Shown one piece after another: positions 1-48,024 of a DNA stretch of 48,024 nucleotides. The notes below the pieces were generated by a model that ran no database searches, had not been told where the DNA came from, and was given only the letters and a program-made list of their open reading frames with translations. This DNA comes from Bacillota bacterium (lineage in GTDB: Bacteria; Bacillota; Clostridia; Clostridiales; Clostridiaceae), in assembly GCA_021781655.1 (NCBI GenBank), contig JAJXWJ010000023.1, positions 1 to 48,024 of the forward strand, in the 5' to 3' direction. Both the position numbers and the translations under genes were made by a program. How positions within the stretch are numbered: the first letter of the stretch is position 1; the number at the start of each line of letters is the position of its first letter.

Positions 1-129
1 TTGTTATGTATTTCTAAAATAACTATCGTAATTATAACATAATAAGACATAAAGTTACAAGGGATTTAACATTTTTTTATAAATGTAAATTTTATATCAA
101 TAATATATGTTTTTACAGTAACTTTTTTG

Positions 130-972
130 TTAGATATTTAATGAAAATTTATAAACTTCATTTTTTGACAATTTTCTATCCTTAGCTACTAATTTTACTG
201 CTTCTTTTTTAGCCTTTCCTCGATTAATATACATCAAAATATGATCCTCAACAGAAATATCTTTCCATAATTCCATGCTTTCAATTTGAATTTCTTCATC
301 TGTTTTTCCTGAAAGTGCTATCACATATTCCCCTCTCGGTTCATTTTCAGAATAAAACTCTATAGCTTCTACAAGGGTGGTTCTTTTTATGTTTTCGTGT
401 AGCTTTGTTAATTCTTTACATATAGCCACTTTTCTATTGCCTATATTTTCAAATAGAAATTGTAAAGTCTTGTTCAACCTATGTGGAGCTTCATAAAATA
501 TAATTGTGCCTTTCAAATTTTTAATTTCATTTATAACTTCTTTTTTATCCTTGTTTTCCTTAGGAAGAAATCCTTTGAAAGTAAAGCCTGTAGTGTCTAA
601 GCCTGAATATACCAAAGCTGTAATCAGGGCAGTAGCTCCTGGTATTATTTCAAAGCATATATCTTTTTGTATACATTGTTTAACAATAACGCTCCCAGGA
701 TCAGAAATTCCAGGCATTCCAGCATCAGTTACTAGTGCAATATTATTTCCTTCCTCTATTAGCTTAATTATGTCTTCAGATTTTGCATTCTCATTAAATT
801 TATGATAACTAATTAGTTTTTTTTTGATTTCATATCTATTTAAAAGCTTTAAAGTTTGTCTTGTATCTTCTGCTGCTATTATATCGCAATTTTTTAAAGT
901 TTCTAAAGCTCTTAAAGTTATATCTTTTAAATTTCCTATAGGTGTTCCTACTAAAAACAATTTTCCCGTCAT
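130..972 (-). CDS. rsmI: 16S rRNA (cytidine-1402 2'-O)-methyltransferase RsmI
   Basis: 280 aa, full length for the RsmI/YraL (tetrapyrrole-methylase fold) family. It uses SAM to 2'-O-methylate C1402 in the decoding centre of 16S rRNA. Visible motifs are VGTPIGNLKDIT at the N-terminus, AAEDTR near residue 35, the glycine-rich DAGMPGISDPG loop and a FYEAPHR motif near 160. The start follows a strong AGGAGG site and its ATG overlaps the stop of the upstream methyltransferase gene (ATGA), so the two are translationally coupled. Bacillus yabC (rsmI) also sits downstream of holB and yaaT, as here. Identification is secure. Confidence 0.96.
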   Translation of the reverse strand: MTGKLFLVGTPIGNLKDITLRALETLKNCDIIAAEDTRQTLKLLNRYEIKKKLISYHKFNENAKSEDIIKLIEEGNNIALVTDAGMPGISDPGSVIVKQCIQKDICFEIIPGATALITALVYSGLDTTGFTFKGFLPKENKDKKEVINEIKNLKGTIIFYEAPHRLNKTLQFLFENIGNRKVAICKELTKLHENIKRTTLVEAIEFYSENEPRGEYVIALSGKTDEEIQIESMELWKDISVEDHILMYINRGKAKKEAVKLVAKDRKLSKNEVYKFSLNI

Positions 973-1718
973 TTTATAGTTACCTCCTTACCATATATTT
1001 TATTTATCTCTTCTGTATAACTACCATCCTTTTCATGAATATATAATGGATCTTCCCATTTTAAAAATGCTTTACCATCCCGCTGACCTTCTATAAGCAC
1101 AATATTAGGTGCCTTATTAATGCTAGGATGAACCATTCTTATTACTTTGGGCTCTATCTTATGTTTTCTCATAAGACAAAAGATATCAGCTAATCTTTCA
1201 GGTCTATGAACCATATACATCCTTCCGTTATCTTTTAAAAGCTTTCTAGTAGCAATAATAACATCTTCAAGCGTACAACAAATTTCATGCCTTGCTATAG
1301 CATCTTTATCATTATAGTTTATTAATCCAGAATTTCTAAGCTTATATGGAGGATTAACAGTTACTACATCAGCCTTATCTATCCTCTTTAATAAACTTTT
1401 ATCTGTTATACTTCCATTAACAAACCTTATCTTATCTTCTAAACTATTATACATAGCTGACCTTTTAGCCATATCTACCATGTCTTCTTGAATTTCTACA
1501 CCTACTATTTTTGATACTTCTTTTTTCCCTGTTATAATAAATGGAATAATTCCAGTTCCACTACATAAGTCTATTACGGAACCACCCTTTTTTACTTTCG
1601 CGTAATTTGCAAGCAAAACAGCATCTACACCAAACCTAAACCCGTTTTGTTTTTGTATTACCTTTATTCCTTTTAGCTGCAAATCTTCTAACGTTTCATC
1701 TTCTTTTATTAAATTCAT
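969..1718 (-). CDS. tRNA1(Val) (adenine-37 N6)-methyltransferase-like protein (TrmN6/YfiC, COG4123)
   Basis: 249 aa class I SAM-dependent methyltransferase. VIDLCSGTGIIPF (about residues 48-60) is the SAM-binding motif I and TVNPPYKL (about 120-127) is the NPPY catalytic motif of N6-adenine and related methylases. By family it resembles TrmN6, and in Bacillus the homologue YabB lies beside yazA and yabC. The gene overlaps rsmI by four bases. The start follows a GAAGGTGG site. Substrate specificity in Firmicutes is not settled, so the exact tRNA target is inferred from the family. Confidence 0.88.
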   Translation of the reverse strand: MNLIKEDETLEDLQLKGIKVIQKQNGFRFGVDAVLLANYAKVKKGGSVIDLCSGTGIIPFIITGKKEVSKIVGVEIQEDMVDMAKRSAMYNSLEDKIRFVNGSITDKSLLKRIDKADVVTVNPPYKLRNSGLINYNDKDAIARHEICCTLEDVIIATRKLLKDNGRMYMVHRPERLADIFCLMRKHKIEPKVIRMVHPSINKAPNIVLIEGQRDGKAFLKWEDPLYIHEKDGSYTEEINKIYGKEVTIK

Positions 1719-1740
1719 AAAATACGTCCACCTTCACAAA

Positions 1741-1799
1741 TTAAAGCATATTCATAAAATAGCTTATCACAACAAGCTGTTTTTTTGAATATGCTTTAA
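1741..1799. other. long stem-loop between motB and the methyltransferase gene
   Basis: Fourteen-base perfect arms (TTAAAGCATATTCA at 1741-1754 and its complement at 1786-1799) enclose a second small hairpin (AGCTT/AAGCT at 1761-1778). It lies between motB and the trmN-rsmI pair, where transcription from motAB should end. No U-run follows on the minus strand, so a standard intrinsic terminator is uncertain; it may be an RNA-stability or weak termination structure. Confidence 0.5.
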
Positions 1800-1808
1800 C
1801 TAAAAAAT

Positions 1809-2588
1809 TTAATTTGTAGATTCAATCCCATTATATTTTGTATCTAATACAATTATATCTACTCTTCTATTTTTTGCTTTCCCTGCGTCTGTACTGTTAT
1901 CTGCTATAGGTCTAGTGTCACCATAACCATCTGCAGACATTCTTGCAGGATTTATTCCACCCTGAGTTGCAAAAACTCTATATACATTTTCTGCTCTTGC
2001 ACAGGATAAAGCTAAATTATCTTGAAACTGAGGAGTATTTATAGGAACATTATCTGTATGTCCTTCAATTCTTATATAATTATTAATTGTATTCAGCATC
2101 TTACTTATATCTGATAGATGTCCTATCCATTCCGGTTTTATATTAGCTTGACCTGAATCAAAGGCTAATGCATCCTGAATTCTAATTAATAAACCAGTGT
2201 CATCAATTTGAGTGCTTACACTATTTTGCATATTATTGGCATCAATATAAGCATTTATTTGCTGCTGCAATTGCTTTAAGGTATTCTGTTCCTGTTGATT
2301 TCCTGCAGTAGCTGTTGAATTTGAAGAAGGTGTTGTTTGAGTTATATAATTTTTTTGAATTAACTGAGGCGTTTGCTTTATATCTGCTAGACTGGAACTT
2401 CCTATAATTGATTGTCCTCCTCCTAGTGCTGTTTTAAAAGATTGCGCAATTTGTATAAATTTAGCTTGACTTATTTGACTTGATGCATACATTATTATAA
2501 AAAATGCTAAAAGCAGTGTCATGAAATCGGCATAAGATAATAGCCATCTCTCGGTGGTATCTTTTTGAGCCTTAGGCTTTTTCTTCAT
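1809..2588 (-). CDS. motB: flagellar motor stator protein MotB
   Basis: 259 aa. A short basic N-terminus is followed by one membrane helix (about residues 18-37) whose SYADFMTLLLAFF segment carries the proton-binding aspartate (Asp21) of MotB. A Gln/Ser/Thr-rich linker (about 60-115) leads to a C-terminal OmpA-like peptidoglycan-binding domain with the IEGHTDNVPI motif. MotB anchors the stator to the cell wall and with MotA forms the ion channel driving the flagellum. The start codon overlaps the motA stop (ATGA), so the subunits are coupled. The aspartate and general form fit MotB rather than a sodium-type PomB, but ion choice cannot be read with certainty. Confidence 0.96.
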   Translation of the reverse strand: MKKKPKAQKDTTERWLLSYADFMTLLLAFFIIMYASSQISQAKFIQIAQSFKTALGGGQSIIGSSSLADIKQTPQLIQKNYITQTTPSSNSTATAGNQQEQNTLKQLQQQINAYIDANNMQNSVSTQIDDTGLLIRIQDALAFDSGQANIKPEWIGHLSDISKMLNTINNYIRIEGHTDNVPINTPQFQDNLALSCARAENVYRVFATQGGINPARMSADGYGDTRPIADNSTDAGKAKNRRVDIIVLDTKYNGIESTN

Positions 2589-3394
2589 GATTGCTCACTC
2601 CCAGCGTCATTTGGATTTTCTAATGAATTTTCATAAGCGGCTAATTGTTTTTTATCTAAAAAGCCCTTTAGTCTCTCTTCTAAAGTATTGGGATTTACAC
2701 CTTCCTGTATACCTAAAATAGCTTCTATAATTAAAGATTTTTCTGTAATTTCATTAGCATTTATTCTTTTTAATCTTGCAGCTATTGGTAGCCAAACAAG
2801 GTTTGCTGTACTTATACCATAAAGTGTTGCAATAAAAGCCTTAGATATCTTTTCACCTAATGTAGAAGTATCCGACATGTTCGCCAAAACGTTAACTAGT
2901 CCCAAAACCGTACCTATGATACCCATTGTAGGTGAATATCCACCAGCTCCTTCAAATATACTTATACCAACCTCGTGTCTTTCCACCAATAACTCAACAC
3001 TTAATTCTAAAGTTCCTTTAACTGATTGAGGTTCTACACCATCCACAACCATTTGAAGTCCTTTTTTTACAAACGGGTCTACATCGTCTCCAGAAATAAG
3101 TTCTTCTATACTTAAAAGTCCTTCTTTTCTTGTCTTAAAAGCAATATTTTTGAAATACGAAATAAGTGCACCCATATCTGTTTTTTCTTTTTTAAAGGCT
3201 ACACCTATTATTTTCCCAAATTTTTTAATATCATTTAAAGGAAAGGAAACAGCAACTGCTGCAAAAGTACCTCCAAATATAATCAATAAAGAAGAAGGCG
3301 AAAATAATCCACTCGGATTACCTCCTTCCCATATAAATCCTCCAATTAATGCCGCATATCCAAATATTAAAAATCCAAAAGTAGATATTTCCAA
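2585..3394 (-). CDS. motA: flagellar motor stator protein MotA
   Basis: 269 aa, usual MotA length, with four hydrophobic segments and the conserved PTMGIIGTVLGLVNVL region in the third helix. With MotB it forms the torque-generating stator in the membrane. The best start is TTG at 3394, preceded by AGGGAGG at good spacing. It overlaps motB and is preceded by a SigD-type promoter, so the pair looks like a late-class flagellar transcription unit inserted in a housekeeping region, away from the main flagellar operon. Confidence 0.96.
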   Translation of the reverse strand: MEISTFGFLIFGYAALIGGFIWEGGNPSGLFSPSSLLIIFGGTFAAVAVSFPLNDIKKFGKIIGVAFKKEKTDMGALISYFKNIAFKTRKEGLLSIEELISGDDVDPFVKKGLQMVVDGVEPQSVKGTLELSVELLVERHEVGISIFEGAGGYSPTMGIIGTVLGLVNVLANMSDTSTLGEKISKAFIATLYGISTANLVWLPIAARLKRINANEITEKSLIIEAILGIQEGVNPNTLEERLKGFLDKKQLAAYENSLENPNDAGSEQS

Positions 3395-3445
3395 TTTTAT
3401 TTCCTCCCTATGTTACAAAGATTCCGAAACTACTACACTTTTTTA

Positions 3446-3472
3446 TTATCGTATAACTTGCAAATACATTTA
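3446..3472 (-). promoter_or_regulatory. candidate sigma-D (FliA-type) promoter for motAB
   Basis: Read on the minus strand: TAAA, a spacer of exactly 15 bases, then TACGATAA. The SigD/FliA consensus is TAAA-N15-GCCGATAA, so the -35 matches fully, the spacer is exact and the -10 matches 6 of 8. It lies about 50 bases upstream of the motA start. Position before motility genes makes the match meaningful. Confidence 0.7.
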
Positions 3473-3501
3473 CAACTTTACAGCAATTCATTGTAAATAA
3501 T

Positions 3502-3981
3502 TTATTTGATCTTATACGTTAATATTACACTTTGTCCACTTTTTACATATTTTTGTTCACAATGAGTAATTGATTTAACCTTATCCATATTAGCTAAAAC
3601 TATTGGAACAATTAAATCTTTCTCTACCTTGTCTATCTTTTCCCTATCTATTTTTATTATAGGCTCTCCAGCTCTTACTTCTTCACCAATATTAGCTAGT
3701 CTTTCAAAACCCTCTCCTTGAAGCTCTATGGTGTTAAGCCCAATGTGAACCAATACCTCTATTCCTGTCTTTCCTTCTATTATAAATGCATGATTTGAAT
3801 CGAATATCTCCACTATTTTCCCATCCAAAGGAGCAGATATAATATCACTTGTAGCTCGTACAGCTGTCCCGTCACCAATTATCTTCTCAGCAAAAATTCT
3901 ATCCGGTATATCTTCGATATTTATAATAAATCCATCGACTGGAGCAAGTATTTCAAAGGTTTCCCTAAAAATATTAAGCAT
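3502..3981 (-). CDS. PTS glucose-type EIIA component (EIIA-Glc family)
   Basis: 159 aa single-domain EIIA of the Crr family. The segment around NHAFIIEG (His64) and EVLVHIGLNTIELQGEGF (His79) reproduces the two active-site histidines, 15 residues apart as in E. coli EIIA-Glc, of which the second is the phosphorylated one. It would carry phosphate from HPr to a membrane EIICB lacking its own EIIA; no PTS permease lies in the window. A TAGGAGGGA site precedes the ATG. It is transcribed alone between ferredoxin and motA, so its partner permease is encoded elsewhere. Confidence 0.92.
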   Translation of the reverse strand: MLNIFRETFEILAPVDGFIINIEDIPDRIFAEKIIGDGTAVRATSDIISAPLDGKIVEIFDSNHAFIIEGKTGIEVLVHIGLNTIELQGEGFERLANIGEEVRAGEPIIKIDREKIDKVEKDLIVPIVLANMDKVKSITHCEQKYVKSGQSVILTYKIK

Positions 3982-4092
3982 ATTCCCTCCTAAAATTTTA
4001 TTTTTTATTACATTATATCATAAAGGAAATAGTCTATTAATCTTATTTTTATAATTTGTCGGTTATGTATAAAATATGGCATAAAACAAAAA

Positions 4093-4122
4093 GCTCGTCC
4101 TATTTTTAGGACGACCTTTTTT
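4093..4122. terminator. intrinsic terminator after the ferredoxin gene
   Basis: Stem CGTCCTA/TAGGACG (extendable by several pairs) with a four-base loop, followed by T-runs on both strands. On the minus strand it lies directly after the ferredoxin stop. Confidence 0.85.
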
Positions 4123-4136
4123 ATTGTTATTAAATA

Positions 4137-4307
4137 TTACTCTTGAACTGGTGCTCCAACTGGGCAAACATTAGCACAGTTTCCGCAATCGATGCAAGTA
4201 GCTGCATCAATCTCAAATTGAGTATCTCCTTGACTTATTGCACTAACTGGGCATTCTGAAGCACATGCTCCGCAGCTTACACAAGCATCTGTAATTTTAT
4301 ATGCCAT
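4137..4307 (-). CDS. 2[4Fe-4S] clostridial-type ferredoxin
   Basis: 56 aa. Two CxxCxxCxxxCP motifs are visible: CVSCGACASECP (residues 9-20) and CIDCGNCANVCP (38-49). Each ligates one [4Fe-4S] cluster, the classic clostridial low-potential ferredoxin. It would shuttle electrons between pyruvate:ferredoxin oxidoreductase, hydrogenase and related enzymes in the cytoplasm. The start follows AAGGAGGTG. It is monocistronic with its own terminator, typical of this abundant protein. Confidence 0.95.
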   Translation of the reverse strand: MAYKITDACVSCGACASECPVSAISQGDTQFEIDAATCIDCGNCANVCPVGAPVQE

Positions 4308-4412
4308 ACAAAAACACCTCCTTATAAATTTGGTACATACTTACCTTGTTTATTGTATCACGATTACAATATTTTTTAAAGATGCTTTTTTAAGCATTTC
4401 ATAAAATATAAT

Positions 4413-4616
4413 TTACATAACTGAATATCCTATTTCTTCAATTGACTCAATTATTTTGTCGACTGATAGAAGTTTCCCATCAAATACAACCTCAACTTCA
4501 TCTTTTTCTTTATTTATTTGACACGCTACAACACCCTCATTATTCGCTATGGCATTTCTAACTTTACTCACATCCTTCAAAGTTCTCATGCTCAAAACCT
4601 TTAGCGTTGACTTCAT
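4413..4616 (-). CDS. small HMA-fold (heavy-metal-associated-like) protein lacking the CxxC motif
   Basis: 67 aa with the beta-alpha-beta-beta-alpha-beta pattern of HMA domains: an initial strand, a helix around VSKVRNAI, strands around EGVVACQINKEKDEVEVVFDG, and a final helix ending SIEEIGYSVM. The metal-binding GMxCxxC loop is replaced by SMRTLKDVSK, with no cysteine pair; the only cysteine lies in the second strand. It starts 10 bases after ricT behind AGGAGG, so it belongs to that operon. Function unknown; metal binding by the usual site is unlikely. Confidence 0.7.
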   Translation of the reverse strand: MKSTLKVLSMRTLKDVSKVRNAIANNEGVVACQINKEKDEVEVVFDGKLLSVDKIIESIEEIGYSVM

Positions 4617-4626
4617 TTCAATCCTC

Positions 4627-5532
4627 CTAATCTGGTTTAAATAAATCTTTGATTATTTTTTCATCCTCTTCTACAAATTCAAGTTTAATTTCAGATTCAT
4701 CGATAGTTCCTTCAAATTCACCTTTCAATAACTTTACTTCATCAATGGATACCTCTTTTATTGTTTCTTCTCCATCTAAGCCTTTTACCCTAATTTTTAT
4801 ATTTTCCTTAACTACACTATTTGATACAACTTCACCATTCCCATATTCTGATTGTACAATTGCTCCCACTTTAGGAAGCTTCTTTCTAATGCCCTCATAA
4901 GTCGACTGCTCATAATTTAAGCAACACATAAGTCTTCCGCATATACCAGATATCTTTGTTGGGTTTAAAGAAAGGTTTTGCTCTTTTGCCATTTTAATAG
5001 ATACTGGGGCAAAATCTCCAAGATGCGTGGAGCAACACATAGGTCTTCCACAAGGCCCAAGGCCTCCCAGCATTTTAGCTTCATCTCTTACACCAATTTG
5101 TCTAAGTTCAATTCTTGTTCTAAAAATTGCAGCTAAGTCTTTAACTAATTCTCTAAAATCAACCCTACCCTCAGCAGTAAAATAAAAAATTATTTTATTA
5201 TTATCGAAAGTATATTCAACATCAATCAATTTCATAACTAAATTATGCTTTTCAATTTTACTCATGCAAATTTCAAAGGCTTCTTTTTCTTTACTTTTAT
5301 TTTCTTTATATTTATTTTCATCTTCTTCTGAAGCTTTTCTTATTACTGATTTTAAAGGGGGAACTATTTTATCATCACTCACCTCTTTATAACCAATAAC
5401 ACAGTTTCCAAACTCTATTCCTCTTGCAGTCTCAACTATAACATTATCACCTTTTTTTATATCGTTTTCTCCAGGTGAGAAGTAATATATTTTACCAGCA
5501 CTTTTAAAACGCACCCCTACTACAGTTACCAT
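4627..5532 (-). CDS. ricT: PSP1-domain regulatory protein RicT (YaaT)
   Basis: 301 aa. The PSP1 C-terminal domain contains two cysteine clusters, LGPCGRPMCCSTHLGDFAPVS and ISGICGRLMCCLNYE (about residues 155-205), as in Bacillus YaaT/RicT. RicT forms a complex with RicA and RicF that binds Fe-S clusters, stimulates RNase Y-dependent mRNA processing and affects sporulation and competence. The position after holB matches Bacillus holB-yaaT. A GGAGGTG site precedes the ATG. The C-terminal 40 residues are acidic. Identification by motif and context is strong; partner proteins are not in view. Confidence 0.93.
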   Translation of the reverse strand: MVTVVGVRFKSAGKIYYFSPGENDIKKGDNVIVETARGIEFGNCVIGYKEVSDDKIVPPLKSVIRKASEEDENKYKENKSKEKEAFEICMSKIEKHNLVMKLIDVEYTFDNNKIIFYFTAEGRVDFRELVKDLAAIFRTRIELRQIGVRDEAKMLGGLGPCGRPMCCSTHLGDFAPVSIKMAKEQNLSLNPTKISGICGRLMCCLNYEQSTYEGIRKKLPKVGAIVQSEYGNGEVVSNSVVKENIKIRVKGLDGEETIKEVSIDEVKLLKGEFEGTIDESEIKLEFVEEDEKIIKDLFKPD

Positions 5533-5575
5533 TTTACACCTCCATATTTATTCGATACAATTATAAATTTCGTTA

Positions 5576-6514
5576 TTATATTCCATACATTTTAATAAGC
5601 ATAATGTGATAACTCATTGCTGAATTAACATTGCTTTCTAAATTTATTCTAGTTTCATTTATTATATTTACAAATTCCTTAAGCATATTAAAGGAAAATG
5701 TACCAGCTAAATGTTTAATATGCTCTAGTTTATCTAAATTTACTATTAACTCTTCATTTCCCGTTTCTTTGTAAATCATTATGTCTCTTATATATGATAG
5801 AAAACATAACATAGTTTCTTTCCACTGTTCCTTATATATAGTCAAAACAGCTTCGTAATTAAGGAAACTTTGAAGTTTGACTTCTTTAATATCAAGCATG
5901 ATTTTCATAACATCGCTTCTTAATGCAATAAAAATACTATCTTCCATAAATCTTTCTGCTCTTCCAGGTACTCCATTGCAAAAAGCCTTAACAGCTTTAA
6001 GCTTAATTTCTTCGATATCTTGATATCTATTTTTTATAAACTTTATAATTTCTTCATCTGAAAGTCTTCTTAATTTATGTACTTGACATCTTGATATAAT
6101 AGTATCTAAAATATTTTCTACATTTTCACAAAGTAGAAATATAAAAACACCTCTTGGTGGCTCTTCTATAGTTTTAAGAAATGCATTTTGAGCTTGAGTG
6201 GTCATTTTATCAGCATCATGCAAAATAATTACTTTTCTAGTACCTTCATAAGGCTTCTTATTTGTTTCTTCTATTATTTGCCTAACTTGATCCACAGAAA
6301 TTGATTTTTTATTATTCAATATTCTATACTGCTTTATATCCGCATAATCTTTAAAATCTTCCTTACCCAAAATGTTTATTGCAGAAAATCTCGCAATGTT
6401 ACTCTTACCAAGTCCATTTTCTCCTACTATAATATGTGCATGAGATATCTTATCTGCTTTTATTAAATCAATAATATTTTTTATAATCCTCTGGTGGCCA
6501 ATAAAATCTTTCAT
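5576..6514 (-). CDS. holB: DNA polymerase III subunit delta'
   Basis: 312 aa from the ATG at 6514, chosen because AGAGGTAGCA lies just before it and because the longer reading frame would run back into the kinase gene. It is a AAA+ clamp-loader subunit: GLGKSNIARF is a P-loop-like segment near residue 35, ILHDADKMTTQAQNAFLKTIEEPP is the Walker B/sensor region and TIISRCQVHKL carries the SRC motif. Delta' helps open the DnaN sliding clamp. It sits between a nucleotide kinase and ricT as in Firmicutes, where tmk usually precedes holB. Confidence 0.93.
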   Translation of the reverse strand: MKDFIGHQRIIKNIIDLIKADKISHAHIIVGENGLGKSNIARFSAINILGKEDFKDYADIKQYRILNNKKSISVDQVRQIIEETNKKPYEGTRKVIILHDADKMTTQAQNAFLKTIEEPPRGVFIFLLCENVENILDTIISRCQVHKLRRLSDEEIIKFIKNRYQDIEEIKLKAVKAFCNGVPGRAERFMEDSIFIALRSDVMKIMLDIKEVKLQSFLNYEAVLTIYKEQWKETMLCFLSYIRDIMIYKETGNEELIVNLDKLEHIKHLAGTFSFNMLKEFVNIINETRINLESNVNSAMSYHIMLIKMYGI

Positions 6515-6530
6515 TGCTACCTCTTTTTCT

Positions 6531-8543
6531 TTACACTTGATTGCATTTAATATATTCACGAATGTTTTTAATACATTCATCTAATTCATAGTTTAAATAA
6601 AAATTATCTATTTTACAAGCTTTTAATTTATCTTCATTAAAATCAATACTATCTGCTAAAAACCTCCTGCATAGTTCTTCATAGTTTGGATTCTCCTGCA
6701 TCATTTCTCTATCTAAAGCCCTTTTTAACCTTGTTCCATCATCTAAATTGATATAAACCGGCTTTATAGAATCTTCTCCAAAGTATTCCTGTAATTTCTT
6801 ATAAGCCTCTAAAGTTGTTATCATAATATAATTATACCTTTTCAAATCTATCTGTCCATCATCAATTGTGCAATAGTACCATTTTCCCTTTACAGTATTA
6901 TATTGCCTCAATTCAATAATTTTATTTTCCACTTGAAATTTCTTTAATTCCTCTTCTTTTACAAAATGATATTCAATACCATCTGTTTCGCTATCTCTTT
7001 TTGGTCTTGTAGTATACAAAACAATTCCTTTTAAGTTTAAATGGTCATCATCCTTTAAAGCTTTAAAAACAGTATCTTTTCCAGAACCACTTTTCCCAAT
7101 TATGCAAAAAATCTTACCCATTTTTTCCTCCGTAATAATCTTTATCATCCTTTTTTCATTTATCCCAATTACCTTATTATTTATGCTTAAATAATAATTT
7201 ATATTTTTTATAACCTTCTTATCTATTATTTCTCCTGGCACTACTATAGGTATGCCTGGAGGATATGGTACAATTGCTTCTCCACATATTTTACCTTCTG
7301 CTTCTATGTACATAATTTTTTCTTTTTGCCTATCAAGAGCCTCATATGGAAGCATTACCTTATATGGTATTTTAGTATCAATTATTTCTTTTGCTTTTTC
7401 TTTAAGTTTTTCAAGATCACAATTTTTAAGAATTTCATATAACCTTTCTATTTCTAATTCTTTATTAAAAGGAGAAAAAATAAGTACTACATTGCTTCCG
7501 TCACTCATTTCTGGTTGAATATTATTTTCTTTTAAATAATTATATAATTTAAAACCACTATATCCTTTTGAAACATGCAGCACATATCTAGTAATATCTA
7601 TGTTATATACATTTAAGTCTTCCAATTCTATAACATGAAAACCTTCAAGTTCATTGATTTTATTTTTATAATTTTTCAAGAACTTTATAAGCTTTCCATA
7701 ACTTTCTTTTCCTTTTTCCTCTAAAAAATATCTTCCATAATCCATTGAAGCCATAAGCATGAAAGAAGGGCTTGTACTTAAAAATGCACTAGTATAAAAA
7801 TCAACCTTTTCTTCATCTATATCCTTACCAATATGCAAATATGCTGTTTGAGTAAAGCTTGGCAAAGTTTTATGAGAACTCATGACTACCATATCAGCTC
7901 CCAAACTGACTGCATTTTCAGGCAAAGCTTCATGAACTCCAAAATGAGCTCCATGTGCACTATCGACAAATACTTTAATTCCCCTTTTATGTGCTTCATA
8001 AATTACTTTTGATAAGTTACAACAAACACCATAATAATTAGGATAAGTTATCAATATTCCCTTTGCATCTAAGTTTTCATCCATTATGTCAATAAGTTCA
8101 TTTTCATCTATAGAAAGAGGAGCATTAAAACCTTTATCTACTTTATTTTTTAAATATATCGGGTTTAACTTCCTCATAATTATTCCATTAAAAATAGACC
8201 TATGGCAATTCCTCTCAACTATAATTTTATCACCTTCATTAAACTGAGAATATATAACAGTAAGATTTCCGCTAGAACTCCCATTAACTAAAAAATAGGA
8301 TTTCTTACTTCCATAAAAATCACTTAAAAGTTTTTGTGCTTCTTTTATTATTCCTTCAGGATTATGAAGATTATCTAACCCATCTACCTCGGTAAGATCA
8401 CATTTTATAATACTTTCATAAAATTTTACTCCTATATCTGTATATAAAAATCCTTCACCTGCCTTATGCCCTGGCATGCAAAACATTGAATTTTTTTCAT
8501 CTACATATTTCAATAAGCCCTCTACAAGTGGTAGTTTTGACAA
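6531..8543 (-). CDS. Orn/Lys/Arg-type PLP decarboxylase fused in frame to a guanylate kinase-like domain
   Basis: 670 aa with two complete domains. Residues 1 to about 465 are a fold-type I PLP decarboxylase of the YaaO/SpeA type: FCMPGHKAGEGF at the N-terminus, VDSAHGAHFG, PLP lysine in SSHKTLPSF (Lys225) and VPYPPGIPIVVPGE near 425. Residues 475-670 form a guanylate kinase: P-loop GKSGSGKDT (483-491, Asp where Ser/Thr is usual) and the GMP-binding TTRPKRDSETDGIEYHFV. In relatives these are separate neighbours. Here no stop separates them, yet GGAGG and an ATG remain at the junction. It overlaps gin by 22 bases. Products may be agmatine, cadaverine or another polyamine precursor, and a nucleoside diphosphate. 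The fusion may be real, or the kinase may be made mainly from the internal start. Confidence 0.85.
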   Translation of the reverse strand: MSKLPLVEGLLKYVDEKNSMFCMPGHKAGEGFLYTDIGVKFYESIIKCDLTEVDGLDNLHNPEGIIKEAQKLLSDFYGSKKSYFLVNGSSSGNLTVIYSQFNEGDKIIVERNCHRSIFNGIIMRKLNPIYLKNKVDKGFNAPLSIDENELIDIMDENLDAKGILITYPNYYGVCCNLSKVIYEAHKRGIKVFVDSAHGAHFGVHEALPENAVSLGADMVVMSSHKTLPSFTQTAYLHIGKDIDEEKVDFYTSAFLSTSPSFMLMASMDYGRYFLEEKGKESYGKLIKFLKNYKNKINELEGFHVIELEDLNVYNIDITRYVLHVSKGYSGFKLYNYLKENNIQPEMSDGSNVVLIFSPFNKELEIERLYEILKNCDLEKLKEKAKEIIDTKIPYKVMLPYEALDRQKEKIMYIEAEGKICGEAIVPYPPGIPIVVPGEIIDKKVIKNINYYLSINNKVIGINEKRMIKIITEEKMGKIFCIIGKSGSGKDTVFKALKDDDHLNLKGIVLYTTRPKRDSETDGIEYHFVKEEELKKFQVENKIIELRQYNTVKGKWYYCTIDDGQIDLKRYNYIMITTLEAYKKLQEYFGEDSIKPVYINLDDGTRLKRALDREMMQENPNYEELCRRFLADSIDFNEDKLKACKIDNFYLNYELDECIKNIREYIKCNQV
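7119..7135 (-). promoter_or_regulatory. internal ribosome binding site and ATG at the decarboxylase/kinase junction
   Basis: On the minus strand ACGGAGGAAAAAATG lies in frame within the fused reading frame. GGAGG is six bases from the ATG at 7121, ideal for initiation, and MGKIFCIIGKSGSGKDT is a natural kinase N-terminus. A separate 196-aa kinase (6531-7121) could therefore be translated from the same mRNA. Confidence 0.7.
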
Positions 8544-8728
8544 TTAATTTCAGCTCCCTTCCATTGAAAAATTGATTTCTTTATACTGCTTCTGTAAAAT
8601 TCATAAAAATCATTTCCTGGACTAAGTTTTGTTATTCTTTCTTCACAAAACCTACATATTCTTCTGTTATTTATTATTATACCATCAGTTTGAGGCTTTC
8701 CACATATAATACAAGTTTGTTTTTTCAT
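8522..8728 (-). CDS. sigma-G inhibitor Gin (CsfB family)
   Basis: 68 aa zinc-binding protein. CxxC pairs CIICGKPQ (residues 6-9) and CRFCEERI (26-29) plus the GI.I.N..IC..CE..I spacing match the Gin/CsfB family. In Bacillus, Gin binds sigma-G in the forespore and sigma-E-related targets to block premature activity. The context agrees: Bacillus csfB lies just upstream of yaaO, xpaC and tmk, and here gin overlaps the yaaO-like decarboxylase gene. A GAGGGGGA site precedes the ATG. A sigma-F-like promoter lies upstream. Confidence 0.88.
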   Translation of the reverse strand: MKKQTCIICGKPQTDGIIINNRRICRFCEERITKLSPGNDFYEFYRSSIKKSIFQWKGAEINCQNYHL

Positions 8729-9065
8729 CTTATCCCCCTCAAAAATTTTTTAATACAAACTAGTTAAAGTATTGCCTCTATCTATATATTTTATTCAATT
8801 ACATGCTTATTTTTATTTTGTCCAAAATAATTTTCTATTGTTTATATATTGGTATTGTATCATAAAACCATTTTGTATTTTCAATAGATAACTTTATACA
8901 TCACTTTTGCCTAAAAAAAGAATGACCCTTACTTTCAATATAAAATTTTCCTACAGGAAATAGTTCTTAATTATTTATAGAATAAAACTTATCATGCTGA
9001 ATATAATTTTAATTGAATTCAAATTATGTGCTTTATTATCATAAATAATTTAATATGGAGACTTT
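8729..9065. other. divergent intergenic region between gin and the LD-carboxypeptidase gene
   Basis: AT-rich 337-base gap between divergent genes. It must hold promoters for both; apart from the sigma-F-like site near gin I see no gene, RNA fold or strong repeat. Confidence 0.6.
8768..8796 (-). promoter_or_regulatory. candidate forespore (sigma-F-like) promoter for gin
   Basis: Minus strand GAATA, 15-base spacer, GGCAATACT. The -10 fits the sigma-F pattern GGnnAnAMT fully and the -35 fits GYWTA at 4 of 5. It ends about 40 bases upstream of the gin start. Bacillus csfB is sigma-F dependent, which makes the match plausible, but short motifs occur by chance in AT-rich DNA. Confidence 0.4.
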
Positions 9066-9977
9066 ATGTTAGGAAGAAGATTAAAAAAATCTGCTACTAT
9101 CGGGCTTATTGCACCCTCCAGTAATATTAAACCTGAAATAGTTAAGAAAGGCATACATTATATTAAAAATCTAGGCTTTAATATTGCTTGTGGAAAAAAC
9201 CTTTTAAACCAATACGGTTACTTAGCTGGAAATGATATTGAGAGAGCTTCAGATATTAATAATATGTTTTTAGACCCTAAAATAGATATGCTATTGTGTG
9301 TAAGGGGAGGTTACGGTGCTATTAGAACATTACCATATATAAATCTTTCCTCTATTAAAAAAAATCCTAAAATATTTTTAGGATTTAGCGATATCACCGT
9401 TTTATTAAATACTTTTTATCAAAAGTGCAACCTTATAACCTTTCACGGACCTATGTTAAATTCAAAATTCAGTGAAGCTTCAATAAACAACTTGCTTCAA
9501 GCCATTATGGATGGCTATGCACCTTATATAATATCAAGTCCCAGTGATTTAAAAACTAAAAGCAACTGCAATTCAACTGTTTATGGTACACTAGTTGGAG
9601 GTAACTTGAGCGTATTATGCTCCATGCTTTCTACTCCATATGAAATTTCAACCGATAATAAAATTCTTCTTCTAGAAGACGTCGGCGAAGAACCCTATAA
9701 GATAGACCGTTTTTTAACCCAGCTATTATTAGCTAACAAACTTCAAAACTGTAAAGCTATATTGCTAGGTCAATTTACTGCTTGTACTTCCTCTATAACA
9801 GATAGCTTCTCTGTAGAAGAAGTTATAAAAGAACGGTTATTCCCATTAAACTTACCTGTAGTATATAATTTTATGATCGGACATGATACACCTAACCTTA
9901 CGCTTCCAATTGGTGCTTTTATACGTCTTAATTGTAGAAATGGTGAAATTGAGCTATTAGAAGCGGTTGTAAAATAA
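9066..9977 (+). CDS. LD-carboxypeptidase (peptidase S66, LdcA/MccF family)
   Basis: 303 aa, normal S66 length. The nucleophile lies in LGFSDITVLL (Ser108), the acid in LLLEDVGEEPYKIDR (Glu204) and the histidine in MIGHDTPNLTLPIGA (His273), together the Ser-Glu-His triad of LdcA and MccF. CVRGGYGAIR (about 78-87) is the conserved glycine motif. LdcA removes the terminal D-Ala from murein tetrapeptides during recycling; MccF relatives cleave microcin C and give immunity. No signal peptide, so cytoplasmic. It is a lone gene behind a GGAG site, and nothing nearby favours the microcin role. Confidence 0.9.
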   Translation: MLGRRLKKSATIGLIAPSSNIKPEIVKKGIHYIKNLGFNIACGKNLLNQYGYLAGNDIERASDINNMFLDPKIDMLLCVRGGYGAIRTLPYINLSSIKKNPKIFLGFSDITVLLNTFYQKCNLITFHGPMLNSKFSEASINNLLQAIMDGYAPYIISSPSDLKTKSNCNSTVYGTLVGGNLSVLCSMLSTPYEISTDNKILLLEDVGEEPYKIDRFLTQLLLANKLQNCKAILLGQFTACTSSITDSFSVEEVIKERLFPLNLPVVYNFMIGHDTPNLTLPIGAFIRLNCRNGEIELLEAVVK

Positions 9978-10073
9978 AAAAAACTTATCCGCTATATCCT
10001 TTAGTTCTATCTTTGTATCTAAATTTTTCTCAATATATTCAATAGACTTCTGTATACAACCATTATAATCCAT
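9957..10073 (-). pseudogene. relic of an AraC-family transcriptional regulator (N-terminus only)
   Basis: An AAGGAGTGAG site and ATG at 10073 open a 38-codon frame beginning MDYNGCIQKSIEYIEKNLDT and continuing KIELKDIADKFFLF. This is the start of AraC-type HTH proteins (IqksIdYIEenL...leeiA..). It breaks off within the first helix-turn-helix and runs into the 3' end of the LD-carboxypeptidase gene, where a stop ends it. The rest of the gene is gone, so the junction marks a deletion or insertion point. Confidence 0.7.
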
Positions 10074-10161
10074 GTTTTCTATCTCACTCCTTTACTGCTT
10101 TTTCTTTATTATATATTAATACTTTCATTAATTCCTGTCTTTTTTTGCTATTATGCACAGC

Positions 10162-10203
10162 AAAGAAAAACCCTTGAAAATAATATTTTCAAAGGTTTTT
10201 CTT
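10162..10203 (-). terminator. terminator of the tRNA operon
   Basis: Hairpin with arms rich in AAACC/GGTTT and TTGAAAAT complement pairs (left arm 10165-10181, right arm 10185-10201) directly downstream of tRNA-Cys on the minus strand, ending in a TTTTTC tract. Confidence 0.7.
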
Positions 10204-10277
10204 TGGAGGCGCCACCCAGATTTGAACTGGGGATCAAGGTTTTGCAGACCTATGCCTTACCACTTGGCCATAGCGCC
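10204..10277 (-). tRNA. tRNA-Cys (GCA)
   Basis: 74 bases including encoded CCA. The seven-base acceptor stem GGCGCTA pairs with TGGCGCC, the anticodon loop CTGCAAA gives GCA, and GTTCAAATC forms the T loop. Second gene of a two-tRNA unit. Confidence 0.96.
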
Positions 10278-10284
10278 GTGTATA

Positions 10285-10360
<76 letters not shown>

Positions 10361-10405
10361 AAAACTATAAATTATCATTAATAACACAGCCATATTATTC
10401 TACCA

Positions 10406-10449
10406 AATAAATAATTGTTAGTCAATCATTTTTCTAACAATTATTTATT
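10406..10449. repeat. 16-bp-arm stem-loop upstream of the tRNAs and the sirtuin gene
   Basis: Perfect arms AATAAATAATTGTTAG (10406-10421) and its complement (10434-10449) with a 12-base loop, between divergent units. No T-run follows, so it may be an operator-like or cruciform element rather than a terminator. Confidence 0.55.
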
Positions 10450-10517
10450 CTTCACTATAGTATTTTAGAACCTTATACATAAATTATATGTTATAATATT
10501 TTACGTGAGGTGGTATT

Positions 10518-11243
10518 ATGATAGAACAATTAAAGACAATTATATATAATAGCAATAACATCGTATTTTTCGGAGGTGCTGGCGTTTCCACAGAAAGCAA
10601 TATACCAGACTTTAGATCTGAAAGCGGTTTATATACAACTAAAAACAACTTTTCCTATGCACCTGAAGTAATGGTAAGTCACAGCTTTTATTTAAACCAT
10701 CCTGAAGACTTTTTTGAATTTTATAAAGCAAAATTAATATATAAAGATGCTAAACCAAATGCAGCACACTATGCTCTTGCAAAGCTTGAAGAAATGGGCA
10801 AACTTAAAGCAGTAATAACACAAAATATAGATGGTCTTCATCAAATGGCTGGTTCTAAAAATGTTTTGGAATTACACGGCTCTATCCACAGAAATTATTG
10901 TACTAAATGCAACCAGTTCTATGATTTAGATTACATAGTCAATAGCCCAGAAACTATTCCTAAATGCAGTAAGTGCTCATCTACTATAAAACCAGACGTA
11001 GTTTTATATGAAGAAGGACTAAATATGGATATACTTGATAAATCCGTTGAATACATTCAAAATGCTGATGTGTTAATAGTAGGAGGGACTTCACTAGTTG
11101 TCTATCCTGCTGCTGGTCTTATCCAGTATTTTAGAGGCAAGAAGCTTATTTTAATTAATAAATCTAAGACTCCTTATGATAGGACAGCTAATGTTGTTAT
11201 CAATGATAGTATTGGTAAGGTTTTAGGGGAGGTAATAAAATAA
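10518..11243 (+). CDS. NAD-dependent protein deacylase (sirtuin, CobB/SIR2 class)
   Basis: 241 aa. Sirtuin motifs in order: GAGVSTESNIPDFRSESGLY (residues 20-39, NAD binding), TQNIDGLH (101-108), catalytic His120 in LELHGS, a four-cysteine zinc site (Cys128, 131, 150, 153) and GGTSLVVYPAAG. It removes acyl groups from protein lysines using NAD. A GTGAGGTGG site precedes the ATG, and a TATAAT-like -10 is at 10492. It is a single gene; no macrodomain or lipoate genes accompany it, so the specialised SirTM role is unlikely. Confidence 0.94.
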   Translation: MIEQLKTIIYNSNNIVFFGGAGVSTESNIPDFRSESGLYTTKNNFSYAPEVMVSHSFYLNHPEDFFEFYKAKLIYKDAKPNAAHYALAKLEEMGKLKAVITQNIDGLHQMAGSKNVLELHGSIHRNYCTKCNQFYDLDYIVNSPETIPKCSKCSSTIKPDVVLYEEGLNMDILDKSVEYIQNADVLIVGGTSLVVYPAAGLIQYFRGKKLILINKSKTPYDRTANVVINDSIGKVLGEVIK

Positions 11244-11248
11244 TATTC

Positions 11249-11545
11249 CGCACTAAGTTACTTTTAAAAATAGTTATAAAGTGAAACGCAGGAAGTTTTA
11301 ATTGACAATGGACAATTGAGAATTGACAATTAAGGATGTCTTTCTTCCTTGTAGTCAGAAAAACTACAAATTATTATTTTTAGGTTTTGCATAACAAAAC
11401 CATCCGAAATTAATTGCCTTTAGGCAATTAAATTGTTTAAAGATTTTTCGTAGAGTAGCGTAGGAAAATCCACAATCATTGTCAAATGTCAATTAAAAAA
11501 TAATGCGTTTCACTTTTTAAAAATTTAAGCTTAAGAGTTAGTGCG
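11249..11545. mobile_element. MITE-like imperfect inverted-repeat element
   Basis: About 300 bases whose two ends mirror each other in nested blocks: CGCACTAA (11249-11256) with TTAGTGCG (11538-11545); AAAGTGAAACGCA (11278-11290) with its exact complement (11504-11516); then TTTTAATTGACA-type sequence on both sides. The interior has no reading frame but has a small hairpin TAATTGCC/GGCAATTA (11411-11430). This is the form of a non-autonomous miniature element or folded repeat; no target-site duplication is clear. Confidence 0.6.
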
Positions 11546-11555
11546 TAAATTTTTT

Positions 11556-12890
<1,335 letters not shown>

Positions 12891-12906
12891 ACGGCCTTTA
12901 ATTAGC

Positions 12907-13000
12907 CTTATCTTTCAGTTTTACCTGCTGGAATTGGCACCATGAAATTATCTGGTTGCCAAGGCTTCAAAGGGCCAGTCCCTCCACCTTTCTTGATAAG
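12907..13000 (-). ncRNA. SAM-I (S-box) riboswitch aptamer upstream of metY
   Basis: All S-box landmarks are present in order on the minus strand: P1 CTTATC (12995-13000) pairing with GATAAG (12907-12912), AAGAAAGGTGGAGGGACTGG, CCCTTTGAAGCC, GGCAACC, the TGGTGCCAATTCC element and AGCAGGTAAAACTGAAAGATAAG. It binds S-adenosylmethionine and represses metY when SAM is abundant. Confidence 0.96.
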
Positions 13001-13226
13001 TGTATCTTTAGTTTAAATCAATTATATACAGCTTAACATACTATGTCAATAGGTAAAATATATTTTATTTAATATTTTCATATACGTATTAACCTTAATT
13101 TAATAAATATCCAGTTCAAATTTAATTTTTTTTGATGTATAATAATATTATAAACTGTAGTTCACCGTTTATGTGTTTTAGGCTTGTTTATTTTGCTGCA
13201 AGTAAAATTTTATAGGGGGTTTTTTA

Positions 13227-13439
13227 ATGATAAATGGTAACAAGATTAGGGAACTTAGATTAGAGAAAGGCCTAACCTGCCTAGATGTTTCAAACTTATC
13301 AAAAAGACTTGATGTACCTATTTCCAAAACTTACTTAGAAGAACTTGAAAGAGGTGCAAAACTTAACCCATCATTTAATGTAATAGAAACAATCTCTATA
13401 ATTTTGACAGTCAAATTAGATGAACTTAGAATAGTATAA
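13227..13439 (+). CDS. small XRE-family helix-turn-helix protein
   Basis: 70 aa, essentially one Cro/C1-type HTH domain: IRELRLEKGLTCLDVSN, an insert, then YLEELERGAKLNPSFNVIETISIILTVKLDEL. Such single-domain proteins bind DNA as dimers. The HTH turn has an unusual insertion (SKRLDVPISKT) as in several clostridial homologues. A TATAGGGGG site precedes the ATG and a terminator follows, so it is monocistronic. Target genes cannot be inferred. Confidence 0.85.
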   Translation: MINGNKIRELRLEKGLTCLDVSNLSKRLDVPISKTYLEELERGAKLNPSFNVIETISIILTVKLDELRIV

Positions 13440-13450
13440 TAAAATATATG

Positions 13451-13490
13451 CCGACAGGCTTTTTAAGAAGTTTGTCGGTTTTAATTTTTT
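13451..13490 (+). terminator. intrinsic terminator after the HTH gene
   Basis: CCGACA...TGTCGG stem (13451-13478) followed by TTTTAATTTTTTT. Confidence 0.85.
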
Positions 13491-13645
13491 TGAGATATAT
13501 ATTGAATAATTTCAAATTAATTGTTATTATAAATTAGTTAAAGACATATTAAAAAGAATTTATAAATTAATTTATTTTCAATTTTTTATGTCTAAGGGCA
13601 TTATTTATTCTCACAATAGATATAAATTTTTAGGGGGTAACATAC

Positions 13646-14983
13646 TTGAACAATATTGTTGTAGCAAAATTTGGTGGCAGTTCGCTAGCTGATGCTAACC
13701 AATTTGAGAAAGTTAAAAACGTCATTGAAGCAAATCCTAGTAGGAGGTACATAGTTCCTTCTGCTCCAGGTAAACGACATGGAAAAGATTATAAAATTAC
13801 CGATTTACTTTATCTTTGTAATACCCACGTTCAGCAAGGAATACCTTTTGATGATGTATTTAAAATCATTTCTGAAAGATATACGGAAATAGTAGCTGAG
13901 CTTTCCTTAAAATATCCTCAAATGAAAGACTTAGATATTTCTTCTCATTTAAATATCATAAAGACTTCTATTTTAGATGGTGTTTCTTCCGACTACACAG
14001 CCAGTCGTGGTGAGTACCTAAACGGAATTATTTTAGCTACTCTTTTAGGCTATGAATTTGTCGATGCCAAGGACATAATATTTTTTGATGCTAAAGGTCA
14101 CTTTATTCCTGATGCTACCGACAAAGCCATAAAAGAAAAACTTAAAAGTGTAGAAAAAGCTGTAATTCCCGGCTTTTATGGAGCACTTCCTAATAACCAT
14201 ATTAAAACTTTTTCTAGGGGTGGTTCGGATGTGACAGGCGCAATAATTGCCAAAGGAGTTAGTGCTGAGTTATACGAAAATTGGACAGATGTATCTGGCT
14301 TTTTAATGGCAGATCCAAGAATAGTTAAAAATCCTTGTCCTATAGATACAATTACCTACAGAGAACTAAGAGAACTTTCTTACATGGGAGCAACTGTATT
14401 ACATGAAGATTCTGTATTCCCTGTTAGAGAAGCTGGTATACCAATAAATATTAAAAATACTAATATGCCTATGGACCCAGGAACTTTAATAGTAGATGAA
14501 GATTCTAATACTACTAAGGTCGGTAAAATAACTGGAATAGCTGGTAAAAAGGATTTTACTGTTATTGCAATAGAAAAAACCCTTCTCAACTCTGAACTTG
14601 GTTTTTGCAGAAAACTGCTTTCTATATTAGAAATGAACGGTGTTTCTTTCGAAAATATGCCTTCTGGAATAGATAGCGTTTCTTTAGTTATTTCCGATTC
14701 TCAAATAGAAGGAAAGCTTGATGACATTTTAGATGAAATAAAAAAGCAATGCAAACCTGATTCAATAGATGTTTATCCAAACATGGCTCTTATCGCTACT
14801 GTTGGTCGTGGCATGTCAAAATCTAGAGGAGTTGCAACAAAGGTTTTTAGTGCACTTTCAAATAAAAATATTAATATAAGAATGATAGATCAAGGCTCCA
14901 GTGAAATCAACATAATAGTTGGTGTTGAAAATAATGATTTTGAAAGAGCAATCGATGCAATATATAGTGCTTTTCAAAACTAA
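13646..14983 (+). CDS. aspartate kinase
   Basis: 445 aa, monofunctional aspartokinase. KFGGSSLAD (residues 8-16) is the kinase signature, and SRGGSDVTGAIIA (about 191-203) the second conserved motif; two C-terminal ACT domains (from about 300) bind the feedback amino acid. It phosphorylates aspartate at the head of the lysine, threonine and methionine pathways. Start is TTG at 13646, eight bases after AGGGGG; no ATG lies close to that site. It is a single gene with no lysine riboswitch in the 160-base leader, which suggests the threonine- or diaminopimelate-responsive isoform, but this cannot be decided. Confidence 0.94.
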   Translation: MNNIVVAKFGGSSLADANQFEKVKNVIEANPSRRYIVPSAPGKRHGKDYKITDLLYLCNTHVQQGIPFDDVFKIISERYTEIVAELSLKYPQMKDLDISSHLNIIKTSILDGVSSDYTASRGEYLNGIILATLLGYEFVDAKDIIFFDAKGHFIPDATDKAIKEKLKSVEKAVIPGFYGALPNNHIKTFSRGGSDVTGAIIAKGVSAELYENWTDVSGFLMADPRIVKNPCPIDTITYRELRELSYMGATVLHEDSVFPVREAGIPINIKNTNMPMDPGTLIVDEDSNTTKVGKITGIAGKKDFTVIAIEKTLLNSELGFCRKLLSILEMNGVSFENMPSGIDSVSLVISDSQIEGKLDDILDEIKKQCKPDSIDVYPNMALIATVGRGMSKSRGVATKVFSALSNKNINIRMIDQGSSEINIIVGVENNDFERAIDAIYSAFQN

Positions 14984-15006
14984 AGTGAAAAATTGGACAA
15001 TTTAAT

Positions 15007-15055
15007 AACAAAGTGGTTTTCGCAAAAAGAAATATTTTGCGAAAACCACTTTGTT
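15007..15055. terminator. bidirectional terminator shared by aspartokinase and parvulin genes
   Basis: A perfect 21-bp stem (left arm 15007-15027, right arm 15035-15055, seven-base loop) followed by TATTTTAC on the plus strand. The last bases of the right arm are the stop codon of the convergent peptidyl-prolyl isomerase gene, so one hairpin serves both genes. Confidence 0.9.
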
Positions 15056-15797
15056 ATTTTACTTCAACATTATATTTTTCTTTTAAACCTTCTATATGCT
15101 GTACATATTTCATGTTTTGTCTTTCCTGTTTCAAACCTTGAATAATATTTAACTTAACCTCTTCGAAAGGTTTATTTGGAGTTTCTGACTTACTGTCTAC
15201 TCTTATTAGGTGATATCCAAATTGAGTTTTTACAGGTTCTCCTAATTGTCCAATAGCTTGAGAAAAAGCTGCATCTTCAAATTCTGGAACCATTTGACCT
15301 CTAGTAAAGTTTCCAAGGTCTCCTCCTTGCATGTTTGAAGGGCACATAGAGTATTTCTTTGCCGCTTCTTCAAAAGCTTTACCCTCTTCTATTTCCTTTT
15401 TTACTTTAAGGGCTTCCTCCTCTGTTTCAACTAAAATATGTCTAGCCCTTACAGTCCCTTGTGATTTAAACCTATCCAAATTAGCTTCATAATATGCTTT
15501 TGCTTCATCTTCAGATACTGACACTGTAGAAAATACTTTTTGAACTCCATACTGAGTTAATATATCTTTTTTTGCAGCTTCAACTTCATTGATATAAGCC
15601 TCATCATTCTCATATCCCTTTTCCTTTGAATCGAGATAAATAAGTTCAAGAGATATTATTTGATCTAGTAATCTGGCTTTTCCAGCTTCAGTATATAATT
15701 GTTGTTGTTTGTCTTTAGGAAAAGTTAATATAATTTTATTAATATCATTTTCTGTTATTTCTTTTCCATTAATAGTAGCTAGCACTTTATTTTCCAT
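15054..15797 (-). CDS. parvulin-type peptidyl-prolyl cis-trans isomerase (PpiC/SurA-like)
   Basis: 247 aa. An N-terminal SurA-like helical part (LATINGKEITENDINKII...) is followed by a PpiC rotamase domain at about residues 115-205 (VRARHILVETEEEA, GGDLGNFTRGQMVPEFEDAAF, GEPVKTQFGYHLIRV). There is no signal peptide or lipobox, unlike PrsA, so it should act in the cytoplasm as a proline isomerase and chaperone. Lone gene convergent with aspartokinase; homologues are common in clostridia. Confidence 0.92.
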   Translation of the reverse strand: MENKVLATINGKEITENDINKIILTFPKDKQQQLYTEAGKARLLDQIISLELIYLDSKEKGYENDEAYINEVEAAKKDILTQYGVQKVFSTVSVSEDEAKAYYEANLDRFKSQGTVRARHILVETEEEALKVKKEIEEGKAFEEAAKKYSMCPSNMQGGDLGNFTRGQMVPEFEDAAFSQAIGQLGEPVKTQFGYHLIRVDSKSETPNKPFEEVKLNIIQGLKQERQNMKYVQHIEGLKEKYNVEVK

Positions 15798-15996
15798 TAA
15801 TATTGCTCCTCATTATTTAAAATTTGAACTTCGTTCACTGTAATGATAATAGCATTAAATAATTGATTTAACAAGCAAAAGCTTATAGACAATTACAGTT
15901 TATAATAAACTTTACATTACTTCTTTACATCATAATAATATTATGTCAAAATATTATTTATATGGATTATTTTTAACGAAATGAAAGGGGTTAAAT

Positions 15997-18012
15997 ATGA
16001 AAAAAAAATTATTTTTATGTCTTATTATAATTAGTATTTTAGGAATATTCTCAGGATGTTCTCAAAACAATGGAGCAAAGACTGCCTTTGATAACTATGT
16101 AAACGCATGGGAAAAAGGAAAATACAGCGACATGTATAAATTACTTAGTTCTGATAGCCAAAAAGCTATTTCTGAAAAAGACTTTGTAGCTAAATACACT
16201 AATATATACAGTGGTATCGATTTAAGTAAAATATCAATAGTTCCAACTTATCCAAGCTCCTACAAAGAAAATAGCGATGGCAAAATTCCTATTTCTTTTA
16301 AAGTTACAATGAATACAATTGCTGGAAATATAAACTTTACCGACACTGCTTATCTAAAAAAATCTACTAATAATTCTAATCAATACACATTAGATTGGAC
16401 TAGTCAAATGATTTTCCCAGATTTAAAAACTGGTGACAAAGTAAGGGTCATTGATTATAGAGGGAAACGTGGTGAAATTACTGATAGAAATGGTACTTAC
16501 TTAGCACAAAATGGTACTGTAGCATCGGTAGGGATAGTTCCTTCCAAATTAGGTTCTAATTCTACGGCAAATATAAATCAAATTGCCCAAATTTTAAATG
16601 TGACACCAGATTCGATTAATAAAGCACTAACTGCTTCCTATGTTACTCCTGATATGTTTATACCTATAGCCGAATTATCGAAAGATGATCCTAGACTTCC
16701 TTCACTTAAAGCAATTTCTGGAATAATGACTGAAGATAAGTCTGCTAGAATTTATCCACTAAAAGAAGCAGCCGCACAGCTTATAGGATATGTACAACCT
16801 ATAACCGCAGATGAATTATCAAAATTGAAAAATAGTGGTTACAATGAAAACAGTATAATAGGAAAAGCTGGTCTTGAAAAAATATATGAAAGTACATTAA
16901 AAGCTACAGATGGTGGAGAAATATATATCGTAGATAAAGATGGGAATAAAGTAAAAACTATAGCAACTAAAGCTGCAAAGGATGGACAAAATATTAAGCT
17001 TACTATAGATGCTAACATACAAACTGCTGTATACAATGAATTAAAAAATGACCCAGGTGCTGGGGTTGTTTTAAATCCTAAAACTGGTGAGGCACTTGCT
17101 CTTGTTAGTACACCTTCTTATAATCCAAATGATTTTGTACTTGGAATGTCTACTAGTGAATGGAATTCTTTAAATAATGATCCAAAAAAACCTTTAGTAA
17201 ATAGATTCCAAGATACCTTTGCACCTGGTTCTACTTTCAAACCATTAGTAGCTTCAATAGCACTGGATAAAGGAAAATTAGATCCAAATGCAGCAAAAAA
17301 CATTACAGGCCTAAAATGGCAAAAAGACAGCAGTTGGGGAGACTATTTTGTAACAAGAGATGAAACTTACACCGAACCAGCAAATCTCCTTAATGCATTA
17401 GTACATTCTGATAATATATATTTCGCTCAAACAGCTTTAGCTATGGGCAAAGACACCTTTACCACTGGTCTTAAGGCTTTAGGTATAGGCGAAAAGATAC
17501 CTTTTGAATATGGCCTCTATAATTCGCAGATTTCTTCAACAAATTCAATATCTTCAGATATTCAACTTGCTGATAGCGGTTACGGTCAAGGACAAGTACT
17601 TATGAATCCAGTACAATTAGCTGCCTTGTATACTTGCTTCGTTAATAACGGCAATATAGTTACCCCATATTTAAACAGCACAAACTCCACAAAAATATGG
17701 AAAGCCAATGCATTTACTCCTTCAACCATGAACATTGTCTCAAAAGATTTAGAATCGGTAGTTTCTAGTCCAGAAGGAACCGGCTATGGTGCATACGATC
17801 CTTCACTCCCTTTAGCAGGAAAGACTGGAACTGCAGAAATTAAAGCAAGTCAAACTGACACAAATGGTAAAGAAAATGGATGGTTTATAGCTTATAACAC
17901 TAACAATCCAAAGCTTTTAGTACTTGAAATGGTTCAAGATGCTAAAAATCTCGGTGGTAGTAAATATGTAGTTCCTAAGGTTAAAACTATATTTGAACAA
18001 TTCGGAAAGTAA
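15997..18012 (+). CDS. class B penicillin-binding protein, MecA-like lipoprotein transpeptidase
   Basis: 671 aa. The signal segment ends GIFSGC, a lipobox with Cys21 lipidated. Next come an NTF2-like MecA N-terminal domain (about 27-140), a PBP dimerisation domain (about 150-310) and a transpeptidase domain with Ser412-Thr-Phe-Lys415, Ser471-Asp-Asn473 and Lys609-Thr-Gly. It cross-links peptidoglycan outside the membrane. The domain order matches the PBP2a/PBP3 (subclass B3) group, some of which have low beta-lactam affinity; that property cannot be read here. Single gene behind AAAGGGG. Confidence 0.94.
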   Translation: MKKKLFLCLIIISILGIFSGCSQNNGAKTAFDNYVNAWEKGKYSDMYKLLSSDSQKAISEKDFVAKYTNIYSGIDLSKISIVPTYPSSYKENSDGKIPISFKVTMNTIAGNINFTDTAYLKKSTNNSNQYTLDWTSQMIFPDLKTGDKVRVIDYRGKRGEITDRNGTYLAQNGTVASVGIVPSKLGSNSTANINQIAQILNVTPDSINKALTASYVTPDMFIPIAELSKDDPRLPSLKAISGIMTEDKSARIYPLKEAAAQLIGYVQPITADELSKLKNSGYNENSIIGKAGLEKIYESTLKATDGGEIYIVDKDGNKVKTIATKAAKDGQNIKLTIDANIQTAVYNELKNDPGAGVVLNPKTGEALALVSTPSYNPNDFVLGMSTSEWNSLNNDPKKPLVNRFQDTFAPGSTFKPLVASIALDKGKLDPNAAKNITGLKWQKDSSWGDYFVTRDETYTEPANLLNALVHSDNIYFAQTALAMGKDTFTTGLKALGIGEKIPFEYGLYNSQISSTNSISSDIQLADSGYGQGQVLMNPVQLAALYTCFVNNGNIVTPYLNSTNSTKIWKANAFTPSTMNIVSKDLESVVSSPEGTGYGAYDPSLPLAGKTGTAEIKASQTDTNGKENGWFIAYNTNNPKLLVLEMVQDAKNLGGSKYVVPKVKTIFEQFGK

Positions 18013-18050
18013 AAAAAGGCTGAAACTTTTCACAGTTTCAGCCTTTTTTA
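18012..18050. terminator. bidirectional terminator between PBP and deacetylase genes
   Basis: AAAAAAGGCTGAAACT pairs with its complement AGTTTCAGCCTTTTTT across a six-base loop; A- and T-runs on both sides serve the two convergent genes. Confidence 0.92.
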
Positions 18051-18062
18051 TAACCTTTTAAG

Positions 18063-19022
18063 TTAAACGATAGTTTTAAATTCGTAACCTTGACCTTTTA
18101 AATAATCTATAATTTGTGGTAAAGCTTTTGCAGTCTGTTCTTTTCCATAAGTATCATGCATTAATATAACTACTTTTTCGTTATTTCCAACTCCATTTTT
18201 AACATTCTGAAATATTTGATCTGAATTAAGTGGTCTACCTTCTGAATCTCTATCATCTACAGTCCAATCTATGCAATAAATTCCTCTGGCTTTAATTGCT
18301 GCATTAAATTGTGGCAAATTCGGATCCTTATAATATACCCTTGAAACATATCCACCTGGAAGTCTAAATATTCTTGTAGTGAACTTTCGTCCTAATGCAT
18401 TACCTATTGCTTTATTAGTTTCATCAAATTCGTTCATAACCCTTGCTACATCCATCTTGTTACCAGGGAAAAGTGAGTTTGCCATATTGATTTGATACTC
18501 ATGAGTATAACTATGATTTCCAATAGAGTTACCATCAGCAGCAATCATTCTAACTACAGCTTTACTTTGTGCACTTTCATCCACCATCTTACCAATTAAA
18601 AAGAAAGTAGCATTTATTCCATAGTGCTTTAATGTATTCAATACCATAGGTGTAACAGTTATTGACGGTCCGTCATCAAAGGTTAAAAATGCAATCTTAT
18701 GGCCATCGTTTTTATAGTTTCCTTGTATAATGTTATATACCTGTGCAGCATCATATGAATTTAAAGGGTTTTCACCTAAATCTTGTACACCTGCAGCCTG
18801 CAACACCTTGTCACTTTTTTCCTTTTTGAACTTGTTTTCAATATTTTTTTCTCCACTATTACTTCTGTTAGCTACAGCAAATGTGTTAATACTATTAGTA
18901 TTAACAGCTTGTACACTTTTTGAATATGAAGATAGTATATTGTATTCATAATAAATAACGCCTGCTAGTAAAACTAAAATTACTATAAACGTCACTTTAT
19001 TAAATTTTTTTCGCCTTTTCAT
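18063..19022 (-). CDS. membrane-anchored polysaccharide deacetylase (NodB domain)
   Basis: 319 aa. A basic N-terminus and one membrane helix (about residues 9-26) precede a Ser/Asn/Lys-rich linker and a NodB domain from about 105. FLTFDDGPS carries the metal and base aspartates, NHSYTHEYQ the HxxxH metal motif, and RLPGGY the motif 3 arginine. CE4 enzymes remove N- or O-acetyl groups from peptidoglycan or another polymer outside the cell. An adjacent PBP gene fits a cell-wall role. The exact substrate is unknown. Confidence 0.92.
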   Translation of the reverse strand: MKRRKKFNKVTFIVILVLLAGVIYYEYNILSSYSKSVQAVNTNSINTFAVANRSNSGEKNIENKFKKEKSDKVLQAAGVQDLGENPLNSYDAAQVYNIIQGNYKNDGHKIAFLTFDDGPSITVTPMVLNTLKHYGINATFFLIGKMVDESAQSKAVVRMIAADGNSIGNHSYTHEYQINMANSLFPGNKMDVARVMNEFDETNKAIGNALGRKFTTRIFRLPGGYVSRVYYKDPNLPQFNAAIKARGIYCIDWTVDDRDSEGRPLNSDQIFQNVKNGVGNNEKVVILMHDTYGKEQTAKALPQIIDYLKGQGYEFKTIV

Positions 19023-19145
19023 ACACTCTTCTCCAATCCCAATTAATAAATATAATTTCCAATTAAATTATAGCACAGCAGTATATAAAATTGAATCAGT
19101 GTAAAAAATTGATATCCTTTACATAATATAAACTTTATATAAACT

Positions 19146-19862
19146 CTATTTAATTATAGAAATCAGATATTTTTCTAATTCCTTGCATTTTTGAGTGTCC
19201 ATATCTTTTGTATTTTCTAATCTATTTTTTATTCCTATTTTTTCATATTTATTATTTCCTAAGGTGTGATATGGAAGCAATTCTACTTTTTCAACATTTT
19301 TAATACCTTTTATTATTTTACCTATTTCCTCAATATGCGAAATAGAATCAGTAAGGTTTGGAACGACTACATGTCTTATCCAAAGCTTTGTTCCTGCTTT
19401 TTCAGCAGCCTCTACAAAATCCATAAAGCCCTTCATATTTTGCCCTGTTAAATTTTTATATTCTTCATTGTTCCTATGCTTTATATCTAAAATAGCTAAG
19501 TCAGTGTATTTTAATATTTCATCATAATCACCGTACCCATATCCTGCAGTATCAATAGTAGTATGAATACCTTCTCTTTTACATAACTTCAATACTTCCA
19601 GTAAGAATTGTGGCTGTAACAAAACCTCTCCTCCTGAAAAAGTTACTCCTCCACCAGATTTTTCAAAATAAGGCTTATATCTTTTTATTTTTTTAAGCAG
19701 TTCCTCTGCTTCTACTTCCTCTCCACCTTCCATAGACCAAGTATCAGGATTATGACAATAAGCACATCTTAGTCTGCAGCCTTGAAAAAAAACTACTGTT
19801 CGTATTCCTGGTCCATCAACTAATCCCATACTTTCTATAGAATGAATTTTTCCCTTTACCAT
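19146..19862 (-). CDS. pflA: pyruvate formate-lyase activating enzyme
   Basis: 238 aa radical-SAM enzyme. Cys29, Cys33 and Cys36 in GCRLRCAYCHNPD bind the [4Fe-4S] cluster; FSGGEVLLQ is the GGE SAM motif. It abstracts hydrogen from the active-site glycine of PFL to make the glycyl radical. Single Fe-S cluster type, without the extra ferredoxin insert of glycerol dehydratase activases. The cognate pflB is 1.3 kb away, separated by three plus-strand genes, an unusual split since the two are usually adjacent. Confidence 0.95.
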   Translation of the reverse strand: MVKGKIHSIESMGLVDGPGIRTVVFFQGCRLRCAYCHNPDTWSMEGGEEVEAEELLKKIKRYKPYFEKSGGGVTFSGGEVLLQPQFLLEVLKLCKREGIHTTIDTAGYGYGDYDEILKYTDLAILDIKHRNNEEYKNLTGQNMKGFMDFVEAAEKAGTKLWIRHVVVPNLTDSISHIEEIGKIIKGIKNVEKVELLPYHTLGNNKYEKIGIKNRLENTKDMDTQKCKELEKYLISIIK

Positions 19863-20064
19863 AATTTTTTCCTCCGTAATGTTTAAATTTGAAGTACAAT
19901 TTCATTATAAACAACACTAATAATTTAATCAACGGACTTTAGAACTTTAAAATAACTATCAATAATTTTAATTATATGATTAAATATCTTAATTTATTTC
20001 AATAAATATATTGATTATTTTAATTTTATGTTTTATAATTTACTCATAAGGTGGTGATAAGGTT

Positions 20065-20430
20065 ATGTCCTACAAAATATTATCTAAATGCCCTGTATGC
20101 AATTCTAATCTCTCGGCCGTTAGACTAAAATGTAAAAAATGCAATACAATTATTGAAAACGACTTTGAATTATCAAAATTTTCTTACTTAAGTACAGAAC
20201 AATTAAATTTTCTAGAAGTATTTGTTAAATGTCGCGGAAATATAAAAGATGTGGAAAGAGATTTAGGCATCTCATATCCAACAGTAAGAGGAAAACTAGA
20301 AGACTTAATCAGTGCACTTGGATACACTCCAGTTAAAGTTAAAGATGAAAATAATGCTGAAGTACTAGCAAAACTTGAAAAAGGTGAAATAACAGCAGAT
20401 GAAGCTATAAAAATTTTAAAAAATAATTAA
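20065..20430 (+). CDS. DUF2089-family zinc-ribbon/HTH regulator
   Basis: 121 aa. Two CxxC knuckles (CPVCNSN at residues 9-12 and CKKC at 23-26) form a zinc ribbon, followed by a sigma-70 region 4-like HTH (QLNFLEVFVKCRGNIKDVERDLGISYPTVRGKLEDLISALGY) and a C-terminal short-helix segment ALAKLEKGEITADEAIKIL. This arrangement defines DUF2089 proteins, usually found with SHOCT-like and membrane-stress proteins. It likely regulates its own three-gene unit. The next gene starts 13 bases after its stop. Confidence 0.88.
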   Translation: MSYKILSKCPVCNSNLSAVRLKCKKCNTIIENDFELSKFSYLSTEQLNFLEVFVKCRGNIKDVERDLGISYPTVRGKLEDLISALGYTPVKVKDENNAEVLAKLEKGEITADEAIKILKNN

Positions 20431-20443
20431 GGGGGAATTAGAA

Positions 20444-20812
20444 ATGAATGAAGAAGTTTCAAAGGTATTAAAAATGTTAGAGGAAGGTAAAATCGATTCT
20501 GAAAAGGCCGCTGCACTAATAGATGCACTAAACAATCATGAAGAATTTGTGGCAACCTCAGCTCCTCAAGATAAAATGCTTAAAGTTAAAGTCATCTCTG
20601 CTAAAGGTGATAATGTTAATGTAAACATACCTGTAAAGTTCATAAATTCAATTGGTTCAGCAATAAAAAGAATTCCTAAAATTCAAGGTGTTGAAGGAAT
20701 AGAGGAAATCGACATTCAAGCTATACTGGAGGCTGTTGGAAGTGGTCTCGATGGAAAAATAGTTGATGTTAAAAGTGAAAATGGCGATATCGTTGAAGTG
20801 ATTATTGAATAA
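20444..20812 (+). CDS. SHOCT-like/YvlB-type protein
   Basis: 122 aa. The N-terminus (EVSKVLKMLEEGKIDSEKAAALIDAL) is the short amphipathic helix-turn-helix segment found in SHOCT-like and LiaX/YvlB proteins, and echoes the tail of the upstream DUF2089 protein. The remainder (residues 45-122) is beta-rich with VKVISAKGDNVNVNIPVKFI and ends in alternating hydrophobics. These proteins accompany envelope-stress regulators. AAGGGGGAAT ribosome site; middle gene of the unit. Confidence 0.8.
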   Translation: MNEEVSKVLKMLEEGKIDSEKAAALIDALNNHEEFVATSAPQDKMLKVKVISAKGDNVNVNIPVKFINSIGSAIKRIPKIQGVEGIEEIDIQAILEAVGSGLDGKIVDVKSENGDIVEVIIE

Positions 20813-20823
20813 AGGTGATAATA

Positions 20824-21084
20824 TTGAAAGTATATTTAAAAGAAAAAGGCGGAAGATCCTTTTTTATCCCTATCCCATTGTCTATTGCAATATTTGGATT
20901 AAACTTCAGTAGCTTTATTATAGGAAAGACCAAAAAATATATTTCTGAAGATGCTTTGGAATATATTGAGTGTGTCGATTATAAAATATTGGCACAAAAC
21001 ATCAAGCTCTTGAAAAAATACAAAGGTCTTAACCTTATAGAAGTTACCTCTGCAGACGGTACATTTATAAAAGTTACAATTTAA
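20824..21084 (+). CDS. hypothetical protein, third member of the DUF2089/SHOCT cassette
   Basis: 86 aa from a TTG at 20824; the alternative GTG at 20815 is part of the AAAGGTGATA ribosome site and is less likely. The chain begins MKVYLKEKGGRSFFIPIPLS, with one weakly hydrophobic stretch (PIPLSIAIFGLNFSSFII) that could touch or enter the membrane, and ends EVTSADGTFIKVTI. The C-terminal half resembles the beta end of its neighbour, so they may share a fold or interact. I do not recognise a family. Confidence 0.65.
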   Translation: MKVYLKEKGGRSFFIPIPLSIAIFGLNFSSFIIGKTKKYISEDALEYIECVDYKILAQNIKLLKKYKGLNLIEVTSADGTFIKVTI

Positions 21085-21087
21085 AAC

Positions 21088-21118
21088 AAAAAGACCTGCC
21101 AAATCGGCAGATCTTTTT
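21088..21118. terminator. bidirectional terminator between the cassette and pflB
   Basis: AAAAAGA-CTGCC stem pairing with GGCAG-TCTTTTT around an AAATC loop, serving the convergent genes. Confidence 0.9.
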
Positions 21119-21126
21119 ATCACCAT

Positions 21127-23358
21127 TTAAAGTTTTTCGTGGAAGGTTCTGTTAATAACTTCTATTTGATGTCCTTTGGATAATCTATTAAAGTTAACTG
21201 CATAACCAGAAACCCTTATTGTAAGTGTAGGATATTTTTCTGGATGGTCCATAGCATCTATTAAAGTATCTCTGTTTAACACATTAACATTTAAATGATG
21301 TGCTCCTTGGCCAAAATATCCATCCATTATGGCTACCAAATTATTAATTCTAACATCTGCCTCATGTCCTAATGCATTTGGAACGATTGAGAAAGTATTT
21401 GATACCCCATCTTCACAACAGCAGTATGGAACCTTTGCAACTGAATTCAAGGATGCAAGTGCCCCTTCAATATCCCTACCATGCATTGGGTTTGCACCTG
21501 GTGCTAACGGTTCTCCTGCCTTTCTTCCATCTGGAGTTGTTCCTGTTTTCTTTCCATACATAACGTTTGAAGTTATTGTAAGTACAGACAAAGTATGTTT
21601 AGCATTTCTATAAGTTGGGTGTTTCTTTAACTCTCCTGAGAACTTTTCAACTATTTCAACTGCAATATTATCTGCTCTATCATCATCATTTCCATATTTC
21701 GGAAAATCACCTTCGGTAATAAAATCTACTGTTATTCCATTTTCTCTTACTGGCTTAACTTTAGCATATTTTATTGCACTTAACGAGTCTATAGCAACAG
21801 AAAAACCTGCAATACCAAACGCCATAAGTCTTCCTACGTTTGTATCATGTAATGCCATTTGACCAGCTTCATAAGCATATTTATCATGCATAAAGTGAAT
21901 AACATTCATAGTATTAACATAAAGTTCACCCATGTATTCAAGTACTTTATAATAATTTGCTTTAACTTTTTCAAAGTCTAATACTTCATCATTAATTGGC
22001 TCAATGTCTGGTACAACCTTTAAACCTTGTTTCTCATCAATACCACCATTAATAGCAAGAAGAAGACATTTTGCTAAATTACATCTTGCTCCAAAGAATT
22101 GCATTTGCTTTCCAACCTGCATAGCAGATACGCAGCATGCAATTGCATAATCATCACCATAAATTGGTCTCATCACTTCATCATTCTCATATTGAATAGA
22201 ATCGGTTAAAATAGACATTTCTGCACAGAATTTTTTAAAGCTTTCTGGCAATCCATCTGACCATAAAACAGTCATATTAGGTTCTGGTGCTGAGCCTAAA
22301 TTTATAAGTGTATGCAAATATCTAAATGAATTTTTTGTAACAAGAGGTCTACCATCTATGCCTACTCCACCGATTGCTTCTGTAACCCAAGTTGGATCTC
22401 CAGCAAACAATTCATTATATTCTGGAGTTCTAAGATGTCTAACAAGTCTTAATTTTATAATAAATTGATCTATTATTTCTTGTGCCAATTCCTCTGTTAG
22501 CAATCCATTTTTTATATCTCTTTCGATATATATATCTAGGAAAGTACTAGTTCTTCCAAGAGACATTGCTGCTCCATTATTTTCCTTAACCCCCGCTAAA
22601 TAACCAAAATATAGAAATTGAGTAGCTTCCACAGCATTTTTAGCTGGCTTTGATATGTCAAAACCATATGAAAGTGCCATTTTCTTTATTTCACCTAAAG
22701 CTCTAATTTGTTCAGAAACTTCTTCTCTAAGCCTAATTAGTTCATCAAGCATATCTCCCTTAAGGTTTTTTAAATCTTTTTTCTTTTGTTCTACTAAATA
22801 ATCTATTCCATAAAGTGTAATCCTTCTATAATCTCCAATAATTCTTCCTCTTCCATATGCATCTGGAAGTCCAGTTAAAACTCCAACTTTTCTAGCAGTC
22901 CTTGTTTCTTCAGAGTAAGCATCAAAAACACCTTGGTTATGAGTTTTTCTGTAATTAGTAAATATATCATGCATCTTTTCGCTCATTTTATAACCATATT
23001 CTTCTAGTGATTGCTCTGCCATTCTAGTTCCACCAAAAGGATTAGTTATTCTTTTTAACGGAGCATCAGTTTGAAGTCCTACTATTGTTTCATATTCTCT
23101 ATCTATATATCCTGGCTTAAAACTGTTTATACCAGAAACCGTTTCAGTATCTACATCTAGAATTCCTTTTTTCAATTCCTGCAAAATCAAGCTACTTGCT
23201 TTATCCCAAACCTTTTTTGTTTTTTCTGTAGTCCCTTTCAAAAAGGACTTGTCACCTTCATATAATTCGTAGTTTTTCTGTATAAAGTCTCTTACATCTA
23301 TGTTCTCTGTCCAATTACCTTCTTTAAAGCCTTCCCATTCTTTAAACATAACCTTCAA
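21127..23358 (-). CDS. pflB: pyruvate formate-lyase (formate C-acetyltransferase)
   Basis: 743 aa, full length. The catalytic cysteine pair is Cys408-Cys409 in AIACCVSAM, and the radical glycine is Gly718 in RVSGYAVNF near the C-terminus. It converts pyruvate and CoA to acetyl-CoA and formate without ferredoxin reduction, in the cytoplasm under anaerobic conditions. Activated by PflA (19146-19862). The start follows AAAGGAGTTGAAGG. The 340-base leader contains paired inverted motifs that may be operators. Confidence 0.97.
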
Positions 23359-23699
23359 CTCCTTTGTAATTTTAACAAAAACTTTTCAATCTCAATCTTT
23401 ATTATAGAAATTTTCCCTTATCATTAATATGACTCAAGTCACATTTCTATAATAATATATATTTGGAAAAATACGAATAAAACATATTTTTTATGCTTTA
23501 TATTTCACATTATATCATACATTTTTCAATTTTCAAACTTTGTCGTTCGTATTTTTTTATCCTTACATAAGTATTATTTACAATTTATTCAATTTATATA
23601 TAGCTTATGGAACTATTTTTTGTGATATATTTAAAATCTAGTAAAAAAAATCGTTTCCCATTAAGAGAAACACTTTATTAATTAATAAAAATTATTATT
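23359..23699. other. pflB upstream region with paired inverted motifs
   Basis: No gene is seen. Two inverted elements stand out: AAAAATACGAA (23467-23477) with its exact complement TTCGTATTTTT (23546-23556), 68 bases apart; and TGACT-CA-AGTCA (23430-23441). Either could be a regulator site for anaerobic control of pflB. The TTGTAATTTTAACAA string at 23364 resembles a Rex site but is too short. Confidence 0.45.
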
Positions 23700-24542
23700 T
23701 TAAAAATAAATAGCCAGTGGAAACATTTCAAAATTTCTATTATTTATACTGCTTAGTTCCTTATTATAATCTAACAACTCGCTTCCTAAATTATCGGTTA
23801 TATACTTGGTAAAGTAACTGTTTTGCAAGAAATTAAATCCATTGCCGTTCAAAGACTGAAGAAAGCTTGTATTTTTATTTTCTCCTATTCTAGTTATTTT
23901 CCCTAAAACATTTACTTTACCATGGGTTATATATTCAAAATTGCTTAGACAATGCTTATTTTCAACTGGCACAATACAATTTGCTTTAGGCGTGCATATT
24001 CCCTTTGAATAAAAGCTCAAATTTTTATTGCTTCTCCAATCGTCAAAATATCCTCTAATTTTATTTAAAAAATTTGTATTTACGCGGTTATTGTCACCTT
24101 CAAAGCAACTTTTAATTTCCAATACTCTTATGATATTTTCTAGATACTTGTAAATAGGATTTTCTAAAAGTTCACATTCTAATACAATAAAATCATTTTC
24201 ATGAATATTTTCAAAGGGTTCATCTATGTATACATTTCTTAAAATATTATTTCTAAGAAGAATACTCCTCAAATTCATAAATATATCTATATCCTTTGAA
24301 ATTAGAGCTTCTGTTCTTTGCTGCGCAAATTCCTTAAAAATTTGCACAGAAGCTTCACCTTGTACATATTTACCAAAAAGGTCATAGGAAAATTCACTAA
24401 ACGGCGTTCTGTAATTAATTGTAACTTGTTCCTTTGTACTTTTAGTTTCTGCTTCGATAAATTCATTTACTACTATTGTAAAAAGATTTTGCACCATATC
24501 ACTATTCAAATACAAGGGAATTATTGCTCTATTATCAGCCAT
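23700..24542 (-). CDS. uncharacterised protein, possibly DUF6414-like
   Basis: 280 aa soluble protein without signal peptide or membrane helices. Its opening IPLYLNSDMVQNLFTIVVNEFIE resembles the (Y/F)LN..x(V/I)..L..I..E(G/E)F opening of DUF6414 and similar Firmicute proteins; the rest (LRSILLRNNILRN, ENDFIVLECELLENPIYKYLENIIRVLEI) gives a mixed alpha/beta pattern with an OB-like LECELLENP segment. The ATG follows a GGGGTGAC site. It is a single gene in a long AT-rich gap, with no operon partner. Family assignment is weak. Confidence 0.6.
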   Translation of the reverse strand: MADNRAIIPLYLNSDMVQNLFTIVVNEFIEAETKSTKEQVTINYRTPFSEFSYDLFGKYVQGEASVQIFKEFAQQRTEALISKDIDIFMNLRSILLRNNILRNVYIDEPFENIHENDFIVLECELLENPIYKYLENIIRVLEIKSCFEGDNNRVNTNFLNKIRGYFDDWRSNKNLSFYSKGICTPKANCIVPVENKHCLSNFEYITHGKVNVLGKITRIGENKNTSFLQSLNGNGFNFLQNSYFTKYITDNLGSELLDYNKELSSINNRNFEMFPLAIYF

Positions 24543-24702
24543 ATTATAAATATGTCACCCCGCACAATAAGGCTATTACTATTTATATTTTATTTCTTAA
24601 ACTCCTAGAACAAAACCTACCTTCAATATTGTTTTTACAAAGTGTCTAATTTAACTTTAATTCATATTTTATATTGAATATAAAATTGTGAGGTGCTTGT
24701 TT

Positions 24703-25074
24703 ATGTTTTTACCCTACGACTTAACAAAACTTAAAGATTCTATAAATAAAAGTGTTGAAGATGCTAAAGAAAAATCAGAAAAATTTATAGAAGTATCCAA
24801 AGTTAATCTAGAAATTTTAAATAAAGAAAAAGAAATTACAGATTTATATGCTGAATTAGGGAAAAAAATATACAGAAAATATGATAAAAACAAAACCTTT
24901 GATAGTAGCATTATTGAAGAAAAATGCAAAGAAATAAAAAAAATAAAGGATGAAATTAAGGAATTAAAAAAGAATGTTCTTAAACTTCAAAACAAAAAAC
25001 TATGTCCTGTTTGTGAAAATGAAGTAGATAAACATTCATCTTATTGCAAACATTGCGGCTTTAAACAAAGTTAA
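24703..25074 (+). CDS. coiled-coil protein with C-terminal zinc ribbon
   Basis: 123 aa from the ATG at 24703, seven bases after GTGAGGTG; an upstream in-frame GTG lies inside that site. Residues 5-95 are strongly helical and charged (KDSINKSVEDAKEKSEKFIEV..., KEIKKIKDEIKELKKNVLKL), a coiled coil; residues 100-120 form a double zinc knuckle CPVC...YCKHCGF. This is a common clostridial form (zinc-ribbon domain protein) of unknown role. Its stop overlaps the end of the convergent acyltransferase relic. Confidence 0.78.
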   Translation: MFLPYDLTKLKDSINKSVEDAKEKSEKFIEVSKVNLEILNKEKEITDLYAELGKKIYRKYDKNKTFDSSIIEEKCKEIKKIKDEIKELKKNVLKLQNKKLCPVCENEVDKHSSYCKHCGFKQS

Positions 25075-25440
25075 ATTTCAAAAGCCTCATTGTTTATTTT
25101 ATATCTTCCTTTACCAATAATAAAAGGCAGATAGTTATTAACTATATAACAAATTGGCCAAAAAGCAGCAATACAATCAACGTATTCTTGCCTATATAAT
25201 CAACATTTTAATGATAACATTTTTTTTTATTAATAAATAACTTCTTTAGCTGCTCTATTTTCATTTTAACTATAAACCCTGCTCCACTAAAAATAAGCAT
25301 GTTAAAAACCATAATGGAACATCATAAATCATCCAATTTCCAGTAGAATTAGAATATACCAATCAAAGGATGTATTGCTGCTACTCCAATGAAAAGAATA
25401 TATATACCTGCTTAGCATACTATCAAAACTTAATTTCCGC
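25071..25440 (-). pseudogene. relic of an acyltransferase-3 family membrane protein (C-terminal part)
   Basis: Minus-strand conceptual pieces lie in different frames. One reads GIYILFIGVAAIHPLIGIF; the next, after a shift, reads NSTGNWMIYDVPLWFLTCLF then LVEQGL, where PLWFL(T/P)CLFLVE is typical of OafA-like acyltransferase 3 proteins; a third near the end reads FWPICYIVNNYLPFIIGKGR. Stops and frameshifts separate them and no start remains. Such enzymes move acyl groups across the membrane to surface sugars. Family match rests on these short motifs. Confidence 0.6.
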
Positions 25441-25479
25441 CTATAATTTTAACATTTCAAAGCTTTTTTGTAAATATAG

Positions 25480-26091
25480 CTATAAAACCGACACATTTCT
25501 ATTATTTTTAATATAATATCTCCACAAAAAATCTCTATATTCTTCGGCATAATCGATACCTATTCGCTTAGAAGCTACAATCTCAAAACCCAAATTTTCC
25601 CCTTCTTCTACATATAAATTACTATTTATTACATCTAGGTTATTTAAACTTTTATTTATAGAAAGAGCACTACACAGCTTACCCGGTCCGTTTGATAAAT
25701 TTTTCATCTGAACCTTTGTTAATTCATCATAACTTTTTTTAAACCTATTTTTTGAGATAGTATCCAAACCCTCAAGGGGCTCCAATGCTCTAATTAATAC
25801 TGCCTGTGGTACTCCTTCCTCTCTTGTTACTATATTAAAACAATAATACATACCATAAATTATAAATACATATGAAACGGCTGCTTTGCCATACATAACC
25901 TCTACTCTAGGTGTCCTTTTCCCACCATAAGAATGTGCTGCCTTATCCTCAACACCTAGATATGCTTCTGTTTCAACTATTTTTCCAGAAACCCTTTCCC
26001 CATTTATTTCATGAACCAATACTTTCCCTAGAAGCTCTTTAGCAACAACCCTTGTATCTCTTTCATAAAACAACCTATTAAGCCTCTTCAT
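25480..26091 (-). CDS. 3-methyladenine DNA glycosylase (AAG/MPG family)
   Basis: 203 aa, usual length. GKIVETEAYLGVEDKAAHSYGGKRTPR is the AAG core, with the active-site Glu in VETEAY; YVFIIYGMYYCFNIVT and LIRALEPLEG match the intercalating and binding segments; LSNGPGKLCSALSI is the conserved glycine-proline motif. It removes alkylated purines and hypoxanthine from DNA to start base excision repair. Single gene behind GGAGAAGA. Confidence 0.95.
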   Translation of the reverse strand: MKRLNRLFYERDTRVVAKELLGKVLVHEINGERVSGKIVETEAYLGVEDKAAHSYGGKRTPRVEVMYGKAAVSYVFIIYGMYYCFNIVTREEGVPQAVLIRALEPLEGLDTISKNRFKKSYDELTKVQMKNLSNGPGKLCSALSINKSLNNLDVINSNLYVEEGENLGFEIVASKRIGIDYAEEYRDFLWRYYIKNNRNVSVL

Positions 26092-26130
26092 AAAATCTTC
26101 TCCTATTCGTTAATATTGGGATTTAATCTC

Positions 26131-26199
26131 AAATATATTTAGTAAACAAAATTTTAATTATATTTTAAATTATTAAAAATTTATTTACTAAATATATTT
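26131..26199. repeat. inverted repeat in the glycosylase/CPBP divergent promoter region
   Basis: Perfect 16-base arms AAATATATTTAGTAAA (26131-26146) and its complement (26184-26199) separated by 37 AT-rich bases. Could be paired operator half sites or a long cruciform; pure A/T content lowers its weight. Confidence 0.45.
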
Positions 26200-26285
26200 T
26201 TTTATTTAAACTAATATTTATAAGGTAATTACATTTGTTTAACAACATTGCAACCATACACCTATGCTAGAAAGGATGAATTACT

Positions 26286-27224
26286 ATGAATACTATTTTT
26301 ATTAATAAAAACTCAGAAATACGCTCGGGCTTTAAAATAGCTGTTACCTTTCTATGCTATTTTATATTTACAGCAATATTTTCTATTATAGCTACACTTT
26401 TATACTTAATTTATATGGTTGAAACAAAACAAGTTCAAGCAAGCAATTATGTGAATTTCATTAATAGCATTACTAATTTGAATAATCCATTTTATAATTT
26501 CCTAAATCTTCTTCAATGTTTAGCAATGATACTAGCAGTAACTTTACATTGGAAACATCTTGATAAAAAGCCAATAAGCGATTTAGGGCTTATTAATATA
26601 AAAAAAGGCTATAATGATTTAATTATCGGTTTAATTTTAGGAGCTGCTTCACTTACCATTGTTTTTGTGCTTTTGCTTGAAACTGGTAACATAACATTAA
26701 ATACTTCTATATTTAATCCTACCTTTAGTTTATCACTTATTTCAAGTTTTATTTTATTTATATTTGTAGGTATAAATGAAGAACTGTTTGCGAGAGGATA
26801 TTGCATGACTGTGCTTAAACAGACAGGAAACAAGTGGATAGTTATAATTTTTTCTTCAATAATATTTTCTTTAATGCACTCTTTTAATCCAGACATGACT
26901 TTTCTTAGTTATTTTAATCTGTTCTTGTTTGGTCTTTTTACTGCTTATATGTTTATAAAATCCGGTAATTTATGGCTTTCAATAGGCTATCATATAACCT
27001 GGAACTATTTTGAAGGAAATATATTTGGTTTTAAAGTAAGCGGTCAAGGAACCAACTCTATTTATATAGTACACAATTCGGTTAACAATTTTATTAATGG
27101 AGGTAGCTTTGGTCCTGAAGGTGGCATTACAGTGACCTTTATATTATTACTAGGCTTTGCTTTCATGTGGAAAATTTATAAACCTTCTTATGATAATAAA
27201 CTTAAAGAAAATACTGCAATTTAA
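26286..27224 (+). CDS. CPBP-family intramembrane metalloprotease
   Basis: 312 aa with about eight membrane segments. The CPBP (Abi/CAAX protease) motifs are present: EELFARGY (Glu165, Glu166, Arg170), FSLMHSFNPD (His198) and HITWNYFEG (His236, Asn240). Family members cleave prenylated or leader-bearing peptides, or take part in bacteriocin self-immunity. No bacteriocin gene lies beside it, so its substrate is unknown. It faces the MFS transporter gene convergently with only 14 bases between stops. Confidence 0.92.
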   Translation: MNTIFINKNSEIRSGFKIAVTFLCYFIFTAIFSIIATLLYLIYMVETKQVQASNYVNFINSITNLNNPFYNFLNLLQCLAMILAVTLHWKHLDKKPISDLGLINIKKGYNDLIIGLILGAASLTIVFVLLLETGNITLNTSIFNPTFSLSLISSFILFIFVGINEELFARGYCMTVLKQTGNKWIVIIFSSIIFSLMHSFNPDMTFLSYFNLFLFGLFTAYMFIKSGNLWLSIGYHITWNYFEGNIFGFKVSGQGTNSIYIVHNSVNNFINGGSFGPEGGITVTFILLLGFAFMWKIYKPSYDNKLKENTAI

Positions 27225-27238
27225 CAAAAATGTGTTTA

Positions 27239-28441
27239 TCATGCTTTCTTCATAGCTACTATTGCTGCTGCTACAAGAATAACACCCATTAGTGCTGGCG
27301 AAAAATGTCCTAGATATATATATAGTTCTCCTCCAAGAAGTGGTCCTATTATTCGAGTCAAAGCCTGAACAGATTGACTTGTACCTTGAAGTCTTCCTTG
27401 GTTCTCTAAGCTTACATTACTAGAAGCTACCCCATTTACTGATGGACCAAAAATTGCATCTCCAAACCCAAATATTATTGTAGCCACAATGAAAAATGGT
27501 GAGTATTTGAATATACCTGATGCCGCAAAAAAAACGTAAGCTATAATTTCAGAAATCATACCGATTAATGCTATTTGTGATGGCTTTAGTTTTATTATAA
27601 GTTTAGGCATTATAATGCTTTGAGAAATAATATCCATTGCACCTAAAATAGAAAATAAAATACCTATCATTGAAGGGTTCCACATAAAGCTATCTTTTGC
27701 AAACTGTGAAAAAATAGCTTGAAGCGCTCCAGATGGAATCCCTAGTAAAAATATTGCAATAAAAATCCACTTTAAACTTTTCATAGAAAATACACTTGAT
27801 AATTGAGTAAAAGGATTTAATCTAGTAAAGGAAATTGTATGTATCCTATGTTCTTTACTAAGGCTTTCAGGCATATACACAATTCCATATAAAGCGTTTA
27901 ATAAAGTTATTAATACTCCAAAATAAATTGGTATAGAATAACCAAACCTAGCAAGTAGTCCTCCTATTGTAGGTCCTATTATCGAGCCTATACCTGCTGC
28001 CGCTCCAGCCCACCCAAAATATTTTATTCTTTTATCCTCTGGTGTTATATCTGCAAAATATGCAAGTATAGTACTTATATTGCCACCTGTTAATCCGTCA
28101 ATTATACGTCCTAAAAACAGTACCCATAATGCCCCACCTATTCCAAATATCAAGTATCCTATAGCAGAACCCATAAGACAAATCATAAGCACCGGACGAC
28201 GACCATAACGGTCACTTAATGCTCCGAGTATAGGAGCTGCCAAAAACACACAGGCCGCATATACTAAAGTAAGCATGGCAACGGCCATAGCTTGATTTCC
28301 TGAGCCATGTACATAAGGTTGTACTAAAAATGGCACTACAGGAGCTATTAGTCCAAAACCTATTCCATAAAGAACTACTGATGTCAGACCAAATATTAAA
28401 GCATTTTTGTTATCATTTTGCTTTATATCTCTTGATTTCAT
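27239..28441 (-). CDS. MFS transporter, DHA1/TetA-like drug-efflux family
   Basis: 400 aa, 12 predicted membrane segments. Motif A in the 2-3 loop is GALSDRYGRRPVLMICLMGSAIGYLIFG, and GRIIDGLTGGNISTILAYFAD is the TetA-like motif of helix 4-5. By family it exports tetracycline-like or other toxic small molecules using the proton gradient. An AAGAGGTGAT site abuts a 36-bp perfect palindrome immediately upstream, and a MarR regulator precedes it on the same strand, so it is probably a ligand-induced efflux pump. Substrate not predictable. Confidence 0.9.
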   Translation of the reverse strand: MKSRDIKQNDNKNALIFGLTSVVLYGIGFGLIAPVVPFLVQPYVHGSGNQAMAVAMLTLVYAACVFLAAPILGALSDRYGRRPVLMICLMGSAIGYLIFGIGGALWVLFLGRIIDGLTGGNISTILAYFADITPEDKRIKYFGWAGAAAGIGSIIGPTIGGLLARFGYSIPIYFGVLITLLNALYGIVYMPESLSKEHRIHTISFTRLNPFTQLSSVFSMKSLKWIFIAIFLLGIPSGALQAIFSQFAKDSFMWNPSMIGILFSILGAMDIISQSIIMPKLIIKLKPSQIALIGMISEIIAYVFFAASGIFKYSPFFIVATIIFGFGDAIFGPSVNGVASSNVSLENQGRLQGTSQSVQALTRIIGPLLGGELYIYLGHFSPALMGVILVAAAIVAMKKA

Positions 28442-28460
28442 TATAAATAATCACCTCTTA

Positions 28461-28496
28461 AAGCTTATTATGTTTCCTAGGAAACATAATAAGCTT
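28461..28496. promoter_or_regulatory. 36-bp perfect palindrome upstream of the MFS gene (candidate MarR operator)
   Basis: The half AAGCTTATTATGTTTCCT (28461-28478) is followed immediately by its exact complement, with the centre CCTAGG. It ends about 20 bases before the MFS start and touches its ribosome site. Long exact symmetry suits a dimeric regulator such as the adjacent MarR protein, or a hairpin that controls the downstream mRNA. Confidence 0.65.
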
Positions 28497-28534
28497 ATCA
28501 TTTTATTGTTTCCTTGTCAACAATAAAATGATAA
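28495..28534. promoter_or_regulatory. second long inverted repeat, sharing sequence with the palindrome
   Basis: Perfect 16-base arms TTATCATTTTATTGTT (28495-28510) and its complement (28519-28534) with an eight-base loop. It abuts the 36-bp palindrome and repeats its TATTxxGTTTCCT string, suggesting two related operator or RNA-switch elements in tandem. Confidence 0.55.
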
Positions 28535-28593
28535 AACTGCACCATCCTTTGAACTTTCAGCTATTGATACAGTTTCTTTTACTAAAAAGACTA

Positions 28594-29079
28594 TTATTCG
28601 AATTCATTTAAGTTTAACGGTTCTACCCCTTGTTTCTTTATTTCTTCATCCAAATGACTAATATATTTATGAACAAAATCAAGCATTATATCATATTGCT
28701 CGTCCGTAACCTGTTCAAAAATCGCTTTATCACGCTCTCTAAACTCTTGATGTAATTTTTCATGAATCTTATATACTTCCGTGCCTTTTCCAGTAAGGCT
28801 GAAAAAAATTTCCTTTTTGTTTTCTGGTTTCTGATAACTTTTTATAATGCCTTTTGCTATAAGCTTCTTAGTTATTTTACTTATAGCACCTCTAGTCATA
28901 TAAAAGGATTCGGCAAGTTTAGTAACATTACAATCTTCATTTCCTCCAATATATTCAATACAATGCACTTCAGAAGATTTATATTCCTTAAGCTCTTCTT
29001 CCATCTTAAATTTATTAAGAAAAACTATTTTGTTATATACATTCCTAAAACCCATTATGACTTGATCTGCTTTGTTCAT
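28594..29079 (-). CDS. MarR-family transcriptional regulator
   Basis: 161 aa winged-helix protein: VHCIEYIGGNEDCNVTKLAESFYMTRGAISKITKKLIAKGIIKSYQKPENKKEIFFSLTGKGTEVYKIHEKL contains the recognition helix and wing, with dimerisation helices at both ends. MarR proteins repress efflux genes until a ligand binds. It lies upstream of and on the same strand as the MFS transporter, separated by two long palindromes. Its own promoter region has a TATAAC-TATT-GTTATA palindrome at 29149-29164. Confidence 0.92.
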   Translation of the reverse strand: MNKADQVIMGFRNVYNKIVFLNKFKMEEELKEYKSSEVHCIEYIGGNEDCNVTKLAESFYMTRGAISKITKKLIAKGIIKSYQKPENKKEIFFSLTGKGTEVYKIHEKLHQEFRERDKAIFEQVTDEQYDIMLDFVHKYISHLDEEIKKQGVEPLNLNEFE

Positions 29080-29148
29080 TTTTAAACATCCTACCTCTCT
29101 TATAACTTTCTCTTATCCCAACTTGACATAGCAATTCTTTTTCAATTC

Positions 29149-29164
29149 TATAACTATTGTTATA
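29149..29164. promoter_or_regulatory. small palindrome upstream of marR
   Basis: TATAAC and GTTATA separated by TATT, about 70 bases before the marR start; possible autoregulatory site. Confidence 0.35.
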
Positions 29165-29204
29165 TATTGTAGCATACTAGTAAAAAGATTTTAATATTGT
29201 AAAA

Positions 29205-29238
29205 CAAAAAGAAGCCTAACTTTTTAAAGTCAGGCTTC
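29205..29238 (-). terminator. minus-strand terminator with no intact gene before it
   Basis: Stem GAAGCCTAACTTT/AAAGTCAGGCTTC (one mismatch pair) followed on the minus strand by CTTTTTGTTTTA. No minus-strand gene lies upstream, so it appears to be left from a lost gene. Confidence 0.75.
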
Positions 29239-29367
29239 AATTATGTTTTAACTTTGGGGGAACAGCAGCTATAAAAGGTAAAAACATTTCGCATAAATAT
29301 TGAGAAATACACAGCGGACGAAGTGATGCAAAAAACAAAACACTAAAATCCATAATAATTATAATGT

Positions 29368-29418
29368 TTATCCACAGAATTCTTTCAGGGCAATAGTTTG
29401 TCTATAAAATGTGGATAA
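29368..29418. promoter_or_regulatory. pair of inverted perfect DnaA boxes
   Basis: TTATCCACA at 29368-29376 and TGTGGATAA (the same box inverted) at 29410-29418, 33 bases between. Both match the strongest DnaA box consensus. They could titrate DnaA, or be the remnant of a plasmid or phage origin. Confidence 0.5.
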
Positions 29419-29516
29419 CTTAAAGCAATCGCAATTTTATTTGTTAATATGTTAAAATATCGATAACTTCTAATATATGGATGAAACGTTTTGCTTTTTA
29501 CCTCTTGCTGGTGGGG

Positions 29517-29561
29517 GAACAGCTACAGATTTGTGTAAATCAAATCTGTAGCTGTTCTTTT
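29517..29561 (+). terminator. strong terminator-like hairpin without an intact upstream gene
   Basis: Sixteen-base perfect arms (GAACAGCTACAGATTT at 29517-29532 and its complement at 29542-29557), nine-base loop, then TTTTAG. Contains the left copy of the 23-nt repeat that recurs at 32613. Confidence 0.7.
29523..29545 (+). repeat. 23-nt direct repeat, left copy
   Basis: From CTACAGATTTGTGTAAATC on through CAAAT; recurs exactly at 32613-32635 on the other side of the toxin/immunity genes, same orientation. Confidence 0.7.
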
Positions 29562-29578
29562 AGCGTATGTTTAGATAA

Positions 29579-29623
29579 CAATTATATATTATTCATAGGT
29601 TCATAATGAATAATATATAATTG
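29579..29623. repeat. 18-bp-arm inverted repeat
   Basis: Perfect arms CAATTATATATTATTCAT (29579-29596) and its complement (29606-29623), nine-base loop, between the terminator-like hairpin and the toxin gene. Confidence 0.6.
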
Positions 29624-29894
29624 ACAAACCTAAAAATAATGATGATGTTAGTAGAAGAATTCAAAAATAATTTGATTGAAGCTAAGAAGATTGCTAATAC
29701 TTCGTGCGGATATTAATGAGATGTTTAACTATTTATTAGGTATCTTATTAACAATAATTATATAAATAAGTTAAATAAGAATGAATTTGTAAAATTGTGT
29801 ATACTTAAAATAATGAAGTAAAGAAGCAAATGAGAGTAGTCATGATTAAAAATCAATACAAATATCAAAGTATATAAAAGGAAGTGAGAGTGGC

Positions 29895-31187
29895 TTGGAT
29901 TTAATAAGCATAGGAGGAAATGGAGTAATAGCAGTAAGCTATGGAGCATTAGAAAATGCAAAAAGTAGTTTAAAAAGATCAAAAACAATAAATGAAGAAG
30001 TAATTATGGGAATAAGCGCAGCAGAAGGAAAGTTAGAAATAGATATAGGGTCAAGTAGAATAAGAGCAGTGGAAGATAATTTAGAAAGCTATTGTAGAAG
30101 GATAAATAGAGTACAGACAAGCATAGATGGAATGATAAATAAAATAGATAAGATAGGGAAAAATTGCCGAGAAGTAGATAGTAGATGTGCAGCAAAAATA
30201 AGAGGAATAACAGCAGGAAGTAGTGTAAGTAGTGGAAGTTCAATATGGAGCTGGTTTGAGGAACATCCAATAGTAGGGAACGTAATAGGTGCCCTAGGAG
30301 ACGGAATAGTAATAGCAGGAACAATAGCGGCAGTAGTGGTAGCAGGACCAGAAGTATTAGGAGTAGCAGCAGTAGTAGGAGTAGTATTTGCAGTAAATGG
30401 ATTGATAAATGAAGGAGTAAAGATATATAATAATGTAACAAGCTGAAGAAATACAGGCTATGATGTAATGGAAAGCGGATTAAAGAAGGCACTAGGAGAT
30501 AGCACAGGAGAAGATGTATATGGAATAGCAAATTTACTAGCTATATCAGTAGCAGCACCAGAGATGGCTGAGAATGGAGTAAACCTGTTAAAGAACGGAG
30601 TAAATTTGTTAAAAGATGGAACAAACCTATTAAAGAATGGAGTAAACTTAATAAAGGATGTAATAGGTGCAGCAAAGGATTTTATAAAGGAAAATAAATT
30701 AGAGATAGGTTTCCATGAAATTGCAGGGATTGGTGGTGTAAGGTCACCATATATTAATTTTATTCAAAAAGAGAAGGAAGATATAAGTAGTATTAAGACG
30801 ATTGAAAATATTGAAAAGGTTGATGAGTGGGCGGCTGATGCTGAACGTGTAGTAAATGGAAAAGGCAATCCATATCCTAAGGTAGAAGTTGAGGGACATG
30901 GGGAAGTTCCATTCCCAGAAGGGCCTTATGAACCTAATAATAGTGAAACATTAAGACCAAAATTTACTGACTCTTATAAAAAGTAATTTAAAGAATGGTG
31001 GACTGGACAAGGTAAACCATGGCCAGAAGGAGAAGTTAACATACATCACATTAAACCACTATCTAAGGGTGGAGATAACAGCTTTGAAAATTTGGTTCCA
31101 CTTGTACAGCCAGAAGAACATCAACCATTTACAAATTGGTGGCGTAGCTATCCACCAAAAAAAATAAGGAGGTTAAACTATATATGA
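29895..31187 (+). pseudogene. polymorphic toxin with C-terminal HNH nuclease, broken by two in-frame stops
   Basis: One frame runs from the TTG at 29895 to TGA at 31185-31187 (430 codons) but holds TGA at 30444 and TAA at 30984. Before the first stop: a helical WXG/LXG-like targeting domain (to about residue 110) and an Ala/Gly/Val-rich hydrophobic stretch (130-175). Middle part: four copies of a seven-residue unit NGVNLLK-like, then a linker ending RPKFTDSYKK. After the second stop: WWTGQGKPWPEGEVNIHHI with KPLSKGGDNSFENLVPL and EEH, an HNH nuclease (HH, N, H). The SUKH immunity gene follows with an ATGA overlap. It looks like an inactivated contact-dependent (type VII-like) toxin; a sequencing error at two sites is less likely. 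Confidence 0.8.
30576..30659 (+). repeat. four 21-bp tandem repeats in the toxin gene
   Basis: Four in-frame units of the type GGAGTAAACCTGTTAAAGAAC encode (N/D)G(V/T)NL(L/I)K. They give a short amphipathic helical repeat between the hydrophobic region and the toxin linker. Confidence 0.75.
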
Positions 31188-31696
31188 AAGGATTAATGGA
31201 TTTTAAATCATTAATTAGCACATTAGATGGATTAAAGTTACAAAAATTAGATTGCGACGGGAAAAGCATTGAAGTAAAGTTTGAGTTAAATGAACCAGCA
31301 AATATTGATGACATAATGAATGTTGAGAGAGAATTAGGAGTAAAATTACCCGATTCATACAAGGAATTCTTAAAGAATTATAATGGAGCACGTATATTTG
31401 ATTATGATGGTTTAGATGGGTTTATAATATTTGGAACAAAAGATATTCTTAAGACAAATAAATTCGCTAAAGCTACATTTGAGGAGGATTGGCTCGAAAG
31501 TATAATTATATTTGCAAAATATATTGGAGAAAGTAATTATTTAGGATTTGATGGCCCTAAGAATGAAATTGAGTATGCAGTTATCGATTGCTTTTTCGAA
31601 GAACTTCCAGAAGATTGGGCTCAAATAGCTATTAATTTTGACGATTTTCTTGAAAAAGTTGTAGCGCAACAAGGAAAAAAGTTCTGGTTGAGTTAA
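31184..31696 (+). CDS. SUKH (SMI1/KNR4)-family immunity protein
   Basis: 170 aa. The SMI1/KNR4 signature is clear: NVERELGVKLPDSYKEFLKNYNGARIFDYDGLDGFIIFGTKDIL (about residues 42-90), followed by the conserved acidic half. SUKH proteins neutralise many polymorphic toxins, mostly nucleases, by direct binding. The ATG overlaps the stop of the HNH toxin frame and has AAGGAGG before it. It stays intact although the toxin is broken, as expected if it still protects against sister cells. Confidence 0.9.
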   Translation: MKGLMDFKSLISTLDGLKLQKLDCDGKSIEVKFELNEPANIDDIMNVERELGVKLPDSYKEFLKNYNGARIFDYDGLDGFIIFGTKDILKTNKFAKATFEEDWLESIIIFAKYIGESNYLGFDGPKNEIEYAVIDCFFEELPEDWAQIAINFDDFLEKVVAQQGKKFWLS

Positions 31697-31922
31697 CTTG
31701 TATTAAAGTTAAACTGACTACGTAACTATACCGATACTCACTTCAAAACTTAATATGTTATGTTTAAAAATTAAAATTATTGATTTATATTATCTCTGAA
31801 TGAAACAATATTTCGAGCATAGCTTAATAATAATGATTCTGCAGTGAGAAGATGCATAAGGTTTAAATCAATGATAAAATGGTAGTAGCAGGTAAAACTG
31901 TTGCTACCATTTGCATTTGTAA

Positions 31923-32205
31923 CCACAGTTTCAGCACCAGACCAGCTATGTGAAGTCAATAGGGGATTTAAAAAATGTTGATGATTTTAAAGATAGATCA
32001 CTAGAGCATATTCTTGAAGGTGAATTAAATTCGAGAGGAAAAGCTGTAGGCTTTCACTATGAATGGCAACAGCAAAAGGAAATATAATAATAGAGTTTTA
32101 AAATCTAGAAATGAATTTTATGGATATACATCCGAAGGAGTGAAAATTAAAATGTATATAGATTTAAACACTAACCAAATAATAAGTGCTTTTCCAGAAT
32201 ACTAA
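31923..32205 (+). pseudogene. orphan EndoU-type nuclease toxin tip, frameshifted
   Basis: One frame reads IGDLKNVDDFKDRSLEHILE then GELNSRGKAVGFHYEWQQQ, the two-histidine core (HIL.GE.N..G.A.GFH) of bacterial EndoU ribonuclease domains in polymorphic toxins. It stops at 32085. The next frame (+1) continues NNRVLKSRNEFYGYTSEGVK with IKMYIDLN and SAFPEY, ending at TAA 32203; this matches the EndoU tail with its FP motif. There is no start or N-terminal part, so it is a displaced C-terminal cassette broken by a frameshift between about 32076 and 32090. Confidence 0.7.
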
Positions 32206-32224
32206 TTACAGGAGGAATGGTAAA

Positions 32225-32578
32225 ATGAACATTGATTACAGCATAAGAGAAATATTATATAACGGAAAGATAGATGACATAGTGGTTGAGTTTAAAAATT
32301 GATATGAATTATTATCTACATTTTTGTCCGCTGATGTCCAACCATTTAGTAATTATGTTATTGAATCTATAGATAAAGTATTGAACGGTGAAAGTGATTA
32401 TGAAGAGTTAAACGGTAATGTATGTGATGTTGAAATTCATATAGATAAAACACAAATATTTGATAACTTAGCTGAAGATAGAATGGGGAATTGGTGTGAA
32501 ATCGAAACTATTGAATTAAGAGAACTAGTTAAAATATGGTGTGAAAAATTAAGGCAATTTAAAGAGAAACATAAATGA
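32225..32578 (+). pseudogene. immunity-like gene after the EndoU relic, broken by an in-frame TGA
   Basis: GGAGGAATGG and ATG at 32225 open a 117-codon frame: MNIDYSIREILYNGKIDDIV then VEFKN, TGA at 32300 (codon 26), and a continuing YELLSTFLSADVQPFSNYVI through NGNVCDVEIHIDKTQIFDN, GNWCEIETIELREL to the end. The small acidic domain right after a toxin tip is where the EndoU immunity protein should be. I do not recognise a named family. A shorter product from within the second part (32324 onward) is possible but lacks a ribosome site. Confidence 0.6.
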
Positions 32579-32612
32579 TAGCATTACAAATAGACCATCA
32601 AATATGGGACAT

Positions 32613-32635
32613 CTACAGATTTGTGTAAATCAAAT
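32613..32635 (+). repeat. 23-nt direct repeat, right copy
   Basis: Exact copy of 29523-29545. Here the rest of the hairpin is missing, and the copy lies inside a larger CCATCAAA/TTTTGATGG inverted pair (32595-32650). Confidence 0.7.
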
Positions 32636-32700
32636 ATCAAACTTTTGATGGAGCAATATAGTAAATTATATTAAATTTCAGATAATCAGCTAGAAAGAAT

Positions 32701-33022
32701 TCATTCAAAAATCACATATTTTCTTTCTTTTTCATTTAATACTTGTCTTTTATCAATATCATTAATTAGTTTCATAGTTCTATTTTTTACTTCTTCTTTT
32801 TTATAAGGTTTAATGATATAAAAATAACAATGCGCATCGTTTAATGCCGTCATTATATGATTTTTATGACTAGTTATAAATACTATAATACTAAATGTAT
32901 ATTGGGTCATTTTCCTAAGCTCTAATGCTAAATTTAATCCAGACGAATTTTTAAGAGTTATATCTATATAGAAGAACTCTATACTGTATTTCCTCATCTT
33001 CTACAATTAAAATATTAATCAC
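32701..33022 (-). pseudogene. relic of a LytTR/AgrA-type response regulator
   Basis: AGGGGGAG and GTG at 33022 start MINILIVEDEEIQ, the receiver-domain opening, which runs into a stop after a shift. The next frame gives FFYIDITLKNSSGLNLALEL and IIVFITSHKNHIMTALNDAH then YFYIIKPYKKEEV, the phospho-acceptor strand and lysine end of an AgrA-like receiver. About 35 residues between the parts are missing and the chain ends ERKYVIFE, where the LytTR DNA-binding domain should begin. Both internal deletion and C-terminal loss are seen, so it is non-functional. Confidence 0.75.
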
Positions 33023-33236
33023 TTGTTCTCCCCCTAAAACAAATTACTAATTTTAAACGATGTTATTTTTTATAATTTAATACAAGTATTTTACCCTATA
33101 ATTTGACATTCGTCTACAAATCACTGTAATTTTAAGGTAATAATAATATTTAAATTGTTTTTTGTCATATAAATTTCCATACTACAAAAAATAGTAAAAA
33201 CAGGCATCCTATCAAATATAAAATAAATGCCTGTTA
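33023..33236. other. AT-rich spacer between the regulator relic and the kdpC relic
   Basis: No gene visible. It holds the candidate promoter side of the response-regulator relic and the galM terminator. Confidence 0.5.
33199..33236 (-). terminator. terminator downstream of galM
   Basis: CAGGCAT (33201-33207) pairs with ATGCCTG (33227-33233); on the minus strand TTTTTACTATTTTTTG follows. It lies after the kdpC relic. Confidence 0.75.
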
Positions 33237-33320
33237 CTAATAAATTTTAAGTTTGCCTTTAACTTTAAGTTTGTCAGTTACTTCAAGACTTACCATTAGC
33301 ACATTAACTGTCGTTTCTAC
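33237..33320 (-). pseudogene. relic of a kdpC 3' end
   Basis: Minus-strand codons read VETTVNVLMVSLEVTDKLKV then KGKLKIY and stop. The complete kdpC at the window end finishes [20 protein letters not shown] then GKL: 15 of 23 aligned residues are identical and the GTTAATGTG core is exact. The start of the relic overlaps the last codons of galM. It is a remnant of another kdpC, cut off by the galactose cluster. Confidence 0.75.
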
Positions 33321-34372
33321 AAAGTTCCAAATTTAAATATTGTACAATGATTGTATTTATCACCACATTTTAATATCGGAGAAGGAAAATTATCGCAATT
33401 GATGCAGTTAGGGACAAATTGGGTTTCAAGACAAACCGCACTTCGTCTTGGATAAACAATATTACCTTTCCCAATATCGGAACCATCTAGAAAATTAGCT
33501 GTATAAACTTGCATAGCAGGCTTTGTAGTATAAACCTCTAAAACTCTGCCAGAAGCTTCATCTATAAGCCTAGAAGCTAAAGTGTTTATATCGCCTTTAG
33601 AATTTAGCATCCAATTATGGTCATAACCTTGTCCTATTTGAATTTGTTGGAAACCAGACTCGATTTCTGACCCAATATATTTTAATTGTCTAAAATCCAT
33701 TGGAGTATCAATTACTGAACTTAAATATCCAATTGGGATACTATTATTATCAATTGGTGTATATTCATCTGAATTTATAAATAGTTTGTGATTTAAAACT
33801 TGTTTTGAACCTTCTCCTGTTAAGTTAAAATAAGAATGATTAGTTAAATTGACTAAAGTATCTTTATCACAAATGCCTTCATAAGCTATTATCAACTTAT
33901 TATCATCAGTAACTGTGTAAGTAACAGAAACCTTAAGATTACCAGGATAACCTTCCTCGTTATCAGGGCTAAAATATGAAAGTTTTAATTGGTTATCAGC
34001 GGAATCAACTTTTTCTGCTGTCCAAACCACTTTGTCAAAACCAACAATACCACCGTGTAAGTGGTTTGTATTGTCATTTTGTGCTAATCTATATTCTTTA
34101 CCATTAATCGCAAATCGTCCCTTTTCAATTCTGTTCGCAGAACGACCAATTACTGCACCAAAGTATTTATTTCCACTTTCATATGAAGAAATATCATCAT
34201 ATCCTAATACTATATCTTCAAAATTTCCAAACTTATCAGGAGCAATTATCGAAGTAATTGTTGCACCGTAAGTAATTATTGTTATTTCAATTCCATTGGC
34301 ATTAGAAAGTATGAATTTATCTACGTCTATTCCACTTACCGTTTTGCCAAAGTGTTCTTTTATTATCCCCAT
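33317..34372 (-). CDS. galM: aldose 1-epimerase (galactose mutarotase)
   Basis: 351 aa, normal length. GAVIGRSANRI, NHLHGG (substrate His), NLTNHSYFNLTGEG (catalytic His) and LETQFVPNCINCDNFPSP (catalytic Glu) are the GalM motifs in order. It interconverts beta- and alpha-galactose before phosphorylation by GalK. Last gene of the galactose cluster behind AAGGAGG, 14 bases after the regulator gene. Its 3' end abuts a kdpC remnant, but the enzyme looks complete. Confidence 0.95.
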   Translation of the reverse strand: MGIIKEHFGKTVSGIDVDKFILSNANGIEITIITYGATITSIIAPDKFGNFEDIVLGYDDISSYESGNKYFGAVIGRSANRIEKGRFAINGKEYRLAQNDNTNHLHGGIVGFDKVVWTAEKVDSADNQLKLSYFSPDNEEGYPGNLKVSVTYTVTDDNKLIIAYEGICDKDTLVNLTNHSYFNLTGEGSKQVLNHKLFINSDEYTPIDNNSIPIGYLSSVIDTPMDFRQLKYIGSEIESGFQQIQIGQGYDHNWMLNSKGDINTLASRLIDEASGRVLEVYTTKPAMQVYTANFLDGSDIGKGNIVYPRRSAVCLETQFVPNCINCDNFPSPILKCGDKYNHCTIFKFGTL

Positions 34373-34385
34373 AAATAAAACCTCC

Positions 34386-35399
34386 TTATATTGAACCGAC
34401 TGTATTTCTTTTAACTAAGTAATTATTTAAAATTATTTTTTTGCTGTATTTATTTTGGCATTCGATTTTTTCCACTAATAACATAGCTGCATTATTTCCG
34501 AGTAAATGCATATTTTGGTCTATTGTTGTTAGCTTTGGTTCTGTGAAATTACTTAAAAGTATATTATCAAAGCCAATAATTGACATATCCTTTGGCACCT
34601 CAAGCTTCAATCTTTTACAAGCATTAAGTGCACCTAAAGCCATGAAATCATTGCATGCAAATATGGCAGTATATGAATGTTCTTTTAATTTATCAACTAG
34701 AAAATCGGCAGTGTTATCTACTGTTTCATCGCTGTTTCCTTCTCCGATATTAATGATATTATCAGGACTAAAATTTCCGATTCCAACCATAATTTTCTTA
34801 TATACACTTTCTTTTACATCATAAGAATAGCTCTCTTTACCTCTTATAAAAAGAATGTTTTTATGGTTATTGTCCAGTAAGTAATCTAAAGCTATTTTAG
34901 CACCAGCTTCTTCGTCATTTGAAACCGTAGAAACATTTGTATTTTGAGATGTTCCATTTACAAATACAATGGGCATTTTTTCTGATATATTATCATAAAA
35001 TTTTGTTTTAATCGTCTTTGTATTAGGACTTACTACTATTATTCCGGAAACATTTCTAGAAAATAAATTATTAACACATTTTTTTTCTTCATCTGAATCA
35101 TCATATGAACAGCTTAGTAATATAGAAAGTGATTTAGTTTTTATATAGCTTTCTATACCGTTAATGACTTCAGGAAAAAACATGTTATTAATACTAGGTA
35201 CAACTACTCCAATAGTAGATGATTTTTGCTGTGTCAATTCGCGAGCCTGCATATTTGGTATATAATTTAACTCTTCTATAATTTCTAAAACTTTTTTTCT
35301 TGTTTCCTCTTTAACAGGATAGTTTCCATTCATTACTCTTGAAACTGTTGCTACAGACACATTTGCTTTTTCAGCTACTTCTTGAATAGTTATTTTCAT
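34386..35399 (-). CDS. LacI-family transcriptional regulator of the galactose cluster (GalR-like)
   Basis: 337 aa from the ATG at 35399, preceded by TAGGTGAT; an earlier in-frame GTG belongs to that site. The N-terminal HTH is ITIQEVAEKANVSVATVSRVMNG; a hinge (YIPNMQARELTQQKSSTIGVVVP) leads to a periplasmic-binding-like effector domain with FACNDFMALGAL and IIGFDN. It sits inside the gal operon and GTAACCGATTAC-type sites precede galK, so it most likely represses gal genes in the absence of galactose. Confidence 0.92.
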   Translation of the reverse strand: MKITIQEVAEKANVSVATVSRVMNGNYPVKEETRKKVLEIIEELNYIPNMQARELTQQKSSTIGVVVPSINNMFFPEVINGIESYIKTKSLSILLSCSYDDSDEEKKCVNNLFSRNVSGIIVVSPNTKTIKTKFYDNISEKMPIVFVNGTSQNTNVSTVSNDEEAGAKIALDYLLDNNHKNILFIRGKESYSYDVKESVYKKIMVGIGNFSPDNIINIGEGNSDETVDNTADFLVDKLKEHSYTAIFACNDFMALGALNACKRLKLEVPKDMSIIGFDNILLSNFTEPKLTTIDQNMHLLGNNAAMLLVEKIECQNKYSKKIILNNYLVKRNTVGSI

Positions 35400-35408
35400 A
35401 TAAATCAC

Positions 35409-36902
35409 CTATAAAATATTAATAAATTTATCAAAGGCAGTTAATCCGCCTAAATCTCTTTTAAATACACCAGAGTGAGTAAGCACTTCTAAAAATTTTT
35501 TCCCAACCTCATTTTGCAAAATAACATCTACGTCTTCAGTTGTTATATTTTCGTATTGTTTCAATATATGTTTATACCAGTTGTTATGCTTTGATATAAT
35601 TTCATTATTAGAAATATCAATTATTTTATCAAGTAGGCATTGTTTTAAAATAGTTAGTTCTTCTTTAAGCCTAGCTGGAAGAACTGCAAGCCCCATTACT
35701 TCAATTAGACCTATATTTTCCTTTTTAATGTGATGAACTTCCTTGTGAGGATGGAATATTCCTAAAGGATATTCTGAGCTAGTTCTATTATTTCTTAGTA
35801 CTAAATCAAGCTCATATCTATCATTTCTTTTTCTTGCGATAGGAGTAATAGTATTGTGCGGCTCATTATTTGTTTTGGCAAAAATGTTATTAGATTCATC
35901 AGAGTAATTTCTCCAAGAAGAAAGAATATGGTCCGCTAAAGATATCAACTTATCCTTATCATAACCAGAAATTCTAATAACAGACATAGGCCATTTAACT
36001 CGTCCAAATTCAATATCTTCATATCCATTTATAACAAAGGTTTTTTCCAAGGGTGCTAACTCCATAGCAAAGGTATACCTTCCACCTTGATAATGATCAT
36101 GAGAAAGTATGGAGCCACCAACAATAGGTAAATCTGCATTTGAACCAATGAAATAGTGTGGCAATATATCAATAAATGAAATCATATTTTCAAATGTTTT
36201 CCTACTTATGTTCATAGGCACATGTTCACTATTTAATATTATACAATGTTCGTTATAATAAGTATATGGAGAATACTGTAAATACCAATGGTTATTAGCT
36301 AACTTTATAGGAATTATACGGTGATTTTGTCGAGCTGGGTGATTTAGATTACCGCAGAAGCCTTCATTTTCCTTACATAATAAACACTTTGGATATGTTG
36401 TAGATTTTAATAATTTGGCTTTAGCTATTTCTGTTGGATCTTTTTCTGGCTTAGATAAATTTATAGTTATGTCTAAATCGCCATACTCAGTAGGTACCTT
36501 CCAAATTATATTTTTATCAATTCTATCTTTCCTTATATAATTAGAGGCAATGCTAAGATTATAGTAATACTCAGTAGCCTCACTATAGGATTTTGAAAGA
36601 TATTTCTCAAAATTATTTATAACTTCAGAAGGTCTTGGCATTATACAGTTCATTATTTTAGTATCAAATAAGTCCCTCTCTGTAATAGAGTTCCCAATAA
36701 TGCCTGCTTCTATAGCGTATTCTAAAATGTTTTTTAAAATATTTGTAGCTGTTTCTAAATCTTCGTTAATTTCTTCCGGTTCAAAAGCATCTATTTTCAA
36801 TAATTCTAAAAGCAGATTAGAAGAGTATAATTTATCTTCTTTGCATATTAGCCCTTTTCTTAAAGCAAAATTTATTAGCCTATTAACTTCATGATTAATC
36901 AT
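35409..36902 (-). CDS. galT: UDP-glucose--hexose-1-phosphate uridylyltransferase (Firmicute-type)
   Basis: 497 aa from the ATG at 36902, chosen because AGGGAGGAC stands seven bases upstream and the longer frame overlaps galE. This is the long Firmicutes GalT family (about 490-500 aa), distinct from the 350-aa E. coli type. DIDEFDT-like core is not seen, but GGSILSHDHYQGGRYTFAMELAP contains the family HxHxQ-type nucleotidyl histidine region. It exchanges UMP between UDP-glucose and galactose-1-phosphate. It lies 13 bases from galE. Confidence 0.93.
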   Translation of the reverse strand: MINHEVNRLINFALRKGLICKEDKLYSSNLLLELLKIDAFEPEEINEDLETATNILKNILEYAIEAGIIGNSITERDLFDTKIMNCIMPRPSEVINNFEKYLSKSYSEATEYYYNLSIASNYIRKDRIDKNIIWKVPTEYGDLDITINLSKPEKDPTEIAKAKLLKSTTYPKCLLCKENEGFCGNLNHPARQNHRIIPIKLANNHWYLQYSPYTYYNEHCIILNSEHVPMNISRKTFENMISFIDILPHYFIGSNADLPIVGGSILSHDHYQGGRYTFAMELAPLEKTFVINGYEDIEFGRVKWPMSVIRISGYDKDKLISLADHILSSWRNYSDESNNIFAKTNNEPHNTITPIARKRNDRYELDLVLRNNRTSSEYPLGIFHPHKEVHHIKKENIGLIEVMGLAVLPARLKEELTILKQCLLDKIIDISNNEIISKHNNWYKHILKQYENITTEDVDVILQNEVGKKFLEVLTHSGVFKRDLGGLTAFDKFINIL

Positions 36903-36915
36903 GATAAAGTCCTCC

Positions 36916-37905
36916 CTAGTCATTAAAACCATTCGGTTTAGATTCATGCCATATCCAAGCATCTTTAATTATGTCTTTAACATTTGTGAATTTTGGAGTC
37001 CAACCTAAAATGTTTCTTGCTTTGTCACTTGATGCGATTAACTGAGCAGGATCTCCAGCTCTTCTTTCCCCAATAACTACCTTAATATCCTCTTGTGTAA
37101 CTTGTTTTGCAGCATCAATCATTTCCTTTACACTAAAACCCATTCCGTTACCTAAATTAAAGGTATTGCTTTCGTTTCCATTTTCTAAAAATTCAACTGC
37201 TTTAATGTGCGCTTCAGCCAAGTCTAGAACATGTATATAGTCTCTAATACAAGTACCATCTGTTGTTGGATAGTCTGAGCCGTAAACAGTTATAAATTCT
37301 CGTTTCTTTAATGGTACTTGAAGTATGAGAGGAATTAAGTGGCTTTCAGGATTGTGATCCTCTCCAATGCTTCCATCTCCAAGTGAGCCTGCAACGTTAA
37401 AATATCTTAGAGCAACATAATTTATTCCATAAGCTTTGTTGCACCATTTCATCATTTTTTCCATAGTTAATTTTGTTTCTCCATAAGCATTAGTTGGTTT
37501 TGTTTCATCATCTTCTAGAATCGGTATTTTTTTTGGCTCACCATATACTGCGGCAGTAGATGAAAATACTATATTTTTAATATTGTGTTTTACCATGCTT
37601 TCCAGTAGAACTTGCATTCCATATACATTGTTATTGAAATAAAGAAGTGGCTTTTCCATGCTTTCTCCAACTAATGAGTTAGCAGCAAAGTGAATTATAG
37701 ATTCTATTTTATTTTCAGTGAAAACTTTATGTAAAAATTTTTCATCTCTAATATCACCCTTATAAAATTTAGCCTTTCTATTAACAGCAGCTAAATGGCC
37801 ACTTTGAAGGTTATCAACTACAACAACCTCTTTTCCTTTTTCTATAAGTTCATGAACTGTATGAGAACCAATGTAACCTGCACCACCACAAACTAAAATT
37901 GACAT
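36916..37905 (-). CDS. galE: UDP-glucose 4-epimerase
   Basis: 329 aa short-chain dehydrogenase-type epimerase. GGAGYIGSH (residues 7-15) binds NAD, FSSTAAVYGEP carries the catalytic Ser/Thr and NAYGETKLTMEKMM the YxxxK pair. It converts UDP-galactose to UDP-glucose, closing the Leloir cycle. Gene order galK-galE-galT on the minus strand with short gaps. Confidence 0.95.
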   Translation of the reverse strand: MSILVCGGAGYIGSHTVHELIEKGKEVVVVDNLQSGHLAAVNRKAKFYKGDIRDEKFLHKVFTENKIESIIHFAANSLVGESMEKPLLYFNNNVYGMQVLLESMVKHNIKNIVFSSTAAVYGEPKKIPILEDDETKPTNAYGETKLTMEKMMKWCNKAYGINYVALRYFNVAGSLGDGSIGEDHNPESHLIPLILQVPLKKREFITVYGSDYPTTDGTCIRDYIHVLDLAEAHIKAVEFLENGNESNTFNLGNGMGFSVKEMIDAAKQVTQEDIKVVIGERRAGDPAQLIASSDKARNILGWTPKFTNVKDIIKDAWIWHESKPNGFND

Positions 37906-37936
37906 AAAATATTCACTCCTTTTAGCATCTATAATT

Positions 37937-39106
37937 TTAAATTAATTTTCTAGCTCCATCAGAGGTACTAACAATATAGAAGCTTGGTTCATAGCCTATT
38001 ATTTCAGTGTATTTTTTTCTCACCTTTTCAACAAACTCATCGATGCAATCATCTTTAACTATACTAACAGTACACCCTCCAAAACCAGCTCCCGTCATTC
38101 TAGAGCCAACAACTCCATTGCATTCCCAAGCTAAAGAAACTAAAGTATCCAGTTCGATGCCTGTTACTTCATAATCGTCTCTTAATGAAATGTGAGATTC
38201 GTTCATAAGTTTACCAAATAAAGCAAGATCATTATTTTTTAAAGCTTTTGATGCTTTAAGTGTTCTTATGTTCTCGTATACCGCATGCCTAGCTCTCTTT
38301 ACGTTTATCGGATTAGTTATACAATCTTTAACTTCTTCAAACTGTTCTTCAGTTAGTTCCCCTAGCGCATTGATGTTTTTCACCTGTTTAATTTCTTTTA
38401 ATGCGGCTTCACATTGGCTACGTCTTTCGTTATATTTTGAATCTGTTAGCCCTCTTTTTTTGTTAGTATTTGCAATTACTATTTTGTGACCATCCATATT
38501 CAATTTACTATAAGTATATTGTAGTGTATTACAATCAAGAAGAACTGCACATCCCTCTGTACCCATTCCTACCGCAAATTGGTCCATTATTCCACAATTA
38601 ACTCCAATGAAACTATTTTCTGCCCTCTGGCACATTTTTACCATTTCAATCATGTCAATATTTAAATTGAATAAATCATTTAGCATTACTGCTGTTAAAA
38701 GTTCAATGGATGCTGAAGAAGATAAACCAGAACTTGTAGGAATATTACCATAGAATAAAATATCTAGACCAGTTGGCACCTCATAGCTAGAATCTTTAAA
38801 AGTTTTAATAACACCTTTTGGATAGTTAGCCCAAGCATCTTCTTTTGTGTTTACTATATTATCCAAATCAAATTCAATAATGCCTAAATCTTCAAAATTT
38901 AAAGAAAGCATTCTAACTTTAGTATCATTTCTTTTAGCCACTAAACCATATGTTCCAATTGTAAGTGCACAAGGGAACACATTCCCTCCATTGTAATCAG
39001 TGTGCTCTCCAATTAAATTTACTCTACCTGGCGAGAAAAAAACGTTTTCTTCAGTTTTGTTGAATATTTTATAAAAGTTTTCTTTTAACATATTAATATT
39101 ATTCAT
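37937..39106 (-). CDS. galK: galactokinase
   Basis: 389 aa GHMP kinase. [15 protein letters not shown] (about residues 28-42) is the galactokinase signature, [11 protein letters not shown] (about 123-133) the GHMP ATP loop and [12 protein letters not shown] (about 340) motif 3. It phosphorylates alpha-galactose at C1. AAGGAGG precedes the ATG; a candidate LacI-type operator lies 24-35 bases upstream. Confidence 0.96.
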
Positions 39107-39129
39107 AATAAAACCTCCTTGAAAATATA

Positions 39130-39141
39130 GTAACCGATTTC
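39130..39141. promoter_or_regulatory. candidate GalR operator, proximal to galK
   Basis: GTAACCGATTTC, one mismatch from the GTAACCGATTAC of the distal site, 24 bases from the galK start. Confidence 0.6.
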
Positions 39142-39239
39142 TATTAAAATGTAAATATATTAATAAAAAATAACTAATTTATTGCTAAAAATCATTGATA
39201 GTTGATATAATATTAATTATATTTAAACTTTTATACTTA

Positions 39240-39251
39240 GTAATCGGTTAC
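39240..39251. promoter_or_regulatory. candidate GalR operator, distal to galK
   Basis: GTAATCGGTTAC, a near-perfect LacI-type palindrome with central CG; with the proximal site it brackets a roughly 100-base promoter region, suitable for looping. Confidence 0.65.
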
Positions 39252-39353
39252 CATTGTTCTATATTCCTGTCTATCTATAAGTTTATATATAAGATTTTTT
39301 CTTCTTTAAGTATACGCTAACAAATTTCCTATTCTATGCTAGTTTTATTAACT

Positions 39354-40760
39354 TTAATTTTGCTTTTCTACCAAAGATGCTTCTAAATCTTTTAATATTT
39401 CAGCATGTTTTTCTTCTGTTAATTTAATTTTAAGAAAGAATATAACTCCTGAAATAAGCATTAACGCTGCAGGTAAGTAAAACGAATACATTTTAAAGGT
39501 CATAATGCTTTTAGCAGTTATATTACTGGCTTGTGCATTTCCAATCATTCCACATGATACTGATATAAAGCCTACAATACCATTTGATAATGCACCTGCA
39601 ATTTTATCCAATAAAGGACGAAGTGATAATGTTACCGCTTCATTTCTAACTCCATTTTTCCATTGTCCATATTCAACAGCATCGCTTATTGTCATAAGCA
39701 CTGATAAGAATATCAATTGATAAGGGAAGTAAAAAAATACTAAAGCAACAATGATAAGTAAAATATTACTTGCTGATGCAGTCGATAGTAATAAGTATCC
39801 AATTAACATCGATACTATACCACTTATATAAACATATTTTCTAGAAATAAGTTTCGTTATAAATGGGAATATTGGAACTGCTATAATACCACAAATAGCT
39901 GATACAATACCTACTATTGAAAATGCTGATATATTACCGATTACATACTGAAAGTATAACATTAAAACAGCTGTTGTAGCTACATAGGCTATAGCAAATA
40001 ATATATAAGCTAATGCTAACCACATTAATTGATCGTTTTTAGCTAGTGCACTAAATATATCTTTAATGGATGTTTTCTCGTTTTGTTTTCGTAAATTGCT
40101 GTCTTTTTCTTTTGTTCCAAGTGCTGCTATCCAACTTGTAACTCCATATATTATTGCTGCGATAAGACCAAATATAAACCATCCACTGGCTGCTTGACCA
40201 GAATGACCGCTAATAATCAAAGTAAAAATCGAAACTATTGGCACTACTGCTAAAGTTGTTCCATTAGCACCCAATGAAGATGCAAAACGAGCAAAGGTAG
40301 CTAATTTCCCACGTTCTTTTGAGTCTTCATTAAGTGCTGGTATCATAGACCAAAATGCGATATCTTTAAAAGAATATGTACAATCTAAAATAATGAACAC
40401 AATAATGAACACAATAGTAAATAAAGTTTCATTGCTTGTAGCTAATCCAAAGAAATTAGTAAATAGCATTGCTAGACATATAGCACTAATTGTTCCTCCA
40501 ACGCAAAGCCAAGGTCTGAATTTACCCCATCTAGTTTTAGTGTTATCTATAACACCACCAATAATCGGATCGAAGACGATTTCAATTAATCTAATTACTA
40601 CAACCAAGGTTGTAACTAATCCTATCATTTTTGCCTGAACATCAGCTGGTGCACCAGTGAACATAGCTTTTGTAACAAAAATCATGAAATAGGTTGATAA
40701 TGTTGCATAAAAGATGTCATGTCCGAAGGCACCTAATGCATATGAAATTCTTTGTTTCAT
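39354..40760 (-). CDS. GPH-family sugar:cation symporter (probable galactose/galactoside uptake)
   Basis: 468 aa with 12 membrane segments. ISYALGAFGHDIFYATLSTYFMIFVTKAMF, FDPIIGGVIDNTKTRWGKFRPWL (motif of helices 2-3) and SMIPALNEDSKERGKLATFARFASSLG are diagnostic of the MelB/GPH family. It carries galactose or a galactoside into the cell with Na or H ions. No hydrolase is encoded near it, so free galactose is the likeliest substrate. It has its own promoter with cre-like sites. Confidence 0.92.
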   Translation of the reverse strand: MKQRISYALGAFGHDIFYATLSTYFMIFVTKAMFTGAPADVQAKMIGLVTTLVVVIRLIEIVFDPIIGGVIDNTKTRWGKFRPWLCVGGTISAICLAMLFTNFFGLATSNETLFTIVFIIVFIILDCTYSFKDIAFWSMIPALNEDSKERGKLATFARFASSLGANGTTLAVVPIVSIFTLIISGHSGQAASGWFIFGLIAAIIYGVTSWIAALGTKEKDSNLRKQNEKTSIKDIFSALAKNDQLMWLALAYILFAIAYVATTAVLMLYFQYVIGNISAFSIVGIVSAICGIIAVPIFPFITKLISRKYVYISGIVSMLIGYLLLSTASASNILLIIVALVFFYFPYQLIFLSVLMTISDAVEYGQWKNGVRNEAVTLSLRPLLDKIAGALSNGIVGFISVSCGMIGNAQASNITAKSIMTFKMYSFYLPAALMLISGVIFFLKIKLTEEKHAEILKDLEASLVEKQN

Positions 40761-40813
40761 TTTTAATTCCCCCCTGTATTTTTAATAAATTTAAAGAAAA
40801 TCATCATTCAAAT

Positions 40814-40827
40814 AGAAAGCGTTTTCT
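40814..40827. promoter_or_regulatory. cre-like site (CcpA) upstream of the symporter
   Basis: AGAAAGCGTTTTCT, a near-perfect catabolite-responsive element, 54 bases from the start codon. Confidence 0.7.
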
Positions 40828-40875
40828 TTTCTTTAAAAATAGTTTATCAAATGTTTTTATAAAATGCAATATATT

Positions 40876-40890
40876 TTTAAACGTTTTCTA
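40876..40890. promoter_or_regulatory. second cre-like site
   Basis: TTTAAACGTTTTCTA, sharing the AACGTTTTCT core with the first site, about 60 bases further upstream. Confidence 0.45.
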
Positions 40891-40985
40891 TGATTTTTCT
40901 AAATTATTAATTGTAATATATTGAATATTATAATTATTTTTGCAATTAAATTATATTGTAAAATAGGGTTAAACATAATATTTTA

Positions 40986-40997
40986 GAAACCGATTTC
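40986..40997. promoter_or_regulatory. third candidate GalR operator
   Basis: GAAACCGATTTC, a symmetric variant of the two sites before galK, located in the upstream region of the symporter. Confidence 0.5.
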
Positions 40998-41416
40998 CAA
41001 TATATCAAAGGCAATGAATTATAAAAGACTCTATTTGGAGGGGAATTTATTTTATTAGACTAGGAGTATCGATATCGATGAAATTCTTAGCTAAGGTATA
41101 ATGTTTAATGTATTAAATTATAATTTTTTTTCTTTTTAATTTTCTAAATACAATATCAAGATTTTTTTTTAATATTGGTATGATAATCATTGGAATCTCA
41201 TTATTCAAAAAAGAATTTCAAAATAAACTTTAACATTTATTTTATTACTTTAAAAACTACATATTACTTTTCTTTTTCTTCTATATTTTTAATACTATCA
41301 ATTAAAAACTTTGTTATACTTTGCACTTATACATTGCTGTATGCTTCAATAATATAATCATAACAATAAATATTTGTATTGTTATGAAAATTTAACTTAT
41401 GTTAAAAGCCAGTTAT

Positions 41417-42471
<1,055 letters not shown>

Positions 42472-42522
42472 ATTATCCCCTATTATAAAAAATTATTTAG
42501 TTAATGAAGGAGAGAAAATTTC

Positions 42523-43587
42523 ATGAAAAAAAGAAGTATTATTAAGCGTTCAGCCACCATACTACTTGCAGGTCTCATGGTTATTGCTGCTACTGCATGT
42601 TCTTCAACTAAATCAGGACAAGCAAACAGCTCATCAAAAATTAACATCGATAAATTGACTGTATACTTTGTCCCTTCAAAAGAACCACAAACAATCATAA
42701 CAGCAACTGAGCCTTTAAAAGACCTACTAAAAAAGCAACTTTCAAAAGAAGGTTACAACATTGGCAAAGTAGATATATCTGTTGGTACAAGCTATGAAGC
42801 TGTCGGTGAAGCTTTATCTTCTGGAACTGCTGATATAGGCTTTATCCCTGGTGGAACTTATGTACTATATGATGATGGTGCTGACGTAATTTTAACTGCG
42901 ACAAGAGCAGGACTTAACAAAGATTCTAGCAATCCTAAGGATTGGAATGATGGTAAGCCTACAGAAACAACCTCTAAGCAAACTAACTATTATAGAGCTT
43001 TAATTATTGCAGGCCCTACTGCTAAAGGTAAAGAATTAGCTGCTAAAGTTAATTCTGGTGAAAAACTTACATATGCTGATTTAGCAAGTGCAAATTGGAG
43101 CATTATGTCCTCCTCCTCTTCCGCTGGTTATATTTATCCATCTTTATGGATGCAAAATAATTTTGGTAAAAGTCTACTTGATTTACCTCATGTTGTTCAA
43201 GCCGACTCCTATGGAAGTTCTTTCGCTCGATTAGCTTCTGGACAAGCAGATGTTGTTTTAGCATATGCTGATGCAAGAATGGACTACGCTAATCAATGGA
43301 CCTCTCAATTCGGAAGAACAAGTTCAATTTGGAATGAAACTTCAGTAATCGGAGTAACCGACCCTATATACAATGATACAATAAGTGTCAGCAAAAAATC
43401 TAAAATAATGACACCGGCTTTTAAAGCTGCTCTTCAAAAAGCCTTTATAGCTATAGCAAAGACACCAGAAGGAAAAAAAGTTATAGCAATATATAGTCAT
43501 CAAGGCTATGTGGTAGCAAAATCTTCAGATTATGATAAAGAGCGTGCTGCACAAAAGTTAATTCAAAAATTAAATTCTAAAAAATAA
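42523..43587 (+). CDS. phnD: phosphonate/phosphite-type ABC transporter substrate-binding lipoprotein (PhnD family)
   Basis: 354 aa. The signal peptide ends VIAATAC, Cys26 being lipidated. The mature chain starts with an acidic-Ser linker and a PhnD/PtxB fold: LTVYFVPSKEPQTIITATEPLKDLLKKQL, GTSYEAVGEALSSGTADIGFIPGGTYVLY and SSSSSAGYIYPSLWM, a serine-rich anion-binding loop. It collects the ligand outside the cell. No C-P lyase or phosphonatase gene is in the operon, so phosphonate may not be the real ligand. Confidence 0.9.
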   Translation: MKKRSIIKRSATILLAGLMVIAATACSSTKSGQANSSSKINIDKLTVYFVPSKEPQTIITATEPLKDLLKKQLSKEGYNIGKVDISVGTSYEAVGEALSSGTADIGFIPGGTYVLYDDGADVILTATRAGLNKDSSNPKDWNDGKPTETTSKQTNYYRALIIAGPTAKGKELAAKVNSGEKLTYADLASANWSIMSSSSSAGYIYPSLWMQNNFGKSLLDLPHVVQADSYGSSFARLASGQADVVLAYADARMDYANQWTSQFGRTSSIWNETSVIGVTDPIYNDTISVSKKSKIMTPAFKAALQKAFIAIAKTPEGKKVIAIYSHQGYVVAKSSDYDKERAAQKLIQKLNSKK

Positions 43588-43615
43588 AATAAATTTTAAT
43601 ATTTAAACATTATAA

Positions 43616-43649
43616 AAGACTGAAGTCATGTGCTTATGCCTTCAGTCTT
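43616..43649 (+). terminator. intercistronic stem-loop between phnD and phnC
   Basis: AAGACTGAAG (43616-43625) pairs with CTTCAGTCTT (43640-43649), followed by AAAAATATTTTTATTTTA. It would terminate part of the transcripts or protect the phnD mRNA, keeping binding protein in excess over the transporter. Confidence 0.65.
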
Positions 43650-43679
43650 AAAAATATTTTTATTTTACGGAGGATAAAA

Positions 43680-44432
43680 ATGATATTATTTGAGCATGTG
43701 AATAAAATTTACAGTAACGGATTCCACGCACTTAACGATATTAATTTATCTATTAATCAAGGAGAATTTGTAGCAATTATTGGACTTTCTGGTGCTGGAA
43801 AATCTACTTTGATTCGAACTATCAATCGAATGCATGACATATCGTCAGGAAAACTTCTTGTAAATAACATAGATGTAAATACCTTAAAAGGTAAAAAACT
43901 TCGAAATTTTCGTAGAAAAATCGGAATGATATTTCAATCCTTTAACTTAATAACTAGGACTACCGTCATAAAAAATGTACTCTCTGCAAATGTTCCAGAT
44001 CTTCCACTATGGCGTTCTATTTTAGGTATATTCCCAAAGAAAGATTGGATTTCTGCACTTGAAGCATTGGATAAGGTTGGAATATTAAATAAAGCTTACT
44101 CTAGAGTTGATCAACTATCTGGAGGACAACAACAGCGTGTAGCTCTTGCAAGAACTTTAGCACAAAATCCTAAGATCATATTAGCTGACGAGCCCGTAGC
44201 CTCATTAGACCCAATAACAGCTAAGCAGGTTATGTCAGATTTCAAAAGAATAAATCGAGATATGAATATTACTGTACTAATTAATATTCATCATGTTGAA
44301 CTCGCTTTGCAATATGCTGATAGAGTTATAGGCATTAAAAATGGAAATATAATTTTTGATGGCAGCTGCGATACTGTAACAAAAGAAGTGTTAAATGAAA
44401 TTTATGGTGAAAAATTGGAGGAAGAACCATGA
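43680..44432 (+). CDS. phnC: phosphonate-type ABC transporter ATP-binding protein
   Basis: 250 aa. Walker A GLSGAGKST (35-43), Q-loop IFQSFNLI, signature LSGGQQQR, Walker B ILADEP and switch HHVE are all present, so ATPase is intact. It powers PhnE permeases. GGAGG precedes the ATG and the stop overlaps phnE1 (ATGA). Confidence 0.95.
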   Translation: MILFEHVNKIYSNGFHALNDINLSINQGEFVAIIGLSGAGKSTLIRTINRMHDISSGKLLVNNIDVNTLKGKKLRNFRRKIGMIFQSFNLITRTTVIKNVLSANVPDLPLWRSILGIFPKKDWISALEALDKVGILNKAYSRVDQLSGGQQQRVALARTLAQNPKIILADEPVASLDPITAKQVMSDFKRINRDMNITVLINIHHVELALQYADRVIGIKNGNIIFDGSCDTVTKEVLNEIYGEKLEEEP

Positions 44433-45223
44433 GAAAATATGAGCTTTCTAACGGAAAAACAGTTATAAAACCTCGCTCCTATTTTGTATTAATAATTTTA
44501 ATATTGTGTACATTTACCTATATTTCCATTCAAGTTACAGGCTTTGATATGAATGTGCTTATTCAAAATGGAAATCAATTTTTTGTAATTTTAAGACAAA
44601 TGTTTCCTCCTAATACATCTTATACGAGTAGCATATGGATACCGCTTATAGATACTATAAAAATGTCACTTTTGGGCTCTTTTATAGGAGCAATTTTAGC
44701 GATGCCTTTTGCTATTTGTGCCTCTACAAACATTGTCCATAATTCAGCAATTGTAAGCATATTAAGATTTTCTTTAAGTCTTGTGAGAACCATTCCTACT
44801 TTGGTTAGTGCTTTAATTGCAACATACATTTTTGGACTTGGTACCATGGCTGGAACGACTGCTATAGCTATATTTTCTTTTACTTACATTGGCAAACTAC
44901 TTTATGAACAAATTGAAACAGTAGATATGGGAGCCTTCGAAGCTATGGAAGCCCTTGGTACTAATCGCTTTAGAGCATTTATCTTCTCAATCCTTCCACA
45001 AATTATACCTAGTTATATTTCTATATCCTTATTTTGTTTTGAAGGAAATGTTAGATATGCTTCAATCCTCGGATACGTAGGTGCAGGAGGGCTAGGACTT
45101 ATTTTAAATGAGAAAATAAGTTGGCGGCAATATGATAGTGTAGGAATGATATTAATAATGTTATTTATAACAGTATTTATCATTGAAAGTACTAGTCACT
45201 ATATAAGAAGTAAACTTTCTTAG
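44429..45223 (+). CDS. phnE: phosphonate-type ABC transporter permease (first PhnE)
   Basis: 264 aa with about six membrane helices. The EAA loop reads EAMEALGTNRFRAFIFSILPQIIP, the contact with PhnC. The N-terminal cytoplasmic stretch is short. Its stop is followed by AGGAGGG and the second permease 11 bases later; the two would form a heterodimeric channel. Confidence 0.94.
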   Translation: MRKYELSNGKTVIKPRSYFVLIILILCTFTYISIQVTGFDMNVLIQNGNQFFVILRQMFPPNTSYTSSIWIPLIDTIKMSLLGSFIGAILAMPFAICASTNIVHNSAIVSILRFSLSLVRTIPTLVSALIATYIFGLGTMAGTTAIAIFSFTYIGKLLYEQIETVDMGAFEAMEALGTNRFRAFIFSILPQIIPSYISISLFCFEGNVRYASILGYVGAGGLGLILNEKISWRQYDSVGMILIMLFITVFIIESTSHYIRSKLS

Positions 45224-45234
45224 GAGGGACTTTA

Positions 45235-46041
45235 ATGAATATAATTGAAAAACAATATGAAAGCAGACAAAAAAATTGGATATATCAATTATTAATTTTA
45301 CTAATTATTATTGCTTTATTAGTATGGTCAAAAAGTGCTTTTCAAATGAATATAGGAAAAAATAATGGATTTAAAGTAGTTCAAAATATCATATTAGGTA
45401 TTTTACATCCTGATACAACTATATTATTTGATTTTTCAACCCAAGGAATCCCCTACCTACTTTTTGAAACCATGTGTATAGCTTTTTTAGGCACTATTGT
45501 TGGAGCAATTATCTCTCTACCATTTTCTTTTCTTGCTTCAACTAATATAGTAATTAAACCAATAGCCTTGATAGGTCGTTTGTTTGTCATGGCAGTACGT
45601 ACAATCCCAGTTTTCGTATATGGACTTATGTTTATTAGAGTAACAGGGCCTGGACCTTTTGCTGGAATATTGACAATGTCCATTTGTTCTGTAGGTATGC
45701 TTACTAAAATGAATATTGAAACTATAGAGGATTTAGACATAGGAATATTAGAGTCCTTAGATGCGGCAGGCTGCAATACCTTTGAAAAAATTCGTTATGG
45801 AATTATTCCACAATTAATTCCCAACTTTTTATCAACTGCAATATACAGATTTGATATGAACTTAAGAGATGCCTCTGTGCTCGGTTTAGTTGGCGCAGGC
45901 GGAATTGGTGCACCACTATTATTTGCTATGAGCTCATATAGGTGGAATCAAGTAGGTTCTATTCTTATTGGCTTAATTATTTTAATTTTAATAATAGAAC
46001 TGTTTTCTACTAAAATTAGGGTGAAATTAGTAAGAGGGTAA
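45235..46041 (+). CDS. phnE: phosphonate-type ABC transporter permease (second PhnE)
   Basis: 268 aa, about six helices. EAA loop ESLDAAGCNTFEKIRYGIIPQLIP; the helix-4 region AGILTMSICSVGMLTKMNIE also matches PhnE. It differs clearly from the first permease, so they are long-separated paralogues. It precedes the phosphatase gene by 28 bases in the same operon. Confidence 0.94.
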   Translation: MNIIEKQYESRQKNWIYQLLILLIIIALLVWSKSAFQMNIGKNNGFKVVQNIILGILHPDTTILFDFSTQGIPYLLFETMCIAFLGTIVGAIISLPFSFLASTNIVIKPIALIGRLFVMAVRTIPVFVYGLMFIRVTGPGPFAGILTMSICSVGMLTKMNIETIEDLDIGILESLDAAGCNTFEKIRYGIIPQLIPNFLSTAIYRFDMNLRDASVLGLVGAGGIGAPLLFAMSSYRWNQVGSILIGLIILILIIELFSTKIRVKLVRG

Positions 46042-46069
46042 TATTTTATATAACAAAGGAGCTAACTAA

Positions 46070-46804
46070 ATGCAAACTATTTCAAAACCACTTGAACTTA
46101 CTGGAGCAAAAAATGTTCGTGAACTTGGAGGCTATAAAACTAAAAATGGTAAAATCACTAAATTCCATTCATTTCTTAGGGCAGATGCACTTCACAATTT
46201 AACTGAAACTGATTGCAAAATACTATACGATTATGGTGTACGTTGTGTAATTGATCTTCGTTCTATGGATGAAGTATTAAGAGAACCAGATAAGTTAATT
46301 ACTTTTTACAAAGATATTGAATATATACATGTTCCCATTCAAGACCATGTCCGTGCTAATCGTTATTCAGAGGAATTTCCTCCTAGTATGTGGCAACTTT
46401 ACTGCTGGCTCTTAGACGACAGTAAAAAAAGCTTCTTTACTATTTTTAAAACTATGTCAAAATATCAAGATACTTGTGTAATTTTCCATTGCTCTGGAGG
46501 AAAAGATAGAACTGGCACTATAGCAATGCTGTTATTAAAATTGGCAGGTGTCGATGATGAAACTATCATTATGGATTATGCTGTTACTGAAGAACTAATG
46601 AAGGATATCTTTCCAAGACAATTAGCTGATTTAGAATCGCGGGGTCTTATAGTGCCATCTTATGTAATGGAATCACCTCCAGAAAATATGGAAATAACAC
46701 TAAAATACCTTTATGACAATTATAGCACCATAGAAAATTATTTTATTAAAATTGGTTTTCAAGAAGAAGATGTCAATAACCTTCTAAAAAAACTAGTTGA
46801 CTAA
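46070..46804 (+). CDS. tyrosine-phosphatase-fold phosphatase (IphP/Y_phosphatase3 family)
   Basis: 244 aa. The CX5R catalytic loop is HCSGGKDRTG with nucleophile Cys141 and Arg147; GAKNVRELGGYKTKNG at the N-terminus and FLRADAL are family motifs, and VIDLRSMDE precedes the general acid area. Relatives act on phosphotyrosine, phosphoinositides or small phosphate esters. There is no signal peptide, so it works on substrates inside the cell. As last gene of the phn-type operon it may release phosphate from the imported compound. Terminated by the hairpin at 46863. Confidence 0.92.
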   Translation: MQTISKPLELTGAKNVRELGGYKTKNGKITKFHSFLRADALHNLTETDCKILYDYGVRCVIDLRSMDEVLREPDKLITFYKDIEYIHVPIQDHVRANRYSEEFPPSMWQLYCWLLDDSKKSFFTIFKTMSKYQDTCVIFHCSGGKDRTGTIAMLLLKLAGVDDETIIMDYAVTEELMKDIFPRQLADLESRGLIVPSYVMESPPENMEITLKYLYDNYSTIENYFIKIGFQEEDVNNLLKKLVD

Positions 46805-46807
46805 CCC

Positions 46808-46866
46808 GGCACCAAAGGGGTCAGGCACCAAAGGGGTCAGGCACCAAAGGGGTCAGGCACCAAAAA
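46808..46866 (+). repeat. tandem 16-bp repeat (REP-like)
   Basis: Three exact units of GGCACCAAAGGGGTCA (46808, 46824, 46840) and a partial fourth (GGCACCAAA). The GGTGCCTGACCCC type string is known from REP-like repeats near Y1 transposases in many bacteria; none is seen in this window. Confidence 0.75.
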
Positions 46867-46907
46867 ATCATAAAGTCGTAGGCATTACCTACGACTTTAT
46901 GATTTTT
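46863..46907. terminator. bidirectional terminator after the phosphatase gene
   Basis: Perfect 20-bp stem (46863-46882 with 46888-46907), five-base loop CATTA, and T/A-runs on both sides, shared with the convergent gene at 46925. Confidence 0.92.
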
Positions 46908-46924
46908 CTTTTTTGTAGTTTTTC

Positions 46925-47251
46925 TTATTTTATTCCTGTAATTTTTCCTTTTAATGCCTTTAATCGCCCATTAACATAATTGATTAATTCAGCTCTGTCA
47001 TCTTTAATTTCTGCTGGCGCATTTGAAACTATACTAATTATATCAAGAGTGTTAACTTTAACAACATCTGCAATTTCATATGCAATACATTTATTCTTAA
47101 CCTTCCAATATGTAGTGTTAAATTCATCTGCCTGTCTTTTTGTATAATAACCCTTTTCGATTCCAAACTGAAATAAGTCCGCTGCAGCCTCTAGTTCTTC
47201 AAGATCTCTCACCTGTAAAGTCTCGCTTACAAGCTCCTGAAATGATTTCAT
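46925..47251 (-). CDS. hypothetical protein
   Basis: 108 aa, mostly helical and charged: MKSFQELVSETLQVRDLEEL continuing EAAADLFQFGIEKGYYTKRQADEF, then NKCIAYEIADVVKV and a C-terminal helix NYVNGRLKALKGKI. No signal peptide, membrane segment or known motif. A reasonable ribosome site (AAAGGAGTGG) precedes the ATG, and it shares a terminator with the phosphatase gene. I do not recognise the family. Confidence 0.65.
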   Translation of the reverse strand: MKSFQELVSETLQVRDLEELEAAADLFQFGIEKGYYTKRQADEFNTTYWKVKNKCIAYEIADVVKVNTLDIISIVSNAPAEIKDDRAELINYVNGRLKALKGKITGIK

Positions 47252-47456
47252 TTAGTCCACTCCTTTGTTTTAGGATAATAATATTGTAGGTAATGTATTA
47301 GTTATAATCAACCTCTATTTTATCCTATAATACCATGTTATATTTTTATAATTTCATGGTGGTTTTTATAAAGATATTATATCATAAAAATATATAATAT
47401 CAAAATTAATAGATTGGCCTTTTCATTTCATATTATGAAAGATATTTCGAAACACT

Positions 47457-48024
47457 TTATAATTTACCTTCACTTTTTAACTTACTAGCAATTTGAAGAT
47501 TAACCATAAGCACATTAACTGTAGGTTCTCCAAAAATTCCAAACGCTTTTCCTGTAGTATATTTATTTATATAGCTTTGAAGTTCACTTTTATCAATTCC
47601 ACTTGCCTTTGAAACTGCATCTATTTGAATCTTTGCCGCTGCAGGACTTATATCCGGATCAACTCCTGAGGCTGATTCAGTTAATAAATCGGCTGGAATA
47701 TCTTTTTCTTTAACATTAGGATGCGTTTTTAAAAAGCTTTCTAGATCATTTTTTACTCTATCTACTAGCTGCAAGTTTGAAGGTGCTAAGTTAGATCCTC
47801 CAGAAGTGACACCGGAATAATTTACCTTCCCATTTTTGTCTGGTTTTATATCTGAAGCAGTATATGTGTTATAATTAACTGCTGATGGTCTACCTACAAA
47901 GAATCTTGGATCTGTAAAGCTTTGACCTATTAGCTCTGATCCTACTGTCTTCCCATTAAAAGCAACTAAACTTCCATTCGCTTTATTATTAAAAAATATT
48001 TGTCCTATTCCTGTCATTAAAAGT
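47457..48024 (-). CDS. kdpC: potassium-transporting ATPase subunit C, 5' end outside the window
   Basis: The frame is open to the window edge ([20 protein letters not shown]), so the N-terminal membrane helix and the start lie beyond 48024. The visible 188 residues cover the KdpC periplasmic domain: [40 protein letters not shown] and the terminal [13 protein letters not shown]. KdpC stabilises the high-affinity KdpFABC potassium pump. kdpFAB should precede it. A related 3' fragment occurs at 33237-33320. Confidence 0.95.

Follow-up and report, generated by a model that had tools for sequence, protein, structure and literature searches.

Thymidylate kinase (Tmk) is an essential enzyme. Two published studies describe the systems closest to the one reported below. 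No other (d)NMP kinase is regarded as common to all of Bacteria, Archaea and Eukaryota, and cases in which another enzyme takes the place of Tmk have been described: P. putida KT2440 uses a dNMPK (PP_1964) instead of Tmk, and certain further bacteria have a dNMPK gene beside holB, where tmk would stand (PMC10653934). Regarding the neighborhood of tmk, yaaO lies directly upstream of it in B. subtilis and other Firmicutes, this position being a feature of YaaO, a decarboxylase that reportedly leaves polyamine content unchanged and influences the modification of EF-P (PMC8503589).

Here, we analyzed a stretch of 48,024 nucleotides from a bacterium of the Clostridiaceae (contig JAJXWJ010000023.1 of assembly GCA_021781655.1; hereafter the window), in which a YaaO-type decarboxylase and a guanylate-kinase-like protein share one reading frame. 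As in the Firmicute yaaO–tmk pair (PMC8503589), the YaaO-type decarboxylase stands directly upstream of a holB-cluster kinase, whereas this kinase has no Tmk-family match and both genes lie in one frame. With the F. nucleatum fusion of an ancestral ODC to an arginase, the locus shares an AAT-fold decarboxylase bearing a second enzyme domain at its C-terminal side; the arginase partner there, which differs from the one here, is called unlikely to be active (PMC8503589). With P. putida, it would share the supply of the essential dTMP kinase by an enzyme of another family with phage relatives and, with the bacteria carrying a dNMPK beside holB, a tmk place that is taken while no dTMP kinase gene is detected elsewhere (PMC10653934). 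However, the P. putida enzyme belongs with the dNMPK of T4 and its function is proven, while the kinase of the window has a predicted guanylate kinase fold and is known from its sequence and a model. Among the matches listed in a search of the open-licence literature (titles and abstract openings), none assigns a thymidylate kinase function to this protein. Since it stands in the place of tmk and is found almost only in genomes devoid of tmk, it probably substitutes for thymidylate kinase, a role that has gone unrecognised.

The fused frame and its junction

The features of the locus are listed below (coordinates in the window).

6531..8543, minus strand: fused ORF, YaaO-type decarboxylase and guanylate-kinase-like kinase, 670 codons, TTG start
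7134..8543, minus strand: decarboxylase part, residues 1–470
7122..7133, minus strand: junction residues 471–474 (TEEK), at or past the point where the decarboxylases of most relatives end
7127..7131, minus strand: preserved internal Shine-Dalgarno sequence GGAGG (GGAG, GAGG or AGGA upstream of the kinase start in 36 of the 42 kinase loci compared)
6534..7121, minus strand: guanylate-kinase-like kinase, residues 475–670, proposed thymidylate kinase, with internal ATG at 7119–7121
5576..6514, minus strand: holB (DNA polymerase III delta'), marking the tmk slot
4627..5532, minus strand: ricT (yaaT), which comes next in the conserved cluster

Elsewhere in the window, a SAM riboswitch (12905–13002, minus strand) lies upstream of ORF 11556–12836, which by eye encodes a PLP enzyme of Cys/Met metabolism. 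The plus-strand ORF 10153–10410 (85 aa) runs across two tRNA genes of the opposite strand (10207–10277 and 10288–10360) and is thus probably spurious.

The initial annotation had claimed that a decarboxylase and a kinase, normally two genes, form a single open 670-codon frame in which a GGAGG motif and a good ATG are retained at residue 475. The frame is indeed open over its whole length, and Pfam finds the domains of both halves, with OKR_DC_1 (best stretch, residues 5–306, 245 bits) and OKR_DC_1_C (residues 368–455, 43.1 bits) followed by Guanylate_kin (residues 477–549, 49.3 bits). The OKR_DC_1 match from residue 5 identifies the decarboxylase as the YaaO, or ancestral AAT-fold, type; no receiver domain N-terminal to it is listed in the Pfam search of the fused protein, and the gene sits directly upstream of the tmk slot, as the position of YaaO requires. 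The DNA upstream of the kinase agrees with the second part of the claim, the ATG at residue 475 being preceded by acGGAGGaaaaa, with GGAGG five bases upstream. The decarboxylase tail VIGINEKRMIKII aligns with the C-termini of relatives, most of which stop there or shortly beyond, so the decarboxylase frame is ancestral up to the junction. Past this natural end, the frame runs TEEK-Met and the Shine-Dalgarno sequence comes without spacer. A model of the whole fusion (mean pLDDT 84.3, pTM 0.66, with low confidence at residues 1–27 and 46–61) is uninformative on contacts between the two halves; it places the last decarboxylase strand at residues 466–470 and the first kinase strand at 478–483, leaving a link of about seven residues (471–477).

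In order to look for a stop between the two domains in relatives, the DNA upstream of the kinase was compared at 42 loci, namely those of 41 of the 42 genomes that carry the kinase (G201 being left out) and the MAG locus L033. In 39 of them, the 174 nt before the start of the kinase contain an in-frame stop, which bears out that decarboxylase and kinase are normally two genes. Within the family, the other 24 carriers all encode the kinase in a separate frame of 195–217 codons, the 670-codon frame being restricted to the genome of the window. Besides the window, only L068 and L071 have no upstream stop. L068, from another family, is a second decarboxylase–kinase fusion (737-codon frame with about 40 linker residues by eye) and also keeps GGAG before the kinase ATG; it lies on a contig of 4,385 bases in a draft genome that is 83% complete. 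Fusions of this kind are hence found in two of the 42 loci. Other long frames were rejected as the same fusion: those of L071 (387 aa) and L072 (422 aa) have no decarboxylase match, stops precede the kinase in L033 (a Blautia MAG), and the 703-aa frame of G078 proved in the DNA to be a decarboxylase (482 codons) followed by a separate tmk-type frame (217 codons).

Both genomes carrying a fusion are drafts and a run of six A's ends in the A of the kinase ATG in the window, so a sequencing or assembly error is possible. The two genes might then be separate or overlapping in the cell, as they are in relatives, a reading that is consistent with the 168 contigs of the window's genome, with the nearness of stops in the neighboring frames (26 nt upstream and 5 nt downstream of the ATG) and with the independent kinase frame in the other carriers of the family. 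We regard it as a tentative alternative, since the decarboxylase tail continues in frame to its natural end, directly followed by the Shine-Dalgarno sequence, and since a second fusion occurs in another family, even if this one comes from a short contig of an incomplete draft. A frameshift as origin of the fusion, as the A-runs and the nearby out-of-frame TGA and TAA might suggest, is disfavored by the alignment of the tail in the present frame. Because this alignment reaches the natural end of relatives, the simpler reading would be that the stop and the spacer which used to separate yaaO from the kinase gene were lost, and the fusion in the window may be real. As to the further proposal of the initial annotation that one mRNA could give both a fused and a free kinase, it is plausible, as the separate genes share a frame and the start of the kinase is kept; we infer that both protein forms are made.

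Occupants of the tmk slot and distribution of tmk

In the loci of the family that were compared, the cluster is ordered yaaO–tmk–darA–holB–ricT. The kinase of the window takes the slot of tmk, with holB (its start set at Met23 of the listed ORF 5576–6580, where the family match begins) and then ricT downstream. The gene of the cyclic-di-AMP receptor, darA, lies between the kinase and holB in most family loci compared and was not seen there in the window (6514–6534); it is also missing from this interval in the ORF lists of L033, L051 and L055. Over 35 bacterial kinase loci, 17 of which have flanks of about 1.5 kb or less, holB is found downstream in 31 and a decarboxylase match upstream in 27. 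The exchange is best seen within a single genus, g3 (68 genomes), where eight loci were compared: four have tmk and four, which are the sole carriers in this genus, have the guanylate-kinase-like gene, all of them before darA–holB–ricT. In the loci compared, the tmk slot holds three types of kinases: canonical tmk, the guanylate-kinase-like protein and a tmk-like protein of about 235 aa. The latter stays under the TIGR00041 cut-off (G120, G096, G137; L076, L077, L200, L201).

The distribution of the kinase was examined in two samples of genomes. In the family sample (206 genomes), carriers were defined by a kinase profile match of at least 316 bits, the next match reaching 125 bits, and 25 genomes carry the kinase. 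With TIGR00041 scored on at most 14 candidates per genome, 16 of these carriers have no match at E 0.001, eight have only matches that fall short of E 1e-12, and a strong match is seen in G147 alone. A tmk match at E 1e-12 is hence missing in 24 of the 25 carriers, while 177 of the 181 non-carriers have one at this value or better; the four exceptions (G033, G044, G056 and G086) are genomes that are 51–84% complete. The class sample consists of 391 genomes drawn from a larger group, 19 of them shared with the family sample, and was scored on at most eight candidates per genome. It contains 18 carriers at 190 bits or more, G559 (L072, 91.7 bits), which passed the E cut-off, having been dropped as a carrier and having its own tmk match (E 4e-20). 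TIGR00041 matches at E 0.001 are found in none of these 18 carriers, for 13 of which the absence of tmk rests on their being missing from the list of genomes with a match, vs. 344 of the 373 other genomes. Fisher tests give 4e-26 for the family, 1e-18 for the class and 2e-17 for the class without the window's own family, values that are too optimistic as the genomes are related and not independent samples. The other 29 non-carriers of the class sample, such as G320 and G297, also have no TIGR00041 match at E 0.001, and some of them are 99–100% complete; a missing tmk match is therefore not always filled by the guanylate-kinase-like kinase, and these genomes may contain other Tmk substitutes or a tmk that was missed by the first search.

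Taken together, the two samples yield 42 carriers spread over 20 genera. At E 0.01 and with more candidates scored per genome, PF02223 has no match in 25 of these carriers and recovers all four controls, and the T4-type dNMPK family PF21448 is over its cut-off in none of the 42. Canonical gmk is present in all 42, as established with PF00625 (at least 155 bits) for 16 and with TIGR03263 over its cut-off for 26, including elsewhere in the window's own genome. Among the kinases compared, Tmk is the one that is missing when the guanylate-kinase-like kinase is present.

Family, predicted fold and proposed substrate of the kinase

The kinase is modeled with a mean pLDDT of 93.5 and adopts in the model the fold of guanylate kinases: Foldseek retrieves guanylate kinases (E 1.1e-12), and the superposition on the guanylate kinase 7luy gives Z 22.5 and 1.8 Å over 181 residues. 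With 61.6 bits, it stays far below the TIGR03263 guanylate kinase cut-off (160.45 bits). The Tmk families PF02223 and TIGR00041 give no match for it (E up to 1, 0.01 and 0.001), and PF21448 is not among the families listed for it. A tree, in which the phage-type rows have long branches, unites 42 kinase sequences (41 carriers plus L033) in a single clade (support 98/90), and ten canonical Gmk of the family form a separate group (100/100).

The comparison with bacterial Gmk reveals shared and divergent features at the predicted active site. We take numbering and roles from work on the yeast guanylate kinase, Ser34 and Asp98 being guanine-reading positions and Arg38, Arg41, Tyr50 and Tyr78 ligands of the GMP phosphate; Glu69 reads guanine in Gmk. 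The predicted fold, the P-loop and the equivalents of Arg38, Arg41, Tyr50, Glu69 and Tyr78 are in common, these five residues being kept in all 42 kinases. In contrast, the equivalent of Ser34, which is Ser in ten of ten Gmk, is so in only eight of the 42 kinases (otherwise Thr in 12, Pro in 11, Leu in 8, Ile in 2 and Gly in 1), and the equivalent of Asp98, invariant in the ten Gmk, is Thr in all 42; the kinase of the window has Leu and Thr at these positions. In addition, an arginine (Arg72) two residues past the kept glutamate is invariant in the 42 kinases and faces a gap in the Gmk alignment. Two PDB entries are, we assume, concerned with the Ser34 position: the title of 4f4j refers to a guanylate kinase made a spindle-orienting protein by a single mutation, and that of 9jae to an S37P mutant. 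Together, this glutamate and this arginine could recognise thymine by its N3 and O4.

The initial annotation of the kinase as a guanylate kinase is not supported, given its score against the family model and the presence of a separate canonical gmk. The genomic evidence points to a thymidylate kinase, and it is from the slot and the mutual exclusion with tmk that we infer dTMP as substrate. A variant of this reading is that the enzyme is a broad dNMP kinase acting on dTMP together with dGMP, dUMP or others, in the manner of T4 gene 1 and of P. putida PP_1964, the latter being a precedent for such an enzyme (PMC10653934). The best profile match, phrog_1815 (123.6 bits), and a relative with the same key residues on a large viral contig would fit this variant, which we see as possible, if rather doubtful. 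The conserved residues cannot separate a broad from a narrow specificity and, as no PF21448 match is listed, any likeness to dNMPK would be in function only.

It is unlikely, in contrast, that the protein is a second guanylate or dGMP kinase and that dTMP is phosphorylated by another enzyme. The predicted fold, the kept Glu69, the Ser retained in eight sequences and the guanylate kinase label of the family in PHROGs are in line with such a function, and candidates for the missing activity exist, with dNK-type genes in several g34 and g43 genomes and the protein L084 in the window's genome. However, a canonical gmk is already present in every carrier, the kinase tracks the absence of tmk in two samples and occupies its slot, the equivalents of Ser34 and Asp98 are changed, and no PF02223 match is found in 25 of the 42 carriers.

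Regarding these other candidates, nine of the 42 carriers pass the PF02223 cut-off, eight of them weakly (up to about 38 bits). The ninth, G147, has the kinase plus a clear tmk-like gene (102–106 bits; L045, L075), and no holB or ricT match was found within 5.4 kb downstream of its kinase. Four weak PF02223 ORFs, from G199, G181 and G201, were scanned, those of G196, G197, G200 and G473 (L081–L083 and the G473 match) being left out. Three of the four (two in L078 and the one of L080) match dNK far better (186–201 bits) and were rejected as thymidylate kinases; G199 and G181 thus have deoxynucleoside kinases in the ORFs scanned, and that of G201 (L079) is borderline (dNK 44 bits, PF02223 39 bits). 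Enzymes of the dNK type could in principle help to supply dTMP kinase activity. In the window's genome, scoring of more candidates gave one partial tmk match (20.5 bits), in L084 (G000:C65:17033-17404; L084:1333-1890). This P-loop protein of 186 aa scores 36 bits against PF02223 (over the Pfam cut-off of 27) and 39 bits against TIGR00041 (under the cut-off of 83.25), and it could be the main local alternative source of dTMP kinase. Its gene adjoins that of a PF14907 nucleotidyltransferase.

Origin of the kinase and its fusion partner

The phage guanylate kinases of PHROG 1815 are the closest family by profile, and L112, a 281-kb viral contig of IMG/VR, encodes a copy that is 44% identical and has Glu70, Arg72 and Thr103. 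They differ in that just five of the 80 viral-contig relatives retained, out of 135, have this full set of residues. Two of these five (L110 and L111) adjoin a bacterial decarboxylase and were for this reason set aside as phage evidence. Close copies of the kinase are also held by five faecal scaffolds deposited as 'Bacteriophage sp.', which were left out as well. The one inspected, MT836336.1 (L109), an unverified deposit, carries decarboxylase–kinase–holB–ricT and hence looks like bacterial DNA. A phage source of the kinase is likely in view of these viral relatives. Moreover, the g3 carriers are scattered in the kinase tree, L098 with L099, L100 with another genus and L101 alone, which hints at more than one acquisition.

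In the course of events that we propose, a phage-type nucleotide kinase, as its viral-contig relatives suggest, would be the source of the kinase with guanylate kinase fold. This enzyme would have displaced tmk in situ, between yaaO and (darA–)holB–ricT, and would have taken over from Tmk the phosphorylation of dTMP to dTDP, perhaps accepting other dNMPs too. In the genome of the window, the stop codon and the spacer between yaaO and the kinase gene would have been lost; with both gone, ribosomes translating yaaO would run on into the kinase and produce the decarboxylase–kinase fusion, while the retained GGAGG and ATG would still give the free kinase from the same mRNA.

As for the decarboxylase half, the idea that the fusion joins polyamine and nucleotide metabolism was not borne out, the partner being a YaaO-type decarboxylase of the tmk cluster. 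A polyamine–nucleotide link by fusion is weakly founded because YaaO is reported to be without effect on polyamine content (PMC8503589). Decarboxylase and kinase are paired, on the simplest account, because yaaO has long been placed before the tmk slot. That the fusion is real and truly bifunctional, coupling the decarboxylase with nucleotide metabolism, is quite improbable: the frame is open across both domains, both halves model as folded with a short link (apart from the two N-terminal stretches of low confidence) and the two fusions belong to different families, yet fusion is so rare, and a decarboxylase match upstream missing in enough loci (eight of 35, some with short flanks), that such a coupling is not generally needed, and in the F. 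nucleatum fusion, too, activity of the partner is doubted (PMC8503589).

Considered as a whole, the best explanation, which we hold with good confidence, is thus a thymidylate kinase with guanylate kinase fold that occupies the tmk slot in many Clostridia, comes from a phage-type source and, in the window, is made both as a fusion with YaaO and as a free kinase. It also appears rather likely that this family, labeled guanylate kinase, constitutes a new class of thymidylate kinases, derived from phages, that has displaced Tmk in place, apparently repeatedly, and that occurs here YaaO-fused as well as free. If true, the replacement of Tmk by a relative of guanylate kinase would close a gap in the pathway for many genomes of Clostridia and correct the annotation of the kinase family as guanylate kinase. 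It would moreover show how proteins of guanylate kinase fold can shift in their choice of substrate, and these bacteria may escape inhibitors directed at Tmk.
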